From the NCBI GenBank assembly GCA_902767315.1, contig CACXHB010000043.1, forward strand, positions 1 to 64,000: a stretch of 64,000 nt of DNA, given 5' to 3'. This document shows positions 1 to 64,000 of this stretch, in pieces (the first letter of the stretch is position 1; every line of letters starts with the position of its first letter). The position numbers and the translations under genes were made by a program. A model generated the notes under the pieces. It was not told the origin of the DNA. It made no database searches and saw only the letters and a program-made list of their open reading frames with translations. The stretch is from an uncultured Eubacteriales bacterium (lineage in GTDB: Bacteria; Bacillota; Clostridia; Christensenellales; Aristaeellaceae).

Positions 1-40
1 GTTCCACACAATCTTTCTTGTACTCGTAGCTGTATTTCAT
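1..40 (-). CDS. IS3-family transposase OrfA, first 13 codons only
   Basis: An ATG at 40 on the minus strand opens a frame that leaves the window at position 1. The peptide MKYSYEYKKDCVE resembles the N-terminus of helix-turn-helix OrfA proteins of IS3/IS150-like elements, and the start lies about 41 nt inside the proposed IS end, the usual place. Too little is visible for anything beyond family level. Confidence 0.55.
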   Translation of the reverse strand, partial: MKYSYEYKKDCVE

Positions 41-81
41 ATAAATACCCCCAATACTGACTGTCCAGTATTGGGGGTACA
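1..81 (-). mobile_element. Left end of an IS3-like insertion sequence (partial)
   Basis: Read on the minus strand, the segment starts at 81 with TGTACCCCCAATACTGGACA, which resembles the TG-starting terminal repeats of IS3/IS150-group elements. It continues through a second copy of the CCCCCAATACTG motif in opposite orientation, so 48-77 can fold into a 12-bp stem, and then reaches an ATG at 40. The 13 codons visible (MKYSYEYKKDCVE) resemble the start of IS3-family OrfA transposases. The rest of the element lies outside the window, so activity and target duplication cannot be judged. Family assignment is from memory of the family's end and start sequences. Confidence 0.7.
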
Positions 82-115
82 TATCAGAGCCTTTGCGCCC
101 CGGGCCGTTTTCGCG

Positions 116-892
116 TTATTGCATATAGCGGCGCATCTGCTGCAGCGCCGATTTTTCCAGCCGGGAAACCTGGGCCTGTGAAATGCCGATTTCCGCCGCC
201 ACTTCCATCTGGGTTCGCCCCTGAAAAAATCGCCGGTTGATGATGCTGCGTTCCCGTTCCGCCAGGCGATTCAGCGCCTGCTGAATGGAAAGATCTCGTA
301 CCCAGTCCTCCTCGTTCACCCGCTCGTCCCGGAGCTGATCCATCACGTAAATGGCGTCGCCTCCGTCCTGATATACCGGGTCAAACAGAGAAACCGGATC
401 CTGCACCGCCTCCAGCGCGGCGGCCACCTCACCCTCGGGCAGCTCCATGGCCTGGGCAATTTCGCTGACCTTGGGCTCTTTTCCGGCGCGAACGGTCAGC
501 TCCTCCCGGGTCCGCAGGGCTCGGTAGGCGGTGTCCCGCAGGGAACGGGATACCCGAATGGGATTGTTGTCCCGCAGATACCGGCGGATCTCGCCGATGA
601 TCATCGGCACCGCATAGGTGGAAAACCGCACGTTCTGACTTAGGTCGAAATGATCGATGGCCTTCATCAGGCCGATGCAGCCCACCTGAAATAAATCGTC
701 CACGCTTTCGCCCCGGTTGTTGAAGCGCTGTATGACGCTGAGCACCAGCCGCAGATTGCCCCGGATAAATTCCGCCCGGGCTTCCGTGTCCCCGGCGTGC
801 ACCCGGGGAAACAATTCCCGCATGCGCTCATTTTTAATTACCGGCAGCGTGGACGTATCCACGCCGCAGATTTCCACTTTGTTGGACGGCAT
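116..892 (-). CDS. sigG: RNA polymerase sporulation sigma factor SigG
   Basis: Late forespore sigma factor, 258 aa, the usual length. The N-terminus MPSNKVEICGVDTSTLPV is nearly the Bacillus SigG start. It is followed by region 2 (NLRLVLSVIQRFNNRGE, DDLFQVGCIGLMKAIDHF, FSTYAVPMIIGEIRRYLRDN) and a region 4 helix-turn-helix (TQMEVAAEIGISQAQVSRLEK). The ATG at 892 is preceded by GGAGGTGA. It lies 61 bp downstream of sigE on the same strand, and a sigma-F/G-type promoter sits in that gap. After the stop only about 35 bp remain before the IS3-like end, and I see no terminator there. Longer in-frame starts would run back into sigE and lack homology. Confidence 0.97.
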   Translation of the reverse strand: MPSNKVEICGVDTSTLPVIKNERMRELFPRVHAGDTEARAEFIRGNLRLVLSVIQRFNNRGESVDDLFQVGCIGLMKAIDHFDLSQNVRFSTYAVPMIIGEIRRYLRDNNPIRVSRSLRDTAYRALRTREELTVRAGKEPKVSEIAQAMELPEGEVAAALEAVQDPVSLFDPVYQDGGDAIYVMDQLRDERVNEEDWVRDLSIQQALNRLAERERSIINRRFFQGRTQMEVAAEIGISQAQVSRLEKSALQQMRRYMQ

Positions 893-915
893 AAAATCAC
901 CTCCGCACGGGAAAG

Positions 916-944
916 AGTATTGCCCTTGCGGAGGCGTCGTATGC
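916..944 (-). promoter_or_regulatory. Sigma-F/sigma-G-type promoter of sigG
   Basis: On the minus strand GCATA (944-940) is followed after 15 bp by GGCAATACT (924-916). This fits the sigma-F consensus GYATA-N15-GGNNANANT at every fixed position and ends 24 bp before the sigG ATG. Forespore transcription of sigG from such a promoter is established in Bacillus; its use here is inferred. Confidence 0.7.
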
Positions 945-953
945 AGCCCATGT

Positions 954-1664
954 TTATGCCATTTTTTCCATTTCCACCCGCAGTTTTCCGATGATGCGCT
1001 TTTCCAGGCGGGATATGTAGCTCTGGGAAATACCCAGCATGTCGGCCACTTCCTTCTGGGTGCGCTCGCTGCCGCCGCCGATGCCGTAACGCAATTCCAC
1101 AATGTTCCGCTCCCGGCTGGACAGGCCGCGAATGGCCGTGCGCAGGCAGCTGCGCTCCACGCTGGAATCCAGATCCCGGGAAACCAGATCCGGTTCCGTG
1201 CCCATTACGTCCGAAAGCAATAGCTCGTTGCCGTCCACGTCGGTGTTCAGCGGCTCGTCGAAGGAGACTTCCAGCTTCAGTCGGCTGGTTCTGCGCAGCA
1301 CCATGAGAATTTCGTTCTCGATGCATCGGGAGGCATAGGTGGCCAGCTTGATGTTCTTGGAAAGATCGAAGGAATTGACCGCCTTGATCAGTCCGATGGT
1401 GCCCACGGAAATCAGATCCTCGATGTTGATGCCCGTGTTTTCGAATTTTCTGGCGATGTAAACCACCAGCCGGAGATTGCGCTCGATGAGGGTGGAACGG
1501 GCCGAAGCGTCTCCGGCGGCCATCTTGCCCATCAGTGCGATTTCCTCCTCCCGGGTCAGGGGCGCGGGCAGCGTGTCGCTGCCGCCAATGTAGCAGATGC
1601 TGCCCCGCCGTAAATGTACCACCAATCCAAATATGGATTTCGTTATGGATTTGGTGCCCTGCAT
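954..1664 (-). CDS. sigE: RNA polymerase sporulation sigma factor SigE (pro-sigma-E)
   Basis: Mother-cell sigma factor, 236 aa. A pro-region of about 24 residues ([20 protein letters not shown]...) precedes YIGGSD, which aligns with the region cut by SpoIIGA in Bacillus pro-SigE. Region 2 ([51 protein letters not shown]) and region 4 ([20 protein letters not shown]) are nearly identical to known SigE. The ATG at 1664 follows AAAGGAGGA. The start lies inside the end of spoIIGA, a 22-nt overlap that suggests coupled translation of protease and substrate. Confidence 0.97.
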
Positions 1665-2464
1665 GAACACTCCTCCTTTGATTGATGTTTCCGGTCTTTG
1701 CCGGCAAAATATTCCATACATTCCGGGGGCGCAAGGGCCCCCGCGCCTCCCGGCAGCGGCCCGGGATAAACGGCCACCCAGAAGGCTTCCCCGGCCTCCG
1801 CGCCGTCGAATTTCAGCGCCTCCGGACAAAAGCAGCCCATGACGCCGCTGCCGCCCACGCCCCCGAAGGCCACCTCCCGCAGCCCGGGAAATGGCCGCCG
1901 CCAGGGCTCCAGCGGGTCGTAATCCCTGGGCAAAAGCCCCTGTAATTGCTCCTGACCCACTACAATCACCGGCAGGGAACTGACGGGCTCCCGCAGCCGG
2001 TTTCCCGTGTCAATCAGCGCCGGGAAAGCCGCCGCTCTTCCGCGCCATTCCAATCGGATCTCCACCCGCCAATTGGCCTGCCATCGGCGCTTCCTGTTCA
2101 ATATCAGTGAGCTGCCCAGGGCGGAAAGACAGTATGTCCCCGCCGCCAGCAGTGAATTTCCCTGAAAGGGGCGGGAGAGGGCATATCCCAGGGCCGAAAG
2201 GGCCAGCACCGCGGCCCCCGCGCCCCGGTGACCCGGCCCCGCCGCCATGCGGGCCATTACCGCCGTCCAGCAAATGCTCAGAAAGTTTTTGACGGCCTCC
2301 GGAAGCGCCATGGGCAGCAGCAGCCCCGCGAACAGCGCCCCCGCCGCCGCGGCGGAAATCAATCGCTTTAGTCGCAGCCGGCGCACGGGCCGCAGCGCCG
2401 CCGCCAGCGTGACGAAATCCAGCGTAAATTCCCGGATCATCAGCATCTCCACGCTGCGGTACAA
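1643..2464 (-). CDS. spoIIGA: Sigma-E processing peptidase SpoIIGA
   Basis: Membrane aspartic protease (family U4) that cuts pro-sigma-E at the asymmetric septum; 273 aa. The N-terminal half has several hydrophobic segments ([50 protein letters not shown]). The C-terminal half holds the active-site motif ALIDTGNRL and the later glycine-rich segment [15 protein letters not shown] place the start at the TTG at 2464 because GGAGGTGG lies 6 bp upstream and the resulting [13 protein letters not shown] matches the family N-terminus. An ATG at 2551 would add 29 unrelated residues. It is first gene of the spoIIGA-sigE-sigG cluster. Confidence 0.9.
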
Positions 2465-2502
2465 TCGACCACCTCCGAAGCAAAAGTTTACCCTTCCTTC
2501 AC

Positions 2503-2531
2503 ATAATTTACCCGGAGAAAAAGTCGTACAA
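2503..2531 (-). promoter_or_regulatory. Possible sigma-A-type promoter of spoIIGA
   Basis: On the minus strand TTGTAC (2531-2526) and AATTAT (2508-2503) are 17 bp apart, about 39 bp before the TTG start. The boxes are imperfect, as expected for an activator-dependent promoter, and two tandem Spo0A-like boxes sit just upstream at 2544-2557. The exact boxes are uncertain. Confidence 0.4.
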
Positions 2532-2543
2532 AACCGCCGTAAT

Positions 2544-2658
2544 TTCGACATTCGACAGTGTTATTTTAAAGTTTCGACATTCTTATCATTCTTAGTAGCC
2601 GCAAAATCCCATGAAAACCCAATCATTACGGCATATTTACATTCGACAATCCTCGACA
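2544..2658. promoter_or_regulatory. Cluster of Spo0A-box-like sites
   Basis: The heptamer TTCGACA (reverse complement TGTCGAA, the Spo0A box) occurs four times, at 2544-2550, 2551-2557, 2573-2579 and 2642-2648. One near match, CTCGACA, is at 2652-2658. All read the same way, as TGTCGAA on the minus strand towards spoIIGA. The spoIIG promoter is a classic Spo0A-activated target. The cluster also lies 68-182 bp upstream of the plus-strand ylmC-like gene. Confidence 0.85.
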
Positions 2659-2725
2659 CAGCTTTCGCCGCGCGACACGGGAAACCAAATTTTCTTTTCC
2701 GGCATAGAATGCTTCGGGGGGGGCG

Positions 2726-2971
2726 ATGGGGATGTTGTTTTCGGAATTAAAGCAGAAGGACGTCATCAATATCTGCAACGGCAAACGCCTGGGCCGGCCC
2801 TTTGATCTGCTTTTGAACGAACAGGCCTGCGTGGAGGCCATTCTCGTACCCGCGCAGAACGGCTTTCTGGGGCTGTTTCGCACGGAAAAGGAGGGCCTGG
2901 CCATCCCCTGGAATCACATTCGCCGTATTGGAGACGACGTAATTCTGGTGGATATGGAACCTGATGCGTAA
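2726..2971 (+). CDS. YlmC/YmxH-family PRC-barrel protein
   Basis: Small 81-aa protein, MGMLFSELKQKDVINICNGK..., with the pattern of the YlmC/YmxH sporulation-associated PRC-barrel family: SELKQKDVINI, GKRLGRPFDLLL, then IPWNHIRRIGDDVILVD at the end. Function in the family is poorly defined. It is divergent from spoIIGA and shares the intergenic region with the Spo0A-like boxes. A G-rich stretch just before the ATG may serve as ribosome binding site. Confidence 0.85.
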   Translation: MGMLFSELKQKDVINICNGKRLGRPFDLLLNEQACVEAILVPAQNGFLGLFRTEKEGLAIPWNHIRRIGDDVILVDMEPDA

Positions 2972-3049
2972 AATCAGATTTCACATTGCCGCGCATTATA
3001 CCAAATACACCGGAAATTTCTGAAAATCGAAGTTTTTTTAACAAAACAC

Positions 3050-3078
3050 TGGACTTGACTGCGAACTTTGTGTATAAT
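3050..3078 (+). promoter_or_regulatory. Sigma-A promoter of nrdR
   Basis: TGGACT (3050-3055) and TATAAT (3073-3078) are separated by 17 bp and lie 26 bp upstream of the GTG start of nrdR. A nearby TTGACT at 3055-3060 would leave only 12 bp and is less likely. Confidence 0.6.
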
Positions 3079-3103
3079 ATTAACGAATGAGGTGAGCGCG
3101 GAA

Positions 3104-3601
3104 GTGAAATGCGTCTTCTGTGATTGCATGCAAAGCCGGGTGGTAGATTCCCGGCTCAGCGACGACGGCACCAGCATTCGCCGCCGCAGAGAGTGCGAGG
3201 CCTGCGGTCGCCGGTTTACTACCTATGAAAAGGTGGAAATGATCCCGGTGATGGTCGTAAAGCGGGACAAAACCCGTCAGGCTTTTGACGCGGCGAAAAT
3301 TCGCCCGGGCGTGATCAAGGCCTGCGAAAAGCGGCCCGTTTCCCTGGGACAGATCGACGATCTGGTGCGCAGCGTCGAAAAAAAAGTATATTCCATGGGC
3401 GATACGGAAGTCACCAGCCTGGCGGTGGGCGAGATCGTGATGGAAGAATTAAAAAAGCTGGACGAAGTGGCGTATGTCCGGTTTGCTTCCGTGTACCGGC
3501 AGTTTAAGGACATTCAAACCTTCATGAACGAACTGTCCAAATTGCTCACCGATTCCGAAATGGGTACTACCGACGGACAAACTCCGGCGGATAAATACTA
3601 A
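3104..3601 (+). CDS. nrdR: Transcriptional repressor NrdR
   Basis: Regulator of ribonucleotide reductase genes, 165 aa. The N-terminal zinc ribbon starts at residue 1 (MKCVFCDCMQSRVVDSR) and continues with the second pair CEACGRRFTTYE. The ATP-cone domain follows (VVKRDKTRQAFDAAKI through VAYVRFASVYRQFKD). The start is the GTG at 3104, with AGGTGA 8 bp upstream; the longer ATG at 3068 overlaps the promoter and adds residues absent from the family. The C-terminal tail after residue 150 is poorly conserved. No nrd gene is in the window. Confidence 0.96.
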   Translation: MKCVFCDCMQSRVVDSRLSDDGTSIRRRRECEACGRRFTTYEKVEMIPVMVVKRDKTRQAFDAAKIRPGVIKACEKRPVSLGQIDDLVRSVEKKVYSMGDTEVTSLAVGEIVMEELKKLDEVAYVRFASVYRQFKDIQTFMNELSKLLTDSEMGTTDGQTPADKY

Positions 3602-3625
3602 TATACAAGAAATGAGGACACGCAC

Positions 3626-4327
3626 ATGGCAAATGAATTGATACTGGCCGTTGACGACGAGGCTCATATCCTTGAACTGTTGTCGTTCAATCTGGAGGCA
3701 TCCGGCTACCGGGTCGTGACTGCCACCACAGGTGAAGATGCACTGGCGGTCTGCCAGCGCGAGCGTCCTGCAATGGTGCTTTTGGACATTATGCTCCCCG
3801 GCATCGATGGCATGGAAGTCTGCCGCCGTCTGAAGGGACAGTCCACCACTGCGGACATCCCGATCATTATGCTGACGGCCAAGGGCGACGAAGTGGACAA
3901 GATCCTGGGCCTGGAACTGGGCGCAGACGATTATATTACCAAGCCCTTCTCCGTGCGGGAACTGATCGCCCGGGTAAAGGCGCTTTTGCGCCGCGCCGCG
4001 CCTCAGAATGAGGAAGAGGGCATTCTCCACGTGGGCGGCCTGACCATCGACGTGGGCAATTATGAAGCCTTCCGCAACGGCGAAAAGCTTTCCCTGACGC
4101 TGAAAGAGTTCGAACTGCTCAAGCTGCTGGTGCTCAGCCGCGGCAAGGTGTTGACCCGCGATTTCCTGCTGGATCGCATCTGGGGCTATGAATTCTACGG
4201 CGAGACCCGCACGGTGGACGTGCATATCCGTCACATCCGCCAGAAGCTGGGAGACGACGCCCGTTATATCGAAACCATCCGCGGCGTCGGCTATAAGTTC
4301 AACGACAAGCAGGAGAACCGCCTGTGA
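3626..4327 (+). CDS. OmpR/PhoB-family response regulator
   Basis: Two-component regulator, 233 aa. The receiver domain (about 1-120) has DDE near residue 10, phosphoacceptor D54 in LLDIMLPG, and the K of DDYITKPF. The C-terminal winged helix (about 135-228) has LTLKEFELLKLL and TVDVHIRHIRQKLGD...IRGVGYKF. It overlaps the next gene, a histidine kinase, by 4 bp, so they are a cognate pair. Similarity is to PhoP/PhoB-type regulators, but no phosphate uptake genes are nearby, so the stimulus is open. It is 24 bp downstream of nrdR and may share its promoter. Confidence 0.95.
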   Translation: MANELILAVDDEAHILELLSFNLEASGYRVVTATTGEDALAVCQRERPAMVLLDIMLPGIDGMEVCRRLKGQSTTADIPIIMLTAKGDEVDKILGLELGADDYITKPFSVRELIARVKALLRRAAPQNEEEGILHVGGLTIDVGNYEAFRNGEKLSLTLKEFELLKLLVLSRGKVLTRDFLLDRIWGYEFYGETRTVDVHIRHIRQKLGDDARYIETIRGVGYKFNDKQENRL

Positions 4328-6102
4328 GAATTAGGGTTGCGCACGCCGCAACCCTTTTCACCTTACTTATCCTGGTGGTATTGGTGGTGCTCAGCTGCGT
4401 TTCTCTGGTGGGCGAACGCAATCGGGATCTGTCAGGGGATCTGGAACTTTCCTGCACCCTGGTTTCCGAATTCGCTCCTTCCGGAAACGACACGGAGGGC
4501 TTTACCGCCCTTTCGCACTATCTGCGCAACCGGGGCATTACCGCCCGGGTTTACGCCGCCAGCGGTCAGGTGATTTACGCTGCCGACGGTCTTGACGAGC
4601 CGATGAGCCAGGAAGACATGTCGCGGGCACGTAAGGGCGGATCGGGCGCATATGAATCCAAAGGACCGAACGGCGAAGCGGTTCTTTGCGCCACCGATGT
4701 GCTGGAGGACGGTTCCTATATTAAGGTAACCGTGGCAAAGCAGGGCTTCTGGGATTCCATTTTCCAGAAAACCTCCGGCATTTACGTGAGCATTTTTCTT
4801 GTTATCTGCATGGCCTTTTTCGTGGTGCTGATCGTTCTGAACGCCCGGCGCCGGCTTTCCGTGGAACGGGTCATGGGCGTGCTGGATTCCTTCTCGGACG
4901 GACACTTTAACGCCCGCCTGACGGAAAACAGCGGCTTCAGCCCCGAAGCGCGGAAGGAATATAACGCCATTCTGGATCGCATCGACCAGCGCATCTTCGA
5001 CCAGCGCAGCTCCAATCAGGCCATGAGCGTGGTCATGAACCAGATGCAAAACGGCATCATCGCCGTGGATCAGGATCTGCGGGTCATCGTGGTTACCCCC
5101 GTGGCCAAGCAGCTGCTGGGGATCACCGGCGACGTGCGTGGCATGCATATTGACGAAGCCTCTCAGGACGTGAAGCTGGAAGGCGTGCTGTCCGAAGCCA
5201 TGCGCCAGGGCGGCGTGTATACCAATGAGGTCGCGGCCCGCACGGCCATGGGCCGGGGACACAGGCCCCTGCGGCTGTATGTGTCGCCCATGCGGAAGGA
5301 AAACCGCGTGGTGGGCGCGCTGGCCATGATCGAGGACATTACCGAATTGCGCCGGTTGGAGCAGGTGCGCACGGATTTCGCGGCCAATGTTTCCCATGAA
5401 CTGAAGACGCCGCTGACTTCCATCCGCGGTTTTGTGGAAACCCTGCTGGACGGCGCCATCGACAATCCGGAAATGGCCCGGAAATTCCTGAACATCATCA
5501 TGTTGGAATCCGAGCGCCTGACCCGGTTGATCAACGACATTCTTTCCATTTCCAAATTGGAAAGCGGCATGGATGAAGCCCCCAAGGAGCGCATCCGCCT
5601 GGATAAGGCGGCCTACGACGTAACCGACATGCTCTCCATCCACGCCCTGGAAAAGCAGGTCACCCTCAATTGTCACATGAATTCCGAACCGGTGTATATC
5701 ATCGGCAACAAGGACCATGTGGAACAGATGCTGATTAACCTCATCGAGAACGGCATCAAGTACAATAAGCCCGGCGGATCCGTAACGGTGCAGGTGTTCG
5801 CCAACGAATCGGAGGCCAATCTCTCCGTGGCGGATACGGGCATCGGCATTGCGGAGGAACATCTGCCCCGTATGTTCGAACGCTTCTATCGGGTGGATAA
5901 GGGCCGTTCCCGGTCCATGGGCGGCACCGGATTGGGCCTTGCCATTGTAAAGCACATCGTGCGCACCATGAAGGGCGAAATCGAAGTGCATTCCAAATTG
6001 GGCGAAGGCACCGAATTCCTGGTAACCATCCCGCTGGCCCCGCCGCCGAAGGAGGACGAAATCTCCCACGACGACATCGGCCAGGAGGACGATCTGGCTT
6101 AA
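4324..6102 (+). CDS. PhoR-like membrane sensor histidine kinase
   Basis: 592-aa sensor kinase. Membrane helices at about 8-30 and 150-173 flank an extracytoplasmic domain. After the second helix come a HAMP-like linker, a PAS-like domain (about 240-345, ending in AMIEDITELRRLE), the HisKA helix with H358 in NVSHELKTPLTSIRG, and the HATPase domain (NLIENGIKYN, VADTGIGI, GTGLGLAIVKHI). The start is the GTG at 4324, which overlaps the stop of the response regulator gene (GTGA). Architecture matches PhoR/WalK-like kinases; the signal is unknown. A bidirectional terminator follows. Confidence 0.95.
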   Translation: MRIRVAHAATLFTLLILVVLVVLSCVSLVGERNRDLSGDLELSCTLVSEFAPSGNDTEGFTALSHYLRNRGITARVYAASGQVIYAADGLDEPMSQEDMSRARKGGSGAYESKGPNGEAVLCATDVLEDGSYIKVTVAKQGFWDSIFQKTSGIYVSIFLVICMAFFVVLIVLNARRRLSVERVMGVLDSFSDGHFNARLTENSGFSPEARKEYNAILDRIDQRIFDQRSSNQAMSVVMNQMQNGIIAVDQDLRVIVVTPVAKQLLGITGDVRGMHIDEASQDVKLEGVLSEAMRQGGVYTNEVAARTAMGRGHRPLRLYVSPMRKENRVVGALAMIEDITELRRLEQVRTDFAANVSHELKTPLTSIRGFVETLLDGAIDNPEMARKFLNIIMLESERLTRLINDILSISKLESGMDEAPKERIRLDKAAYDVTDMLSIHALEKQVTLNCHMNSEPVYIIGNKDHVEQMLINLIENGIKYNKPGGSVTVQVFANESEANLSVADTGIGIAEEHLPRMFERFYRVDKGRSRSMGGTGLGLAIVKHIVRTMKGEIEVHSKLGEGTEFLVTIPLAPPPKEDEISHDDIGQEDDLA

Positions 6103-6110
6103 TTCCATAA

Positions 6111-6154
6111 AAAACGAGCGGTTCCGGCGCATTTGCGTCAAAACCGCTCGTTTT
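6111..6154. terminator. Bidirectional Rho-independent terminator
   Basis: AAAACGAGCGGTT (6111-6123) pairs with AACCGCTCGTTTT (6142-6154). The A-rich and T-rich flanks would end both the kinase transcript and the convergent small membrane protein gene. Confidence 0.9.
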
Positions 6155-6161
6155 GTTTGTA

Positions 6162-6470
6162 TTATTCTTCGGGCATCAGGTCGTTCTCGGTGAGAATCGC
6201 CTCATACTTTTCGGCCTTGGCCTTGTAAGAGTCCCGCTCCGCCTTGGTGGATTCCAATTCCATGCGCAGGTTGGCGCTTTCGTTGGAAAGAGATTCCAGG
6301 GTGGAAGTATCGCTCACGGCCCGCAGCACGCTGTTGCGCTGTTTCAGGTCTTTGTTTTCTCCGTGCCACTGATAGGCGAAAGCGCCCAGCACGATGACCG
6401 CCAACAGCAAAACCGCGCATACAATCAGCAGCAGCTTCGTGTTGAGAAAGGTCTTGTTCTTTTTGTCCAT
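6162..6470 (-). CDS. Small membrane-anchored coiled-coil protein, unknown function
   Basis: 102-aa protein. A short basic N-terminus (MDKKNKTFLNTK) precedes one hydrophobic helix (about 13-35, LLLIVCAVLLLAVIVLGAFAY). The remainder is charged with heptad-like spacing (LKQRNSVLRAV...LESLSNESANLRMELESTKAERDSYKAKAEKYEAIL), so probably coiled coil. The ATG at 6470 follows GGAGGG and has its own promoter at 6498-6526. It may be a DivIC- or SLC-like membrane protein, but no specific signature is visible. Confidence 0.75.
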   Translation of the reverse strand: MDKKNKTFLNTKLLLIVCAVLLLAVIVLGAFAYQWHGENKDLKQRNSVLRAVSDTSTLESLSNESANLRMELESTKAERDSYKAKAEKYEAILTENDLMPEE

Positions 6471-6497
6471 AAAATCCCTCCAAAAATTGCTGCAATT

Positions 6498-6526
6498 ATT
6501 ATAATCCATTTACGCCGGGTTTTCAA
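6498..6526 (-). promoter_or_regulatory. Sigma-A promoter of the small membrane protein gene
   Basis: On the minus strand TTGAAA (6526-6521) and TATAAT (6503-6498) are spaced by 17 bp, 28 bp before the start at 6470. Confidence 0.7.
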
Positions 6527-6570
6527 CCGTTTGCGTTCAAAATTGTGTCCTTTTTCTGTGCCCGGTCAAG

Positions 6571-6598
6571 TTGACAAGGTATGCTGTGTGAGTATAAT
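6571..6598 (+). promoter_or_regulatory. Sigma-A promoter of the carbohydrate gene run
   Basis: TTGACA (6571-6576) and TATAAT (6593-6598) with a 16-bp spacer, 36 bp before the nucleotidyltransferase start. Both hexamers are perfect, so strong constitutive expression is likely. Confidence 0.8.
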
Positions 6599-6634
6599 GT
6601 ATATTGAATCCATCTGGTTTGGAGGAGAATTCTG

Positions 6635-7549
6635 ATGAATCAACCGACTTTGGTCATTATGGCGGCCGGTATGGGCAGCCGCTTTGGCGGAAATAAGCAG
6701 ATCACCCCGGTGGACGATATGGGTCAGGTGATTCTGGATTATTCGGTATATGACGCCCATCGCGCGGGCTTTGAGAACGTAGTCTGCGTCATCAAGCACG
6801 ATTTTGCGGAAGACTTTCATCGCCGCATTGGCAGCCGCATGGCCGGCAAAGTGAACCTTACTTATGCCTATCAGGAACTGGATATGCTCCCCGCGGGCTT
6901 TTCCGTGCCGGAAGGCCGGGTGAAGCCCTTCGGCACGGCCCACGCGGTGCTCTGCGCAAAGGAACTCATTCACGGCCCCTTCTGCGTGGTGAATGCCGAC
7001 GATTTCTATGGCGCGGACGCCTTCCGGCAGGCCTATGATTTCCTCTCCCAGCCTCACGCCGCCACGGAGCACGCCATGGTGGGCTACGCCGTGGAAAATA
7101 CCCTGACGGAAAACGGCTCCGTGTCCCGGGGCGTGTGCGAAACCGACGAACACGGCCGCCTGACCAGCATCACCGAACGCACCTATATCGTGCCCCGGCC
7201 CGGCGGCGCGGCGTTTTCGGAGGATAAGGGACAGAGTTTTACCTTCATCCCCGCGGGTACCGTGGTTTCCATGAATCTGTGGTGCTTCCAGCACTCCATG
7301 CTGGATGAAATTTCCCATCGGTTTTCCGCCTTCCTGCGGGAAAATCTCCCGGTCAATCCCCTCAAGTGCGAATACTATCTGCCTTCCGTGCCCAACCAGT
7401 GCATCCGGGAAGGCAAGGCTACCGTTCAGGTGCTGCATACCCCGGAAAAGTGGTTTGGTATGACCTATCACGAGGATTTGGAAAAGGTGCGCGGCGCAAT
7501 CGAAGAAATGAAGGCGGCGGGGAAGTACCCCGACGATCTGTGGAGGTAA
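6635..7549 (+). CDS. Sugar-1-phosphate nucleotidyltransferase
   Basis: 304-aa NTP-transferase family protein. The N-terminal nucleotide-binding signature MAAGMGSRFGGNKQ is followed by an acidic metal-binding motif VVNADDFYG near residue 122. Such enzymes join a sugar 1-phosphate to UTP or another NTP. The next gene, 4 bp away, encodes an anomeric-type sugar kinase, so the two could convert a free sugar to a nucleotide sugar (GlcNAc or GalNAc to UDP-HexNAc is my best guess from the kinase). The C-terminal third (EYYLPSVPNQCIREGKATVQVLHT) is typical of stand-alone members. Substrate not shown by the sequence. Confidence 0.85.
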   Translation: MNQPTLVIMAAGMGSRFGGNKQITPVDDMGQVILDYSVYDAHRAGFENVVCVIKHDFAEDFHRRIGSRMAGKVNLTYAYQELDMLPAGFSVPEGRVKPFGTAHAVLCAKELIHGPFCVVNADDFYGADAFRQAYDFLSQPHAATEHAMVGYAVENTLTENGSVSRGVCETDEHGRLTSITERTYIVPRPGGAAFSEDKGQSFTFIPAGTVVSMNLWCFQHSMLDEISHRFSAFLRENLPVNPLKCEYYLPSVPNQCIREGKATVQVLHTPEKWFGMTYHEDLEKVRGAIEEMKAAGKYPDDLWR

Positions 7550-7553
7550 AAAC

Positions 7554-8618
7554 ATGCTGAATCTCACCGGTCTTTTCGCCATTCCCGGAAGCGTGGAAAA
7601 GGTGGAGCCCTACGGCAACGGTCATATCAACCAGACCTATCTGGTCACCGCCGATTGCGGGCGATATATCCTCCAGCGCATCAATGATTCCATCTTCACC
7701 GACGTAGACGGCCTGATGCATAACATTCACGCCGTGACCGAATATCTGGCCGCCTCCGACCCGGATCCCCGGCATGTGCTGCGCATCGTGCCCGCCCGGG
7801 ATGGCGGCACCTATATCCGCAACGACAAGGGCTGCTGGCGGCTTTATAACTTCATCGAAAACAGCCTCTGCCTGGAAAAAGTGGGAACCGCCCAGGATTT
7901 CGAAACCAGCGCCTTCGCCTTCGGCGATTTTCAGCGCCGGCTGAAGCAGTTTCCCGCCTCCACGCTGACAGAAACCATCGCCCGCTTCCACGATACCCCC
8001 GACCGCTACCGCATTTTCCGGGAAGCCCTGGAAAAGGACCCCCTGGGCCGCGCAAAGGACGTACAGCCGGAGATTGAGTTCGCCCTGGAGCGGGAAAAGG
8101 ACGCGGGAATTATGATGGGCATGCTGAAAAAGGGCGAACTGCCCCTGCGGGTGACCCATAACGACACCAAGCTCAATAACGTATTGCTGGACGCGGAAAC
8201 CCGTCAGCCCCTGTGCGTCATCGATCTGGATACGGTGATGCCCGGCCTGGCCGGCAACGATTTCGGGGATTCCATCCGCTTTGGCGCCACCACCGGCGCG
8301 GAGGACGAGCGCGATCTGTCCAAAGTGAATTTCTCCATGCCCTTCTATGAGGCCTATGCCCGGGGCTTCCTCCGGGGCTGCGGCGCGGACCTGACCTCGG
8401 CGGAATTGCAAACCCTGCCCATGGGCGCAAAGCTTATGACCCTGGAATGCGGCGTGCGCTTTCTGACGGATCACATTCTGGGGGATACCTATTTCCGCAT
8501 TCATCGGGAAAATCATAATCTGGATCGCTGCCGCACCCAGTTCAAACTGGTGCAGGATATGGAAGGCCGCATGGACGACATGCTGCAGGTGATTTCCCGG
8601 CTGTCCGGACGAATCTGA
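7554..8618 (+). CDS. N-acetylhexosamine 1-kinase-like phosphotransferase
   Basis: 354-aa aminoglycoside-phosphotransferase-fold kinase. Motifs are GHINQTYLV in the glycine-rich loop region, the catalytic HNDTKLNNVLLD near residue 202 and the metal-binding IDLDTVMPG near residue 223. This arrangement and the start (NGHINQTYLV...YILQRIN) are like NahK, which phosphorylates GlcNAc/GalNAc at C1 in the lacto-N-biose pathway. It directly follows a nucleotidyltransferase, which supports an anomeric kinase role. A related kinase is at 53062-54168. Choline or homoserine kinase activity cannot be excluded from the fold alone. Confidence 0.8.
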   Translation: MLNLTGLFAIPGSVEKVEPYGNGHINQTYLVTADCGRYILQRINDSIFTDVDGLMHNIHAVTEYLAASDPDPRHVLRIVPARDGGTYIRNDKGCWRLYNFIENSLCLEKVGTAQDFETSAFAFGDFQRRLKQFPASTLTETIARFHDTPDRYRIFREALEKDPLGRAKDVQPEIEFALEREKDAGIMMGMLKKGELPLRVTHNDTKLNNVLLDAETRQPLCVIDLDTVMPGLAGNDFGDSIRFGATTGAEDERDLSKVNFSMPFYEAYARGFLRGCGADLTSAELQTLPMGAKLMTLECGVRFLTDHILGDTYFRIHRENHNLDRCRTQFKLVQDMEGRMDDMLQVISRLSGRI

Positions 8619-8644
8619 ATTTACAAAGGGGAGGGGAATACCCA

Positions 8645-9520
8645 ATGAAACTGGGCGCACTGGAGGCCGGCGGCACCAAGATGGTGTGCGTGCTCGGCGA
8701 TGAAAACGGCAATATTTTCGAAAGAGTCAGCTTTCCCACCCGGGAACCGGCGGAAACCATGCCGGATATGGTGCGGTTTTTCCGGGAAAAGGGCGTTGAA
8801 GCCCTGGGCGTGGGCAGCTTCGGCCCCCTGTGCCTGAATCCCCACGCGCCCAATTATGGCAGCATTACCACCACGCCCAAGCCCGGCTGGCGGGATTATC
8901 CCCTGGCCCAGACCTTCCGTCAGGCCCTGGGCGTACCGGTGGAAATCGATACTGACGTCAATGCCGCCGCCTTGGGCGAAGCGCTGCTGGGCGCGGGCCA
9001 GGGGGTGGATACCCTGGTTTATTATACCGTGGGCACCGGCGTAGGCGGCGGCCTGTATTCTCAGGGAAAGCTGCACCATGGCCTGGTGCATCCGGAAATG
9101 GGCCACATGATTCTGCGGCCTCACCGCAGCGACCCCACCCCGGAGGGCTTCTGTCCCTATCATAAGGGCTGCCTGGAAGGCATGGCCGCCGGCCCCGCCC
9201 TGGAAAAGCGCTGGGGAAAGCCCGCCCGTGAACTTCCGCCGGAGCACATCGCCTGGAAAATCGAAGCGGAATACCTGGCGCAGATGTGCGTCAATACCAT
9301 CGTCATGCTTTCCCCGGGGCGCATCGTCCTGGGCGGCGGCGTGATGCATCAGCAACAGCTTTTCCCCATGGTGCGCCGCCGGACGCTGGAATTGCTGGGC
9401 GGTTACGTGGCCGCGCCGGAAATCGTGGATCACATGGATTCCTACATCGTGGCCCCCGGCCTGGGCGATAACGCCGGCGCGGTGGGTTCGCTGATGCTGG
9501 CCCGGAGGGCGCTGCAGTGA
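8645..9520 (+). CDS. ROK-family fructokinase
   Basis: 291-aa ROK kinase. ATP-binding motif GALEAGGTKMVC at the N-terminus, catalytic region EIDTDVNAAALGE, VGTGVGGGL, and the zinc-site region HRSDPTPEGFCPYHKGCLEGMAAG, which is characteristic of ScrK/GmuE-type fructo(manno)kinases rather than glucokinases. The likely reaction is fructose to fructose 6-phosphate. It lies 26 bp downstream of the anomeric kinase and overlaps the following gene by 4 bp. Confidence 0.85.
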   Translation: MKLGALEAGGTKMVCVLGDENGNIFERVSFPTREPAETMPDMVRFFREKGVEALGVGSFGPLCLNPHAPNYGSITTTPKPGWRDYPLAQTFRQALGVPVEIDTDVNAAALGEALLGAGQGVDTLVYYTVGTGVGGGLYSQGKLHHGLVHPEMGHMILRPHRSDPTPEGFCPYHKGCLEGMAAGPALEKRWGKPARELPPEHIAWKIEAEYLAQMCVNTIVMLSPGRIVLGGGVMHQQQLFPMVRRRTLELLGGYVAAPEIVDHMDSYIVAPGLGDNAGAVGSLMLARRALQ

Positions 9521-10161
9521 AAACGATCCCGCTGCGCAGTGAAAAGGATCTGACGCAGGCCGTTGAGGAAATCGGGCTTTTGCCCCTGTTTGCCGGTAAA
9601 ATTCCCGGATTTTCCGCGGAGGAAATGACGCCCCGGGACATGTGGTTTCAGGATGGGGTGGAAGGCCCCTGGGAATGGCGGGAAGCTCTGGCCGCGGAAG
9701 GCCGGGTGGTTTACGCCAAGCTCTTCCACGGCAAGGCGGGCTTCGTCAGCCGGGAGCTGTTCGGACACCTGGCCAATTATCGCCGTCAGGGCTATGATTT
9801 CGACGCCCGGGTGGACGACGGCCTGGCCCGGGAACCGGAACGGCGGCTGTACGCGCTGATTCAGCAGGGCTGCGGCCGTTCCGACGACATGCGCAGGGCC
9901 TTCGGTGGAAAGGGACTGGAAAGCGCGCGCACGGCGCTGCAAATGCAGACCTATGTCGCCATTTCCGGCTTCGAACGCCATATCAACCGCCGGGGCGAGC
10001 CCTACGGCTGGGCCATGGCCCGATACGCCCTGGCAGAAGACCTTTTCGGCGATCTGTGTGTCTCCGCCTATGATTTCGCCCCGGAAGCATCCCTGGAAAT
10101 CCTCTGCCGGCGCCTGTCCGGTTGGCTGACCTACGATCAGGCGCTGTGGCTTTTGCAATAA
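9517..10161 (+). CDS. AlkZ-related protein, unknown function
   Basis: 214-aa protein matching what I recall of the clostridial 'AlkZ-related' family: DMWFQDGVEGPWEWRE, VYAKLFHGKAGFVSRE, YRRQGYDFDARVDDG, LQMQTYVAISGFE and GEPYGWAMARYALAEDLFG. AlkZ/YcaQ proteins are winged-helix DNA glycosylases, but this shorter relative has no known activity. GTG start at 9517 overlaps the fructokinase stop (GTGA). Its place within sugar genes may reflect only operon packing. Confidence 0.65.
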   Translation: MKTIPLRSEKDLTQAVEEIGLLPLFAGKIPGFSAEEMTPRDMWFQDGVEGPWEWREALAAEGRVVYAKLFHGKAGFVSRELFGHLANYRRQGYDFDARVDDGLAREPERRLYALIQQGCGRSDDMRRAFGGKGLESARTALQMQTYVAISGFERHINRRGEPYGWAMARYALAEDLFGDLCVSAYDFAPEASLEILCRRLSGWLTYDQALWLLQ

Positions 10162-10180
10162 GGAGGGAAATTCTGCGCCT

Positions 10181-10999
10181 ATGCCCGCCAAGAAAAAACA
10201 GAGCTGGTTGGAAAAAAACTGGCCCTTTCGCCATACGGAAACCCGCCTGAACGCAGACACCAATCTCATCAAACTGGTGGCCATGATCACCATGCTCATC
10301 GACCATCTGGGGGCGGCGGTTTTTCCTCAATATCGGATTCTGCGCGTCATCGGCCGCGTGGCCTTTCCCATTTATGCCTATTGCATCGCCGTGGGCTGCG
10401 CCTATACCCGCAATATCGGCCGGTATCTGGAACGTCTGGCCATTCTGGCGCTGATTTCCCAGCCCATTTACGTGCTGGCCCTGCACCATACCAACAGCCT
10501 GATGTATGCCTGTTCCTTCGCACAGGACCCCCTGCGGGCGGCGTTTTCCTTTTATGTTTACAGCTGGAAAGACCCCAGCATTCTGCTTACCCTGATGGTA
10601 GGGGTGGGCGCCATCTGGGCGCTGCGGGAACGAAAGCTGTTCACCCTTCTGCTGGTGCTTCTGCTGACGTATCTTTTGAAGGATTCGCTGGATTACGGCC
10701 TGAAGGGCGTTTTCCTGATGCTGCTGTTCTACATGTTCCTGAACGCCTGGTATCTGTCCCTGCCGCTGGTGGCGGCGTATATGCTCTGGTGGGGGCTACA
10801 GGGAGGCGCGTACCATGCCTTCGGCCTGTCCTTTGGCATCCAGATTTTCGCGCTGCTGGCCCTGCCGCTGATCTATATTCCCATGCGTTCGGAAATCCGG
10901 CTGAATAAATGGCTGTTTTACGCCTTTTACCCGGCGCATCTGTGCCTGATTTACCTGATCGAGCGCTGGGGCGACTTGATGAATCTGGTCTTCGGATAA
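10181..10999 (+). CDS. TraX-family membrane protein
   Basis: 272-aa polytopic protein with about eight hydrophobic helices. The N-terminal part LIKLVAMITMLIDHLGAAVFP...LRVIGRVAFPIYAYCIAVG is the hallmark of the TraX family, named after the F-plasmid pilin acetylase but common as a chromosomal gene in Clostridia and related to acyltransferase-3 proteins. The ending FYAFYPAHLCLIYLI also fits. Likely acyl transfer to an envelope component; acceptor unknown. An AAGGAGGG site lies 15 bp before the ATG. Confidence 0.85.
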   Translation: MPAKKKQSWLEKNWPFRHTETRLNADTNLIKLVAMITMLIDHLGAAVFPQYRILRVIGRVAFPIYAYCIAVGCAYTRNIGRYLERLAILALISQPIYVLALHHTNSLMYACSFAQDPLRAAFSFYVYSWKDPSILLTLMVGVGAIWALRERKLFTLLLVLLLTYLLKDSLDYGLKGVFLMLLFYMFLNAWYLSLPLVAAYMLWWGLQGGAYHAFGLSFGIQIFALLALPLIYIPMRSEIRLNKWLFYAFYPAHLCLIYLIERWGDLMNLVFG

Positions 11000-11012
11000 A
11001 CGAGGTGTATCT

Positions 11013-11840
11013 ATGAAATTCGATCTGCTTTCCGCCTGCCGCGAGAAGACGCTGGTAGCCGCCCATCGGGGCTCCGCCTCCGGCAACATCCCCTGCAACA
11101 CCCTTTCCTCCTATGAAGCCGCCCTCTACCAGGGCGCGGACATGATCGAAATCGACGTAGCCCGCTCCGCCGACGGCGTGCTTTACGTGTTCCATCCCGG
11201 CATGGAGCGTGCCCACCTGTACTCCGCCCGGCTCATTCGGGACATGACCGCGCAGGAAGTGGACTCCCTGTGCCTGGTGAATCAGGACGTAACCCCCACC
11301 CAGTTTCACGTCTCCCGGCTGGACGAGGTGCTGGACCGGTTCAAGGACCGGTGCTATATCAATATCGATAAATTCTGGATGTGGCCGGATGAAATCGCCC
11401 GGCGGGTGCGCGCCCACGGCATGGAGGATCAGGTGCTGGTGAAAACCGACGCCGACCCCGCGGTGTTCGACCGGGTGGAGCAGGTGGCGCCGGATCTGCC
11501 TTACATGATTATCGCAAAGCAGCAGGATGATTATTCTGAGCAGTTGAAGAAGCGGAACCTGCGCTATGTGGGCGTTGAGGCGCTGTTCACGGAAGAGACC
11601 GCGCCCATCTGCAGCCCGGAATACATCGACCGCATGCATCAAATGGGCCTGATCGTCTGGGCCAACGCCATCGTCTATTCCTATCGTGCGGTGCTTTCCG
11701 CCGGCCATAACGACGATATCTCCGCCCCGGGCAATCCCGACGCGGGCTGGGGCTGGCTGGCCCGCCGGGGCTTCGATATTTTGCAGACCGACTGGGTCAT
11801 GCCCTGCGTGCAGTATCTGCAGTCCATCGGCAAGCGCTGA
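11013..11840 (+). CDS. Glycerophosphodiester phosphodiesterase family protein
   Basis: 275-aa GDPD TIM-barrel protein. Catalytic residues are visible in AAHRGSASGNIPCNTLSSYEAA, MIEIDVARSADGVLYVFHPG and KCYIN-like segment RCYINIDKFW, with a final ILQTDWV. There is no signal peptide, so it is cytoplasmic. The family hydrolyses glycerophosphodiesters to glycerol 3-phosphate and an alcohol. The phosphate donor could come from lipid or teichoic acid turnover. Neighbours are a TraX-like membrane protein and a sugar acid dehydratase. Confidence 0.88.
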   Translation: MKFDLLSACREKTLVAAHRGSASGNIPCNTLSSYEAALYQGADMIEIDVARSADGVLYVFHPGMERAHLYSARLIRDMTAQEVDSLCLVNQDVTPTQFHVSRLDEVLDRFKDRCYINIDKFWMWPDEIARRVRAHGMEDQVLVKTDADPAVFDRVEQVAPDLPYMIIAKQQDDYSEQLKKRNLRYVGVEALFTEETAPICSPEYIDRMHQMGLIVWANAIVYSYRAVLSAGHNDDISAPGNPDAGWGWLARRGFDILQTDWVMPCVQYLQSIGKR

Positions 11841-11866
11841 CATGCGCAGAAAACGGAGGAATTTCC

Positions 11867-13015
11867 ATGAAAATCCGTTCCATCGAACTGTTTAAGGTCC
11901 CTCCCCGGTGGCTGTTTCTGAAAATGACCACCGAATCCGGCCTGGTGGGCTGGGGCGAACCCGTGGTGGAAGGCCGCGCCGACACGGTGGCCGCCTGCGT
12001 CCGGGAAATGTCCGAGGCCCTCATCGGCAAATCCGCTGAGGAAATCGAAGATACCTTCCAAATGCTCTATCGCACCGGCTTTTACCGGGGCGGCCCGGTG
12101 CTTACCAGCGCCCTTTCCGGCATCGAGCAGGCCATGTGGGATATCAAGGGCAAGGCCCACGGCATGAGCGTCTATCAGATGCTGGGGGGCAAATGCCGGG
12201 ATCGCATTCAGGTGTATCGCTGGATCGGCGGCGATCATCCCCGGGATACCGCTGCCGCCGCGAAAGAGGCCCTTTCCCAGGGCTATCACGCGGTGAAAAT
12301 GAACGGCACGGACGAACTGAAGTGGATCGACGACCACAAAAAGCTGGACGAAACCGTGGATCGGGTGGCCGCCATCCGGGAAGCCGTAGGGGATCAGCTG
12401 GGCATCGCCGTAGATTTCCATGGCCGGGTGCACAAAACCATGGCCAGGCTTTTGATGAAAAAGCTGGAAGAATACGACCTGATGTTCGTGGAAGAGCCCG
12501 TGCTCACGGAAAATGAAGACGAATTTCTGGAATTCTCCCGCACGGTTAATATCCCCATCGCCACCGGCGAGCGCAATTTCACCCGCTGGGGCTTTAAGCG
12601 CATGCTCACCCGGGGCGGCGTGGACATTCTGCAGCCGGACGTGAGCCACTGCGGCGGCATTCTGGAAATGCGAAAAATCGCCGCCATGGCCGAGGCCTTC
12701 GATGTGGCCGTCGCGCCTCATTGCCCCCTGGGGCCCATCGCCCTGGCCGCCTGTCTGCAGGTGGATTTCTGCACCCCCAACGCCTTTATTCAGGAACAGA
12801 GCCTAAATATCCACTATAACGCCGGATACGACCTGCTCAAATACATGGAAAACCCCGAAGTCTTCCGCTACCGGGACGGCTATGTGGACCTCATGAGCGA
12901 ACCGGGCCTTGGTATCCGGGTGGACGAATCCTATGTGCGTCAGATGGCCCGAGAGGGTCACAATTGGCATAACCCCATCTGGCGGGACAGTGACGGCGTC
13001 ATCGCGGAGTGGTAA
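11867..13015 (+). CDS. dgoD: D-galactonate dehydratase-type enolase-superfamily enzyme
   Basis: 382 aa, the same length as E. coli DgoD and similar throughout: WLFLKMTTESGLVGWGEPVVEGRA, FYRGGPVLTSALSGIEQAMWDIKGK, the acid/base H in VDFHGRV, metal ligands in VEEPVL and TGERNF, and APHCPLGPIALAACL near the end. The expected reaction removes water from D-galactonate to give 2-keto-3-deoxygalactonate. No kinase or aldolase of that pathway is adjacent; an FAD oxidoreductase and MFS carrier follow. A related sugar acid is possible. Confidence 0.85.
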   Translation: MKIRSIELFKVPPRWLFLKMTTESGLVGWGEPVVEGRADTVAACVREMSEALIGKSAEEIEDTFQMLYRTGFYRGGPVLTSALSGIEQAMWDIKGKAHGMSVYQMLGGKCRDRIQVYRWIGGDHPRDTAAAAKEALSQGYHAVKMNGTDELKWIDDHKKLDETVDRVAAIREAVGDQLGIAVDFHGRVHKTMARLLMKKLEEYDLMFVEEPVLTENEDEFLEFSRTVNIPIATGERNFTRWGFKRMLTRGGVDILQPDVSHCGGILEMRKIAAMAEAFDVAVAPHCPLGPIALAACLQVDFCTPNAFIQEQSLNIHYNAGYDLLKYMENPEVFRYRDGYVDLMSEPGLGIRVDESYVRQMAREGHNWHNPIWRDSDGVIAEW

Positions 13016-13026
13016 GGAGGCTTTCC

Positions 13027-14775
13027 GTGGAATACGAAACGATTTTCCATTCGGCGGATCTGTGCGTGGTGGGCGGCGGCATGGCGGGCTTTTGCGCCGC
13101 GGTGGCCGCTTCCCGGCATGGAGCGAAGGTGGTGCTGATGCAGGAGCGTCCCATGCTGGGCGGCAACGCTTCCAGCGAAATCCGCATGTGGATTTGCGGC
13201 GCTCATGGCGCAAACAATCGGGAAACAGGCATTCTGGAAGAAATCATGCTGGAAAACCTCTATCGCAATCCCGCTCTGAATTTCCATATCTGGGACGGGA
13301 TTCTGCTGGAGTGGGCCCAGCGGGAAGAAAACCTCACTCTGCTGCTCAACTGCACGTGCACCTCCTGCGAAATGTCCGGAAACCGCATCGCCTCCGTCAC
13401 CGGCTGGCAGATGACCACCCAGACCTGGCGGAAGGTAGAAGCAAAGCTGTTTGCGGACTGCTCCGGCGACAGCGTGCTTGCGCCCCTTTCCGGGGCGAAA
13501 TTCCGGGTGGGCCGGGAAGCCCGATCCGAGTTTGACGAGGATATCGAGCCCGAACAGGCGGATCGGCACACCATGGGCCTGAGCCTGCTGATTCAGGCCC
13601 GGGAACAGTCCCGCCCCTGCGGCTTTACGCCTCCCGGGTGGGCCTATCATTTCACGGCGGAACAGCTGCATCATCGCCTGCCCAACATGGAAGATCCCAT
13701 GGAAAATTTCTGGTATCTGGAATTGGGGGGCATGGGGGATTCCATCGCCGACACCGAAAAAATTCGGGACGAGCTTTTGAAAACCGCCTACGGCGTGTGG
13801 GATTATGTAAAAAACGCCCCGGAAAATAAAGAGAAAAACAAATATTGGCAGCTGGATTTCCTGGGCATTCTGCCCGGCAAGCGGGAAAGCCGTCGCTATG
13901 AGGGCGATTTGATGCTGAACCAGCGCCAGGTGCAGGCGGGCGGCGTCTTCCCGGACGTGGTGGCCTACGGCGGCTGGCCCATGGACGATCATGACCCCAT
14001 GGGGTTCCACGGCCAGGCCCATCCCAACGTCAACCATCCCACCCCCGCGCCCTACGGCATTCCGTATCGCTGCCTGTATTCCCGCAATGTGGAAAACCTG
14101 CTCTTCGCCGGGCGGAATATCTCCGCCACTCACGCGGCCATGAGCTCCACCCGGGTCATGGGCACCTGCGCCATTCTGGGCCAGGCCGTGGGCGCCGCCG
14201 CCGCCCTGGCGCTGCAGGTGGAAACCAGCCCCCGGGGCGTGTATGAAACCCAAATGGATCAGCTTCAGCAGACGCTTCTGTGGGACGATTGCTTCCTGCC
14301 CGGAATTCCCAGAAAGGTCAGCCCCCTGGCGCTCCGGGCCCGGCTGGACCCGGCCTATGAACCCCTGCGCCGGGGCCGCGATCGGGACAGGGCGGGGGAG
14401 GAAGCCGGCGTTTTCCTGGAAAAGGGTGCGTGCGTGGAATATCGCCTGGAAAAGCCCGCTTTCGTTCGGGAAGCCCGGGTGATTTTCGATAGCTTTCTGG
14501 ACCGGGAACTGCTGAACCGGCTGCCTTTGCGGAATATGCTCTGCAACCGGGCCCGGAATCTGCCGGAAGCCCGCCTGCCGGAAAGCCTGGTTCGCGCCTA
14601 CCGACTGGAGGCGATCACGGCGGCGGGGGAACGCCTTTTGCTGGCGGAGGACGACCAGAGCCATTGCCGGCGGCTGTGCGTGCCGGTAAACGCCGAAATC
14701 AGCGCTCTGCGCCTGACCTGTCTGGATACCTGGGGCGCGGAAAAATGCCGGGTGTTTTCCTTTGATTTCCGGTAA
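13027..14775 (+). CDS. FAD-dependent oxidoreductase (FAD_oxidored family)
   Basis: 582-aa flavoprotein. The Rossmann motif LCVVGGGMAGFCAAVAASRHG lies near the N-terminus, followed by MLGGNASSEIRMWICGAHG, typical of the FAD_oxidored (pfam12831-like) group. A second nucleotide-facing block is NLLFAGRNISATHAAMSSTRVMGTCA. A C-terminal 170-residue domain after KVSPLALRAR is less conserved. The GTG at 13027 is chosen because GGAGG lies 6 bp upstream; an in-frame ATG at 13009 lies inside dgoD. Substrate unknown, but the dehydratase and MFS neighbours suggest a sugar or sugar acid. Confidence 0.85.
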   Translation: MEYETIFHSADLCVVGGGMAGFCAAVAASRHGAKVVLMQERPMLGGNASSEIRMWICGAHGANNRETGILEEIMLENLYRNPALNFHIWDGILLEWAQREENLTLLLNCTCTSCEMSGNRIASVTGWQMTTQTWRKVEAKLFADCSGDSVLAPLSGAKFRVGREARSEFDEDIEPEQADRHTMGLSLLIQAREQSRPCGFTPPGWAYHFTAEQLHHRLPNMEDPMENFWYLELGGMGDSIADTEKIRDELLKTAYGVWDYVKNAPENKEKNKYWQLDFLGILPGKRESRRYEGDLMLNQRQVQAGGVFPDVVAYGGWPMDDHDPMGFHGQAHPNVNHPTPAPYGIPYRCLYSRNVENLLFAGRNISATHAAMSSTRVMGTCAILGQAVGAAAALALQVETSPRGVYETQMDQLQQTLLWDDCFLPGIPRKVSPLALRARLDPAYEPLRRGRDRDRAGEEAGVFLEKGACVEYRLEKPAFVREARVIFDSFLDRELLNRLPLRNMLCNRARNLPEARLPESLVRAYRLEAITAAGERLLLAEDDQSHCRRLCVPVNAEISALRLTCLDTWGAEKCRVFSFDFR

Positions 14776-14815
14776 TCGAAAGCGCCGCCATTACAAAAGA
14801 GATGGGAGATACTCA

Positions 14816-16153
14816 ATGCGCAATAAACTGCAATGCTTTTTCCGGGATGCTCGCGGCGCGTGGGCGGCGCGGGATTTTCAGGTGATGATGCTTTTCGCCC
14901 TGGAGGGCCTGCTGCTGCAATTCGCCACCTCGGTCAAGGCCTTCGGCAATAACCTTTTTGCCACCAATCTGGGGGCCACGGATACCCAGATCGGCCTGAT
15001 TCAGACGGTGGGCTGCGCGGTGACCGTGGCGCTGCTGGTGCCGGTGGGTGTGCTTTCCGACCGGAGCCGCAACGCCAAGACCGTGCCCATGGCGCTGTTG
15101 CTGCTGGGCGGGGTCATGTTCGTGCTGGAAAGCCTGGTTCCCTGGATGGGCGGCGGCCGCATGGTTCTGTTTTTCGTGTTTATGGGCCTGTCCGTGGGCC
15201 TTTTCGGCGCGTACGGCGGCCAGTGGCAGTCCATGTTCGGCGACCTGGTGCCCATTCAGAAACGCAACCGCATCTATGCCCTGCGCAGCCGGCTGATGGC
15301 GGCTCTGGGCATTTTTGTGCCGGTATTCTGCGGCGTGGCCATGTCGCTGCAAGATTCTGCTCAGGGCAAATTAGGCGTGCTCAGCGTGTTTTTCCTGCTT
15401 TCCGGGCTTCTGATGATCGCGGAGGCCTTCGTGGTCTGGAAAATCCCCGGCGGCCGCCGCACCCCGGAACAGATGCAGGCCATGGAACGCTTCAGCCTGA
15501 AAAATCTGGGAGAGGCCCTGCTGGGGGCGGTGAAAAACCGGAAATTCATGAGCTTTGTGGCGGTTTCCATGTTTCTGTATCTGGGCTGGCACCTGGACTG
15601 GAGCCTGTGGTACATCGCCCAGGTGAAATACGCCCTGCTGTCGGAAGCACAGCTGTCCTATTTTAACGCCATTTGCAGCATCCTGCAGGTGTTCTCCCTG
15701 GGGGTCTTCGCCCGGCTGAATCAGAAAAAGAGCGTGCACTTCACCGTCTGCGTGGGTGCCTTCGGCCTGTCGCTGTATCCGGCGTATATCCAGATCATCT
15801 TCTCCGTGCCCGCGGCCGTCCGCCCCTGGACCTTCATCGGCCTGTGCGTCACGGCCAATATGCTGGAAGCCTGCCTGGCCATGTGCCTGGTGCAGATGCT
15901 GCTGGAAGTGGTGCCGGAACGCCACCGTTCCCTCACTGTGAGCCTGTATACCGTGCTGACCACCCTTTCCAATTGCATCATGCCTCTGGTGGGCGTGCGC
16001 ATTTACGTGGCCCTGGGGTCCGATCTGCGGGCCATGCGCATCTTCTTTCTGCTGGAAGGCGTCTTGCGTATTTCGGCCTTTGTGGTGCTGGCCCTGCGTT
16101 ACCGGCGCATGAAGTGCTCCGGAAACCTGGTCAATCCCCTGGCGACGGAATAA
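14816..16153 (+). CDS. MFS transporter
   Basis: 445-aa protein with about 12 hydrophobic helices. The loop after helix 2 has GVLSDRSRNAK, the MFS A-like motif, and helix 1 includes GNNLFATNLGATDTQIGLIQ. The ATG at 14816 follows GGGAG. The gene is last in the run from 6635, with a terminator directly after. Likely imports the sugar or sugar acid handled by the dehydratase and flavoprotein just upstream; this is inferred from position only. Confidence 0.85.
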   Translation: MRNKLQCFFRDARGAWAARDFQVMMLFALEGLLLQFATSVKAFGNNLFATNLGATDTQIGLIQTVGCAVTVALLVPVGVLSDRSRNAKTVPMALLLLGGVMFVLESLVPWMGGGRMVLFFVFMGLSVGLFGAYGGQWQSMFGDLVPIQKRNRIYALRSRLMAALGIFVPVFCGVAMSLQDSAQGKLGVLSVFFLLSGLLMIAEAFVVWKIPGGRRTPEQMQAMERFSLKNLGEALLGAVKNRKFMSFVAVSMFLYLGWHLDWSLWYIAQVKYALLSEAQLSYFNAICSILQVFSLGVFARLNQKKSVHFTVCVGAFGLSLYPAYIQIIFSVPAAVRPWTFIGLCVTANMLEACLAMCLVQMLLEVVPERHRSLTVSLYTVLTTLSNCIMPLVGVRIYVALGSDLRAMRIFFLLEGVLRISAFVVLALRYRRMKCSGNLVNPLATE

Positions 16154-16159
16154 ATTCGA

Positions 16160-16187
16160 GGTCCGCGCCTGTGCGGGCCCCTTTTTT
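16160..16187 (+). terminator. Rho-independent terminator after the MFS gene
   Basis: GGTCCGC (16160-16166) pairs, with one wobble, with GCGGGCC (16173-16179), followed by a T-run at 16182-16187. Confidence 0.85.
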
Positions 16188-16261
16188 CACCCGCGGCATT
16201 GCTCTGCGCATACCTTGCCATGGTAACTTTCTTTTCATTTCGCTTCAAAGGAGGTCGCTTC

Positions 16262-17326
16262 ATGGCAGGAAAGAACCCTCCGTTTTCCGGAGACCATTTC
16301 GCGGATTTCTGCGAATCCATGGTGGGCCAGCCCTATTGGTACGGCACCGCCCTCTATCCCTGTACCCGCAGTCTGCTCGCCCGAAAAAGAAAACAGTATC
16401 CCGCCCATTACGCCTCGTCCCGGCAGTCCGGGTATGAAAAGGACGTGGGCAAAAAATCCATCTGCGCCGATTGCGTGGGCGGTATCAAGGGCTATTGCTG
16501 GACCGGCGGCGGCGTCGGCGTGCTGGAAAGCCTGGGCACCGGCAAGCCCTTTGAAAACCGGTATGCCTCCCACGGCTGCCCGGACCGCAGCGCCAACGGC
16601 ATGTTTTCCTATTCCAAGTCCAAGGGCATGGCCTGGGGCGAAATCTCCACCCTGCCCAATCTCCGGGGCCTGGCCCTGCACCGGGACGGGCACATGGGCT
16701 TCACCGTAGGCGACGGCTATGCCGTGGAATGGCGGGGCTTTCGCTATGGCTGCGTCAAAACGAAAATCGCCCGGCGGGACTGGACCCACTGGTGCAAGTT
16801 GCCGTTTCTCACCTATCCCGCATCGGAACCCCCGCCGCAGGAAGAATTTGCCCTGGGCGCCCGGCTGCTGCGCCGGGGCATGCGCGGAAAAGACGTGGTT
16901 CTGCTGCAACAGGCGCTGCTGGATCTGCAATACTCCTTGCCCAGGTTCGGCGCGGACGGGGATTTCGGCGGGGAAACGGAGCAGACCCTGATCCGCTTTC
17001 AAAAGGCGCGCCGCCTCTCCCCGGACGGCGTCTACGGCGAGTCCACCCACATCGCGTTGATGGCGGCATTAGGGGACCAGAGCGCCGCTTCCGGGCAGGA
17101 TGAACCCGCGGAAACGCCGAAGAAACGCCTGCTGCGGGTCGTTTCCCAGGGCGGCACAGTCAATTTGCGTGCTGGCAACGGCACGCAATATCCCCGAACG
17201 GGCACGGCCTTTCCCGGCATGGAAATGGAATGGATCGCTACGGCGGAAAACGGCTGGCATGCGGCGCTCACCGGGGGCAAGGTGGTCTGGATTTCCGGAA
17301 AATATGCCGCGAGAATAAAAACATAG
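16262..17326 (+). CDS. Peptidoglycan hydrolase: amidase-like domain, PG-binding and SH3-like domains
   Basis: 354 aa. The N-terminal part (about 5-180) resembles NlpC/CHAP-like amidases: MVGQPYWYGTALYP, a candidate Cys in SICADCVGGIKGYCW, and a candidate His in HRDGHMGFTVGDGYAVEWRG. A PG_binding_1 domain follows (about 200-262, LLRRGMRGKDVVLLQQALL...GADGDFGGETEQTLIRFQ). An SH3-like end (about 285-350) has GTVNLRAGNGTQYPRTG. No signal peptide is visible, so it may act in lysis, in sporulation, or leave by another route. The ATG at 16262 has AGGAGGTCG upstream. Confidence 0.75.
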   Translation: MAGKNPPFSGDHFADFCESMVGQPYWYGTALYPCTRSLLARKRKQYPAHYASSRQSGYEKDVGKKSICADCVGGIKGYCWTGGGVGVLESLGTGKPFENRYASHGCPDRSANGMFSYSKSKGMAWGEISTLPNLRGLALHRDGHMGFTVGDGYAVEWRGFRYGCVKTKIARRDWTHWCKLPFLTYPASEPPPQEEFALGARLLRRGMRGKDVVLLQQALLDLQYSLPRFGADGDFGGETEQTLIRFQKARRLSPDGVYGESTHIALMAALGDQSAASGQDEPAETPKKRLLRVVSQGGTVNLRAGNGTQYPRTGTAFPGMEMEWIATAENGWHAALTGGKVVWISGKYAARIKT

Positions 17327-17329
17327 CGT

Positions 17330-17358
17330 TTGACATTCCACCCGTTCCGTAATACAAT
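17330..17358 (+). promoter_or_regulatory. Sigma-A promoter of the exported protein gene
   Basis: TTGACA (17330-17335), 17-bp spacer, TACAAT (17353-17358), 28 bp before the ATG at 17386. Confidence 0.8.
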
Positions 17359-17385
17359 AGAAATATACGAATGGAGGTTGGGTAG

Positions 17386-18213
17386 ATGAAACGGATCTGT
17401 ATTTTACTGCTGGCAGCGGCAGTTTTGCTCAGCTGCACCCTTCCCACCCTGGCGGAAGAAGATATTTCCCAGCAGGCCGCCTACGAACAGGGGCAAAAGC
17501 TTCTGGCCGAGGGGCAGTACGCCGGCGCGGCCTTCCTGTTTTCCGCCATGGAGCACTATCAGGACAGCACGGAATACTATTTCTACGCCTGCGCCCGCCT
17601 TTATGAGGAACTGGGGCAGACCGAAAACGCCCGCGCCATTTACCTGGTAATGCCCTGGTTCGAGGATTGCGCCCAGCGGGCCGCCGCGCTGCAGGAAACA
17701 GAAAAAGAGCAGGCGGAATCCGCGGCGGATGCCAGCGCGTCTCAGCCGGTAATCGGCGGCGGCCTGGATACGGCTCCTGTCGAGCCCGAGGCGCAAAAAG
17801 AACCCGCGCAGGAAGAACCCCAGCGGCAATCTGCCATCGGCGGCGGCCTGGCGGAGGAATCCGTCCCCGTTCAACCGGAAGCTTCCGTGGAAAAAAACGA
17901 GAACCTGACGGCCTATCATGTCTTTTCCGGCGAAACCCCCAGCCAGTATGACGATTACGCCGCGGGGGAGGGCTATCGCGCCGTGTATTATTCCCAGCCG
18001 AATCTGGATCAGGTGAACGCCTACGAGCAGCTCTTCGAAGACCAGGGCTGGACGATCTATTCCGACAGCGACGCTACCTGGCAGCACGACGTCATGGTAG
18101 CGCCCGGGGACGAAGTGTATTTCTATATCAGCTACAATGAGTCGGAGGATGTGCTGGTGCTGATGTACGACAGCGCCATGGACTACGGCTTCGACCCGGT
18201 AGAGGGCCTGTAA
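17386..18213 (+). CDS. Exported protein of unknown function
   Basis: 275 aa. A signal peptide (MKRICILLLAAAVLLSCTLPTLAEE) could end at ALA-EE, or Cys17 (VLLSC) could be a weak lipobox. Residues about 30-110 look like a tetratricopeptide-type helical region (YEQGQKLLAEGQYAGAAFLFSAM...LYEELGQTENARAIY). A low-complexity linker holds two copies of the motif IGGGL (PVIGGGLDT and SAIGGGLAE). The C-terminal domain (about 180-275) is rich in Tyr and acidic residues. I do not recognise a family for it. It has its own promoter and a terminator. Confidence 0.75.
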   Translation: MKRICILLLAAAVLLSCTLPTLAEEDISQQAAYEQGQKLLAEGQYAGAAFLFSAMEHYQDSTEYYFYACARLYEELGQTENARAIYLVMPWFEDCAQRAAALQETEKEQAESAADASASQPVIGGGLDTAPVEPEAQKEPAQEEPQRQSAIGGGLAEESVPVQPEASVEKNENLTAYHVFSGETPSQYDDYAAGEGYRAVYYSQPNLDQVNAYEQLFEDQGWTIYSDSDATWQHDVMVAPGDEVYFYISYNESEDVLVLMYDSAMDYGFDPVEGL

Positions 18214-18229
18214 ATTTTCAAATTGCCCA

Positions 18230-18262
18230 GAGACCTGCTCAGGAAAGCAGGCCTCCCTTTTT
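18230..18262 (+). terminator. Rho-independent terminator of the exported protein gene
   Basis: GAG-CCTGCT (18230-18239) pairs with AGCAGG-CTC (18246-18255) around one A/C mismatch, followed by CCTTTTT. Confidence 0.7.
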
Positions 18263-18263
18263 G

Positions 18264-18295
18264 GCATAAAAAAGGAAGTCCTGCGCAGGACTTCC
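18264..18295 (-). terminator. Rho-independent terminator of the 6S-like RNA
   Basis: A perfect 22-bp palindrome, GGAAGTCCTGC/GCAGGACTTCC at 18274-18295, is followed on the minus strand by six T residues. Confidence 0.85.
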
Positions 18296-18490
18296 GGAAA
18301 GAATCCCGTAAATGCCGCTCACCTTTGCTTTATCACCCGCCTCTCGGCAGGGCGGAGACCTGCGGCCGCTTATTGTCTTCCACTGCAAAACGGAGGCTTG
18401 ACAGCTGCGAACCGACCCGGAATCCTTTTGATGATATGTGGGTAAAAGCATCGGCGTGACGCACACCACAGGATGTTTTCTCTTTTCAAC
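18267..18490 (-). ncRNA. ssrS: Probable 6S RNA (SsrS)
   Basis: A minus-strand RNA of about 220 nt with its own consensus promoter and terminator and no coding potential. It carries elements I associate with Firmicutes 6S RNA: CATCCTGTGGTGTGCG near the 5' end, AAGCCTCCGTTTTGC and CAATAAGCGG in the middle, and GTGATAAAGCAAAGGTGAGC near the 3' end. The segments around 18431-18452 and 18325-18345 can pair to form the long closing stem. 6S RNA binds sigma-A RNA polymerase and damps transcription in stationary phase. Assignment is by motif memory; a covariance-model search would settle it. Confidence 0.72.
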
Positions 18491-18496
18491 GTCTCT

Positions 18497-18525
18497 ATTA
18501 TATCCTCCTCGGAGCCTTCTGTCAA
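18497..18525 (-). promoter_or_regulatory. Consensus sigma-A promoter of the 6S-like RNA
   Basis: On the minus strand TTGACA (18525-18520) and TATAAT (18502-18497) with 17-bp spacing. Both hexamers are perfect, as expected for a highly expressed RNA. Predicted start near 18490. Confidence 0.85.
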
Positions 18526-18552
18526 CCGTTCCGGAAGGATTTGCCCCGGGAA

Positions 18553-19287
18553 TCAGCAAAATTCGATGCAGTGAATTTTCGGCGCGGCTCCCAGGCGAAT
18601 GGGCCACTTGCTCACGCCCACCCCGGGGGACACCAGCATCCTCACGCCGCCTTTTTCATAAATCCCGGATATGCCCTGAATCTTGCCCCGCTCCAGCCCC
18701 AGCAGATAGGGGGTGATCCCGCCCAGGCGTATCTGTCCGCCGTGGGTGTGGCCGCAGAGTATCAGCCGGGGCCGGGCCCCGAAGCCGAAATCCGGAACGC
18801 AGGGATAATGAGACAGCAAAAGATCGTAAACCCCGCGCCGCCGGGGGAAAAGTCCCCGTGCGTCGGCGCGTCCGTATTTCATCTCGTCTACGCCGCCAAC
18901 GCGCAGCACGCCGCCCCGCATTGGCAGATCCATCCGCCCATTGATCAGCACCGGAAAGGGCATTGCCTGTGCAAACGCATCTGCCGATCCAAAGGCTTCC
19001 ACGTCGTTGTTGCCGGGCACGGCGATGATTCCCATGGGATAAGTCTGCCCGCAAAAGGCCTGGGCCATGCGCCGGGCGGCGGGAATGCTTTCCGCCAGGT
19101 CGCCGCCCAGCAACAAAAGTTCCGCCCCCTGTTCCGCGCAAAGCCCGGCCAATCGATGAATATATGCCTCCGCCGTGCAGTCGCGAATGTGCAGATCCGC
19201 CGCAAAAAGCAGCCTACGCCCCCGGAGAAAGGCGGGCGCGTCGCGCAAAAGCCAATGTTCCACCGCCGGAACCGGATTCCAGCCCAA
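18553..19287 (-). CDS. Metallophosphoesterase
   Basis: About 244 aa, calcineurin-like phosphoesterase. Metal-binding blocks are FAADLHIRD, LLGGDLAES, VPGNNDVEA, LLLSHYP and CGHTHGGQIRLGG. The family includes YkuE/YaeI-type enzymes; no membrane segment is obvious. The start is uncertain: the TTG at 19287 lies 14 bp from a GAAGGG, whereas an in-frame CTG at 19293 would have 8-bp spacing. No ATG is available in frame upstream of a stop. The gene is 44 bp downstream of glpP on the same strand. Confidence 0.85.
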   Translation of the reverse strand: MGWNPVPAVEHWLLRDAPAFLRGRRLLFAADLHIRDCTAEAYIHRLAGLCAEQGAELLLLGGDLAESIPAARRMAQAFCGQTYPMGIIAVPGNNDVEAFGSADAFAQAMPFPVLINGRMDLPMRGGVLRVGGVDEMKYGRADARGLFPRRRGVYDLLLSHYPCVPDFGFGARPRLILCGHTHGGQIRLGGITPYLLGLERGKIQGISGIYEKGGVRMLVSPGVGVSKWPIRLGAAPKIHCIEFC

Positions 19288-19330
19288 ATGCAGATAAATT
19301 GCCCTTCACGCTCCTTTTCGCGCCCGTTTT

Positions 19331-19894
19331 TTACAGGTTCCACAGCCGGCTGTCGCTGACGGATACCGCCAGTGCGCCCGCCTGCAGCGCATCCAGAATT
19401 TCGCTCTTTTCGGAAATCATTCCCCCGGCGATCACGGGCTTATCCAGCGCCGCGCACAATTGCCGCACCGCCTTGGGCGCAATCCCCGGCAGCACTTCGG
19501 CCATGTCCGGGGGCGTGTTGCGCAAAAGCCGCTTGCCATGTTCGAAGGAGGGGGAGTCCATGAGAAACAGCCGCTGAATGGTAATCATGCCCAGTTCCGA
19601 GGCCCGGCGCAGGGGCTGAGGCCGGGTGGAAATCAGCCCGTCCAGCTTCAGCACCCGTGCGCACCATTCCACCGCCGCGTCATCCCGGCCCAGCCCTTCG
19701 GCCAGATCCATGTGCAAAAAGGCATATTTTCCCCTGTCGTGGGCCATGCGAATCATGTCCGGCAAAGAGAAAATGCTCCCGCCCAGGATAAAGATCGCCG
19801 CCACGCTGCTTTCCGCCGCCAGAGCCATGGCGGATTCTTCCCGCACGGAGGCGATCACCGGCCGCCGGGCCAGGGCCTGGGTAAATTCCGTCAT
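19331..19894 (-). CDS. glpP: Glycerol-3-phosphate responsive antiterminator GlpP
   Basis: 187 aa, the usual length for GlpP. The TIM-barrel family pattern is clear: RPVIASVREESAM, VAAIFILGGSI, HMDLAEGLGRD, LDGLISTRP, QRLFLMDS, VLPGIAPKAV, KPVIAGGMISEKSEI, GALAVSVSDSRLWNL. In Bacillus it binds glycerol 3-phosphate and prevents termination in glpD leader mRNA. No glpF, glpK or glpD gene is in the window. It overlaps the upstream aldo/keto reductase gene by 4 bp (ATGA). Confidence 0.92.
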   Translation of the reverse strand: MTEFTQALARRPVIASVREESAMALAAESSVAAIFILGGSIFSLPDMIRMAHDRGKYAFLHMDLAEGLGRDDAAVEWCARVLKLDGLISTRPQPLRRASELGMITIQRLFLMDSPSFEHGKRLLRNTPPDMAEVLPGIAPKAVRQLCAALDKPVIAGGMISEKSEILDALQAGALAVSVSDSRLWNL

Positions 19895-20916
19895 TCTGCG
19901 CCGTGCTCCTTCACAAATTCCCGATAGAACTTCAGCTGCGCCGGCAGGGTCTCATAGGGCTTCAGCCCGTAGGGACACTTCTTGGCGCACTGCCCGCAAT
20001 GAATGCACAAATCGATCTTCTCCATGCCCTCCTGCCACTGGGGAGTCAGCCAGTTCTTGGAGGGGGAACGGGTCAAAAGCTCCTTCATGCGGTTGGCGTT
20101 GTTGATGGGAATGCCCACGGGACAGGGCATGCAATAGCCGCAGCTGCGGCAGAAAGCGCCCTTCAGCTCTGCCCGATCCTTCTCAATTTCCGCCTGCATT
20201 TCCGCCGTCAGCTCCGGGGGATGCTCGGCGTACTTCAGAAATTCTTCGATTTCGCTGATGCGCTGCACGCCCCAGATGGGCACCGCATTTTCAAACTGGC
20301 GGATGAAGGCAAAGGGAATCCGCGCGTTGGTAATCAACCCGCCGGACATGCCCTTCATGCAGATAAAGCCCACGTTCTTTTCCTTGCACAGATTCACCAG
20401 TTCGATTTCCCGCTGGGTGCACAGGTGGTTGAAGGGATACTGCAGCGTCTCGAACAGGCCGGATTCCACGGCCTTGAAGGCGGAATCGATGGAATGACAG
20501 GTGATGCCGATGTGCCGAATCTTGCCCGCCGCCTTGGCCCGCATGGCCGCGTCGTACAGCCCGTCTTCGCCGCCGGGCATGGGGGGATTGGCCGCGTTGT
20601 GGAACTGGTAAATGTCGATGTAATCGGTCTTCAGGTTCTTCAAAGAGGTTTCCAGCTGCGCCTCCATCTCCGCGCCGGTGCGCGCGCCGGATTTGGTGGC
20701 GATGACGATGTTTTCCCGTACATGAGAAAGGGCGTAGCCGATCTTCTCCTCGGAATCGGAATAAGCCCGGGCGGTATCAAAGAAATTAATGCCGCCTTCG
20801 TAAGCCCGCAGCAGGATGTCCCGGGCGGTGTCGAAATCCACCCGCTGAATGGGCAGACAGCCCATGGCCGTGCGGGTCACCATCAGTCCGGTTTTGCCAA
20901 GCATCACTTTTTCCAC
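19891..20916 (-). CDS. Aldo/keto reductase with C-terminal 4Fe-4S domain
   Basis: 341 aa. The AKR barrel (about 1-255) has GKTGLMVTRTAMGC, INFFDTARAYSDSEEKIG, IVIATKSG and DIYQFHN. The C-terminal ferredoxin-like region has Cys clusters CRSCGYCMPCP near residue 267 and CIHCGQCAKKCP near residue 314, typical of clostridial ferredoxin-AKR fusions. Likely an electron-carrier-dependent oxidoreductase; substrate unknown. GTG start at 20916 with AAAGGAGG upstream. Together with glpP it forms a two-gene unit behind a possible attenuator. Confidence 0.9.
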   Translation of the reverse strand: MEKVMLGKTGLMVTRTAMGCLPIQRVDFDTARDILLRAYEGGINFFDTARAYSDSEEKIGYALSHVRENIVIATKSGARTGAEMEAQLETSLKNLKTDYIDIYQFHNAANPPMPGGEDGLYDAAMRAKAAGKIRHIGITCHSIDSAFKAVESGLFETLQYPFNHLCTQREIELVNLCKEKNVGFICMKGMSGGLITNARIPFAFIRQFENAVPIWGVQRISEIEEFLKYAEHPPELTAEMQAEIEKDRAELKGAFCRSCGYCMPCPVGIPINNANRMKELLTRSPSKNWLTPQWQEGMEKIDLCIHCGQCAKKCPYGLKPYETLPAQLKFYREFVKEHGAE

Positions 20917-20949
20917 GTAAGGAGCCTCCTTTTGTTCTAAAAATAGAAA

Positions 20950-20996
20950 TCCCGGATTGAACCGCCTTCTCAGCGGGATCCGGGAATTCGGTTCAA
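20950..20996 (-). promoter_or_regulatory. Possible attenuator: two mutually exclusive hairpins
   Basis: On the minus strand TTGAACCG (20996-20989) can pair with CGGTTCAA (20964-20957), and TCCCGGAT (20985-20978) with ATCCGGGA (20957-20950). The arms alternate, so the two stems compete (or form a pseudoknot). The second stem is followed by TTTCTATTTTT, a terminator shape. It lies between the ROK kinase stop and the aldo/keto reductase start. It may simply be a terminator, but the alternative stem suggests conditional read-through. Confidence 0.5.
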
Positions 20997-21001
20997 AAAT
21001 A

Positions 21002-21955
21002 TCAGGGAACCAGCAGCGCCGCGCCGATCATGCCGGTGTTGTCGCCCAATTCCGCCGGCAAAAAGTGCGCGGGATACTTCAGCTCCATCTGAGAATATCG
21101 CCGGTAGGAGGCGATAATCATGTCCACAAACCGGGGCCCAAGCTTCATCACGCCGCCGCCGTATACAAATACGTTGATGTCAAAAATCTGATACAGCGAC
21201 TGGAACATGCGGCCCAGATACTCCGCGCCCCGTTCCACCACTTCCACCGCCAGCGGGTCGTTTTCCGCAAACGCCCGGCCCACGGCCACCATGTCGATTT
21301 TCGAAAGGGTGCCGGCATAGCGCAGAATGCTGCTTTCCGCGCCCTCCTTAATGCGATTCATGGCGTATTCCGCCATGTGCGGGCCGGAGGAAATGGACTG
21401 CACGCAGCCGGTCACGCCGCATCCGCAGGGATAACCCAGGGAATCGGAAACGAACATGTGTCCGATTTCTCCGGCACAGCCGTGAATGCCCCGGTAAAGA
21501 TCGCCGTTCAGAATCAGTCCGCCGCCGATGCCGGTGGAAATGCTGACGAAAATCATATCCCGATGGCCCCGGCCCGCGCCCAGGCGATGCTCCGCCAGAG
21601 CCGCAACGTTGGAATCGTTGTCCAGCCATACGGGAATGTTCAGCCGGTTTTCCAGCATGTCCCGCACAGGTACGTTGTTCAATTGGGGAATGTCGCAGGT
21701 TTCCAGCACAAATCCCCGGTTAAAATCGATGTGAGAGGGGAAGGCCGCGCCGATGCCCCGCACTTCCTCGGGCCGGATATCCGCCCCCCGCAGAAGCTCC
21801 TGCACGTTGCTGGTCATCTGGCGCATCATCTGATCCGGGGTCAGTTCCTGATCGGTGGCCCGCTGGATGACCCGCAGAAGATTCATACGATTGTCAAAAA
21901 CACCGTACAGGATCTTGGTGCCGCCCACGTCTATGCCGATGACATATTTTTTCAT
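21002..21955 (-). CDS. ROK-family glucokinase
   Basis: 317-aa ROK kinase. IGIDVGGTKILYGV (ATP loop), WLDNDSNVAALAEHRLG (catalytic Asp), STGIGGGLIL, and the zinc motif GYPCGCGVTGCVQS, which has the CxCGxxGC form found in glucokinases. The likely reaction is glucose to glucose 6-phosphate. There is no N-terminal DNA-binding domain, so it is not a ROK repressor. The ATG at 21955 has GGAGGATA upstream and a promoter at 21994-22022. It is divergent from the MBL hydrolase. Confidence 0.88.
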   Translation of the reverse strand: MKKYVIGIDVGGTKILYGVFDNRMNLLRVIQRATDQELTPDQMMRQMTSNVQELLRGADIRPEEVRGIGAAFPSHIDFNRGFVLETCDIPQLNNVPVRDMLENRLNIPVWLDNDSNVAALAEHRLGAGRGHRDMIFVSISTGIGGGLILNGDLYRGIHGCAGEIGHMFVSDSLGYPCGCGVTGCVQSISSGPHMAEYAMNRIKEGAESSILRYAGTLSKIDMVAVGRAFAENDPLAVEVVERGAEYLGRMFQSLYQIFDINVFVYGGGVMKLGPRFVDMIIASYRRYSQMELKYPAHFLPAELGDNTGMIGAALLVP

Positions 21956-21993
21956 GACAGTATCCTCCGGTGCCTCATTGATGATTATTCCTT

Positions 21994-22022
21994 ATTGTAG
22001 CAGATAAAAATGTTAATTTCAA
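21994..22022 (-). promoter_or_regulatory. Sigma-A promoter of the ROK glucokinase gene
   Basis: On the minus strand TTGAAA (22022-22017) and TACAAT (21999-21994), 17 bp apart, 39 bp before the ATG. Confidence 0.7.
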
Positions 22023-22087
22023 CGGATGACGAAAAAAATCAGTACTGATATGATAAAATACCGGAAAAAGAGGGGGGGAATTGCTTC

Positions 22088-22921
22088 ATGGAAATTCTGT
22101 TTCTGGGCACCGCCGCGGCCACGGCCACGCCGCTGCCCTTCTGTCGCTGTCCGGCCTGTCAGGCGGGGAGAAGGGCAGGGGGCAAAAATCTCCGCAAGCG
22201 CTCCAGCGTGCTTATCGACGGCGAAATCCTCATCGACCTGGGGCCGGATTTCGCCAGCGCCTGCTTCGAATACGGCGTGTCCTCCGCGGAAATCGGCTGC
22301 CTTCTGCAAACCCATTCCCATTCGGATCACTTCGACGCGGGCCATCTCATCACCCGCATTCCGGAATACGCTACGGAAAACCCGCGGCCCATGCAAATCG
22401 TCGCCTCCGGGGCGTGCCTTGCGCATATGTCGGAAAAACTGGCCCGGGAAGAGGAGGGCGCAACCCTGCTCGCCGCCCCCTGGCGGGAAAAGCTGGGGGT
22501 GGAGATCGTCCGCGCCGCTCACGGAAACCGACTTCGGTATAAAAATTACGAAATTCTCTGTCTGGAATCCGCCCACGATCTCTCGGACGAATCCATGATG
22601 TACATCGTCCGCAAGGGAGACGCCGCCTTTTTCTACGCCTGCGATACGCCCCTTTTCACCCCGCGGACGTGGGACGCGCTGGAGAAACTGGACTTCCCCA
22701 TTACGGCGGCGGCGGTGGACCAGACCTACGGCCCCGATACCCCCGGCGGCGGTCATCTTTACGCCAATCAGGTGGCGGAAATCGCCGCAAGGCTGAAAAA
22801 CACCCGGGTCCTTGCCACCCATATTTCCCACGAAGGCACGCCGCCGCATGAGGAAATGGACGCATGGACCCGGGCGAGGGGCTATGAAACCGCCTGGGAC
22901 GGGCTCAAAATTCAGCTTTAG
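22088..22921 (+). CDS. MBL-fold metallohydrolase (PhnP-like)
   Basis: 277 aa. Starts MEILFLGTAAATATPLPFCRCPACQAGRR, with a Cys cluster like PhnP/lipoate-protein-like MBL proteins. Metal ligands lie in LLQTHSHSDHFDAGHL, CDTPLF and THISHEG. PhnP hydrolyses cyclic phosphodiesters of C-P lyase metabolism, but no phn genes are nearby, so substrate is open. It converges with the HisK-type phosphatase gene; the two stop codons share a 4-bp TTAG and there is no terminator between them. Confidence 0.85.
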   Translation: MEILFLGTAAATATPLPFCRCPACQAGRRAGGKNLRKRSSVLIDGEILIDLGPDFASACFEYGVSSAEIGCLLQTHSHSDHFDAGHLITRIPEYATENPRPMQIVASGACLAHMSEKLAREEEGATLLAAPWREKLGVEIVRAAHGNRLRYKNYEILCLESAHDLSDESMMYIVRKGDAAFFYACDTPLFTPRTWDALEKLDFPITAAAVDQTYGPDTPGGGHLYANQVAEIAARLKNTRVLATHISHEGTPPHEEMDAWTRARGYETAWDGLKIQL

Positions 22922-23745
22922 TCCAGGGGATATTCCACAAACAGGTCTTCTCCGAAGGAGCCCAGCCGCCACGCGGTGCGGAACCCGGCCTGACGCATGT
23001 ATTCGTCCACCATGTCGAATCCCGCGTCGATCTGGGTCGCCAGATGGCAGTCCGAGCCCACGATCACCCGGCCGCCCATTTCGTGCCAGCGCTTCAGATA
23101 CACGGGATCCGGGTAAGGCCGGGGCTGACCGGAACGGGCCATGCCTCCGGTGTTTACTTCCAATAGCGCGCCGGAGGCCAGAATCTGCTCCAGAGCCTGG
23201 AAGCCCGCGTCGATCACCCGGGGGTCTTCGGGGTTGTAGAGATCCCCGGTTTTGTTGGTCTTTTTGATCAGATCAAAATGAGCGAACACGTCCGGCCGGT
23301 ATTCTTCGGCGTATTTGCCGGAAAGCCGGAAAAATTCCGCTACCATCGCGCCGCCGTCTCCGCCGTATCGGGTGTCCCGCCATACCCGCAGGGCCGTGGG
23401 GTCGCCGTCCGCCGCGCAGACCTGACCGTCTTCATACAGATAATGGTTGGACCCCAGCACGTAATCGTACAGGGAACGATCTTCGTGGGCCAGGGCGTCC
23501 CGTTCGATGCCCAGATGGATGCGCATGCGGCCTTCATATTCTTTGGCCACCTTCCGCACCTGCGCAATGTAAACCGGGCGAAGCTCTTCCTTCATTTCCC
23601 AATGTCCGGGAATGTCCTGGGGCGCATGCTCGGTAAAGCCCATGGAAACAAACCCCTTTTCAAAGGCGGTCTGCGCCATCACTTCCGCGCTGGAACGCCC
23701 GTCCACAAGGTTGGTGTGGGCATGTACCGTGGAACGATTGCTCAT
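22918..23745 (-). CDS. PHP-domain phosphatase, histidinol-phosphatase (HisK/HisJ)-like
   Basis: 275-aa PHP-family protein. The metal-binding motifs are VHAHTNLVDGRSS, FTEHAP, LGIERD, GSNHYL, VFAHFDLI, EVNTGG and VGSDCH. This set matches HisK-type histidinol-phosphate phosphatases of Firmicutes; other phosphoesterase activities are possible and no his genes are in the window. The ATG at 23745 follows GGGGAGGG; an ATG at 23799 would extend it without support. Divergent from secD. Confidence 0.85.
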   Translation of the reverse strand: MSNRSTVHAHTNLVDGRSSAEVMAQTAFEKGFVSMGFTEHAPQDIPGHWEMKEELRPVYIAQVRKVAKEYEGRMRIHLGIERDALAHEDRSLYDYVLGSNHYLYEDGQVCAADGDPTALRVWRDTRYGGDGGAMVAEFFRLSGKYAEEYRPDVFAHFDLIKKTNKTGDLYNPEDPRVIDAGFQALEQILASGALLEVNTGGMARSGQPRPYPDPVYLKRWHEMGGRVIVGSDCHLATQIDAGFDMVDEYMRQAGFRTAWRLGSFGEDLFVEYPLD

Positions 23746-23825
23746 AAAAACCCTCCCCGGCGGCTGTTTTCGCCGCAAAAATTCGAAATTCGTCTTCATA
23801 ATACCCCATATTTTGCAAATAAATA

Positions 23826-23854
23826 TTGACGATTTTCGAAGATTACGTTATAAT
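23826..23854 (+). promoter_or_regulatory. Sigma-A promoter of secD
   Basis: TTGACG (23826-23831), 17-bp spacer, TATAAT (23849-23854), 62 bp before the secD ATG. Confidence 0.8.
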
Positions 23855-23915
23855 AGAATACTGTTATGATAGATGCAAAGTGGCGGTTTCCGTCACAGGC
23901 AGGGAGGACATCCGG

Positions 23916-25163
23916 ATGAAAATCAAAAGCTGGATCAAAATTGCGGTCGTCGCCGTTCTGATCGTTCTGGTTGCGTGCCTGGCGCTCAACGGAATTCAGA
24001 TTGGCAAGTACATCGTCACGCCGGTAGGCGACGCAATCAGCCTGGGTCTGGATCTGCAGGGCGGTATCTCTACCGTCTATGTGGCCAAGGACTCTTCGGT
24101 GGAGAACTTCGATTCGCTGATGGAGAGCACCATCTCCGTTCTGCGCACCCGACTGACCAACGCCGGTTATACCGAGGCCACCGTGGCCCGTCAGGGCTCG
24201 GACGCCATTCGCGTGGAAATTCCCGATGTGGATGATCCGCAGCAGGTGGTGGACATCATCGGCAAACCCGCACACCTGGAATTCCGCGACCCCAACGGCA
24301 ACGTGATTCTGGAAGGCGCCAACATCGAATCCTGCGGCGTGGGCTATGACGAGACCACCGGTCAGGCTTATGTGGGCTTCCAGCTGGACGCGGAGGGCAC
24401 CAAGGCCTTTGCCGACGCTACTTCCGAATTCATGGGCAAAACCATCGCCATCTATTTGGACGGCGAGGTCATCTCTTCGCCCACCGTGCAGAGCGTGATT
24501 CCCAATGGTCAGGGCAGCATCACCATGGGCAACCTCTCCGCGGAAGAATCTCAGAAACAGTCTCAGGAACTGGCGCTTCTGATCCAGTCCGGCGCGCTGC
24601 CTCTGGATATTGAAGAAAGCGAAACCCGCGCCATTTCCGCCACCCTGGGCTTCGAGGCCATCGACGGCGCGGTAATCGCCGGTATCGTGGGCCTGTGCCT
24701 GGTGGTGCTGTTCATGATTATCATGTACCGTCTGCCCGGCGTGGCCGCCAGCATGGCGCTGTCCATCTACGTGCTGATCGTGTTCTACGCCCTGGCGATT
24801 TTCAACGCTCAGCTGACGCTGCAGGGCATCGCCGGTATCCTTCTGGGCATCGGCATGGCCGTGGACGCCAACGTCATCATCTTCGAGCGCTTCCGCGAGG
24901 AGTATAAGCTGGGCCGCACGCTGAACAACGCTGTGAAGTTCGGCTTCAAAAACGCCTTCAGCTCCATTATCGATTCCAACGTGACCACCGTCATCGCGGC
25001 TGTAGTGCTGCTGATCTTCGGCACCGGCTCTATCAAGGGCTTTGCTTCCACGCTGATTATCAGCGTCGTGGTCAGCTTCTTTACCGCCACCTTCATTACC
25101 CGGTGGCTGCTGAAGAGCTTCGTCAATCTTGGCTTCACCAAGAAGTGGCTCTACACTCGATAA
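23916..25163 (+). CDS. secD: Protein translocase subunit SecD
   Basis: 415-aa RND-type membrane subunit that assists Sec export. One N-terminal helix (about 7-28), the P1 domain starting ISLGLDLQGGISTVY, then five helices in the C-terminal half with GIAGILLGIGMAVDANVIIFERFREE (the conserved D4-type motif). RBS AGGGAGGA before the ATG at 23916. secF follows 15 bp downstream, so the two are separate genes, unlike the fused SecDF of Bacillus. No insertion like that in secF is seen here. Confidence 0.96.
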   Translation: MKIKSWIKIAVVAVLIVLVACLALNGIQIGKYIVTPVGDAISLGLDLQGGISTVYVAKDSSVENFDSLMESTISVLRTRLTNAGYTEATVARQGSDAIRVEIPDVDDPQQVVDIIGKPAHLEFRDPNGNVILEGANIESCGVGYDETTGQAYVGFQLDAEGTKAFADATSEFMGKTIAIYLDGEVISSPTVQSVIPNGQGSITMGNLSAEESQKQSQELALLIQSGALPLDIEESETRAISATLGFEAIDGAVIAGIVGLCLVVLFMIIMYRLPGVAASMALSIYVLIVFYALAIFNAQLTLQGIAGILLGIGMAVDANVIIFERFREEYKLGRTLNNAVKFGFKNAFSSIIDSNVTTVIAAVVLLIFGTGSIKGFASTLIISVVVSFFTATFITRWLLKSFVNLGFTKKWLYTR

Positions 25164-25178
25164 GGGAGGATACCGAAA

Positions 25179-26780
25179 ATGAAGAGAACGTTTACTGGCA
25201 AAAACCGTATCTTCCTTGCCATTTCCGGCGTAATCATTCTGGTGGCGCTGGTAATGCAGATCTGCGGCGCAGGCATGAACCTGGGCATCGATTTCACCGG
25301 CGGCTCTCTTTTGACCTATTCCGTGGGCGAGAGCTATGATGTGGAAGACGTCTATACCATCCTCAAGGCCGCCGGATACGATCAGTATCAGGTCACCAAG
25401 ACCGAGCCCTCCGAGGCTTCCAACGCCCTGCGTGCGGAGCTGGCCGCTCAGGCCGCCGCCACCCCCGAGGCCACGCTGGAGCCCGAAACCACCGCGGAAG
25501 CGGCCGCTACCGACGCCGCCGAAGCTACCCAGACTCCGGAAGAAACCGCGGAAGCCACCCAGGAGCCCGAAGCCACTGAGGAACCCGCGGCTACCGAAGC
25601 GCCCCTGGGCCTTCTGAACCCCGATAAGTCCGGCATTGCTCAGGATAGCCTCACCGACCTTCAGATTCGCCTGGATCTGGTGGACGAAACCGCCGGCCTG
25701 GAAGACCAGCTGGCAAGCAGCGTCAAGGCCGCCTTCCCGGAAGCCAAGCAGACCGTCTATCACACCGTCACCAGCATCCTGGCCAACGACAAGGGCTATG
25801 ACCAGGCGTTCGTGGGCGGATTCGTGGCCGAATACGAAATCGGCGCGGATTTCGATACCGAAGGTCTGGCGGATACCCTCACCGGCGCGCTGACCGACGC
25901 GGGCTATTCCGTGGCCGATCTGCAGGTTGTGCGCTACGACGCGGCCGCCGAAGCCGCTGCGGAAGCCACCGCCGAACCCGAAGCCACCGTGGACGCTGAG
26001 GCCACCGCCGCTGCGGAAGAAACCGCTGATACGGAAGCCACTGCCGAGCCCGAAGTGACCGCCGAGCCCGAAGCCACTGAAGAACCCGCCGCGGAAACCG
26101 GAACCTCTCTGCGGGTGCTGGTGTCCATCGACAGCCAGACCACCCAGGTGCGCAACATGATCGAAACCGAAATGCGCGCCAAATATCCGGATTTCGTGTT
26201 CGTCACCATTGATCACGTCAGCGCCGTGGCCGGCAAGGATCTGATTTCCAACGCCGTCAAGGCTCTGCTCATCGCCTTCGCCTGCATGCTGGTGTACATT
26301 GCCATCCGCTTCGATTTCTACAGCGGCGTGGTTGCGCTGGGTGCGCTGGTGCACGATGTGCTGATCATGTGCTCCTTCATGGTGTTCTTCCGTGGCGTGT
26401 TCCAGGCCAATTCCCCCTTCATTGCGGCGGTTTTGACCATCGTGGGTTATTCCATCAATAACACCATCATCATCTTCGACCGTATCCGCGAAAACGCCAA
26501 GAAGCCCGGCCAGACTAAGATGGCGAAGATCGACATCGTGGAAATGTCCGTTTCCGCTACCCTGAGCCGCACGGTGAACACCACCATCACCACCATGATT
26601 ACCCTGGTGTGCCTGTTCATCTTCGGCGTGGATTCCATCCGGGAATTCGCCTTCCCGCTGATCGTGGGTATGGTTGCCGGCACCTATTCCTCCCTGCTGC
26701 TCAGCGGTCAGGTCTGGGCTGCCTGGGTGGATAAGATCAACGCCCGGAAGGCCGCCCGCAAAGGCGCCAAGAAGGCCTAA
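25179..26780 (+). CDS. secF: Protein translocase subunit SecF with large low-complexity insertions
   Basis: 533 aa, against about 300 for usual SecF. The SecF core is clear: first helix at about 9-29, GMNLGIDFTGGSLLTYSV, and after residue 340 five helices with ALVHDVLIMCSFM, VGYSINNTIIIFDRIREN and SATLSRTVNTTITTMITL. Within the extracytoplasmic domain lie two segments made almost only of Ala, Glu, Thr, Pro (about 86-144 and 253-308). They flank a 110-residue segment (LGLLNPDKSGIAQDSLTD...) that continues the domain. The frame is open throughout and codon use matches neighbours. Likely functional; the role of the insertions is unknown. Confidence 0.93.
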   Translation: MKRTFTGKNRIFLAISGVIILVALVMQICGAGMNLGIDFTGGSLLTYSVGESYDVEDVYTILKAAGYDQYQVTKTEPSEASNALRAELAAQAAATPEATLEPETTAEAAATDAAEATQTPEETAEATQEPEATEEPAATEAPLGLLNPDKSGIAQDSLTDLQIRLDLVDETAGLEDQLASSVKAAFPEAKQTVYHTVTSILANDKGYDQAFVGGFVAEYEIGADFDTEGLADTLTGALTDAGYSVADLQVVRYDAAAEAAAEATAEPEATVDAEATAAAEETADTEATAEPEVTAEPEATEEPAAETGTSLRVLVSIDSQTTQVRNMIETEMRAKYPDFVFVTIDHVSAVAGKDLISNAVKALLIAFACMLVYIAIRFDFYSGVVALGALVHDVLIMCSFMVFFRGVFQANSPFIAAVLTIVGYSINNTIIIFDRIRENAKKPGQTKMAKIDIVEMSVSATLSRTVNTTITTMITLVCLFIFGVDSIREFAFPLIVGMVAGTYSSLLLSGQVWAAWVDKINARKAARKGAKKA

Positions 26781-26801
26781 AGTATCATAATCCCCTGAAA
26801 T

Positions 26802-26843
26802 GAATTAGGAATCGGACCGCGCTTACGGCCAGGTTCCTAATTC
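26802..26843 (+). terminator. Hairpin between secF and recJ
   Basis: GAATTAGGAA (26802-26811) pairs with TTCCTAATTC (26834-26843). No T-run follows directly, so it may be a weak terminator or an mRNA processing/stability structure between secF and recJ. Confidence 0.5.
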
Positions 26844-26885
26844 GCATATTAAAAACATTTTATCATTCAAAGGCGAGGGCTTCAC

Positions 26886-29183
26886 ATGCACAGATTCATC
26901 CCCAGAAATACGCAGCAGACAGAATTCGAACGTCCGGAAGGCATGCCTCAGGCGCTGCACCGGCTGCTGATGGCCCGGGGAATCGGCTCCGCGGAAGAGG
27001 CCCGCGCCTTTTTGCGTCCTGACGCCTCCATGATGCACGATCCCGCCGCGCTGCGGGGCATTCCCGAAGCGGCGGAACTGATTCGAAACGCAGTGATGCG
27101 GCAGAAAAAAATCTGCGTATATGGCGATTATGACGTGGACGGCGTCAGCGCCTCCTCCATTCTCTATCTCACCCTGCGCCGCATGGGGGCGGACCCAGAG
27201 GTGTACCTGCCCTCCCGGCATACCGAGGGCTACGGCCTGAACGAGACCGCCGTGCGGGCCATTGCCGCCCGGTGCGACGTGCTTGTGACGGTAGACTGCG
27301 GCATCACCAACATCGAGCCCATCCGCATCGCCCGGGAATTGGGCCTGGAAACGGTGGTCACCGACCACCATCGCCCCGGCGAGGCCATTCCGGAGGGTAT
27401 CGTGGTGGATCCGCTGATCGGGGATTATCCGGAGCCCTATTTGTGCGGCGGCGGCGTGGCGCTGAAGCTTTCCCAGGCGCTGCTGGGTCGGGAGGCGGCC
27501 ATGGAATTTTCGGATATCGCCGCCCTGGCCACCGTGGCGGACATCGTGCCCCTCACCGGCGAAAACCGGGTAATTACCCGCCTGGGTCTGGACCGGATGA
27601 ACCGCGTCACCCGGCCGGGACTGAAGGCACTGCAGGAGGTCTCCGGCATGGAGGGCAAGCCCTTTACCTCCGGCGCGCTGGGCTTTCAGATCGGCCCCCG
27701 ACTCAATGCCGCGGGGCGGCTGGGTTCCGCCAAACGCGCCTTTGAATTGCTCACCTGTCAGGAGGAGGGCCGCGCCCGGGCCCTGGCGGTGGAATTAAAC
27801 GCCGAAAATACCCTGCGCAAACAGATTGAAACCGAGATCATGTCCGGGGCAGAGGCGCAGCTGGAAAATTACGATCTTCCCCGGCGCAGGGCCATTGTGC
27901 TGGCGGGGGAAGGCTGGAACAGCGGCGTAATCGGCCTGGCCGCCTCCCGGCTGGTGGAAAAATATCACTATCCTGTGGTAATGATCTCCCTTTCCGACGA
28001 CGTGGGCGTGGCTTCCTGTCGAAGCATTCCCGGCGTGGATATTTTTCAGGCCCTCAGCGCCGTGAGCCATTACTTCTTGCGCTTCGGCGGCCATGCGCAG
28101 GCTGCGGGCTTCACCATCGGCCGCAAGGATATCGACGATTTTCGTCGGGATTTCGAAGCCTGGCTTCAAGAAAACATACCGCCGTCGGTTTATATTCCCG
28201 TGACGGAATACGACGTGGAAGCCAAGCTCAGCGAACTGGATCTGTCCATGGTGCGATTGATGGACGCCTTTGCCCCCACGGGCATGGGCAATCCCGCGCC
28301 GGTGTTCTACAGCCGGGTAAAGGTGACCGAATCCCGGCAAATCGGCAGCGCCGGGGCCCATCTGAGCCTTCGGGTAACCGACGGCACCACCTACATGCGC
28401 GCCGTGGCCTTCAAGGCGGGGGATCGCAAGCGGGATCTGCCGGAGGAATTGGAGATCGCCTATGCGCCGAAGATCAACGATTTCGCCGGGCGGAGCACCG
28501 TGGAACTGGAAGTGAAGGCCTTTGACCGGGCGCCGGCGGGAGAAGCGGGCATTGCCGGGGATTTGGAGTCCTGTTTTGCCCCATTCTTAACAGAAGTGCT
28601 TTATAATAAATCCATTCGGCCCACTGGCGGCGAGCCCATCACGCCCGCGGAACTGAAGCAGCTTTTGCAGCAGTCGCCCCAGGGCACGCTGATCGTGGCA
28701 GGGGACACCGCCGCCGCGGCCCATTGCCCCGGCGTGGACGTGTATTTCGGCCGCTATCCCCAGGATCCCCGGGCCTTTAACGCCCTGTGTATTCTGCCCC
28801 CGGGAAAGCCCCCGGCCATGTACCGGCGGGTCGTCTGGGCAGGCCTGCCGGGGATGGAAGGCGGCATGGAATTGCAGGTTCCCCGGGCGGAATGGACGGC
28901 GGAGTTGCCGGGGGTGGACCAGCTGCGGCGGGCCTATGTGGCCGCAAAGCGCATGCTGGCCCGGCCCGTGAAGGCCGAAAATCTGGATCAATACGCCATG
29001 TGCCTGGCGGACGAATGCTCGTTGAGCGAAACCTGCCTGAAGGCCTGCGTACTGATATTGATGGATTTGGATCTGGTGCGGGATTCGGGAAATTTCCGGC
29101 TGGAAATGGGGCCCTTTAAAAAGATCGACCCCGCGACTTCCCAGGCTTTCCGTAACGCGCAGAAACTAAAAGAGGAGGCGTGA
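26886..29183 (+). CDS. recJ: Single-stranded-DNA-specific exonuclease RecJ
   Basis: 765-aa 5'-3' exonuclease for recombination and mismatch repair. The DHH phosphoesterase motifs are present: CVYGDYDVDGVSASSI, VTVDCGIT and VVTDHHRPGE. DHHA1 follows (GWNSGVIGLAASRLVEKY, FLRFGGHAQAAGFTI), then an OB-type domain and a C-terminal region of about 200 residues as in other Firmicutes RecJ. It lies between secDF and relA, a conserved order; relA begins 3 bp after the stop. Confidence 0.96.
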   Translation: MHRFIPRNTQQTEFERPEGMPQALHRLLMARGIGSAEEARAFLRPDASMMHDPAALRGIPEAAELIRNAVMRQKKICVYGDYDVDGVSASSILYLTLRRMGADPEVYLPSRHTEGYGLNETAVRAIAARCDVLVTVDCGITNIEPIRIARELGLETVVTDHHRPGEAIPEGIVVDPLIGDYPEPYLCGGGVALKLSQALLGREAAMEFSDIAALATVADIVPLTGENRVITRLGLDRMNRVTRPGLKALQEVSGMEGKPFTSGALGFQIGPRLNAAGRLGSAKRAFELLTCQEEGRARALAVELNAENTLRKQIETEIMSGAEAQLENYDLPRRRAIVLAGEGWNSGVIGLAASRLVEKYHYPVVMISLSDDVGVASCRSIPGVDIFQALSAVSHYFLRFGGHAQAAGFTIGRKDIDDFRRDFEAWLQENIPPSVYIPVTEYDVEAKLSELDLSMVRLMDAFAPTGMGNPAPVFYSRVKVTESRQIGSAGAHLSLRVTDGTTYMRAVAFKAGDRKRDLPEELEIAYAPKINDFAGRSTVELEVKAFDRAPAGEAGIAGDLESCFAPFLTEVLYNKSIRPTGGEPITPAELKQLLQQSPQGTLIVAGDTAAAAHCPGVDVYFGRYPQDPRAFNALCILPPGKPPAMYRRVVWAGLPGMEGGMELQVPRAEWTAELPGVDQLRRAYVAAKRMLARPVKAENLDQYAMCLADECSLSETCLKACVLILMDLDLVRDSGNFRLEMGPFKKIDPATSQAFRNAQKLKEEA

Positions 29184-29186
29184 CGC

Positions 29187-31397
29187 ATGGACAATCCGGA
29201 CGCCCTGAACAGACCTTATATTTCCGCGGATGAATTGATCGAGCGCATCCGGCGTTATCATCCGGATGACGACATGGACCTGGTCCGCCGCGCCTATGCC
29301 TTTGGCGAAGAGGCCCATAAAGACAAAAAACGACTGTCCGGGGAGCCGTATTTTATGCACCCCGTGGCCGTGGCAGTTATCCTGACCGACCTGATGCTGG
29401 ACGCCACCACCGTGGCGGCGGGCCTTTTGCACGACTGCGTGGAAGACGTGGACGGCGTGACCATTCAGGTCATCGGCGAACAGTTCGGCTCCGAAGTGGC
29501 GCTGCTGGTAGACGGCGTGACCAAGCTGCGGCAGCTGAATTTCGCCTCCCGGGAAGAGGCTCAGGCGGAAACCCTGCGCAAAATGTTCCTGGCCATGGCC
29601 AAGGACATCCGCGTGGTGCTGATCAAGCTGGCCGATCGGCTGCATAACATGCGCACCCTGAAGACCCAGAAGCCCGAACGTCAGGTGCCCATCGCCCGGG
29701 AGACGCTGGATATCTACGCGCCCCTGGCACATCGTCTGGGCGTATATACCATTAAATGGGAACTGGAAGACCTGGCCCTGCGCTATATCGACCCCAAGGG
29801 CTATTACGACCTGGTGCAAAAGGTGGGCATGAAGCGGGCGGAGCGGGAAAAGCTCATCGCCCAGGTGACCCAGCAGCTGAAGGCCCAATTGCGCCTTTCC
29901 GGCATCAAGTGCGAAATCGACGGCCGGCCCAAGCACTTTTATTCCATCTATCGCAAGATGAAGACCCAGAACAAGACCTTCGATCAGATCAACGACCTGA
30001 TCGCCATCCGGGTCATCGTCAATACCGTGCAGGATTGCTATTTCGCCCTGGGCGTGGTGCATACCCTCTGGCCTCAGGTGCCGGGGCGGTTTAAGGACTA
30101 TATTTCCGTGCCCAAGGCCAATATGTACCAGTCGCTGCACACCACGGTGGTCAACGCCGGCAAACCCTTTGAGGTGCAGATTCGCACCTTCGAAATGCAT
30201 CGCACCGCGGAATACGGCATCGCGGCCCATTGGCGCTACAAAGAGGGCAAGCAGGCCGACGCCACTGACGAGAAGCTCTCCTGGCTCAGGCGCATTCTGG
30301 ATTGGCAGAAGGAAGCCAACGACGCCAGCGATTTCGGCGAAATGCTGAAATTCGACCTGTTTGCGGACGAGGTCTTCGTGTTTACCCCCAAGGGCGATGT
30401 CATTTCGCTGCCCCGGGGCGCGACGCCTCTGGATTTTGCCTATCGCATTCATTCCGCCGTGGGCAACCGCTGCATCGGCGCGAAGATTAACGGGCGCATC
30501 GTGCCCCTGTCCGCCACGCTGAATACCGGCGATTTCTGCGAGGTCATGACCTCCCAATCCTCTCACGGGCCTTCCCGAGACTGGCTGAATATCGTGAAAA
30601 CCAGCGAGGCCAAGGCGAAAATCCGCGCCTGGCTGAAGCGGGAGGGAAAGGAAGAAAACATCGTCAAAGGCCACGAAATGCTGGAACACGAGGCCAAGCG
30701 GCTGGGCTATGTGCTTTCTCAGCTGCTGAAGCCGGAATATCTGGAGGCGCTGTTCAAGCGCTATTCCTTCCAGAACATGGACGATGTGTATTCCGCCCTG
30801 GGCTTCGGCGGGCTGAGCACCATGCAGGTGCTGAACCGGCTGGTGGACGGCTATCGCAAGGATCATAAGATCGAGGCCGAACTGCCGGAACTGCCCACGC
30901 CGGAACAGCACGCCGAACAGAAAAAGAAGATCCCCACCTCCAATTCCAACGGCGTAATTGTAAAAGGCGAAAGCGGCATGCTGGTGCGCTTTGCCCATTG
31001 CTGTACGCCCTTGCCCGGCGACGACATCGTGGGTTATATTACCCGGGGCCGGGGGGTTTCCGTGCATAAGGCCAATTGCCAGAACCTGAAGGATTCCGGC
31101 GTGGAGCCCGACCGGCTCATCGAGGTGGAATGGGAAAGCCATGACGACGCGGCCTATGACGCGGACATTCGCATTAATTGCGTCAATCGAAACGGTCTGC
31201 TGGCGGAGCTGTCCCTGTATTTCGCCTCCATGAACATCAACGTCCAGGCCATTTCCGCCCATCCCGCCAAGAATAAGCGGGAAATGTCCATCATTAACCT
31301 GACCATCACCGTGAAAAACACCCAGCAGCTGGACAAGGTGATTCGCGATCTGGAGCGCAAACCGGACATCGACGAAGTGTTCCGGGTCACTCAGTAA
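29187..31397 (+). CDS. relA: Bifunctional (p)ppGpp synthetase/hydrolase (Rel)
   Basis: 736 aa, full-length RSH protein. The HD hydrolase domain has HPVAVAVILTDL and AAGLLHDCVEDV. The synthetase has FYSIYRKMKTQNKTFDQINDLIAIRV, GRFKDYISVPKANMYQSLHTTV and FEVQIRTFEMH. TGS (VFVFTPKGDVISLPRGATPLDFAY), a helical/zinc-finger region (RFAHCCTPLPGDDIVGYITRGRG) and a C-terminal ACT domain complete it. HD residues are intact, so both activities are expected. Controls the stringent response. Confidence 0.97.
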   Translation: MDNPDALNRPYISADELIERIRRYHPDDDMDLVRRAYAFGEEAHKDKKRLSGEPYFMHPVAVAVILTDLMLDATTVAAGLLHDCVEDVDGVTIQVIGEQFGSEVALLVDGVTKLRQLNFASREEAQAETLRKMFLAMAKDIRVVLIKLADRLHNMRTLKTQKPERQVPIARETLDIYAPLAHRLGVYTIKWELEDLALRYIDPKGYYDLVQKVGMKRAEREKLIAQVTQQLKAQLRLSGIKCEIDGRPKHFYSIYRKMKTQNKTFDQINDLIAIRVIVNTVQDCYFALGVVHTLWPQVPGRFKDYISVPKANMYQSLHTTVVNAGKPFEVQIRTFEMHRTAEYGIAAHWRYKEGKQADATDEKLSWLRRILDWQKEANDASDFGEMLKFDLFADEVFVFTPKGDVISLPRGATPLDFAYRIHSAVGNRCIGAKINGRIVPLSATLNTGDFCEVMTSQSSHGPSRDWLNIVKTSEAKAKIRAWLKREGKEENIVKGHEMLEHEAKRLGYVLSQLLKPEYLEALFKRYSFQNMDDVYSALGFGGLSTMQVLNRLVDGYRKDHKIEAELPELPTPEQHAEQKKKIPTSNSNGVIVKGESGMLVRFAHCCTPLPGDDIVGYITRGRGVSVHKANCQNLKDSGVEPDRLIEVEWESHDDAAYDADIRINCVNRNGLLAELSLYFASMNINVQAISAHPAKNKREMSIINLTITVKNTQQLDKVIRDLERKPDIDEVFRVTQ

Positions 31398-31412
31398 CCG
31401 GAAGGAGAAACC

Positions 31413-31862
31413 ATGCGCATTGTGATACAGCGGGTAAACCACGCCTCCGTTACCGTGGAAGGCGAAACCGTGGGCGCCATCGGCAAAGGCCTGATGGTGC
31501 TGGTGGGCGCTCAGGAGGGAGATACCGCGGAAGACGTGACGTTCCTGGCGGGGAAAATCGCCGGAATGCGGATTTTTGAAGACGAACAGGAGAAAATGAA
31601 CCTGTCCGTGAAGGACGTGGGGGGCAGCGTATTGCTGGTTTCCCAGTTTACCCTGCTGGGAGACGCCCGGCACGGCCGGCGGCCCAGCTTTTCCCACGCC
31701 GCCCGGCCCGAGGACGCGGAACCGCTGGTGGACCAGATGAAAGAGGCGCTGGTGCAAATGGGCGTTCCCACCGAAACCGGACGCTTCCGCACCCATATGA
31801 AGGTCCTGCTGGAAAACGACGGCCCGGTGACCATACTGCTGGACAGCAAGCGGCTCTTCTGA
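31413..31862 (+). CDS. dtd: D-aminoacyl-tRNA deacylase
   Basis: 149 aa, standard Dtd length. [38 protein letters not shown] (the SQFTL motif) and a variant of the GPVT motif in [11 protein letters not shown]. Removes D-amino acids, and glycine from tRNA-Ala, to protect translation. It follows relA by 15 bp, the usual Firmicutes order. Confidence 0.96.
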
Positions 31863-31875
31863 GCAATAAAAACGA

Positions 31876-32472
31876 ATGAATGAAGAACGAATCATGAAGA
31901 TTGAAAAAATTGTCTGCGGCGCTTATGCGGAAAACGCCTATTGCATCGATGGGGAACTGCTCATCGACCCGGGCGACGATCTTCCGACCCTTGCCCGGCT
32001 CGCCGGGGGAATCAAGGCCATCCTTCTGACCCACGGGCACTTCGACCACATGCTGGCGGCGGAGGAATTGCAAAAGCGGACGGGCGTTCCGGTCTACGTG
32101 CATCCGCTGGACGCGCCCATGCTTTCGGACGCATCCCTGAGCGCCTACAATCCGGAGGTTTCCAGCCTGCCGCAGCCGGGGCATATCGCCTGTACGGCAT
32201 ATCCCGAAAGCCTGTTTGGCTTCCGCGTGTTGCACACCCCTGGGCATACGCCGGGTTCCGTGTGTCTGTATCGCGAAGAAGAAAAGGTGCTCTTCAGCGG
32301 AGACACCCTGTTCCAGGCGGGCTTCGGCCGCACCGATCTGGCGGGAGGCAGCATGCATCAATTGCTTTCCTCCCTGCGGACGCTGCTGGCGCTGCCCCGG
32401 GATGTACGGGTGTATCCCGGCCATGGAGAAAGCACCACCATTGACGAAGAATGCAGGAGGTACCGAAGGTGA
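31876..32472 (+). CDS. MBL-fold hydrolase, glyoxalase II-like
   Basis: 198 aa (192 if it starts at the second ATG, 31894, which begins MKIEKIVCGAYAENAY). Metal-binding motif LLTHGHFDHMLA, then HTPGHTPGSVCLY, FSGDTLFQAGFGRTD and VYPGHGEST, the glyoxalase II-type arrangement found in the conserved Firmicutes relA-dtd-MBL-hemZ cluster. Substrate unknown; a thioester or a reactive metabolite is likely. It overlaps hemZ by 4 bp (GTGA). Confidence 0.9.
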   Translation: MNEERIMKIEKIVCGAYAENAYCIDGELLIDPGDDLPTLARLAGGIKAILLTHGHFDHMLAAEELQKRTGVPVYVHPLDAPMLSDASLSAYNPEVSSLPQPGHIACTAYPESLFGFRVLHTPGHTPGSVCLYREEEKVLFSGDTLFQAGFGRTDLAGGSMHQLLSSLRTLLALPRDVRVYPGHGESTTIDEECRRYRR

Positions 32473-33938
32473 CGGCGAAATCGGTTTGGCTGAAAACGCC
32501 ATTGACCATCTTTTATCCCGATCTGTGCGACGTCGTTCGCCTTTTCTGGGGGGACGTGTCCATCAGCCCGGACGAGGGCGAAACGGTGATTACCCAGGAA
32601 TGCGCCGAGGGCGGCGCCCACTTTTTCGATTTGTGGAGCTGCGGCGAGGAAACGTACGCCTATCATAAGGAAATCACCACGCAATCGCCCCTGGAATTCA
32701 AACGGCTGCGGAAACGCGCGGCAAAAATGGGGCTGTACGGGCTGATGAAGCAGATGACGGGCGTCACTCCACCCTGGGGGGCGCTGACGGGCATTCGCCC
32801 CACGCGGCTGTTGTACGAGGGCATGGAACACGGCCTGCCCCGGGACCTGGCCATGCGGCGGCTGACGGCGGAATACGACGTTTCCCCGGAACGGGCGGCG
32901 CTGCTTCGGGACATCAGCCTGATGCAGGAAGGCCTCCGGGAAATGCCGGAAAACGCCTTTGATCTGTACATCGGTATTCCCTTCTGCACCACCCGCTGCG
33001 CCTATTGCTCCTTCTCTTCCGGAGAATTGGGCAAGGGCAAGCTGGTAAAGCCCTATGTGGATGCGCTGCTGCACGAAATCGCCGTCTGCGGAGAGATGAT
33101 GCGCCGGGCGGGGCGGAAGGTTCGCGCCGCCTATATAGGCGGCGGTACGCCCACGTCCATTCCCTGCGCCGATCTGGAAAGAATCCTCGCGGCGGCCCAG
33201 GAACAGTTCCCGGGGGCGGTGGAATGGACGGTGGAAGCGGGACGGCCCGATACCATCGATCCGGAGAAGCTTTCCATGCTGCGCCGCCGCGGCGTGGGCC
33301 GCATTTCCGTGAATCCGCAGACCTTCTGCGATGAAACCCTCCGGCGAGTGGGCCGCGCCCATACCGGGGAAGATACCGTCCGCGCCTATCGTCAGGCCCG
33401 GGAAGCGGGCTTTGAGGACATTAATATGGATCTCATCGCCGGCCTGCCGGGAGAGGATCTGGATATTTTCCGGAAAACCCTGGAAAAGGTGGTAGAGCTG
33501 AACCCCGACAGCGTTACCGTGCACTCCCTGGCCATCAAGCGCTCCAGCCGGCTCCACGAACAATTGCACGTGAACGAGGGTGGACACACCCGGGTCAACG
33601 AAAAGCAGGCGGGGGAGATGATCGACCTGGCCCGACAGACCCTGACCCGGGGCGGCTGGCAGCCTTATTATCTCTATCGCCAGAAATACATGGCCGGCAA
33701 CCTGGAAAACGTGGGCTACGCCAAGCCCGGCAAGGCCTGCCTGTATAACATCGGCAACATGGAAGAAACCGCCAGCGTGCTGGCCCTGGGGGCGGGCGCC
33801 ATTACCAAGTGGATTTACGACCGGGAACTGCGCATCGAACGGGCCCCCAACGTGAAAAACATCGAGGAGTACATCGCCCGGGTGGACGAAATGTGCCAGC
33901 GGAAGCGGGCACTGATTCTGGAGGACCCCGAGGCATGA
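32469..33938 (+). CDS. hemZ: Coproporphyrinogen dehydrogenase-like radical SAM protein HemZ
   Basis: 489 aa. The N-terminal domain of about 160 residues (with WGALTGIRPTRLL) and the radical SAM core with YIGIPFCTTRCAYCSF (CxxxCxYC cluster), AAYIGGGTPTSI and MDLIAGLPGED match HemZ. It is expected to take part in oxygen-independent heme or related tetrapyrrole synthesis, though several HemN/HemZ relatives have other roles. The GTG at 32469 has GGAGG 8 bp upstream and overlaps the MBL gene stop. Confidence 0.9.
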   Translation: MTAKSVWLKTPLTIFYPDLCDVVRLFWGDVSISPDEGETVITQECAEGGAHFFDLWSCGEETYAYHKEITTQSPLEFKRLRKRAAKMGLYGLMKQMTGVTPPWGALTGIRPTRLLYEGMEHGLPRDLAMRRLTAEYDVSPERAALLRDISLMQEGLREMPENAFDLYIGIPFCTTRCAYCSFSSGELGKGKLVKPYVDALLHEIAVCGEMMRRAGRKVRAAYIGGGTPTSIPCADLERILAAAQEQFPGAVEWTVEAGRPDTIDPEKLSMLRRRGVGRISVNPQTFCDETLRRVGRAHTGEDTVRAYRQAREAGFEDINMDLIAGLPGEDLDIFRKTLEKVVELNPDSVTVHSLAIKRSSRLHEQLHVNEGGHTRVNEKQAGEMIDLARQTLTRGGWQPYYLYRQKYMAGNLENVGYAKPGKACLYNIGNMEETASVLALGAGAITKWIYDRELRIERAPNVKNIEEYIARVDEMCQRKRALILEDPEA

Positions 33939-34579
33939 AGAAAGCTGCGCTGATGGCGGCGCTTGTTCTGCTGGCGCTTCTGACCGCGGGCTGCGGCAAG
34001 GAAGATCCCTATCAGAACGTGCCGAACCCCCTGGCTACCATTACGCTGGAGGACGGCCGGGAAATTCGCCTGGAATTGTACGTCCAGCAGGCCCCCAATA
34101 CCGTAGCCAATTTCGTGACCCTGGCCAATTCCGGATTTTACGACGGCCAGTGGTTTTACCGGATTCTGCCGGGTTGCCTGGTGCAGGCCGGCGACCCCAC
34201 CGGCGACGGCACCGGCGGCCCGGGCTATTCCATCCAGGGGGAATTTTCGAAAAACGGCCATGCCAACGGACTTTCTCACACCCGGGGCACTATTTCCATG
34301 GCCCGGCTGAAGGACGATTACGATTCCGCCGGGAGCCAGTTCTTCCTTTTGCAGGGCTCCTATCCGGAATACGACGGGCTTTACGCCGCCTTTGGGCGCG
34401 TCTGCGACGAAGAAAGCCTGAGCGTGTTGGACGAAATCGCCAACGTGCCCGTGGACAGTCACCAGCGCCCCATGGAAAAGACCTACATTCAGACCATTCG
34501 CGTGGATACCATGGGCTATTCCTACACGCCCGTGGTGATTGAAGGAAAGGATGAGACTAATGGCGAACCAGAAGACTAA
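33935..34579 (+). CDS. Lipoprotein cyclophilin-type peptidylprolyl isomerase, degenerate active site
   Basis: 214 aa. A lipoprotein signal peptide ends in LLTAGC (Cys20), so the protein should be anchored outside. The cyclophilin domain (about 33-195) has NTVANFVTLANSGFYDG and SHTRGTISMARLKDDYDSAGSQFFL. The catalytic stretch reads FYRILPGCLVQAGD, whereas its two downstream paralogs have FHRVI(S/P)GFMIQGGD: the Arg and Gln remain, but His, Phe and Met are replaced. Activity may be low or the role chaperone-like. The start overlaps the hemZ stop (ATGA); the next gene overlaps its 3' end. Confidence 0.88.
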   Translation: MKKAALMAALVLLALLTAGCGKEDPYQNVPNPLATITLEDGREIRLELYVQQAPNTVANFVTLANSGFYDGQWFYRILPGCLVQAGDPTGDGTGGPGYSIQGEFSKNGHANGLSHTRGTISMARLKDDYDSAGSQFFLLQGSYPEYDGLYAAFGRVCDEESLSVLDEIANVPVDSHQRPMEKTYIQTIRVDTMGYSYTPVVIEGKDETNGEPED

Positions 34580-35273
34580 GAACCAGGGCATGTCGCCCAA
34601 ACAGATGAAGCGCGCGCTGCTGATTGCCGTGTGCTGCGTGGTGGTGTTCGTGGCGGTGCTGGGCGGCGTGTACGCCCTGACCCATAAGGATGACGGCAAA
34701 ACCGCTTCCGTGAACGAATTCACCCAGCAGTCCGTTTCCGAATACGCTCAGAGCGAAGACCCCGTGGCCACCATCACCATGAAGGACGGCGGCGTCATCC
34801 GGGTGCGGCTGTATCCGGCGGCGGCCCCCAACACCGTGGCCAATTTCATAACCCTGGCCAACGATGGTTTCTATGACGGACTCACCTTCCACCGGGTCAT
34901 TTCCGGCTTCATGATCCAGGGCGGCGATCCGGAAGGTACCGGCATGGGCGGCCCCGGCTATACCATCAAGGGCGAATTCTCCGCCAACGGCGTGGAAAAC
35001 GGCCTGTCCCATACCCGCGGCGTTATCTCCATGGCCCGTTCCAACGACTATGATTCCGCCGGCAGCCAGTTCTTCATCATGCACGCCGACGCCAAGAGCC
35101 TGGACGGCCAGTACGCCGCCTTCGGTCAGGTGGTGGAAGGCATGGACGAGGTGGATAAAATCGCCGCCGTGCAGACGGATTCCAACGATAAGCCCCTGGA
35201 GGACGTGGTCATCGACACCATCCGCGTGGAAACCGCCGGCAAAACCTACACCGTAGAAAAAATCGGGGAATAA
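34560..35273 (+). CDS. Membrane-anchored cyclophilin-type peptidylprolyl isomerase
   Basis: 237 aa. A basic N-terminus (MANQKTKNQGMSPKQMKR) is followed by one membrane helix (about 19-42) and an extracytoplasmic cyclophilin domain with the full active site, FHRVISGFMIQGGDPEGTGMGGPGY, and SAGSQFFIMHA. Helps fold exported proteins by proline isomerisation. I prefer the ATG at 34560; in-frame upstream ATGs lie inside the previous gene. It overlaps that gene by 20 bp. Confidence 0.9.
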   Translation: MANQKTKNQGMSPKQMKRALLIAVCCVVVFVAVLGGVYALTHKDDGKTASVNEFTQQSVSEYAQSEDPVATITMKDGGVIRVRLYPAAAPNTVANFITLANDGFYDGLTFHRVISGFMIQGGDPEGTGMGGPGYTIKGEFSANGVENGLSHTRGVISMARSNDYDSAGSQFFIMHADAKSLDGQYAAFGQVVEGMDEVDKIAAVQTDSNDKPLEDVVIDTIRVETAGKTYTVEKIGE

Positions 35274-35300
35274 AATTTCCCATCAAAGGAGTGCGCAACT

Positions 35301-35819
35301 ATGAAAAACCCCATCGTAACCTTCGAAATGGAAAACGGCGACGTGTTCAAGGCGGAGCTGTATCCCGAAATCGCGGCCAATACCGTGGCCAATTTCGTCA
35401 CTCTGGTGCAGGACGGCTTCTATAACGGGCTGATCTTCCACCGGGTCATCCCCGGCTTCATGATCCAGGGCGGCGACCCCACCGGCACCGGCATGGGCGG
35501 CCCCGGCTACTCCATCAAGGGCGAATTTTCCGCCAATGGCTTTAAGAAGAACACCCTGAAGCATACCCGCGGCGTGCTGTCCATGGCCCGCAGCATGATG
35601 AAGGATTCCGCCGGCAGCCAGTTCTTTGTCATGCACGCCGACGCGCCCCACCTGGACGGCCAGTACGCCGCCTTCGGCAAGGTCATCGAGGGCATGGACG
35701 CGGTAGACCACGTGGCGGAAACCAAGACCGGCTTCCAGGATCGTCCCGTGGAAGATCAGCGGATGAAGCAGGTCACCGTGGAAACCTTCGGCGAGACCTA
35801 TACGGTGGACAAAATCTGA
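35301..35819 (+). CDS. Cytoplasmic cyclophilin-type peptidylprolyl isomerase
   Basis: 172 aa with no signal or membrane segment. Complete cyclophilin domain: NTVANFVTLVQDGFYNG, FHRVIPGFMIQGGDPTGTGMGGPGYSIKGEF, SAGSQFFVMHADAPHLDGQYAAFGKV. It is the third of three tandem cyclophilins, each for a different place (lipoprotein, membrane-anchored, cytosolic). RBS AAAGGAG precedes the ATG. Confidence 0.93.
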   Translation: MKNPIVTFEMENGDVFKAELYPEIAANTVANFVTLVQDGFYNGLIFHRVIPGFMIQGGDPTGTGMGGPGYSIKGEFSANGFKKNTLKHTRGVLSMARSMMKDSAGSQFFVMHADAPHLDGQYAAFGKVIEGMDAVDHVAETKTGFQDRPVEDQRMKQVTVETFGETYTVDKI

Positions 35820-35820
35820 T

Positions 35821-37413
35821 ATGCGCCGTTTGGGAAAAATTCTGATATGGGCATTGACCTGCGCGTTTCTGTGCGCGCAGGGCTTTGCCATGTCTGAAGA
35901 AGCGACGCCGCCGCCCCTGCGCCGGTTATTGAACGTCTCTTTGACCGCTCAGCCGGACAGCCTGGTGGCGCCGGGGGAGGTCACCCTGCAATTTCAACTG
36001 ACCAACACTTCCGAATACGACGCGGAAAACGTCAGCTTTTCCCTGGCGGACGGCGCTCAGGGGGAATCCCTGGGCCGGGTGGCGGCGGGAGCCAGTCAGA
36101 CCTTCACCCGGAAATACAGCGTTTCTCAGGAAGAGCTGGATGCGGGCCTTCTGTCCTTTCGCGTCACCCACGACGACCCCTCCGGCGACGGCAGCGTGGT
36201 GGAATATCCCGTGGAATGCGCCCTTTCCCGCAGCCAGAGCGCCCCTGCCCTGGAATTTACCCGGCAGGTTCCCGCCCGCAGCGTCACCAGCGGCGCGGAC
36301 GTTCTGCTGATTTATCGGGTGCGCAATACGGGCAACGTGCCCCTTACCGATATTCGCGTGCAGGATGGGGAATTCGACCGGCGGCTGGACCGGCTGGACT
36401 GCGGCGAAAGTCACGCCTTTGTCAACCGGATCACCGTCAGCCAATCCACGCGCTCCTCGGCCCGGGTCAGCTGTGTGGCCCAGGATGGAGAAAATACGTC
36501 CCTGCAGCAGCAGCTGGAGGAGATCACCCTGCAGCCGGTGTCCCCCTCTCTGGAAGTGACCCTGACTCTGGACAAGCAGACCGGCCCCGTGGGCGGCACG
36601 GTAAACGGCGTGGTGACCCTGGCCGCGGCAGGGGGCGACGTAACGGACATTTCCCTCTGGGACGCGGTCAACGGCACGCTGATGGCGGACGCGCTGGAAT
36701 TGCACGAAGGGGAAAGCGTCACCCTGACCTGCGCCTGGCCCATTCGGGAAAGCGCCGCTTATCGGGTGCGCGCCCGGGGCTACGCCGCCGACGGTAGCGT
36801 GCTGGTGGGGGTCTCTGGGGAAGTGGAGCTGGGGCTCTCCGGGGAATTTTCCGAAATTGCCCTGGATATTTCCGCCGCGGCGCTGACTCCTGTCATTTCC
36901 CGCAGCGGCTATGCCCGGGTGGAAATCGCCCTGGAAAATACCGGCAACACCGACGCCCGGGACGTGGTGCTCTCCGAACGCAGTCAGGGAGAGGTGTATC
37001 GCTTCGCCTTTGTGCCCGCGGGAGAAACCACCTATAAGGACTGCCTGGTGCCCGTGGAAGCCGACGGCGAATTCGCGTTCTCCGTGGCCTATACCGACGC
37101 GCAGGGCAACCTGCGCACGGCGGAAGCCGCGCCCGTGTCCATTCAAATCGACAAATCCGGCGCGGAACCCGAGTCCGTTTCCTCCTTGTATGGCCTGGAT
37201 TCGGAAGCGCCCGTTCAGGAAATTTCCGGCGACGGCGCGTATCTGTGGATGATCGCCCTGGGGGGCGGCGTGCTGGTGGTGCTGATTATCATTCTGGTGG
37301 TCAGCCACGACCGGGATCGCCGGAATTGGAAAATGCAAAAAATCCGCAGGAAGAAAAACAGTGCAAAACGCGGCGCGACCCCTGCCGCAAAGCGCGGAGG
37401 AAACGATGTTTAA
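35821..37413 (+). CDS. Secreted, membrane-anchored repeat protein with CARDB/DUF11-like domains
   Basis: 530 aa. A signal peptide (MRRLGKILIWALTCAFLCAQGFA) starts the protein and a C-terminal helix (about 477-500, WMIALGGGVLVVLIIILVV) with a basic tail anchors it. Between them are about four beta-sandwich units with the phrases LQFQLTNTSEYDAENVSF, LIYRVRNTGNVPLTDIRV and VEIALENTGNTDARDVVL, as in CARDB/DUF11 repeats. Surface protein of unknown partner. Starts 1 bp after the cyclophilin stop and overlaps the DUF2461 gene by 8 bp. Confidence 0.8.
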   Translation: MRRLGKILIWALTCAFLCAQGFAMSEEATPPPLRRLLNVSLTAQPDSLVAPGEVTLQFQLTNTSEYDAENVSFSLADGAQGESLGRVAAGASQTFTRKYSVSQEELDAGLLSFRVTHDDPSGDGSVVEYPVECALSRSQSAPALEFTRQVPARSVTSGADVLLIYRVRNTGNVPLTDIRVQDGEFDRRLDRLDCGESHAFVNRITVSQSTRSSARVSCVAQDGENTSLQQQLEEITLQPVSPSLEVTLTLDKQTGPVGGTVNGVVTLAAAGGDVTDISLWDAVNGTLMADALELHEGESVTLTCAWPIRESAAYRVRARGYAADGSVLVGVSGEVELGLSGEFSEIALDISAAALTPVISRSGYARVEIALENTGNTDARDVVLSERSQGEVYRFAFVPAGETTYKDCLVPVEADGEFAFSVAYTDAQGNLRTAEAAPVSIQIDKSGAEPESVSSLYGLDSEAPVQEISGDGAYLWMIALGGGVLVVLIIILVVSHDRDRRNWKMQKIRRKKNSAKRGATPAAKRGGNDV

Positions 37414-38086
37414 CGGATTTTCAGACGAAACCTTTGAATTTTTCATGGCCATCGGTTTCAATAACAACCGGGAATTCTTTCAGGAAAATCATGACTGGTA
37501 TCTGCGCAGCGTGCGTCAGCCGGCGCTGGCCCTGGCGGAAAGCCTGTCGGAATCCATCGAAAAAATGGACCCGGACATGGAGCGCCGCCCCAACCGGGTG
37601 GTCTCCCGCATCAATCGGGATATCCGCTTTTCCAACGATAAATCCCCTTATCGGGATTACATCTGGCTGGCCTTCCGCCGGCCGGAGGTGGAAAGCGGCG
37701 TCGCCCTCAGTGCCTATTTCGACATGAGCTGCGACGGCGCTTCCTACGGTCTGGGCTTTTACCGGGATAATCGCCCGCTGATGAACGCCTTCCGTCGCCG
37801 TCTGGCCGCGGAACCAGAGGAATTCCTCGCCATCTGGCGGGCGCTTTCGCCGGAATTTGTCCTGCACGCCAACGCCTATAAGCGCATGGCCGTTCCCGAT
37901 ACCCTGCCGCCGGAGGCCCGGCCCTGGTATCCGCTGAAGGGCTTCTATGTGCAGAAGGATCTGCGGGATTTTGCGCTGATCAAATCCCCGGCCCTGGCCG
38001 AAGAAATTCAGCAGGGCTTCGAAAAACTGATTCCCCTGTATCGATGCCTTTCCCAACTGAAATGTGAAGAAGGAGGAAACGTATGA
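37406..38086 (+). CDS. DUF2461 family protein
   Basis: 226 aa, typical of the DUF2461 (TIGR02453-type) family: FEFFMAIGFNNNREFFQENHDWY, RVVSRINRDIRFSNDKSPYRDYIWLAF, YGLGFYRDNRPLMNAFRRRL and WYPLKGFYVQKDL. Function unknown. ATG at 37406 follows GGAGG; its 3' end overlaps the mutase gene by 4 bp (ATGA). Confidence 0.9.
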   Translation: MFNGFSDETFEFFMAIGFNNNREFFQENHDWYLRSVRQPALALAESLSESIEKMDPDMERRPNRVVSRINRDIRFSNDKSPYRDYIWLAFRRPEVESGVALSAYFDMSCDGASYGLGFYRDNRPLMNAFRRRLAAEPEEFLAIWRALSPEFVLHANAYKRMAVPDTLPPEARPWYPLKGFYVQKDLRDFALIKSPALAEEIQQGFEKLIPLYRCLSQLKCEEGGNV

Positions 38087-39570
38087 ATCCAGATTGGCGA
38101 AAGCTGCTCAGCGGCGCCGGCATCCGCGGCAGTGAAAGCGACCTGACCGACGAATTTGCCGCCCGGTTCGGCTTTGCCTGCGCCCAGTGGCTGGCCGAAA
38201 AGCTGGAAACCACCCCCGATAAGCTGACCTTTTCCGTGGGCCGGGATAACCGCCCCACCCTGAAGCGCCTTTCCGCCGCGGTCATTCGCGGACTCACGGC
38301 GGCGGACTGCGATATTCTGGATTGCGGCATGTGCGCCGCGCCGGCCCTTTTTAACACCCTTTCCTGGGAAGGCCGCCGGGCCAACGGCGCCATGATGATC
38401 GTGGGCAGCCACGCCGGCGCGGGGGTGGGGGAGATTCGCCTGTCTTCCTCTCTGGGCCTTCCCTCGGCGGAAGACCTTTCAGAAATCCTCGCCGCCGCTC
38501 AGGGGCTGCATCTGCCCCAGCGGCTGGTCACGCCGGTGGACCCCATGCGCGCCTACACCGAGGGCCTGAACCGCATGGCCCACGAAAAGCTGGAAGACGA
38601 CGCGCTGCGGCCGCTGCTGGGCCTGCACGTGATCGTGGACGCTTCCGGCGGAGCGGGTGGCTTCTACGCCGGCTTTCTGGAGGAGTTGGGCGCAGAAACC
38701 TGGGGCAGCTACGGCTTCCACGGCGGCCAGGCCCCCGAAAAGCAGCCCGGCGAAACGCCCCTTGCTCTACTTACCCGGCGGGTGCAGGAAGAAGAGGCGG
38801 ATCTGGGGGTTCTGCTGGATACGGACTGCGACCGGGCCACTCTGGTGGATCACGCCGGTAAAGTGCTTTCCGGAAACCGCCTGATCGCCCTGATCGCCGC
38901 CATTTTGCTGGATAAAAACCCCGGCGCCACCATCGTCACCGATTCGGTCACCTCCTCCGGCCTTTCCCGGTTCATCAGCGAGTGGGGCGGCGTACATTAC
39001 CGGTTCCGCCGGGGCAGCCGCAACGTCATCGAGGAAGCCAAACGCCTCAACGACGAGGGCATCGATTGCCCCCTGGCCATCGAAACCAGCGGTCACACCG
39101 CCTTCCGGGATAACAAATTCCTGGATGATGGGCTTTACATGGCCACCTGGCTCATCTGCGAGGCCTACGACCTGAAGCGCTGCGGCAAGACCTTGTCCGG
39201 GCTCATCGACGACCTGGCCGAACCGGTGGAATCCACGGAGATTCGCCTGCGCATTCAGGACGAGGAGCCCCTGCCCGTGGCCCGCTCCGTCATCGAAACC
39301 GTGCTTTCTCATACCCTGGACAACCCCGCCTGGCGGCTGGCCACCGACAGCCGGGAGGGCGTTCGGATTCTGTTCAATCTGGAAGACGGGGTGGAAAACG
39401 CCTTTTTCCAACTGCGCATGTCCGTTCACGAAAAGGCCACCATGGTGCTCAACGCCGAAAGCGACGTGCCCGGCGGCGTGCGGAAAATTCTTTCCGAATT
39501 GTACGCGCTGCTCTCCGACGCGCCGAAAATCGACCTTGCGCCCCTGAAAAAGGTGATTGATTGCGCATAG
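38083..39570 (+). CDS. Phosphohexomutase family protein with altered phosphoserine loop
   Basis: 495 aa of the phosphoglucomutase/phosphomannomutase superfamily. The metal-binding loop DTDCDR (246-251) and sugar-binding loop ETSGH (334-338) are intact. The catalytic loop, normally TASHNP in this superfamily, reads VGSHAGAG (107-114): the Ser and His remain, but the Asn-Pro and the usual following NG(L/I)K segment are missing. It may still interconvert hexose 1- and 6-phosphates with altered specificity, or be non-catalytic. The gene overlaps DUF2461 and is followed by the transketolase promoter. Confidence 0.8.
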   Translation: MNPDWRKLLSGAGIRGSESDLTDEFAARFGFACAQWLAEKLETTPDKLTFSVGRDNRPTLKRLSAAVIRGLTAADCDILDCGMCAAPALFNTLSWEGRRANGAMMIVGSHAGAGVGEIRLSSSLGLPSAEDLSEILAAAQGLHLPQRLVTPVDPMRAYTEGLNRMAHEKLEDDALRPLLGLHVIVDASGGAGGFYAGFLEELGAETWGSYGFHGGQAPEKQPGETPLALLTRRVQEEEADLGVLLDTDCDRATLVDHAGKVLSGNRLIALIAAILLDKNPGATIVTDSVTSSGLSRFISEWGGVHYRFRRGSRNVIEEAKRLNDEGIDCPLAIETSGHTAFRDNKFLDDGLYMATWLICEAYDLKRCGKTLSGLIDDLAEPVESTEIRLRIQDEEPLPVARSVIETVLSHTLDNPAWRLATDSREGVRILFNLEDGVENAFFQLRMSVHEKATMVLNAESDVPGGVRKILSELYALLSDAPKIDLAPLKKVIDCA

Positions 39571-39596
39571 TTGTGCTAAAATTGGGAAAAACACCT

Positions 39597-39624
39597 TTGT
39601 TATCCGCAGAAGATGTGGTATAAT
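39597..39624 (+). promoter_or_regulatory. Sigma-A promoter of transketolase
   Basis: TTGTTA (39597-39602), 16-bp spacer, TATAAT (39619-39624), 43 bp before the ATG at 39668. Confidence 0.65.
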
Positions 39625-39667
39625 AATCGTATAAACTTGGTATTAAAATGCTAAGGAGATGTCTAAC

Positions 39668-41644
39668 ATGAACAACGAACAGATGGTTGTAAACGCCATC
39701 CGCATTTTGTCTGCGGAAGCGGTGCAGAAAGCCAAGTCTGGCCATCCCGGAATGCCCATGGGTTCCGCCGCCATGGCTTATGCCGTATGGGGCAAGCAGA
39801 TGAAGCATAACCCCGCGGATCCTCACTGGAAGGATCGCGACCGTTTCGTGCTGTCCTCCGGCCATGGCTCTATGCTGATGTACAGCCTTTTACACCTCTT
39901 CGGCTACGGCCTGACCATTGAAGATCTCAAGCAGTTCCGTCAGTTCGGCTCCAAGACCCCTGGCCATCCCGAATACGGCCACACCGTGGGCGTAGAAACC
40001 ACCACCGGTCCTCTGGGCCAGGGTATCGCCAACGCCGTTGGTATGGCCATCGCTGAAAAGCACCTGGCCGCTAAGTTCAACCGCGAAGGCTACGACGTGG
40101 TGAACCATTACACCTATTGCATCCTGGGCGACGGCTGCATGATGGAAGGCATCTCTCACGAAGCCTGCTCTCTGGCCGGCACCCTGAAGCTGAACAAGCT
40201 CATCGCCCTGTACGATGACAACGAAATCTCCATCGAAGGCAACACTGACATCGCTTTCCGCGAGGACGTGCCCGCCCGCTTCCGCGCCTATGGCTGGAAC
40301 GTGATCGATGTGGCGGACGCCAACTGCTACTGCCAGGTCAACGCCGCCATCACCCTGGCCAAGAAGTCCGACAAGCCCACCCTGATCGTGTGCCACACCA
40401 AGATCGGCTTCGGTTCTCCCAAGGAAGGCATGGCCTCCTCTCATGGCGAACCTCTGGGCGAAGAGAATCTGGCCGCCACCAAGAAGAACCTGGGCTGGCC
40501 CTGCACCGAGCCCTTCGGCGTGCCCGCTGAGGTTTACGAAGAGACCGCCAAGGCCCAGGAGCGCGGCAAGGCCGCCGAAAAGGCCTGGGACGAGAAGCTG
40601 GAAGCCTACTTCAAGGCCTATCCCGAAATGAAGGCCGAGTGGGATACCTGGTTCTCCGACGAGCTGCCCGTGGATCTGCTGAACGATGAAGACTTCTGGA
40701 AGTTCGAAGGCAAGTCCGCCACCCGCGCTTCCTCCGGCGTTGTCATCAACCGCCTGGCCGAGCGCATCCCCAACATGATCGGCGGTTCCGCTGACCTGGC
40801 TCCCTCCAACAAGACCAACATGAAGGGCAAGGGCGACTTCTCCGCCGAGACTCCCGAAGGCGCCAACATGCACTTCGGCGTACGCGAGCATGCCATGGCC
40901 GCTATCTGCAACGGCATGAAGCTCCACGGCGGCGTGCGCCCCTACTGCGCCACCTTCTTCGTATTTTCCGATTACATGAAGAATGCCATGCGCATGTCTT
41001 CCATCATGAACCTGGGCGTGCCCTACGTGCTGACCCATGACTCCATCGGCGTCGGCGAAGACGGCCCCACCCATCAGCCCATCGAGCACCTGGCCGGCCT
41101 GCGTGCCATTCCCGGCCTGATCGTGTTCCGTCCCGCGGACAGCAAGGAAGTGGCTGCCGGCTGGTACGCCGCCATGACCGAGCATCATCCCGTGGCGCTG
41201 GTGCTGACCCGTCAGGATCTGCCCCTGTACGAGAAGTCCGGCAAGGACGCGCTCAAGGGCGGCTATATCCTGTCCGATTCCGAAAAGGCGACGCCCGACT
41301 GCCTGCTGATGGCCTCCGGTTCCGAGGTGGAGCAGTGCGTAGAAGCTCAGGCCGCGCTGAAGGCCGAAGGCATCGACGCCCGCGTCATCTCCATGCCTTC
41401 CTTCGAGCTGTTCGATGCTCAGAGCGAGGAATACAAGGAATCCGTTATGCCCAAAGCCGTGCGTGCCCGCGTGGCCGTGGAAGCCGCCGCTACCTTCGGC
41501 TGGCATAAGTACGTTGGCCTGGACGGCGCTGTGATCGGTCTGGATCACTTCGGCGCTTCCGCTCCTTACAAGGTTCTGTTCAAGGAATTCGGCTTCACTG
41601 CCGAAAACGTTGCCGCCACCGCCAAGAAGGTGCTGGGTAAGTAA
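39668..41644 (+). CDS. tkt: Transketolase
   Basis: 658-aa thiamine-diphosphate enzyme of the non-oxidative pentose phosphate pathway. [51 protein letters not shown], the ThDP motif LGDGCMMEG..., DDNEISIEG, and in the Pyr domain [14 protein letters not shown] and [25 protein letters not shown]. The ATG at 39668 is used because AAGGAG lies at proper distance; the ATG at 39659 overlaps that site. Codon use looks highly biased, as in well-expressed genes. Confidence 0.98.
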
Positions 41645-41655
41645 TTTTCCATTAC

Positions 41656-41685
41656 AGGCGTGCGTTGCATTTGTGGCGCACGCCT
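41656..41685 (+). terminator. Hairpin terminator after transketolase
   Basis: AGGCGTGCG (41656-41664) pairs with CGCACGCCT (41677-41685); a short T-rich tail follows. Confidence 0.65.
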
Positions 41686-41710
41686 CTTTGCAATTTGGAG
41701 GACGATTTCC

Positions 41711-42268
41711 ATGGAAAACAATCAGAATTCCGAAACCGTGTCTGTCGCCAAGGGCATTTGCCCCAATTGCGGCGCGGCAGTGAAGCCGGGCCAGAAGTTC
41801 TGCGGCACATGCGGCAGCGACGTGTCTTTTGTCACGCCGGAAGAGAAAAAGCCCAACTTCTTTGCTGCCCATAAGAAGCTCTGCATCCTTGTGGCCGCGG
41901 CCGTTGTGGTGGTCGCCGCCATCGTGGTGCTGATTATCTGCCTCTGCGGCGGCGGAAAGAAGAATTTCCGCGATATGTACGCGGATCTTGCCAGGAATAA
42001 CTGGTGCGAAATCGGCAAAGACGGCTCCTGGATGAGCCTGGACACCAATCCCGACAATGAAGACGATTACTTTGGCGTGGACAGCATCGAGGCCATGGAC
42101 GCCATCGAGAAGGTCAACCGGGAACTGGGCTTCAATGACAGCGTCGCTCAGGAAATGCAGCAGACCCGCTCCATCGACGGCCGCCAGAGCGCTTCCAACG
42201 ACGATTACGAAATCACCTGGAGCTACCATCCGGATAACGGCCTGGAAGTGCTCTATAAACTGAAGTAA
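41711..42268 (+). CDS. Zinc-ribbon membrane protein, copy 1
   Basis: 185 aa. The N-terminal zinc ribbon has CPNCGAAVKPGQKFCGTCGSD (two CxxC pairs). A linker leads to one membrane helix (about 57-80, LCILVAAAVVVVAAIVVLIICLC). The C-terminal domain has NNWCEIGKDGSWMSLDTNPDNEDD...IEKVNRELGF, also found in the next gene. Probably a membrane protein with its zinc ribbon in the cytoplasm and the C-terminal domain outside. Function unknown. RBS GGAGG upstream of ATG at 41711. Confidence 0.85.
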   Translation: MENNQNSETVSVAKGICPNCGAAVKPGQKFCGTCGSDVSFVTPEEKKPNFFAAHKKLCILVAAAVVVVAAIVVLIICLCGGGKKNFRDMYADLARNNWCEIGKDGSWMSLDTNPDNEDDYFGVDSIEAMDAIEKVNRELGFNDSVAQEMQQTRSIDGRQSASNDDYEITWSYHPDNGLEVLYKLK

Positions 42269-42334
42269 ACCCGATAGTTGCATCGCCTTCGGGCAAGGGG
42301 AGACCTGTTTTTACATAAAAATGGAGGGATTTCG

Positions 42335-42922
42335 ATGAAAGCAACCCAGAATTCCGCACCAAACAGCCCTCGCGTGTCCTTTTGCCCGGCCTGCGGTGCA
42401 CAGGTGCAGCAGCCCGACGCGCGTTTCTGCAATCACTGTGGCACGCCCCTGGCTCCGGCGAAGAAGTTGTCTGTAGAAGAGAAGAAGCCGCCCGTATCGA
42501 AGCCGAAGAAACGCGCTGGAAAGCGCACCGGTTCCGGGAAAAAGGCGCTGCTGGCCGTCCTGATCGTTCTGGCGGTACTGGTGGCGGCGGCCATCGTGCT
42601 GGTGCTCTTGCCCCATGGCAAAAAGGATTTCGGAAAACTGTATCCCGATTATCGCGGGGAAAACTGGTGCCTTCTGTCTGAGGACGGTTCGAAAATCAGC
42701 CTGATCGTCTATCCGGAAGATGCGGAGGATTCCATCGCCGCCCATAACGCCGCCTGCCAGGCCATCGAGCAAATCAATAAAGATCTGGGCTTCGACGACG
42801 ATTTCCTCTCCATGGCGGGCTATGGCGACGAGAGCCAGCGCACTGTCGAAAACGATCGGTACATCGCCTCCTGGTATTATGACCCCACCTACGGTTTGGT
42901 TCTTTCCTATGAATTCAAATAA
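42335..42922 (+). CDS. Zinc-ribbon membrane protein, copy 2
   Basis: 195 aa, a diverged paralog of the preceding gene. Zinc ribbon CPACGAQVQQPDARFCNHCGTP, a Lys/Pro-rich linker, one helix (about 72-93, ALLAVLIVLAVLVAAAIVLVLL), then ENWCLLSEDGSKISLIVYPEDAEDS...IEQINKDLGFDDDF, ending in TYGLVLSYEFK (copy 1 ends NGLEVLYKLK). Tandem duplication is clear from shared order of motifs. RBS GGAGGG before the ATG at 42335. Confidence 0.85.
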   Translation: MKATQNSAPNSPRVSFCPACGAQVQQPDARFCNHCGTPLAPAKKLSVEEKKPPVSKPKKRAGKRTGSGKKALLAVLIVLAVLVAAAIVLVLLPHGKKDFGKLYPDYRGENWCLLSEDGSKISLIVYPEDAEDSIAAHNAACQAIEQINKDLGFDDDFLSMAGYGDESQRTVENDRYIASWYYDPTYGLVLSYEFK

Positions 42923-42941
42923 CCTGAGGGAGGTTGTTTCT

Positions 42942-44003
42942 ATGTTTTTTGATTTTACCCGACCGCTGAATCTGCGCACCCGATCCATTTCCCCGGAAAA
43001 TCTCACCGGCGAAAAGGGCAAGGGCGGCGCAACGCCCCTGGAGCAGGGCAGCGCGAAACGGGCCGCCCGCGACCTGGGTACCGGCTGGAAGGTCAATCCC
43101 TACGTAGTGCTCGCCCCCGGCGAGACCTTCACCATGGCGGATATCCACGACCAGGGCGTCATCCGGCATATCTGGTGCACCGTCACCCAGAAGTGGCGCA
43201 ACGGCATTCTGCGCATGTATTGGGACGATCAGGAAACCCCCAGCGTGGAATGCCCCATCGGCGATTTCTTCTGCATGGGCTGGCAGCAGTATATGCAGAT
43301 CAATTCCCTGCCCGTGTGCGTCAATCCCGGCAGCGGCCTGAATTGCTATTGGGACATGCCCTTCCGCAGCCGCGCCCGCATCACCCTGGAAAACCGCGGG
43401 GAAGAGCCCATGACCATTTACTATCAGATCGATTACACCCTCCAGTCTGTGCCGGAGGATTGCGCCTATTTCCACGCCCAGTTCCGCCGGGTGAACCCCC
43501 TTCCTTATAAGGAAAACGTGGTGATTCTGGACGGCGTGCAGGGCCGCGGCCATTACGTGGGCACCTATCTGGCCTGGGGCGTGAATAACAACGGCTGGTG
43601 GGGCGAGGGCGAAATCAAGTTCTTCATCGATGACGACGGCGAATATCCCACCATCTGCGGCACCGGCACCGAGGATTATTTCTGCGGCTCCTATGATTTT
43701 GAGGATCCCGTCTCTCACGATCATTATCTGCCCTTCTCCTCGCCGTATACCGGCCTGCAGGTCGTCGAACCCAACCGCCTCTATGGCAGCCAGATGCGCT
43801 TCGGCATGTATCGTTGGCACCTGAACGACCCGGTCTGCTTCGAGCATGACCTGAAGGTTACCATTCAGGCCTTGGGCTGGCGGGAAGGCGGACGCTATCT
43901 GCCCCTGCAGGACGATATTTCCTCCGTGGCCTTCTGGTATCAGCTTCTGCCCACCGGAAAATTCCCGCCCCTGGGGGATAAGGATTTTCTGGAAGTCATC
44001 TGA
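42942..44003 (+). CDS. DUF2961/GH172-like glycoside hydrolase
   Basis: 353 aa. The DUF2961 pattern is visible: SISPENLTGEKGKGG near the start, IRHIWCTVTQKWRNGILRMYWDDQETPSVECPIGDFFCMGW, GTGTEDYFCGSYDF and YRWHLNDPVCF. DUF2961 proteins are now glycoside hydrolase family 172, including difructose dianhydride and arabinofuranosyl-active enzymes. There is no signal peptide, so it would act on imported oligosaccharides. RBS GAGGGAGG; a terminator at 44060 follows. Confidence 0.88.
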   Translation: MFFDFTRPLNLRTRSISPENLTGEKGKGGATPLEQGSAKRAARDLGTGWKVNPYVVLAPGETFTMADIHDQGVIRHIWCTVTQKWRNGILRMYWDDQETPSVECPIGDFFCMGWQQYMQINSLPVCVNPGSGLNCYWDMPFRSRARITLENRGEEPMTIYYQIDYTLQSVPEDCAYFHAQFRRVNPLPYKENVVILDGVQGRGHYVGTYLAWGVNNNGWWGEGEIKFFIDDDGEYPTICGTGTEDYFCGSYDFEDPVSHDHYLPFSSPYTGLQVVEPNRLYGSQMRFGMYRWHLNDPVCFEHDLKVTIQALGWREGGRYLPLQDDISSVAFWYQLLPTGKFPPLGDKDFLEVI

Positions 44004-44059
44004 TCCTGAACATGGAAAAACGGACGACCCGATTTTGATGGGCGGTCGTAAAACAGTTA

Positions 44060-44089
44060 ATGGAGCGTATCGGTACAGATACGCTCCAT
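44060..44089 (+). terminator. Terminator-like hairpin after the GH172-like gene
   Basis: ATGGAGCGTATC (44060-44071) pairs perfectly with GATACGCTCCAT (44078-44089), followed by TTTCT. Confidence 0.75.
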
Positions 44090-44101
44090 TTCTCATGCCA
44101 A

Positions 44102-44234
44102 CATGCTATATAACACGGGGTGCAGACCCCTTGGCTCTCCCTTTGGGAGAGTGTCACCGCATGCTATCTAACGGGGGAGCAGACCCTTGGCTCTCCCTTT
44201 GGGAGAGCTGTCACCGCAGGTGACTGAGAGGGCG
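44102..44234. repeat. Two tandem copies of an intergenic palindromic repeat
   Basis: Two units of about 57 bp start CATGCTAT(A/C)TAAC at 44102 and 44159. Each contains the hairpin core GGCTCTCCCTTTGGGAGAG (44133-44151 and 44189-44207) followed by (C)TGTCACCGC. The second copy continues into GGTGACTGAGAGGGCG, which can pair back with the TCACC segment. This core resembles dispersed palindromic repeats I recall from gut Oscillospirales genomes. The rest of 44004-44267 holds only the terminator and no gene. Confidence 0.75.
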
Positions 44235-44267
44235 TTGCAGCCTTTTTGAATAATAGATCAATATCGC

Positions 44268-45080
44268 TTAGACAAATTCTATTGTTCTTAATTCATCCAG
44301 TTTCTTTGCCCGCTGATATGCCAAATCTAAAAACTGTTGAATCGATAGATGCTCATAGTCCCAATTCATGGGTTCCAAACTTGTAGTGCCTTGATAGCCG
44401 CTATGAGCTATCTTTTTCATAACCTGTGCCCACGCTATGCTTCCATCAAATGGCAGCTGATGTTGATTGTGCTTTCCTCCATTATCCTGCAAATGTAATG
44501 CCATTAACCGATTCCCATATCGTTTTATCAAGTCATCGTCAGGCGCATAATTTACATGATGACAGCTGTCATAACAGTATCCTACATTTTTAGATTCAAA
44601 TGTACTCAGCACCCGGTTCAAATTACAAATATTATTCAAATTTTCAAACGCAACTTGAATATTCTTATCTTCAGCCAGGTGAATAATATTTTCTAATCTT
44701 TGAATGCCCAAATCATTTATAATGTGCTCGTCATCAGGCAAATGAATCACCATTGTTGGGATATTGTATTTATAACAATCCATTACGCACTGACAATATG
44801 TTTAGAAAACGCTGCTTCCATCCAGATTATCCATTGACAAACAGTTTTGTTCATGCACCGGAGTGTGAATATTTTCTATATTAAGTCCTGCATTCCTTGC
44901 CAGATGAACATCTTCTTGATATCCATTGCCTCTGCCAAATTTATCACTCCACCATAACATTACACAGTCGAAGCCGGCATTTTTTATCAATCTATATCTT
45001 TCTTCAAAAGATACATCATAACCTGCACCATATCCAAAGCAATCATATATTCCTATTATTTCAACCACCCGCAAGTTCAA
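44268..45080 (-). pseudogene. Sugar phosphate isomerase/epimerase (TIM barrel) interrupted by one stop codon
   Basis: Two consecutive pieces in the same frame, 45080-44802 and 44801-44268, together read as one xylose-isomerase-like TIM barrel of about 270 aa. The first part has GFDCVMLWWSDKFGRGNGYQED and ENIHTPVHEQNCLSMDNLDGSSVF; a TAA at 44804-44802 follows; then TYCQCVMDCYKYNIPTMVIHLPD, AFENLNNI, YCYDSCHH, ALHLQDNGG and SLEPMNWDYEHL. A CAA-to-TAA change would explain it. The start is also unclear: only TTG/GTG codons are available and no good ribosome site is seen. The gene is much richer in A+T than its neighbours and lies next to the palindromic repeats, which suggests acquisition from elsewhere. 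Confidence 0.85.
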
Positions 45081-45125
45081 ATTTATCGATCTGTTTCTAT
45101 CTTGTCACACGAAATCAAATGATAC

Positions 45126-45159
45126 AAGAGGAACAGCAGATCAAACTGCTGTTCCTCTT
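45126..45159. terminator. Bidirectional terminator downstream of glyS
   Basis: AAGAGGAACAGCAG (45126-45139) pairs perfectly with CTGCTGTTCCTCTT (45146-45159). It ends glyS on the minus strand. Confidence 0.85.
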
Positions 45160-45169
45160 AACTGTCTTA

Positions 45170-46549
45170 TCAGAAGAAGCACTTGTCCTCGATGTATTTC
45201 ACCAGATCCTTCACGGGAACGATTTCCTGCTGCATGGTGTCGCGGTCGCGTACCGTGACGTTGCCGGTGGTTTCGGTGTCGAAGTCCACGCACACGCAGA
45301 AGGGCGTGCCGGCCTCGTCCTGGCGGCGATAACGCTTGCCGATGGAGCCGGTCTCGTCGTATTCGCACATGAAGTGCTTGGCCAGTTCGCCGTAAATCTC
45401 CTTGGCCTTGTCGCCCAGCTTGTTCTTCTGCAGGGGCATCACCGCGCACTTGATAGGGGCCAGGGCCGGATGCAGATGCAGCACCGTGCGCACGTCGCCG
45501 CCCTCCAGCTCCTCCTCGTCGTAAGCGTCGCACAGGAAGGAAAGCACCAGACGCTCCACGCCCACGGAAGGCTCCACGCAGTAGGGGATGAACTTCTCGC
45601 CCGTGGTGGGATCCAGATATTCCAGCGCCTTTCCGGAATGCTCGGAATGCTGCTTCAGGTCGTAATCCGTGCGGTCTGCCACACCCCACAGTTCGCCCCA
45701 GCCAAAGGGGAACAGATATTCGAAGTCCGTGGTGGCCTTGGAATAGAAGGCCAGCTTGTCCTTTTCATGATCCCGCAGCCGCAGATGCTCCTTGTTCATG
45801 CCCAGGCTCAGCAGCCAGTCCCGGCAGAAAGCGCGCCAGTATTCGAACCATTCCAGATCCTCGCCGGGCTTGCAGAAGAACTCCAGCTCCATCTGCTCGA
45901 ATTCCCGCACGCGGAAGATGAAGTTGCCTGGGGTAATCTCGTTCCGGAAGCTCTTACCGATCTGGGCGATACCAGCCGGCAGCTTTTTCCGAGTGGTCCG
46001 CATCGCATTCTGGAAGTTCACGAAAATGCCCTGCGCCGTTTCAGGCCGCAGATACAGCTCGTTTACGGAATCCTCGGTCACGCCCGCATGGGTCTTGAAC
46101 ATCAGGTTGAACTGGCGAATGCCAGTGAAGTCCTTCTTGCCGCACACGGGGCATACGATGTCGTGGCTGGCGATGTAGTCTTCCAGTTCCTGATTGGTCC
46201 AGCCGTCGCCGGTTTCCTGGCCGCCGGTGAAGTTCTCAATGAGCTTGTCCGCGCGGAAGCGGGCCTTGCAGGCCTTGCAGTCCATCAGCGGGTCGTTGAA
46301 GCCGCCCACGTGACCGGAGGCGACCCACACTTCCCGGTTCATGAGAATGGCGCAGTCCAGGCCCGTGTTGTAGGGACTTTCCTGCACGAATTTCTTCCAC
46401 CAGGCCTTCTTGATGTTGTTTTTGAATTCCACGCCCAGGGGGCCGAAATCCCATGTATTTGCAAGGCCGCCGTAGATTTCGCTGCCGGCGAAGATGTAAC
46501 CCTTGTTCTTACAAAGGGCAACCAGCTTGTCCATCGTGAGATTTGCCAT
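45170..46549 (-). CDS. glyS: Glycyl-tRNA synthetase, dimeric type
   Basis: 459-aa class II synthetase of the alpha-2 type. Motif 2 region [29 protein letters not shown], motif 3 [37 protein letters not shown] near the start, and an internal zinc-finger-like insertion (CKACKARF...CPVCGKKDF). The C-terminal anticodon domain starts at [10 protein letters not shown]. The ATG at 46549 follows AAAAGGGTG; an ATG 9 bp upstream is less well placed. About 60 bp of leader precede it and I see no T-box. Confidence 0.97.
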
Positions 46550-46612
46550 GTAAAACACCCTTTTCTTTTTCTCGCCCGGGAAAATCCTTCCCGAATGGAA
46601 TTGATATGCAAT

Positions 46613-46641
46613 AGCATAGCACGAATTTGCCCGCGCTTCAA
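46613..46641 (-). promoter_or_regulatory. Sigma-A promoter of glyS
   Basis: On the minus strand TTGAAG (46641-46636) and TATGCT (46618-46613), 17 bp apart. Confidence 0.6.
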
Positions 46642-46653
46642 GGCATTCGTGTT

Positions 46654-46684
46654 AAAAGCGCCGTCCGCAACGGGACGACGCTTG
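46654..46684 (-). terminator. Terminator of the alpha-mannosidase gene
   Basis: On the minus strand AAGCGTCGTCCC (46683-46672) pairs with GGACGGCGCTT (46666-46656), followed by TT and AACA. It sits just upstream of the glyS promoter. Confidence 0.65.
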
Positions 46685-46701
46685 TGGTTGTCACGCGGAT
46701 T

Positions 46702-49539
46702 TTACTTCAAATTCAGCTGTGCCAGACGGTACGCGCCAATTTCAAAGGAAACGCAGTCGCCGGAAATTTCCGCCGCGCCGATTTCGTGGCCTTCCAGGTC
46801 GGTGAGCGTCGCCTCGGTGATGTTGGCGGGCAGGGCCAGGGTGACCTTGCAGCCCTTTCCGCACATTTCGGAAATCCTCGCCCGGTAAGCGCCGTCTGCC
46901 CAGGAGAAGGAATCCAGCACCGCGGTGTCCCCCCGGAAATCCAGAAACGCGCCGTTCATGGGCAGCTTGCCAGGATGCGCGGCGCAGGGAATGCCGAACA
47001 TGGGCTTAATCAGCGCCGCGGCGGTTTCCTTCATCACCTTCTCGTCGGCCTTTTCCACGCCCAGATACAGCTCAATGGCGTGAATGCCCCGCTCCGGATA
47101 GGGATCCGGGCCGCCGGCGGTGTTGATCAGGGTGGCGATCAGTTCGCTGCGATCCAGACGATATCCGTACTTGCAATCGGTGACGATATAGGGAACCTTT
47201 TCTCCCGTCAGCGCCGCCGCGAAGCTCAGTCCGGGCAGATCCATGGCCCGGGCGGTGCGCACGGCGCAGCCCGCCGGCACGTCCATCAGCACCTGCTCCG
47301 CCTTGTCCTTCAGGGGCATGCGGTAAATCAGCACCGGATGGGTCTTGCTCTGAGAGGCGGCCTCGCTCCAGTCCACGCTGAAGGAGTACTTCAGGGCCCG
47401 GGCGCCTTCCTCCAGGGTCACTTCCGTCTTCACAGAAGAATGCAGCATCTGGTGCTCCATGCACACGCCATGCCGCAAATTGCCGCTTATGGGCTCCATG
47501 CGCAGGGTGTGATCCACAGGCGTTACGCCCAGATAGCGGCCGATCTTCCACGCGTCGCTGGTGGCCTTTTCTGCGTCCACCACGCACAGCCCCGCCGGGG
47601 CGGAAAGCTGTTCCTTGCCGGTAGTTTTGTCCACCAGCGACAGCAGCATGCCGCTGCGGCCGTCGATTTTCGCCCGCAAAAACTCGTTTTCCAGGGTAAT
47701 ATCACCCTTGGGCGATTCGGTGCGCTCGGCGGAAAGGTAGAAGGTGGGGTAGTCCGTCACGGGCTTCTCCCGCAGGGCGATGGTGGCGTAACCCATGGCC
47801 GCCACTTCCACCTTCACCAGCACCCGCACGTACCGGTGATCCCAATAGGTCTGCATCTCTCGATCCAGCAGCTCCAGGGGCAAAGGATTCATCTGGCTGT
47901 CCACCGCCTCCAGCCGCCGCAGATCGCCGGTGTAATCCCATACGGTAAGCTCCACGCATTCGCGCTTGGCCACCGGGGCGTTGTTGAACACGGTGTAAAT
48001 GCGGGTCTTGCCGGCGCTGCGTTCGGGGTTGGGCACGCCGGAATGGTTGGAAATGCCAAAGCCAACGCCCGCGCCTTCTGCCTGGGTAAAGCGAATGTCC
48101 TCGTCGGACAGGAAGGCGGAGGTATCCGTCATGCGGGAAAGGGCCGTGGCGGAAGCAGACTGCGTCTGCTGGGCATGGGCCAGCGAATCGGCGAACAGAC
48201 CCATGGCGTGTTCCCGGCTCTCCTGCACGCAGGAACCGGTGAGAATGTCATGGAAGTGGGTGAACAGCACGCCCTGCCAGGCCTTTTCCAGCCGCCCGGT
48301 GGGAGCGGGCGTTCCGTCCGCCATGGTCCGGAAGGCCGCCAGCTTTTCCGCGTCCAGCAGCGCCTGCTCGGTCTTCCGATTGCCCCGCTTGATGCGGCTC
48401 TGGGTGGTGTAGCAGCCGGCGAAAATGGCGTTGAGCTCGTGATCCACCACGGGCAGCTTTTCCCGCACCGCTTCCGCCTTGGCAAAATATTCCCGCACGG
48501 TGCCAAATTTCATGGTGGGGAATACCGGCCAGCCCTGCATTTCGAGAACCCGCTCGATGTCCCGTCGGGAAGGTCCGCCGCCGTGATCGCCCACGCCGTA
48601 AACGATCAGCCCGGTCTTCAGCCCTGCGCAGCGCTTGGACAGGCCGAAAATGCCCGTGCCACAGTCCGGCGTTACGCCGCTGTTGTACCAGTAGGGCTCC
48701 TTGTACATCAAAATTTCCGCGCCGGAGGGGCATTTGTAACGGTACAGGGTCAGATCATCCTGCAATCCGCGGCAGTGATAATAGTACTTCACGCCGCCGA
48801 AGGTGTTGATTTCCGGCACGAACCGGCTGTGGCCGAAGGTATCCGGGGAGAAGTCCAGGTTCAGCTTTTCCCGGGAAATGCCCCAGTGCTCTTCCAGATA
48901 ATTCCGGGTGTATTCGATGTGGCGAATCAGGGATTCGGTGTCGGGCATGTTCTTGTCGGTTTCCACCCATGCCGCGGCGGTGACTTCCCAGCGTCCCTCG
49001 GCGATGCGCTGCAGCATCTCTTCCTTCATCTCAGGGGCGTAGTCGTCGATGATCTTGTACACCGAGGTCTGAGACTGAGAGAAGGTAAACTCCGGATATT
49101 CCCGCATCATGTCCAGCACGGTGCGGAAGGTGGCGATGGTGGCCGCCACGGTTTCCTGCCATCCCCACATCCAGTTCATGTCGATGTGGGCGTGGGAGGC
49201 GAAGATCACCTCATATTCCTTCGCCGCCGGGGAAATGGGCAGCAGGGCCTGTTCCGCGCCCAGGCATGCGCTGCGGGTCAGAACGCCGTCCCGGGCCATA
49301 GCGCCCTCCAGATGCGTCAGCGCCCGTTCGATTTCCGCGTCGAACTTTCCGCCGTTTTCTGCGGAAAGCTGGATGGCGAAATTCAGCTCGGAAAGAATCC
49401 GGATAATCGGCCGTCCCGGCGGGGTCACGTGCATGCGCTCCTCCCGGGTCGCGCCAAAGGTCCATTCAAAATCCATTTTTTCCCGGTTGCCACCCACCTG
49501 GCGTTTCAGGGCTTCCAACCGTGCAGGGAAATTTGCCAT
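46702..49539 (-). CDS. Alpha-mannosidase, glycoside hydrolase family 38
   Basis: 945 aa. The N-terminal GH38 catalytic barrel has the metal site FASHAHIDMNWMWGWQETVA near residue 112, the nucleophile region NLDFSPDTFGHSRFVPE, and YGVGDHGGGPSRRDIERV. The middle (HFHDILTGSCVQESREHAM) and the long C-terminal beta domains match bacterial GH38 enzymes that cut alpha-mannosides. No signal peptide, so it acts on imported glycans. The upstream -10 is an extended TGG-TATAAT at 49583-49591 (minus). The adjacent divergent D-lyxose isomerase may act on released sugar. Confidence 0.95.
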   Translation of the reverse strand: MANFPARLEALKRQVGGNREKMDFEWTFGATREERMHVTPPGRPIIRILSELNFAIQLSAENGGKFDAEIERALTHLEGAMARDGVLTRSACLGAEQALLPISPAAKEYEVIFASHAHIDMNWMWGWQETVAATIATFRTVLDMMREYPEFTFSQSQTSVYKIIDDYAPEMKEEMLQRIAEGRWEVTAAAWVETDKNMPDTESLIRHIEYTRNYLEEHWGISREKLNLDFSPDTFGHSRFVPEINTFGGVKYYYHCRGLQDDLTLYRYKCPSGAEILMYKEPYWYNSGVTPDCGTGIFGLSKRCAGLKTGLIVYGVGDHGGGPSRRDIERVLEMQGWPVFPTMKFGTVREYFAKAEAVREKLPVVDHELNAIFAGCYTTQSRIKRGNRKTEQALLDAEKLAAFRTMADGTPAPTGRLEKAWQGVLFTHFHDILTGSCVQESREHAMGLFADSLAHAQQTQSASATALSRMTDTSAFLSDEDIRFTQAEGAGVGFGISNHSGVPNPERSAGKTRIYTVFNNAPVAKRECVELTVWDYTGDLRRLEAVDSQMNPLPLELLDREMQTYWDHRYVRVLVKVEVAAMGYATIALREKPVTDYPTFYLSAERTESPKGDITLENEFLRAKIDGRSGMLLSLVDKTTGKEQLSAPAGLCVVDAEKATSDAWKIGRYLGVTPVDHTLRMEPISGNLRHGVCMEHQMLHSSVKTEVTLEEGARALKYSFSVDWSEAASQSKTHPVLIYRMPLKDKAEQVLMDVPAGCAVRTARAMDLPGLSFAAALTGEKVPYIVTDCKYGYRLDRSELIATLINTAGGPDPYPERGIHAIELYLGVEKADEKVMKETAAALIKPMFGIPCAAHPGKLPMNGAFLDFRGDTAVLDSFSWADGAYRARISEMCGKGCKVTLALPANITEATLTDLEGHEIGAAEISGDCVSFEIGAYRLAQLNLK

Positions 49540-49615
49540 GTTGGTTTTCCTCCCTTTCTTTGGGATTCCTGTCTGCCGGCATTATACCATATTTTTTCAA
49601 AAAAGCATAGAACCA

Positions 49616-49644
49616 TTGCGCGTTTTTTCGGAACGATGTATAAT
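49616..49644 (+). promoter_or_regulatory. Sigma-A promoter of the lyxose isomerase operon
   Basis: TTGCGC (49616-49621), 17-bp spacer, TATAAT (49639-49644), 31 bp before the ATG at 49676. Confidence 0.7.
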
Positions 49645-49675
49645 AATACTCATCCCATACAGGAGGCGGAATTCT

Positions 49676-50218
49676 ATGAAACGCTCCGAAATCCGAAAAG
49701 CCCAGATGCGGGCGGCAGCCTATTTTGAAAGGGCGCATATCGCCCTGACGCCGAAAGAAATCCAGTCCATCGAAGTGGCGGATTTCGGCCTGAACGATCT
49801 GGAACATACCGGCCTTGAGCTGATTACTTACGTCAATACCGACCGGGTCTGCGCCAAGGAAATGGTGCTTTTCCCCGGCCAGACCTGCCCCCAGCACCGG
49901 CATCCCACCGTAAACGGCCGTCCGGGCAAGGAGGAGACCTTCCGCTGCCGCATGGGCACGGTGTATGTCTATGTCTCCGGCCCCGCTGCCGCCGCTCCGG
50001 CGACGCAGCCGCCGAAGGGCGTATACGACGTATTCCATGAGATCATCCTGACCCCGGGCATGCAGTACACCCTGCTTCCGGATACCTGGCACTGGTTCCA
50101 GGCCGGCCCCGAGGGGGCGGTGGTCAGCGAATTTTCCACTCACAGCACCGACGAAAACGATATTTTCCTGGATCCGGCCATTCGCCGCATTCCGGAAATC
50201 GAGGAGGACGAAAGATGA
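49676..50218 (+). CDS. D-lyxose ketol-isomerase (cupin)
   Basis: 180 aa. Matches the cupin-type D-lyxose isomerases (YdaE-like): LFPGQTCPQHRHPTVNGRPGKEETFRC contains the two His and Glu metal ligands, and LLPDTWHWFQAGPEGAVVSEFSTHS the third His. These enzymes convert D-lyxose to D-xylulose and often D-mannose to D-fructose. Divergent from the GH38 mannosidase, which makes the mannose activity attractive here, with fructose then going to the fructokinase. Overlaps the next gene by 4 bp (ATGA). Confidence 0.88.
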   Translation: MKRSEIRKAQMRAAAYFERAHIALTPKEIQSIEVADFGLNDLEHTGLELITYVNTDRVCAKEMVLFPGQTCPQHRHPTVNGRPGKEETFRCRMGTVYVYVSGPAAAAPATQPPKGVYDVFHEIILTPGMQYTLLPDTWHWFQAGPEGAVVSEFSTHSTDENDIFLDPAIRRIPEIEEDER

Positions 50219-50874
50219 AGCTTCCCGTGGAATTTACCGGCCTGGAGGGCCGCTGCCTCTATCAGGGAAAGCCCGTGCGCTTTTTCAACCAGTCCCATAA
50301 GGGCTGGACGCATCCCTATGAATATCAGAACAACGGTTCCAACCTGCATTCCGCCGGCTGCGGCATTTTCTCTTTGGCAGTGGTCATCCAGCGCATGTGC
50401 GGCCTGGAGGCGGACGTGAATGCCCTGGCGGATTTCTCCTGTTCCTGCGGCGGCCGGGGAGACGACGGCACCGATCGTCCCGCGCTGCTGGCGGGGCTGA
50501 CAAAGGCGGGGCTGGCGGAAAAATACGGCTTCCGCTACGACGGCGACGGCCTGGTCAACGATCATGAGCAGCTCTGGCAGACCCTCTCCGCCGGCGGCTG
50601 CGCCATGTGCAATCTGCGGGTGGGGCATATCGTGGCCGTCATCGATTGCCGCCTGCAGGACGGGGAACGGCAGATGCTGGTGGTGGATTCCGCCCACGAA
50701 AGCGACGCCCCCAAGGTGCGGGAGAAGGTGCGCCAGGTGCTCCCCGGCAGCGAAATATTGAACCCCTCCATCAATCAGGCGGGGCTCACCGTGGGCGCTT
50801 CGGCTTCCTACGCCATGTACTGGATGCCGGTTTCCGCCGCTATCGACTTCAATTTGCTCCATAAAATTTCGTAA
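50215..50874 (+). CDS. C39-like cysteine peptidase family protein
   Basis: 219 aa. The segment YQNNGSNLHSAGCGIFSLAVVIQRMCG resembles the catalytic Cys region of Peptidase_C39-like proteins. VGHIVAVIDCRL offers the His and MLVVDSAHES the Asp. There is no signal peptide, so it may be cytoplasmic or a bacteriocin-unrelated amidase. It is translationally coupled to the lyxose isomerase, an odd pairing. Substrate unknown. Confidence 0.65.
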   Translation: MKLPVEFTGLEGRCLYQGKPVRFFNQSHKGWTHPYEYQNNGSNLHSAGCGIFSLAVVIQRMCGLEADVNALADFSCSCGGRGDDGTDRPALLAGLTKAGLAEKYGFRYDGDGLVNDHEQLWQTLSAGGCAMCNLRVGHIVAVIDCRLQDGERQMLVVDSAHESDAPKVREKVRQVLPGSEILNPSINQAGLTVGASASYAMYWMPVSAAIDFNLLHKIS

Positions 50875-50897
50875 ATTTCCCGCGCCCGCGCCCCAGG

Positions 50898-50926
50898 TTG
50901 CAATTTTCCGAAAAATGGGATATAAT
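50898..50926 (+). promoter_or_regulatory. Sigma-A promoter of the NlpC/P60 hydrolase gene
   Basis: TTGCAA (50898-50903), 17-bp spacer, TATAAT (50921-50926), 38 bp before the ATG. Confidence 0.75.
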
Positions 50927-50964
50927 GGGTTCATGAAAAATCGCCGAAAGGCAGGAGAACATTT

Positions 50965-51966
50965 ATGAACCAGACTTCCAAGGGCGGCTTGCGTAAGCAC
51001 CTGACGCGGGTGATGGCCATTTGCCTGGCGCTGATGTCCCTGGCGACCAGCGCCCTGGCTTCTTTTGACGCCAAGGTCTATTCCAGCAGCATGCCCGTAT
51101 ACAAAAAGGCCTCTGTCAGCAGCAAAAAACTGGGCTCCCTGAAAAAGGGCACCAAGTTCGTGGTGGTGGCCAGCAACAGCTCCTGGGCCAGGATCAGCTA
51201 TAAGGGCTACACCGGCTACGCCCGCATCAGCGACCTGGTGCGGGTCAACCGTCTGAAGGTTTATACCAACCGCTCTACCACGGTCTATAAGGAGGCTTCT
51301 TCCTCCTCCAAAAAACTGGGCACCGTGGCCACCGGCACCCTCTGCTATCTGGCCGGCCGAAGCGGCGACTTTTTCATGGTGCAGAACAAAAGCGGAAAAA
51401 TCACCGGCTACGTCTACAAGAACAACCTTTCCCTGGAAAAGCCCAAGCAGACGCCCCCGAAGACCCTCAAGCCCTCCGATGACAACGACGATCCGGTGGA
51501 CGACGATTATCGGGTAAAGATGCCCGCGGCCTATAAATCTACCGTCAGCCGTTATAGCCCCTCTCTTACCGAGGCTCAGAAGCTGGAATACGTCATCTAT
51601 GTGGCTCAATTCCAGTTGGGCAAAAAGTATTCCGCGCACCCCAAAGCGCCCACCACCTTCGATTGCGCCGGATTGGTTCGGTATGCCTTTTCCGCCGCGA
51701 AATTTGACGTGGAATCCAGCGCCTATTCTCAGGGTTATGACGATACCTACACCAAGATTTCCAAGATCTCCGAGTTGAAGCGGGGCGATATGGTCTGCTT
51801 CAACACCAACGATACCGACAGCGATCTCAGCGACCACACCGGCATTTACCTGGGCGGCGGTTATTTCATTCACGCCTCCTCCGGCGCGGGGCTGGTAATC
51901 GTTTCCACGTTGAATTCCGGCTACTATAAAGAAGCCTTCTCCTGGGGCCGCCGCATCGCGGACTGA
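50965..51966 (+). CDS. Secreted SH3-NlpC/P60 cell-wall hydrolase
   Basis: 333 aa. A signal peptide (about 1-32, ending SALA-SFD) is followed by two bacterial SH3 domains (about 36-94 and 98-155, VYKKASVSSKKLGSLKKGT and VYKEASSSSKKLGTVATGT). A Pro/Asp-rich linker leads to an NlpC/P60 domain. Catalytic Cys234 is in FDCAGLVRYAF and His291 in SDHTGIYLGGGYFIHAS. Expected to cut D-Glu-diamino acid bonds in peptidoglycan stems for growth or cell separation. Confidence 0.93.
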   Translation: MNQTSKGGLRKHLTRVMAICLALMSLATSALASFDAKVYSSSMPVYKKASVSSKKLGSLKKGTKFVVVASNSSWARISYKGYTGYARISDLVRVNRLKVYTNRSTTVYKEASSSSKKLGTVATGTLCYLAGRSGDFFMVQNKSGKITGYVYKNNLSLEKPKQTPPKTLKPSDDNDDPVDDDYRVKMPAAYKSTVSRYSPSLTEAQKLEYVIYVAQFQLGKKYSAHPKAPTTFDCAGLVRYAFSAAKFDVESSAYSQGYDDTYTKISKISELKRGDMVCFNTNDTDSDLSDHTGIYLGGGYFIHASSGAGLVIVSTLNSGYYKEAFSWGRRIAD

Positions 51967-52026
51967 TTTGCAAAATGTCGCCCAGCCCAATGGGTTGGAC
52001 GGCATTTTTCTATATTAATAAAAAGG

Positions 52027-52998
52027 ATGGACAATCACATGCATCAACTGCGCGTGGGAATCATGGGCCTGGGCAGCATTTTTCACCGGGTCATGACGGA
52101 TCTGCCCAATGCAGCCCATTGCAAACTGACAGCCCTTGCGGCCCGAGACGCTGCCCGCGCCCGGACGGAGGCGGAAAAATACGGCGTGCCCCTGTCCTTC
52201 GGCAGCTACGAGGAACTGGTTCAGTGCCCGGAGGTGGACCTGGTCTACATCGCCACGCCCCATAACCTCCATCACGCCCATACCCTTCTGGCCCTGGGGC
52301 ATAAAAAGCACGTGCTCTGTGAAAAGGCCTTCGCCATGAATCCCCGGGAGACGGGGGAAATGATCGCCTGCGCCCGGCAGGAGAGACTTTTCCTCATGGA
52401 AGCCATGTGGACCCGGTTTCTCCCGGCCATGGGGCGGCTGAAGGAAATGCTCGATTCCGGCGAACTGGGGGAAATCCGCCATATCGACGCGAACTTTTCC
52501 TATGCCTATCCCTATACCCCCGCCAGCCGGGTGTACGATCCCGCCCTGGGCGGCGGCGCGCTGATGGACGTGGGGGTCTATCCGCTGTCCGTCTGCTGCA
52601 TGCTCCTGGGCCGGCCGGATCGCTGGCAGGTTTCCGGGGTATTGGCCCCCAGCGGGGTGGATCGGCGCGTCTGCATGCAGCTGGGCTTCGGGGAAGCCAC
52701 CTGCCAGTGCATGGCCGGGGTAGATGTGGAGGGCGACAGCCGCATGCGCATCTTCACCACCCGGGGCCTGGTGGAGGTTCCGGATTTCTGGCATGCCACG
52801 AGCTTTATCTTCGCCGGAAAGGAATTCGTCTTCCCGCCGGAAACCGAGGGCCATCATCATCAGTTTGAACACGCTGCGGCCTGCATCGCCCGGGACGAAA
52901 CGGAATCGCCCGTGATGCCCCTGGAAGAAACGGCGTTCCTCATGAACCTGATTTTCCAGATGCGCCGGAAAATGGGCGTCATCTTCCCGGGCGACTGA
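52027..52998 (+). CDS. Gfo/Idh/MocA-family oxidoreductase
   Basis: 323 aa (319 if it starts at the ATG at 52039, MHQLRVGIMG). N-terminal Rossmann fold VGIMGLGSIFHRVM, then YIATPHNLHHAHTLLALGHKKHVLCEKAFAMN with the usual EK motif, and GELGEIRHIDANFSYAYPY...LGGGALMDVGVYPL. Resembles NAD(P)-dependent sugar or dihydrodiol dehydrogenases. Substrate unknown. A strong bidirectional terminator follows. Confidence 0.9.
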   Translation: MDNHMHQLRVGIMGLGSIFHRVMTDLPNAAHCKLTALAARDAARARTEAEKYGVPLSFGSYEELVQCPEVDLVYIATPHNLHHAHTLLALGHKKHVLCEKAFAMNPRETGEMIACARQERLFLMEAMWTRFLPAMGRLKEMLDSGELGEIRHIDANFSYAYPYTPASRVYDPALGGGALMDVGVYPLSVCCMLLGRPDRWQVSGVLAPSGVDRRVCMQLGFGEATCQCMAGVDVEGDSRMRIFTTRGLVEVPDFWHATSFIFAGKEFVFPPETEGHHHQFEHAAACIARDETESPVMPLEETAFLMNLIFQMRRKMGVIFPGD

Positions 52999-53010
52999 CC
53001 TGTTTCCATC

Positions 53011-53051
53011 AAAAACGGACGCTCCCCTTCATTCAGGGAACGTCCGTTTTT
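53011..53051. terminator. Bidirectional Rho-independent terminator
   Basis: AAAAACGGACG and TCCC (53011-53025) pair with GGGA and CGTCCGTTTTT (53036-53051). Serves the oxidoreductase and the convergent kinase. Confidence 0.88.
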
Positions 53052-53061
53052 GTATACTGCT

Positions 53062-54168
53062 TTATCGGCCGATCAGCTCTTCCACAATGCGGCACATGTC
53101 GTCGTATTTGGCCTCCATGTCCTCAAGCAGCGCCATCTGCGCCCGGGTGCGCACCAGATTGTGCTCCGGAGAGCGCACCTTGAAGTAAATGTCGCCGTCC
53201 ATGTAGTCCGTCAAAAAGCGCATGGCCAGTTCGCAGGTGATGACCAGCACGCCCAGGGGCAGGTTCCGCAATTCCTCCTCCGTCAAAAATCCGTTGGTTT
53301 CGGAAAGGAATCCCTCGGTGAACAGCCGGAAGGCACGCATGTCCAGAGAAATCTTCGAGATGTCCGGTTCGTCCTCGGCGGCGGTGGAAGCGCAGAAGCG
53401 AATGGCGTCGCCGAAATCATACAGCGAGGAGCCGGGCATTACTGTGTCCAGATCGATGACGCACAGGGCCTTATCGGTGTCCTGGTCGATGAGGATGTTG
53501 TTGATCTTGGTGTCGTTGTGGGTCACTCGATAGGGAATTTCCCCCTTTTCCAGCATCTTCACGATGCTGCCCATCATGCGCCGGCGCTCAAAGAAGAACT
53601 CGATTTCGTCCTCCACGCCGGCCACCCGTCCCGCACGATCCGCCGCCACGGAAGCCACGAAATTATAAAACCGCCGGGTGGTGTTGTGAAAATCCGGAAT
53701 GGTTTCGTGCAGCTGTTCCGCCGGAAAATCGCTGAGCAGCCGCTGGAACTGACCGAAGGCCCGGCCCGTCTCAAAGATGTGCGCGTCCTTCCGGGGCGCG
53801 TCGTAAGCCACCGCGCCGGTGATAAAGCCGTAGGCCCGCCAGTAATTTCCCTGCTGATCCTGATGCAGAAAGTCCCCTTCCCGGGTGGGAATCAGCTGCA
53901 ATACGTGGCGTTCGGGGTCTTCGCCCAGGCTTTCATAAGTGCGGGCCAGATGGGAAGTTACCCGGCTGATATTTTCAATGACCTCCACCGGATGCTTGAA
54001 TACGTATTTATTAATATGCTGCAGGGTATAATGCACATCCTCGCCCTTGTTTCGGAAGGTGAGGTGGTAGGTGTTATTGATGTTTCCACTGGTCAGTTCC
54101 ACCGCGTCCCGATACGTTCCGCGAAAGCAGAAATGGGGAAGGATGAACTTAATGTCATTATATACCAT
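53062..54168 (-). CDS. Second N-acetylhexosamine kinase-like phosphotransferase
   Basis: 368 aa, same family as 7554-8618. Shared landmarks: SGNINNTYHLTF and YTLQHINKYVF at the start, HNDTKINNILID (catalytic loop), IDLDTVMPGSSLYDFGDAIRF, FLTDYMDGDIYFKV near the end. The N-terminal 20 residues differ. It is a single gene with its own promoter and terminator. Likely an anomeric kinase for N-acetylhexosamines or another hexose; two copies suggest different substrates or regulation. Confidence 0.82.
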   Translation of the reverse strand: MVYNDIKFILPHFCFRGTYRDAVELTSGNINNTYHLTFRNKGEDVHYTLQHINKYVFKHPVEVIENISRVTSHLARTYESLGEDPERHVLQLIPTREGDFLHQDQQGNYWRAYGFITGAVAYDAPRKDAHIFETGRAFGQFQRLLSDFPAEQLHETIPDFHNTTRRFYNFVASVAADRAGRVAGVEDEIEFFFERRRMMGSIVKMLEKGEIPYRVTHNDTKINNILIDQDTDKALCVIDLDTVMPGSSLYDFGDAIRFCASTAAEDEPDISKISLDMRAFRLFTEGFLSETNGFLTEEELRNLPLGVLVITCELAMRFLTDYMDGDIYFKVRSPEHNLVRTRAQMALLEDMEAKYDDMCRIVEELIGR

Positions 54169-54196
54169 AGAATGCCTCCATGTTATATTTTAAAAA

Positions 54197-54226
54197 ATTA
54201 TAGCACATCCGTCAACGGACTGTCAA
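54197..54226 (-). promoter_or_regulatory. Sigma-A promoter of the second kinase
   Basis: On the minus strand TTGACA (54226-54221) and TATAAT (54202-54197), 18 bp apart, 28 bp before the ATG. The rest of the 54169-54473 gap shows no gene; a GC-rich inverted repeat (CCGGGG...CCCGGG near 54335-54352) is visible, and I could not settle a dnaG promoter. Confidence 0.75.
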
Positions 54227-54473
54227 CCAGAACCAGTTTATGCGCCTTCCCCGGTGGAACAGTGTTAAATTATGAATTTTGCAGGTTTTTCGCCCGGCCG
54301 CGCAGTATAAAGAAAACTTATGGGGCAGGCTATTTCCGGGGTTCCTCCCGGGGGATACGGCCCCGTAACAAAATAAGGAAATTCCGCCGGATTTGCAGGA
54401 AATCGCCCTCGGACGGCGAATAATATACCTGTAAATCGAATAGCTCTGTGCAAAGGATTATGAAAGGGACAAA

Positions 54474-56195
54474 ATGGCAGCAAGGTTTACGGATGCGTGG
54501 CTGGAAGAGCTGAGGAGCCGGGTGCCCATTGAAGAGGTCGTCAGCGAATACGTCCGCCTGAAGCAGAAGGGAAAACGATTTTGGGGCCTGTGTCCGTTTC
54601 ATAATGAAAAGACGCCGTCCTTCAGTGTCGACAGCGAAAGCCAGCTGTATTACTGCTTTGGCTGCCACAAGGGCGGCACTGTGTTCAATTTCGTCATGGA
54701 CATGGAGCGCATGGAGTTTTACGACGCCGTGAAATACCTGGCGGAACGGGCTCATATGGATTTGCCGGAGGATGACCGCGGCGGGGCGGGGCAGCGCCTG
54801 TCCAGTTCGGACAGAGACGCCATCTACGAAGCCAACGTCACCTCAGCCCGTTTTTTCCATTCCCTTCTCTGGACGGAGGAAGGCGCGGAGGCGCTGAATT
54901 ACCTCTACAGCCGCGGCCTCAATGATCACGACATCAAAAAAGGCGGCCTGGGCGCTTCTCCCCGGGGCTGGGATACCCTGACGACGCACCTGGAAAAGCA
55001 GGGCTTTGACCGGCAGCTGCTCAAGCGCGCCGGCCTTTGTGTGGAAAAAGACGGCAGGTATTACGATATGTTCCGCGGCAGAGTCATGTTTCCCATCATC
55101 AGCCCCCAGGGGCGGGTGCTGGGCTTCGGCGGACGCATCATGGGCGACGGCCAGCCCAAATACCTCAACACCCCGGATACCCCCGTGTTCAACAAACGCA
55201 ACGGCCTGTATTCACTGAATCTGGCAAAAAACGAACGTCAGGCGGGGCATCTGGTGCTGGTGGAAGGGTATATGGACGTCACCTCCCTTCGTAAATATGG
55301 CGTGCAGGGAGTGGTAGCCACCCTGGGCACGGCCCTGACGGAGGAACAGGCCCGGCTGATGAAGCGCTATACCAGTCAGGTATGGATCAGCTACGACGGC
55401 GATTCCGCCGGCCAGAAGGCGGCGCTGCGGGCGCTGGATATTCTGGACGCGGCGGGTCTTGAAACCAAGGTGATCGACTATCCCCAGGGCATGGATCCGG
55501 ACGATTTCATCAAGAAAAACGGCTACGATGGATTCATGAACCTGCGCAAGCTGGGCGGCGTGGATTACCGGCTGCTGCGGGCCAGGGACGGGCTGGATCT
55601 TACGACCCAGGACGGCATGACCCAATATGCTTTGAAGGCCTGCGCCGTGGTGCGCGGGGTGAAAAACCCCGTGGAAGCGGAAAATTACCTGCGCCGGCTG
55701 GCCAACGAAACCGGCTACGACCGGGAAATTCTGGCCCGGCAGGTGGGCGCCATTGGGGAAAGCGCCGGAAATCTCGCCCCCCGGCCGCACCGGCCCAGGG
55801 ACAGCGTGAAGCCCTCCCGGGCGGAAGGCTCCCTGGTCGCCATGCTGGTCAAGGGGCTGATCCCTCCCGAAACGGTACGCCCGGAGGATATGGATTCTCC
55901 CGTGAACGCCGAGGCGGTGAAGTGGCTTCAGGCCGGCAAGCCGGTGACGGGGTATATTAATTCTCTGGAGGATTCCGTGCGGGCGCAGTTCATGGCGGAT
56001 ATCAATTCCGAGGAATTGCCCTCCGATCCCGCCGTGGCCCTGGATATGGCCAGGCAGTCCCTGTCCAATTTGCAGGAAAAGCGCCGCCGGGCCCGAATCG
56101 AACAAATTCGCGCGGAAATGAACACCGCCGATCCCCAACGAAAGAAAGAACTGTATGCGCTGCTGACCAGGCTCTTGACAGAGCAGCGCAGTTGA
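54474..56195 (+). CDS. dnaG: DNA primase DnaG
   Basis: 573 aa. N-terminal CHC2 zinc domain ([13 protein letters not shown] and [10 protein letters not shown]), then the RNA polymerase domain with [20 protein letters not shown], the TOPRIM motifs [15 protein letters not shown] and [14 protein letters not shown], and a C-terminal helicase-binding region. Makes RNA primers for replication. It heads the conserved dnaG-sigA cluster; the sigA reading frame begins 26 bp after its stop. Confidence 0.97.
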
Positions 56196-56221
56196 CCGGT
56201 CGAAAGGAGTGTCCCCGAATT

Positions 56222-57309
<1,088 letters not shown>

Positions 57310-57310
<1 letters not shown>

Positions 57311-57999
57311 TGCCTCGCGCCGCTATCAGCCTGGATCCGCGGCTGACCGCTTTGGCGGATCTTTGCCCGGCGTGCCGCGTCTTTGCCGATATTGGCACCG
57401 ACCACGGCCGCCTGGGCGCCTATCTTTTGCAGGTGGGCCGCTGCCGCCGTGCGCTGTTGACGGATATTTCCGCACCTTCCCTGGAAAAGGCTCGAAAACT
57501 CATCGGCGCCCTTTCCCTGACGAATCGCGCCGAATTTTTCGTGGGCAATGGGGCCCTGGCTCTGCCGGAGTCCCCGGATGTGGCCGTGATTGCCGGCATG
57601 GGCGGCGAAACCATCGCCGACATTGTGGAATTGGGAAAATCCCGTCTGGGAAGCGCCCGATTGCTTTTGCAGCCCAACGTGGCTCAGAAGGAGCTCCGTC
57701 TGCGCCTCACGCAGGCGGGCTATGCCATTTCCGATGAGCGCATCGTCCGGGATGGCCGCCGGCTGTATCTCATTGTAGCGGCCGAACCCGGAGAAATGCG
57801 CCTGGATGATCGCTCGGCGACCATCGGCCCGGTGCTGATGCGGACCCGGCCGGAAACCCTGTTTGATTACGCGGCGTTTCGCCTGCGGGTGTGCCAGAAG
57901 GCCCTGGCAGGGGTCGTTTCTTCCGGCGGCCAGGACCCGGCCTTAAGTCAGGAAATCGCCCTGTGGCAGGAGGTATCCCAGTGGCAAAAGCAGGACTGA
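57310..57999 (+). CDS. trmK: tRNA (adenine22-N1)-methyltransferase TrmK
   Basis: 229 aa SAM-dependent methyltransferase. RLTALADLCPACRVFADIGTDHGRLGAYLL (SAM motif I), LLTDISAPSLEKARK, VAVIAGMGGETIADIV and LQPNVAQKELRLRL match TrmK/YqfN. Methylates A22 of tRNAs in Firmicutes. The start codon overlaps the last base of the sigA stop; the 3' end overlaps the Nif3-like gene by 19 bp. Confidence 0.93.
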
Positions 58000-58721
58000 T
58001 TCTGGATCGTCTTTTTGAAACGATGCCCGCCTCGCTGGCGGAGGATTATGATAACGTAGGCCTCCTGGCCGGCAGCCGGGAAAGGGAAGTACATACGGTG
58101 CTTTGCGCCCTGGATCTGAATCTCCCGGTGCTCCGGGAGGCGGCGGAGTTAGGGGCCGAACTGATCGTGACCCACCATCCCATTCTCTTCCTCGGCCGGA
58201 AAAACCTCTGTGAAGACGATCCGGAGGGCAAACTGCTGGCGGAACTGGTGCGGGGCCGCTTCTGCCTCATGGCCATGCACACCAATTTCGATTCGGCGGA
58301 CGTGGGCGTAAACGACGCGCTGGCTCAGTCTCTCGGGCTGGAAAACGTGCAGGCGCTCTCTTCCGGTATGCGCATGGGTATTCTTTCGCCCTGCGACGGC
58401 GCGTCGCTGGCCCAACGGGTGGAAAGCGCCCTGGGCGGTGCAGTGCGCCGGTATGGCGACGGCCCCTGCGAAAAAATCGCCGTCATGGGCGGTTCCGGTG
58501 GGGATTATGGCGGCTTTGCCCTGGAAGCCGGGGCGGACGCCTTTGTCACCGGCGAAATCGGCTACCATAAGGCCCTGGATCTTTGTCAGGCGGGGCTTAC
58601 CGTGCTGGAAGCGGGACATGCGGCCACGGAATTGCCCGCCGTTTCGCTGCTGGCGCAGAAAGTAATGGATTTGGATTTGCATCTGCAGGTGCACGTCAGC
58701 GCCTGCCCCTGTTATCTTTAA
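57981..58721 (+). CDS. Nif3-like dinuclear metal center protein (YqfO family)
   Basis: 246 aa. Nif3/GTP cyclohydrolase I type 2 family: AEDYDNVGLLAGSRERE, ELIVTHHPILFLGRK, MAMHTNFDSADVGVNDALA, ADAFVTGEIGYHKALD and EAGHAATELPAV. The metal-binding His/Asp/Glu set is complete. The inserted PII-like domain found in longer YqfO proteins is absent. GTG start at 57981 with GGAGGT upstream and inside the end of trmK; an ATG at 57891 would give an unrelated extension. Conserved partner of trmK. Confidence 0.9.
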   Translation: MAKAGLILDRLFETMPASLAEDYDNVGLLAGSREREVHTVLCALDLNLPVLREAAELGAELIVTHHPILFLGRKNLCEDDPEGKLLAELVRGRFCLMAMHTNFDSADVGVNDALAQSLGLENVQALSSGMRMGILSPCDGASLAQRVESALGGAVRRYGDGPCEKIAVMGGSGGDYGGFALEAGADAFVTGEIGYHKALDLCQAGLTVLEAGHAATELPAVSLLAQKVMDLDLHLQVHVSACPCYL

Positions 58722-58770
58722 AAAAAGGAAATCGAGTTGCCAACCAACGGGTTTTGAACATATAGGAGGA

Positions 58771-59484
58771 ATGAACGTGCAGCTGAAAGAATTGTGGAAC
58801 TTCATGCAGGTAGATATGGCCGCGGATAATTTCGAGGCGGAGATGCGCAAATCGCCCAACCGTCAGAAGCTGCTGAAACGGCGAAATCTGCTGCTGGAGC
58901 TGCAGAACAACAATAAGCGGATCGACAGCGAAATCGCCGTGATGCAGGATCGTCTGGAGGCCGTGCGGGACGAAGCCGCGCGCCTGGAAGCCCTGCTGAA
59001 AACCGCGCTGGAGGAGCTCCAGGCCGCGCCGCCCGCCGATATGGATGAGGCGCAGCGCAAGCTGGATTCCGTGCAGAAGCTGACGGACACCATCTCCCGT
59101 TACGAGCAGGAACTGACCAAGATGCGCAAGGATGCGGACAGCCGCGACCGTCAGCAGAAGGACATTCGCGTCCGCGCCGCCAAGGCCAAGCAGGAATATG
59201 ACCAGATCAAGGTCGTGTACGATAAGGAATATAAACAGGACACCGCCAAGCTGGCCGAAATGAAGAAAAATATCGAGGCCGAGGCCGCGAAACAGAATCC
59301 GGAGCTGCTGGAACGGTATCGCTCCATTAAGCAGCATTGCACGCCGCCCATGGCCCGTCTGGCCGACGGTCAGTGCTGCGGCTGCTTCATGCAGCTGCCT
59401 TCCGCCACCCTGCGCGCCCTGAAGGAAGGCACGCTGGTGGAATGCGACAATTGCGGCCGAATTCTCTATTGCGAAGAAGAATAA
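58771..59484 (+). CDS. Coiled-coil protein with C-terminal C4 zinc ribbon (zf-RING_7/CdsZ-like)
   Basis: 237 aa. Residues about 20-185 form a long coiled coil rich in Glu, Lys, Arg and Ala. The end has the zinc ribbon CCGCFMQLPSATLRAL...LVECDNCGRILYCEEE. This architecture is common next to nif3-like genes in Bacillota and Actinobacteria; the molecular role is poorly known, possibly nucleic-acid or protein scaffolding. RBS AGGAGG before the ATG. The rnpB promoter overlaps its last codons. Confidence 0.88.
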   Translation: MNVQLKELWNFMQVDMAADNFEAEMRKSPNRQKLLKRRNLLLELQNNNKRIDSEIAVMQDRLEAVRDEAARLEALLKTALEELQAAPPADMDEAQRKLDSVQKLTDTISRYEQELTKMRKDADSRDRQQKDIRVRAAKAKQEYDQIKVVYDKEYKQDTAKLAEMKKNIEAEAAKQNPELLERYRSIKQHCTPPMARLADGQCCGCFMQLPSATLRALKEGTLVECDNCGRILYCEEE

Positions 59485-59497
59485 TCTGTGGTATAAT
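59469..59497 (+). promoter_or_regulatory. Sigma-A promoter of rnpB
   Basis: TTGCGA (59469-59474), inside the last codons of the preceding gene, and TATAAT (59492-59497), 17-bp spacer. Predicted start near 59504. Confidence 0.8.
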
Positions 59498-59502
59498 AAA
59501 TT

Positions 59503-59848
59503 GATTTGAGCGTGCCGGACGGCCGCAGGCGGCTTGACCGTCTGAGGAAAGTCCGAGCTCCGTAGGGCAGGGTGCCGGTTAACTGCCGGTGGAGGCGACT
59601 CCAAGGAAAGTGCAACAGAAACAGACTGCCGTCTTTTCAGGCGGCGATGGTGGAAAGGCGAGGTAAGAGCTCACCAGCGGCCTGGCGACTTGTCCGCTGT
59701 GTAAACCCCACCCGGTGCAAGATTGATAGGGGAGTATATGCGGCGGCCCGTCGCGCTCCCGGGTAATCGCTTGAGCCTGCTGGCAACCGCAGGCCTAGAT
59801 AGATGGTCGTCCAAGACAGAACTCGGCTTATAGACGCGTCTCAAATCA
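59503..59848 (+). ncRNA. rnpB: RNase P RNA, class A
   Basis: Catalytic RNA of RNase P, about 346 nt. The universal segments are present: GAGGAAAGTCCGAGCTCC near the 5' side, CAGGGTGCCGGTTAACTGCC, GAAAGTGCAACAGAAA, GGTAAGAGCTCACCAGCG, CCCGGTGCAAGATTGATAG and the 3' AAGACAGAACTCGGCTTATAG. The 5' GATTTGAGCGT pairs with the 3' GCGTCTCAAATC to close helix P1, which fixes the ends. The pattern is of the ancestral class A rather than the Bacillus class B. Confidence 0.97.
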
Positions 59849-59852
59849 TTTT

Positions 59853-59894
59853 AAAAACGGGATTGTTTCTTCTTCTGAAACAATCCCGTTTTTT
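59853..59894. terminator. Bidirectional terminator between rnpB and lexA
   Basis: AAAAACGGGATTGTTTC (59853-59869) pairs with GAAACAATCCCGTTTTTT (59877-59894). Confidence 0.9.
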
Positions 59895-59895
59895 C

Positions 59896-60489
59896 TCAAT
59901 ATTGCCGGAACAGCGCCAGTAACCGGCCCAGTATCACCACTTCGTCCGCGTAAATCGGCTCCATGGCCGCGTTTTCCGGCTGCAGCCGCACATGTCCGTC
60001 TTCGTAATAGATGCGCTTCAGCGTCGCCTCGTCGTCGATCATGGCCACCACGATTTCGCCGTTTTCGGCGGTTTCCTGCCGGCGCAATACCACAATGTCT
60101 CCGTCTTCAATGCCGGCCTCGATCATGCTTTCACCCTGCACCCGCAGCGCGAACAAATCGCCGCGCCCCTGAAGAGACTGGGGCAGCACCAGATAATCTT
60201 CGATGTTTTCCGTGGCCAGAATCGGCAGCCCCGCGGTCACCCGGCCCACCAGCGGCACCGAACGCCCCCTGGATACCGGCCCGTCCAGCACCTCCATGGC
60301 CCTGGGCTTGGTGGGATCCCGGCGCAGAAGGCCCTTTTTCTCCAGCTGTGTCAGGTGCGCATGCACGGAAGACGTGGATTTCAGCCCCACCGCGCTGCAA
60401 ATTTCCCGAACAGAGGGGGGATAGCCCTTTTGTTCGATTTCCGAACGAATGAACTCCAGGATGGCCGTCTGCTTGTCCGAAGTGCGCAT
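59896..60489 (-). CDS. lexA: SOS repressor LexA
   Basis: 197 aa. N-terminal winged helix (KQTAILEFIRSEIEQKGYPPSVREICSAVGLKSTSSVHAHL). The self-cleavage site is Ala-Gly in GRVTAGLPI, with catalytic Ser in RVQGESMIEAGI and Lys in EATLKRIY. Represses DNA-damage genes until RecA filaments trigger cleavage. Its promoter contains a LexA box, so it is autoregulated. Start ATG at 60489 with GGGAG upstream. Confidence 0.97.
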   Translation of the reverse strand: MRTSDKQTAILEFIRSEIEQKGYPPSVREICSAVGLKSTSSVHAHLTQLEKKGLLRRDPTKPRAMEVLDGPVSRGRSVPLVGRVTAGLPILATENIEDYLVLPQSLQGRGDLFALRVQGESMIEAGIEDGDIVVLRRQETAENGEIVVAMIDDEATLKRIYYEDGHVRLQPENAAMEPIYADEVVILGRLLALFRQY

Positions 60490-60518
60490 ATCAATGCTCC
60501 CGTCTAATATTTGTCTAT

Positions 60519-60558
60519 ATTATATCACACTTCGCATCAAATTGCAAACACTCGTTCG
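60519..60558 (-). promoter_or_regulatory. lexA promoter with overlapping LexA (SOS) box
   Basis: On the minus strand TTGCAA (60547-60542) and TATAAT (60524-60519) are 17 bp apart. The box CGAACGAGTGTTTG (60558-60545) fits the Bacillus consensus CGAACNNNNGTTYG and overlaps the -35 hexamer, so LexA binding should block polymerase. Confidence 0.85.
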
Positions 60559-60574
60559 AAATTTTCGGAAATAC

Positions 60575-60603
60575 TTGCGCAAATTGCAAAGATGGGGTAT
60601 AAT
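60575..60603 (+). promoter_or_regulatory. Sigma-A promoter of the small Cys-rich protein gene
   Basis: TTGCGC (60575-60580), 17-bp spacer, TATAAT (60598-60603), 34 bp before the ATG. It is divergent from lexA; its -35 is 16 bp from the LexA box. Confidence 0.75.
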
Positions 60604-60637
60604 AAAAAAGCCATTTGGGTAGGAGGTCAATGTATTC

Positions 60638-60823
60638 ATGGAAAGAAAACGATGTCTGCTGGACGAAGAAAAGTTCTGCGACGAATGCGGGGAATGTACC
60701 CGGTGCGATCTGGATCCCCAGAAGCTCTGCGACAATTGCATGAAGTGCATCCAGACCGGCGCGGATTATAACGCAGTGGAAATCGATGAAATCATCGACG
60801 ACGATACACAGGAACAGCCCTGA
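60638..60823 (+). CDS. Small Cys-rich protein, unknown function
   Basis: 61 aa with eight Cys at residues 6, 14, 17, 20, 23, 31, 34 and 37. The sequence contains a near repeat, KFCDECGECTRC and KLCDNCMKC, then an acidic tail (VEIDEIIDDDTQEQ). The CxxC spacing could bind zinc or an iron-sulfur cluster. It has a good promoter and the RBS AGGAGG, so it is a real gene. I do not recognise a characterised family. Confidence 0.8.
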   Translation: MERKRCLLDEEKFCDECGECTRCDLDPQKLCDNCMKCIQTGADYNAVEIDEIIDDDTQEQP

Positions 60824-60870
60824 TCTGCGGGCGGGGGAGTAACCTTCGTCCGCATCTTATTCTCTCTGTA

Positions 60871-60904
60871 TCTATTCGCAAAAGTCAGCTTTTACGAATA
60901 GATA
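60871..60904. repeat. Inverted repeat upstream of the tyrosine recombinase
   Basis: ATCTATTCG-C-AAAAG (60871-60885) and CTTTT-A-CGAATAGAT (60890-60904) are inverted arms around a 4-bp centre, with a single mismatch. It lies 20 bp before the recombinase start, with no T-run. It may be an operator, a recombination core-like site, or a hairpin in the mRNA leader. Confidence 0.75.
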
Positions 60905-60924
60905 TGGCCAAATCAGGAGGAAAT

Positions 60925-62046
60925 ATGCCCCAGGAACTCACTTTTGCCCAGGAACGCCACCTGAAGCTCATTGAACTGACCCGCGGCCTTTTGCGCCAGC
61001 TGCCGGACATGTGCGCGGATTTTCTCCGGGACATCGAACCCACCACGCAGCCCTTGACCCGCTATGCCTATGCCGTGGATCTGCATCTGTTTTTCGGCTT
61101 TTTGGTCAAGGAAATTCCGGCCTTTGCGGATCAGGATGTGCGCACGCTTCAGCCCGCGGACCTGGATCGGCTCACCCGTCGAGATCTTTCCATGTATCTG
61201 GAATACCTCTCCCTCTATGTTTCCGACGACGATACCACCGTCACCAACGCAGAAGCCGGCCGCATGCGCAAGTTTGCTTCTTTGCGTTCATTTTACAAAT
61301 TTCTCTTTAAAAATCAACTCATCGCCACCGACGTTTCCCGATTGGTGGACATGCCCAAGCGCCACGAAAAGCCCATTTTGCGCATGGAAATCGACGAAGT
61401 GGCCCGCATGCTGGATCTGGTAGAATCCGGCGAAGCCATGGAAAGCCGCCAGAAGCGCTATAACGAACACACAAAGAAGCGCGACCTGGCCATCCTGACC
61501 CTGTTTCTGGGCACGGGCATTCGGGTCAGCGAACTGGTGGGCGTCGATATCGACGACGTGGATTTCAACATCAACGCCTTCACCGTCACCCGCAAGGGCG
61601 GCAGCCAGGCGATCTTGTATTTTCCGGACGAAGTAGCCGACGTGCTGAAGGATTATCTGGCGGAACGCCGGCAGCAGGAAGCCCTGCCCGGGTATGAAAA
61701 CGCCCTGTTTCTCTCCCTGCAGAAAAAGCGCATCAGCGTGCGGGCAGTAGAAAATATGGTCAAAAAATACGCCACCTCCGCCGCGCCCCTGAAAAAGCGC
61801 CTGAGTCCCCACAAATTGCGCAGCACCTTCGGCACCAATCTCTATCGGGAAACCGGCGATATTTATCTGGTGGCGGACGTGCTGGGCCATGCGGACGTGA
61901 ACACCACCCGGCGGCACTACGCCGCCATGCTGGACGAGCGCCGGCGCATGGCGGCCCAGCAAATCAAGGTGCGGGAAAACGAGCCGGAACCCCCGCAGCC
62001 CCTTCCAATCCCGGAATCCGGCGAAAAAAACGAGGGATCGGAGTGA
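60925..62046 (+). CDS. Tyrosine recombinase/integrase (Xer-like)
   Basis: 373 aa. SAM-like N-terminal DNA-binding domain (about 20-140), then the catalytic domain with Arg in FLGTGIRVSELVGVD, Lys in VTRKGGSQ, HxxR in LSPHKLRSTFGT, and His/Tyr in LGHADVNTTRRHYAAM. The set is complete. It is about 70 residues longer than XerC/XerD, with an inserted segment ESGEAMESRQKRYNEHTKKRD and a Pro/Glu-rich tail. No phage genes are near, so a chromosomal Xer-type role is plausible. ATG at 60925 with AGGAGG; inverted repeat upstream. Confidence 0.88.
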   Translation: MPQELTFAQERHLKLIELTRGLLRQLPDMCADFLRDIEPTTQPLTRYAYAVDLHLFFGFLVKEIPAFADQDVRTLQPADLDRLTRRDLSMYLEYLSLYVSDDDTTVTNAEAGRMRKFASLRSFYKFLFKNQLIATDVSRLVDMPKRHEKPILRMEIDEVARMLDLVESGEAMESRQKRYNEHTKKRDLAILTLFLGTGIRVSELVGVDIDDVDFNINAFTVTRKGGSQAILYFPDEVADVLKDYLAERRQQEALPGYENALFLSLQKKRISVRAVENMVKKYATSAAPLKKRLSPHKLRSTFGTNLYRETGDIYLVADVLGHADVNTTRRHYAAMLDERRRMAAQQIKVRENEPEPPQPLPIPESGEKNEGSE

Positions 62047-62073
62047 TTTTTCCACTCTGATCCCCCATTTTTT
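62034..62073 (+). terminator. Terminator of the recombinase gene
   Basis: GGGATCGGAG (62034-62043) pairs with CTCTGATCCC (62055-62064), with one wobble, followed by a T-run at 62068-62073. The stem overlaps the stop codon. Confidence 0.8.
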
Positions 62074-62088
62074 GTCCTTATCTCCCGC

Positions 62089-63327
62089 TTACAGCATGCC
62101 GGCCTTGTCCATTTCGGAAAGGGCCACGCTCATGGCGTAACGGCCGTGGGCATAGGTCAGGCCCCCCTGAAGATAGGCGGTGTACGGCTCGCGAATGGGC
62201 GCGTCGGTGCTCAGTTCGATGGACGCGCCGCTGACGAAGGTGCCCGCCGCCATAATCACCGGATACTGATAACCGGGCATGTCCCAGGGCTCCGGAACGG
62301 CTTCCGCGTCCACTGGGGAAGCCTTCTGAATGGACTGGCAGAATTTAATGAGCTTTTCCGGGCTCTTGAACTTGATGGCCTGAATGATGTCGTTGCGAGG
62401 CTCGTCGTAAGTGGGATTCACCTCAAAGCCCAGCTTTTCGAACACTCGCGCGGCCAGCACGGCGGATTTCAGCGCCTGGGCCACGGTGTGCGGCGCCATG
62501 AACAGTCCCTGATAGAAGGGCTGATAGCTGGCGGCGTAGGAGCCCACCTCCGCGCCAATGCCCGGGGCCGTAAGCCGGGTGGCCGCCATGTCCACATATT
62601 TGGCCTTTCCGGCGATGTAGCCACCGGTGGGCGCCAGTCCGCCGCCGGTGTTCTTGATCAGCGACGAGGCCATGATGTCCGCCCTGGGCTCCTCCCGCTG
62701 GGTAAATTCACCGTAACAGTTGTCCACCATGACGCATACGTCCGGCCTGCGGGCGTGAATGGCGTCAATGGCGGCGTTGATGTCCGCCACGTCCAGGGAA
62801 GGCCGCCAGTCGTAGCCCCGGGAGCGCTGAATCAGCACCAGCTTCACGTCCTCCGTCAGCGCCTCCATAATGGCGGGCAGGTCCAGCTTTCCGTCCTTCA
62901 ATTCCACCTGGGCGTAATCCACGCCGTAATCCTTCAAAGAACCGTTGCCCGCCTCGCCGGCCAGGCCGATGACCTCTTCCATGGTGTCATAAGGGCTGCC
63001 CGCCGCGGAAAGCATCTTGTCCCCGGGACGCAGCACGCCAAACAGACACACCGCCAGCGCATGGGTGCCGGAAGCGATCTGGGGCCGCACCAGAGCCTTT
63101 TCCACCCCCAGCAGCTCCGCAAACAACAGCGAGAGGGTGTCCCGGCCAATGTCGTCAAAGCCATATCCAGTGCTGGGCGCGAAATGCCGGCCTGCCACCC
63201 GATATTTCTGGAAGGCGCGAATCACGCGGCCGGTGTGATAGGCTTCGGTTTCGTCCAACTGGCGGAATACCTCCCGGCAATCCGCTTCCGCCTGAGCGAT
63301 CAGATTTTCCAACGCTTCGTGGGTCAT
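62089..63327 (-). CDS. Methionine gamma-lyase-like PLP protein (YnbB, 'aluminum resistance' family)
   Basis: 412-aa fold-type I PLP enzyme. FAPSTGYGFDDIGRDTLSLLFAELLGVEKALVRPQIASGTHAL, VMVDNCYGEFTQREEPRAD and the PLP lysine in SLIKNTGGGLAPTGGYIAG are typical of the YnbB family, once called aluminum resistance proteins. True activity is uncertain; a C-S lyase is likely. The ATG at 63327 overlaps the miaA stop (ATGA). In Bacillus hfq and another gene lie between miaA and ynbB; here they are directly joined. Confidence 0.9.
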   Translation of the reverse strand: MTHEALENLIAQAEADCREVFRQLDETEAYHTGRVIRAFQKYRVAGRHFAPSTGYGFDDIGRDTLSLLFAELLGVEKALVRPQIASGTHALAVCLFGVLRPGDKMLSAAGSPYDTMEEVIGLAGEAGNGSLKDYGVDYAQVELKDGKLDLPAIMEALTEDVKLVLIQRSRGYDWRPSLDVADINAAIDAIHARRPDVCVMVDNCYGEFTQREEPRADIMASSLIKNTGGGLAPTGGYIAGKAKYVDMAATRLTAPGIGAEVGSYAASYQPFYQGLFMAPHTVAQALKSAVLAARVFEKLGFEVNPTYDEPRNDIIQAIKFKSPEKLIKFCQSIQKASPVDAEAVPEPWDMPGYQYPVIMAAGTFVSGASIELSTDAPIREPYTAYLQGGLTYAHGRYAMSVALSEMDKAGML

Positions 63328-64000
63328 TTTCTTTCGATCCTTTCGTAAATGTCCTGGGCGATTTCCTCCGCGCTTCGTCCCATGGCGGGAATCCACTGGG
63401 TGCGCCCGTCCCGTTTCAACCAGGTGATCTGCCGCTTGGCATAATTCCGGGAAGCCTGCTGCATTCGGGCGACGCCCTCGGCCAGCGTGGTTTCTCCCCG
63501 CAGCGCGGCGGCAATTTCCTTGTATCCAATGGCCTGCACGGCGGTGGGCTGTTCCTTTTCCAGCCGCATCAGCGCCCGCACTTCCTTCAAAAGTCCCGCC
63601 TTCAGCATCTCCTCCACCCGCCGGTCAATGCGGGCGTACAGCGCGTCTCTGGGCCATTCCAGGGCAAAAATCCGCTCGTCATAGTCTCCCTGTCGGGCCT
63701 GATCCCGCCGGTTGTGCTCGGTCAGGGAAATTCCCGTCAGCCGATACACCTCAATGGCCCGCACCACCCGGCGCACGTCGTTGGGGTGCAGCCGCGCCGC
63801 GCTTTCCGGGTCGCATTCCGCCAGCATCCGGTGCAGCCGCTGCCGGCCCCCGGGTTCGTCCGCTATGGCGTGAAGCTCCTGCCGCAGCGCCTCGTCTCCC
63901 GGCTGAGAAAAGCTCATGGGCCGGGTCAGCGCGTCGATATAAAGCCCCGTGCCCCCGCATAATATGGGCTGCTTTCCCCGATTGGCCATGTCCCGAATGC
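63324..64000 (-). CDS. miaA: tRNA dimethylallyltransferase MiaA (partial, 5' end outside the window)
   Basis: The visible C-terminal 225 residues enter the window open at 64000. PILCGGTGLYIDAL, HPNDVRRVVRAIEVYRLTG and the later VQAIGYKEIAAAL and YAKRQITWLKRD are MiaA hallmarks. The enzyme adds dimethylallyl to A37 of tRNAs reading U-starting codons. The P-loop N-terminus lies beyond the window edge. Confidence 0.96.
   Translation of the reverse strand, partial: IRDMANRGKQPILCGGTGLYIDALTRPMSFSQPGDEALRQELHAIADEPGGRQRLHRMLAECDPESAARLHPNDVRRVVRAIEVYRLTGISLTEHNRRDQARQGDYDERIFALEWPRDALYARIDRRVEEMLKAGLLKEVRALMRLEKEQPTAVQAIGYKEIAAALRGETTLAEGVARMQQASRNYAKRQITWLKRDGRTQWIPAMGRSAEEIAQDIYERIERK

Follow-up and report, generated by a model that had tools for sequence, protein, structure and literature searches.

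A SecF variant with two P4-type domains and acidic arms in a family of Clostridia, and SecG extended in the same genomes

In the window, a 64,000-nucleotide stretch of DNA from an uncultured Eubacteriales bacterium, the gene secD (23916..25163, forward strand, ATG at 23916) encodes a SecD of ordinary length without insertion, matching TIGR01129 (1.7e-105), PF21760, PF22599 and PF02355. The gene secF (25179..26780, forward strand, as are all its features below) lies directly 3' of secD, in the conserved gene order secD-secF-recJ-relA-dtd, where the names recJ, relA and dtd were assigned by reading translations. We found that secF is a single open frame (25179-26777 plus stop), that its ATG is preceded by a Shine-Dalgarno-like GGGAGG, and that the frame encodes a 533-residue SecF. 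The protein matches TIGR00966 (2.4e-75, 253.6 bits, cut-off 160), split into two stretches, and PF02355 (5.3e-54, 182.9 bits, cut-off 20.5). It is the sole SecF in its 2.6-Mb draft genome of 168 contigs. An 852-residue antisense frame over secD and secF (23796-26354, reverse strand) was rejected as a shadow of GC-rich codons.

The topology of this SecF is TM1, P4 and five more TM helices, with the GG motif and the conserved TM motifs present. TM1 (residues 7-28; 25197..25262) is an AlphaFold helix over exactly these residues, and TM2-TM6 with the C-terminus (26223..26777) form an intact core (VGYSINNTIIIFDRIRE, LSRTVNT), covered by the PF02355 match and by structure matches to 3aqp and 5yhf. 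From its intact core and its being the sole copy, the product is most probably the functional SecF of the genome, a subunit of the proton-driven SecDF motor with a putative role, together with SecD, in PMF-driven export. At residue 428, Asn (SINN) is found in this protein and in most of the related SecFs of the family, and the T. thermophilus protein is acidic there (SIND); two fused SecDFs (L097 and L098) have Asp at this position.

The protein contains a second P4-type domain and does not keep the usual single compact P4; a single P4 is not a criterion of the family models. The element order of P4 is beta1-alpha1-beta2-beta3-alpha-beta4 (PMC8277102), and we refer to the two copies as A and B. 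With the acidic tracts cut out, a profile built from single-copy SecF P4 domains scored 67-76 bits on copy A and 35-52 bits on copy B, and the profile of its N-half scored 57-70 bits on beta1-alpha1-beta2 of copy A (four long SecFs in each case). These three elements, including the GIDFTGG motif (residues 32-80; 25272..25418), were assigned as the first part of the canonical P4 from this profile, the Sec_GG match (PF07549) and the model, which places strands at 42-48 and 70-75 and a helix at 55-64.

Acidic tracts rich in Ala, Glu, Thr and Pro are located at residues 86-144 and about 253-308 (249-311 by a window criterion), and together hold 33 acidic residues and one basic residue. Each sits between beta2 and beta3 of its own P4 copy, in a hairpin whose tip is a known insertion hotspot of the ferredoxin-like fold (PMC8277102). 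Arm 1 (residues 86-144; 25434..25610) belongs to the hairpin of copy A, and arm 2 (residues 256-306; 25944..26096), delimited by repeats, composition and AlphaFold, to that of copy B. Both arms are predicted to be disordered (pLDDT about 30-45, and about 30 in the middle of arm 1). The tract DNA contains weak tandem repeats (18-bp unit, 69-84% matches), and synonymous codons for Ala, Glu, Thr and Pro are mixed within it, so that the tracts are no pure DNA-slippage run. Across species with nearly identical cores, arm 1 spans 26-159 aligned residues and arm 2 spans 6-90, and the composition stays steady across genera at 35-43% acidic and about 1% basic. The dN/dS values within the arms are unreliable, because alignment inside them is arbitrary. 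The original prediction had described a 533-residue SecF with intact membrane motifs, a SecD free of insertions and two acidic low-complexity stretches at about residues 86-144 and 253-308, and the frame, the family cut-offs and the tract positions all agree with this description. Its suggestion that repeat length varies between strains was borne out in part, as large differences between close species.

We identified the duplicated architecture in 34 distinct long SecFs, which come from several MAG studies and belong to one Clostridia family. A profile of the segment between the arms found 29 loci in named MAGs, some of which carry the labels rabbit (Lapin), goat, sheep, roe deer, rumen (RUG) and Candidatus Pullichristensenella. 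Near full-length matches were present in 36 genomes of the same family besides the source genome, in genera g1, g6, g17, g18, g21, g32, g2 and g72. In most same-family genomes that have a SecF, the protein is ordinary and contiguous, at about 300 residues. No full-length duplicated SecF turned up beyond the family among 396 sampled genomes of the order and 391 of the class, where only the ordinary P4 half matched. A search of plasmids returned only SecF or SecDF cores below 60% identity, none covering 80% of the protein.

In a tree of the membrane core, all duplicated forms tested and the single-P4 genera g4 and g64 fall into one well supported clade, and strict monophyly of the duplicated SecFs was neither recovered nor rejected (p-AU 0.169). 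Since g4 and g64 share this clade with the duplicated SecFs, loss and early branching are both possible, and their single P4 may reflect either one. As part of our best explanation, we propose with middling confidence that P4 was duplicated in an ancestor within this family. The arms were probably added after the duplication, or lost later, because the duplicated P4 of the fused SecDFs L097 and L098 is free of arms, L092 has an arm 1 of 155 residues but is missing arm 2, and L094 has short arms.

Several genomes of the family depart from this pattern. The only SecF found in G017 (L096, about 2290-3990) has lost the DFTGG and SINN..DRIRE motifs, and this degenerate protein retains the duplicated P4 and a long EPTAEPTPEP arm. 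G005, G155, G157 and G158 likewise gave nothing stronger than weak SecF matches. In g20, g30, g31, g36 and other genera, many genomes show no SecF or just a trace at E about 1e-4, among them the 97-99% complete G035, G119, G121 and G301, and SecG is present. SecDF loss in these genera is possible.

SecG is encoded away from SecF, and was first met as a match in a relative (L099) while similar tracts were being traced. The SecG of the source genome (G000:C136, L141) has an ordinary two-TM core (PF03840, 2.5e-19) and a 55-residue acidic Ala/Glu/Thr/Pro tail after TM2. By the established topology of SecG, the end behind TM2 lies outside the cytoplasm. Every duplicated-SecF genus with SecG data shows either an acidic outside tail or a large extra outside sequence. 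Acidic tails of about 55-140 residues occur in all fully read SecGs of g1, g17, g18, g32 and g6. The SecGs of g72 (L168, L209, L210, L220, L221) and g2 (L165, L211, L213) carry about 190-600 extra outside residues, in segments joined by acidic linkers, and in one such protein tested there was no Pfam match beyond the SecG core. The SecGs read from g33, g14, g65, g4, g25, g10 and g16 are 75-79 residues long with no tail, and most other SecG frames in the family and order are too short for one. A tailed SecG was also present in g64, g19, g24, g61 and some g72 species, in which no duplicated SecF was found; the SecF of g64, g24 and g61 is plain or was not detected. Because the genera are related, the coincidence of SecG tail and SecF duplication represents one or a few events, not many. 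Among other Sec components of the source genome, YajC (L230) is extended at its N-terminus, before the TM helix, by about 45 residues rich in Thr and Ser, and YidC has no arm.

Furthermore, we surveyed 566 kb of the source genome (506 ORFs, codon model) for acidic tracts of at least 25 residues. Such tracts occur in 10 of the 506 ORFs (about 2%). Nine of these encode exported or membrane proteins; the tenth, a ribosomal protein S6-like protein (L205:1706-2155, reverse strand) with a 40-residue acidic C-terminal tail, is the only cytoplasmic case. A parvulin-like exported foldase (L123:1992-3512, reverse strand) has an acidic Ala/Glu/Thr/Pro insert like the SecF arms; its SurA_N and Rotamase matches are both below cut-off. 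CapA-like and CHAP-like proteins carry tracts of the same kind. The earlier suggestion that the arms might bind wall polymers, chaperones or substrates is conjecture. The presence of arms in other exported proteins weakens a SecF-specific role for them, and makes a neutral habit of the lineage a serious rival, by which its tendency to add acidic Ala/Glu/Thr/Pro tracts to extracytoplasmic proteins would have filled loops that were tolerant after the P4 duplication, and the arms and second domain would do nothing specific. The rapid change in arm length and the existence of relatives without arms fit this alternative too. Since the arms were dispensable over evolution and about 2% of ORFs carry a tract, the arms may be neutral. 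However, SecF is the only polytopic protein with an acidic arm among the sampled ORFs, and the arms retain their composition across genera. The inner domain has diverged more than any other folded part (35% identity between genera) and is nevertheless under purifying selection (dN/dS about 0.59 vs 0.31 for TM2-6), and SecG was remodelled in the same genomes although unlinked. Weighing both sides, we regard the neutral alternative as a tentative but credible possibility.

The wiring of the two P4 copies was evaluated by dividing each into three pieces (beta1-alpha1-beta2, beta3 and alpha2-beta4) and scoring the eight resulting chimeras against single-copy P4s. The A-A-B chimera was the best in 36/36 proteins, with a mean of 98 bits compared to 65 for A-A-A, 49 for B-B-B and 19 for the complement of A-A-B. 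The tandem chimeras A-A-A and B-B-B lost in all 36. A-A-B remained the best once membrane-adjacent motifs were trimmed, and beta3 of copy A beat beta3 of copy B by 3.4-11 bits in each of the 36 proteins. By sequence, beta3 of copy A (DKSGI..TDLQIRL; residues 149-170; 25623..25688), with many residues invariant in long SecFs, would thus belong to the canonical P4, whose second part would be the alpha2-beta4 unit at residues 319-347 (26133..26219), as indicated by the P4 profile and the chimeras. Between them lies the putative inserted domain (residues 171-254; 25689..25940; pLDDT about 90), in which alpha2-beta4 of copy A precedes beta1-alpha1-beta2 of copy B and with which beta3 of copy B (residues 307-318; 26097..26132) is grouped from the fold matches of the model.

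AlphaFold models of the whole SecF and of residues 32-355, made from an alignment of 30 rows, contain the twelve expected elements, mostly at a pLDDT of about 90 or more. In the structural comparison, 84 residues of the P4 structure 2rrn could be aligned, and the match stretches over model positions 4..317 (Z 8.9). For other ferredoxin-like folds the match comprises about 78 residues and runs over 142..288, from alpha2 of copy A to beta3 of copy B, and with Z below 8 these matches indicate a shared arrangement only. Taken together, the sequence scores and the match ranges on the predicted models suggest that the second domain interrupts the old P4 between its beta3 and alpha2. Alternatively, two complete P4s could stand in series, with an arm serving as the hairpin loop of each, on the pattern of PN1-PN2 in AcrB. 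This arrangement draws support from AcrB-type RND proteins, which the fold search ranks directly behind SecDF and whose single loop contains two modules of this type (PMC8277102). However, no single-domain match covering one tandem copy (about 11..165 or 184..316) was present among the matches listed, whose ranges are about 1-11..315-324 or 139-142..285-288, and the ancestral sequence was kept in the A-A-B pieces, not in A-A-A or B-B-B. We consider the serial arrangement the less likely one.

Uncut, the middle segment matches the P4 profile at 18.5-27 bits (20.0 for the SecF in the window) in permuted order, with the second half of the profile first, and 10,000 shuffles reached a maximum of 10.3 bits. 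Insertion of a foreign domain was rejected on the basis of this permuted match. Compared by hhalign, a family profile of the inner domain matches single-copy P4 at 96.4% (score 52.7), whereas column shuffles reached no more than 6% and 19.2, and the signal sits in beta1-alpha1-beta2, where the GG motif is retained. The sequence comparison indicates that the middle segment derives from the ferredoxin-like P4 domain of SecF itself, as a second copy that has diverged, and its homology to the flanking P4 means that SecF has two P4-type domains and not one domain with two insertions. An unrelated domain that merely looks ferredoxin-like is very improbable: such folds are common and the alpha2-beta4 piece alone has no significant homology to P4 (hhalign 0.66%), but the permuted match recurs in several genera and the beta1-alpha1-beta2 part matches P4 at 96%. 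The original prediction of an extra folded-looking segment of about 110 residues between the insertions is corrected accordingly, as the segment is a second P4. A frame error, or an artefact of assembly or binning, is favoured by nothing but the draft state of the genome and has a negligible probability given the same architecture in 34 distinct sequences, the conserved gene order and an open frame under selection; many independent MAGs contradict the earlier caution that the insertions could be an artefact or be missing from relatives.

Our best explanation, held with about even confidence, is a functional SecF with a duplicated P4, interleaved wiring and acidic arms, and a putative role at the translocon exit. 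Sequence establishes the duplication, the positions of the arms and the pattern of conservation. In SecDF, P4 and the P1 base together build one sheet, whose shape alters while the emerging chain is handled in the proton-driven cycle (PMC8277102). In the proposed mechanism, beta1-alpha1-beta2-beta3 of copy A would combine with alpha2-beta4 of copy B into the canonical P4, which would pair with the P1 base of SecD and work in this way as before. The remaining elements would fold into another ferredoxin-like domain, evolving faster, that sits between beta3 and alpha2 and rides on the canonical P4. In both domains, a disordered acidic arm would have grown out of the membrane-distal beta2-beta3 hairpin, most likely later; as the strands beta1 and beta2 appear to run away from the membrane, the arms are expected to emerge at the distal tips. 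The second domain, the arms and the acidic SecG tail could then surround the translocon exit as a charged brush, which may loosely hold or solubilise emerging chains, or gather foldases, and the unchanged membrane core would perform the proton-coupled pulling. That the outside face of Sec, comprising SecF, SecG and the foldase insert, was rebuilt as a coordinated unit to serve as a holding device for emerging proteins is a speculative extension that we think rather doubtful.

SecDF and SecG are ancient components and as a rule compact, and the way in which the outer domains of SecDF handle substrates is a matter of debate. The present SecF, in which nature has duplicated and apparently split P4 and placed charged arms in both hairpins, offers a test of which P4 parts must stay intact and which tolerate additions. 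The growth of SecG alongside SecF, although the genes are unlinked, points to changed export needs in the lineage and not to a local accident. Since family models label the proteins simply SecF and SecG, this remodelling would go unseen in ordinary annotation, and no published description of it was found in the literature searched, which misses most subscription journals. The protein is a true and unusual SecF variant, whose function we infer, and the SecG finding heightens its interest.

Compared to T. thermophilus SecDF (3aqp, 5yhf; P4 NMR structure 2rrn; also SecDF 5xam), this SecF has the same TM core, motifs, position after secD and all P4 elements. Known SecFs have one P4 of about 90 residues without inserts, whereas this one adds a second P4-type domain and two acidic arms. 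P1 of SecD, with its base and head, is similar in that a ferredoxin-like base is interrupted by an outward-reaching extra domain; in contrast, the head follows alpha2 (PMC8277102) and belongs to SecD, and the insert described here is a P4 copy in SecF. AcrB likewise has two ferredoxin-like porter modules (PN1/PN2) in one TM1-TM2 loop, although the match ranges on the predicted model favour interleaved wiring over the series arrangement of AcrB-type proteins. The RND proteins HpnN and NPC1 have inserts at the beta2-beta3 tip as well. Unlike in SecF, where they are predicted to be disordered and are acidic, the inserts of these RND proteins are folded domains, and these proteins are transporters whereas SecF is a translocase subunit. 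Finally, the SecGs share the two-TM core of ordinary SecG, and differ from it by an acidic outside tail of about 55-140 residues or, in g2 and g72, by several hundred extra residues.
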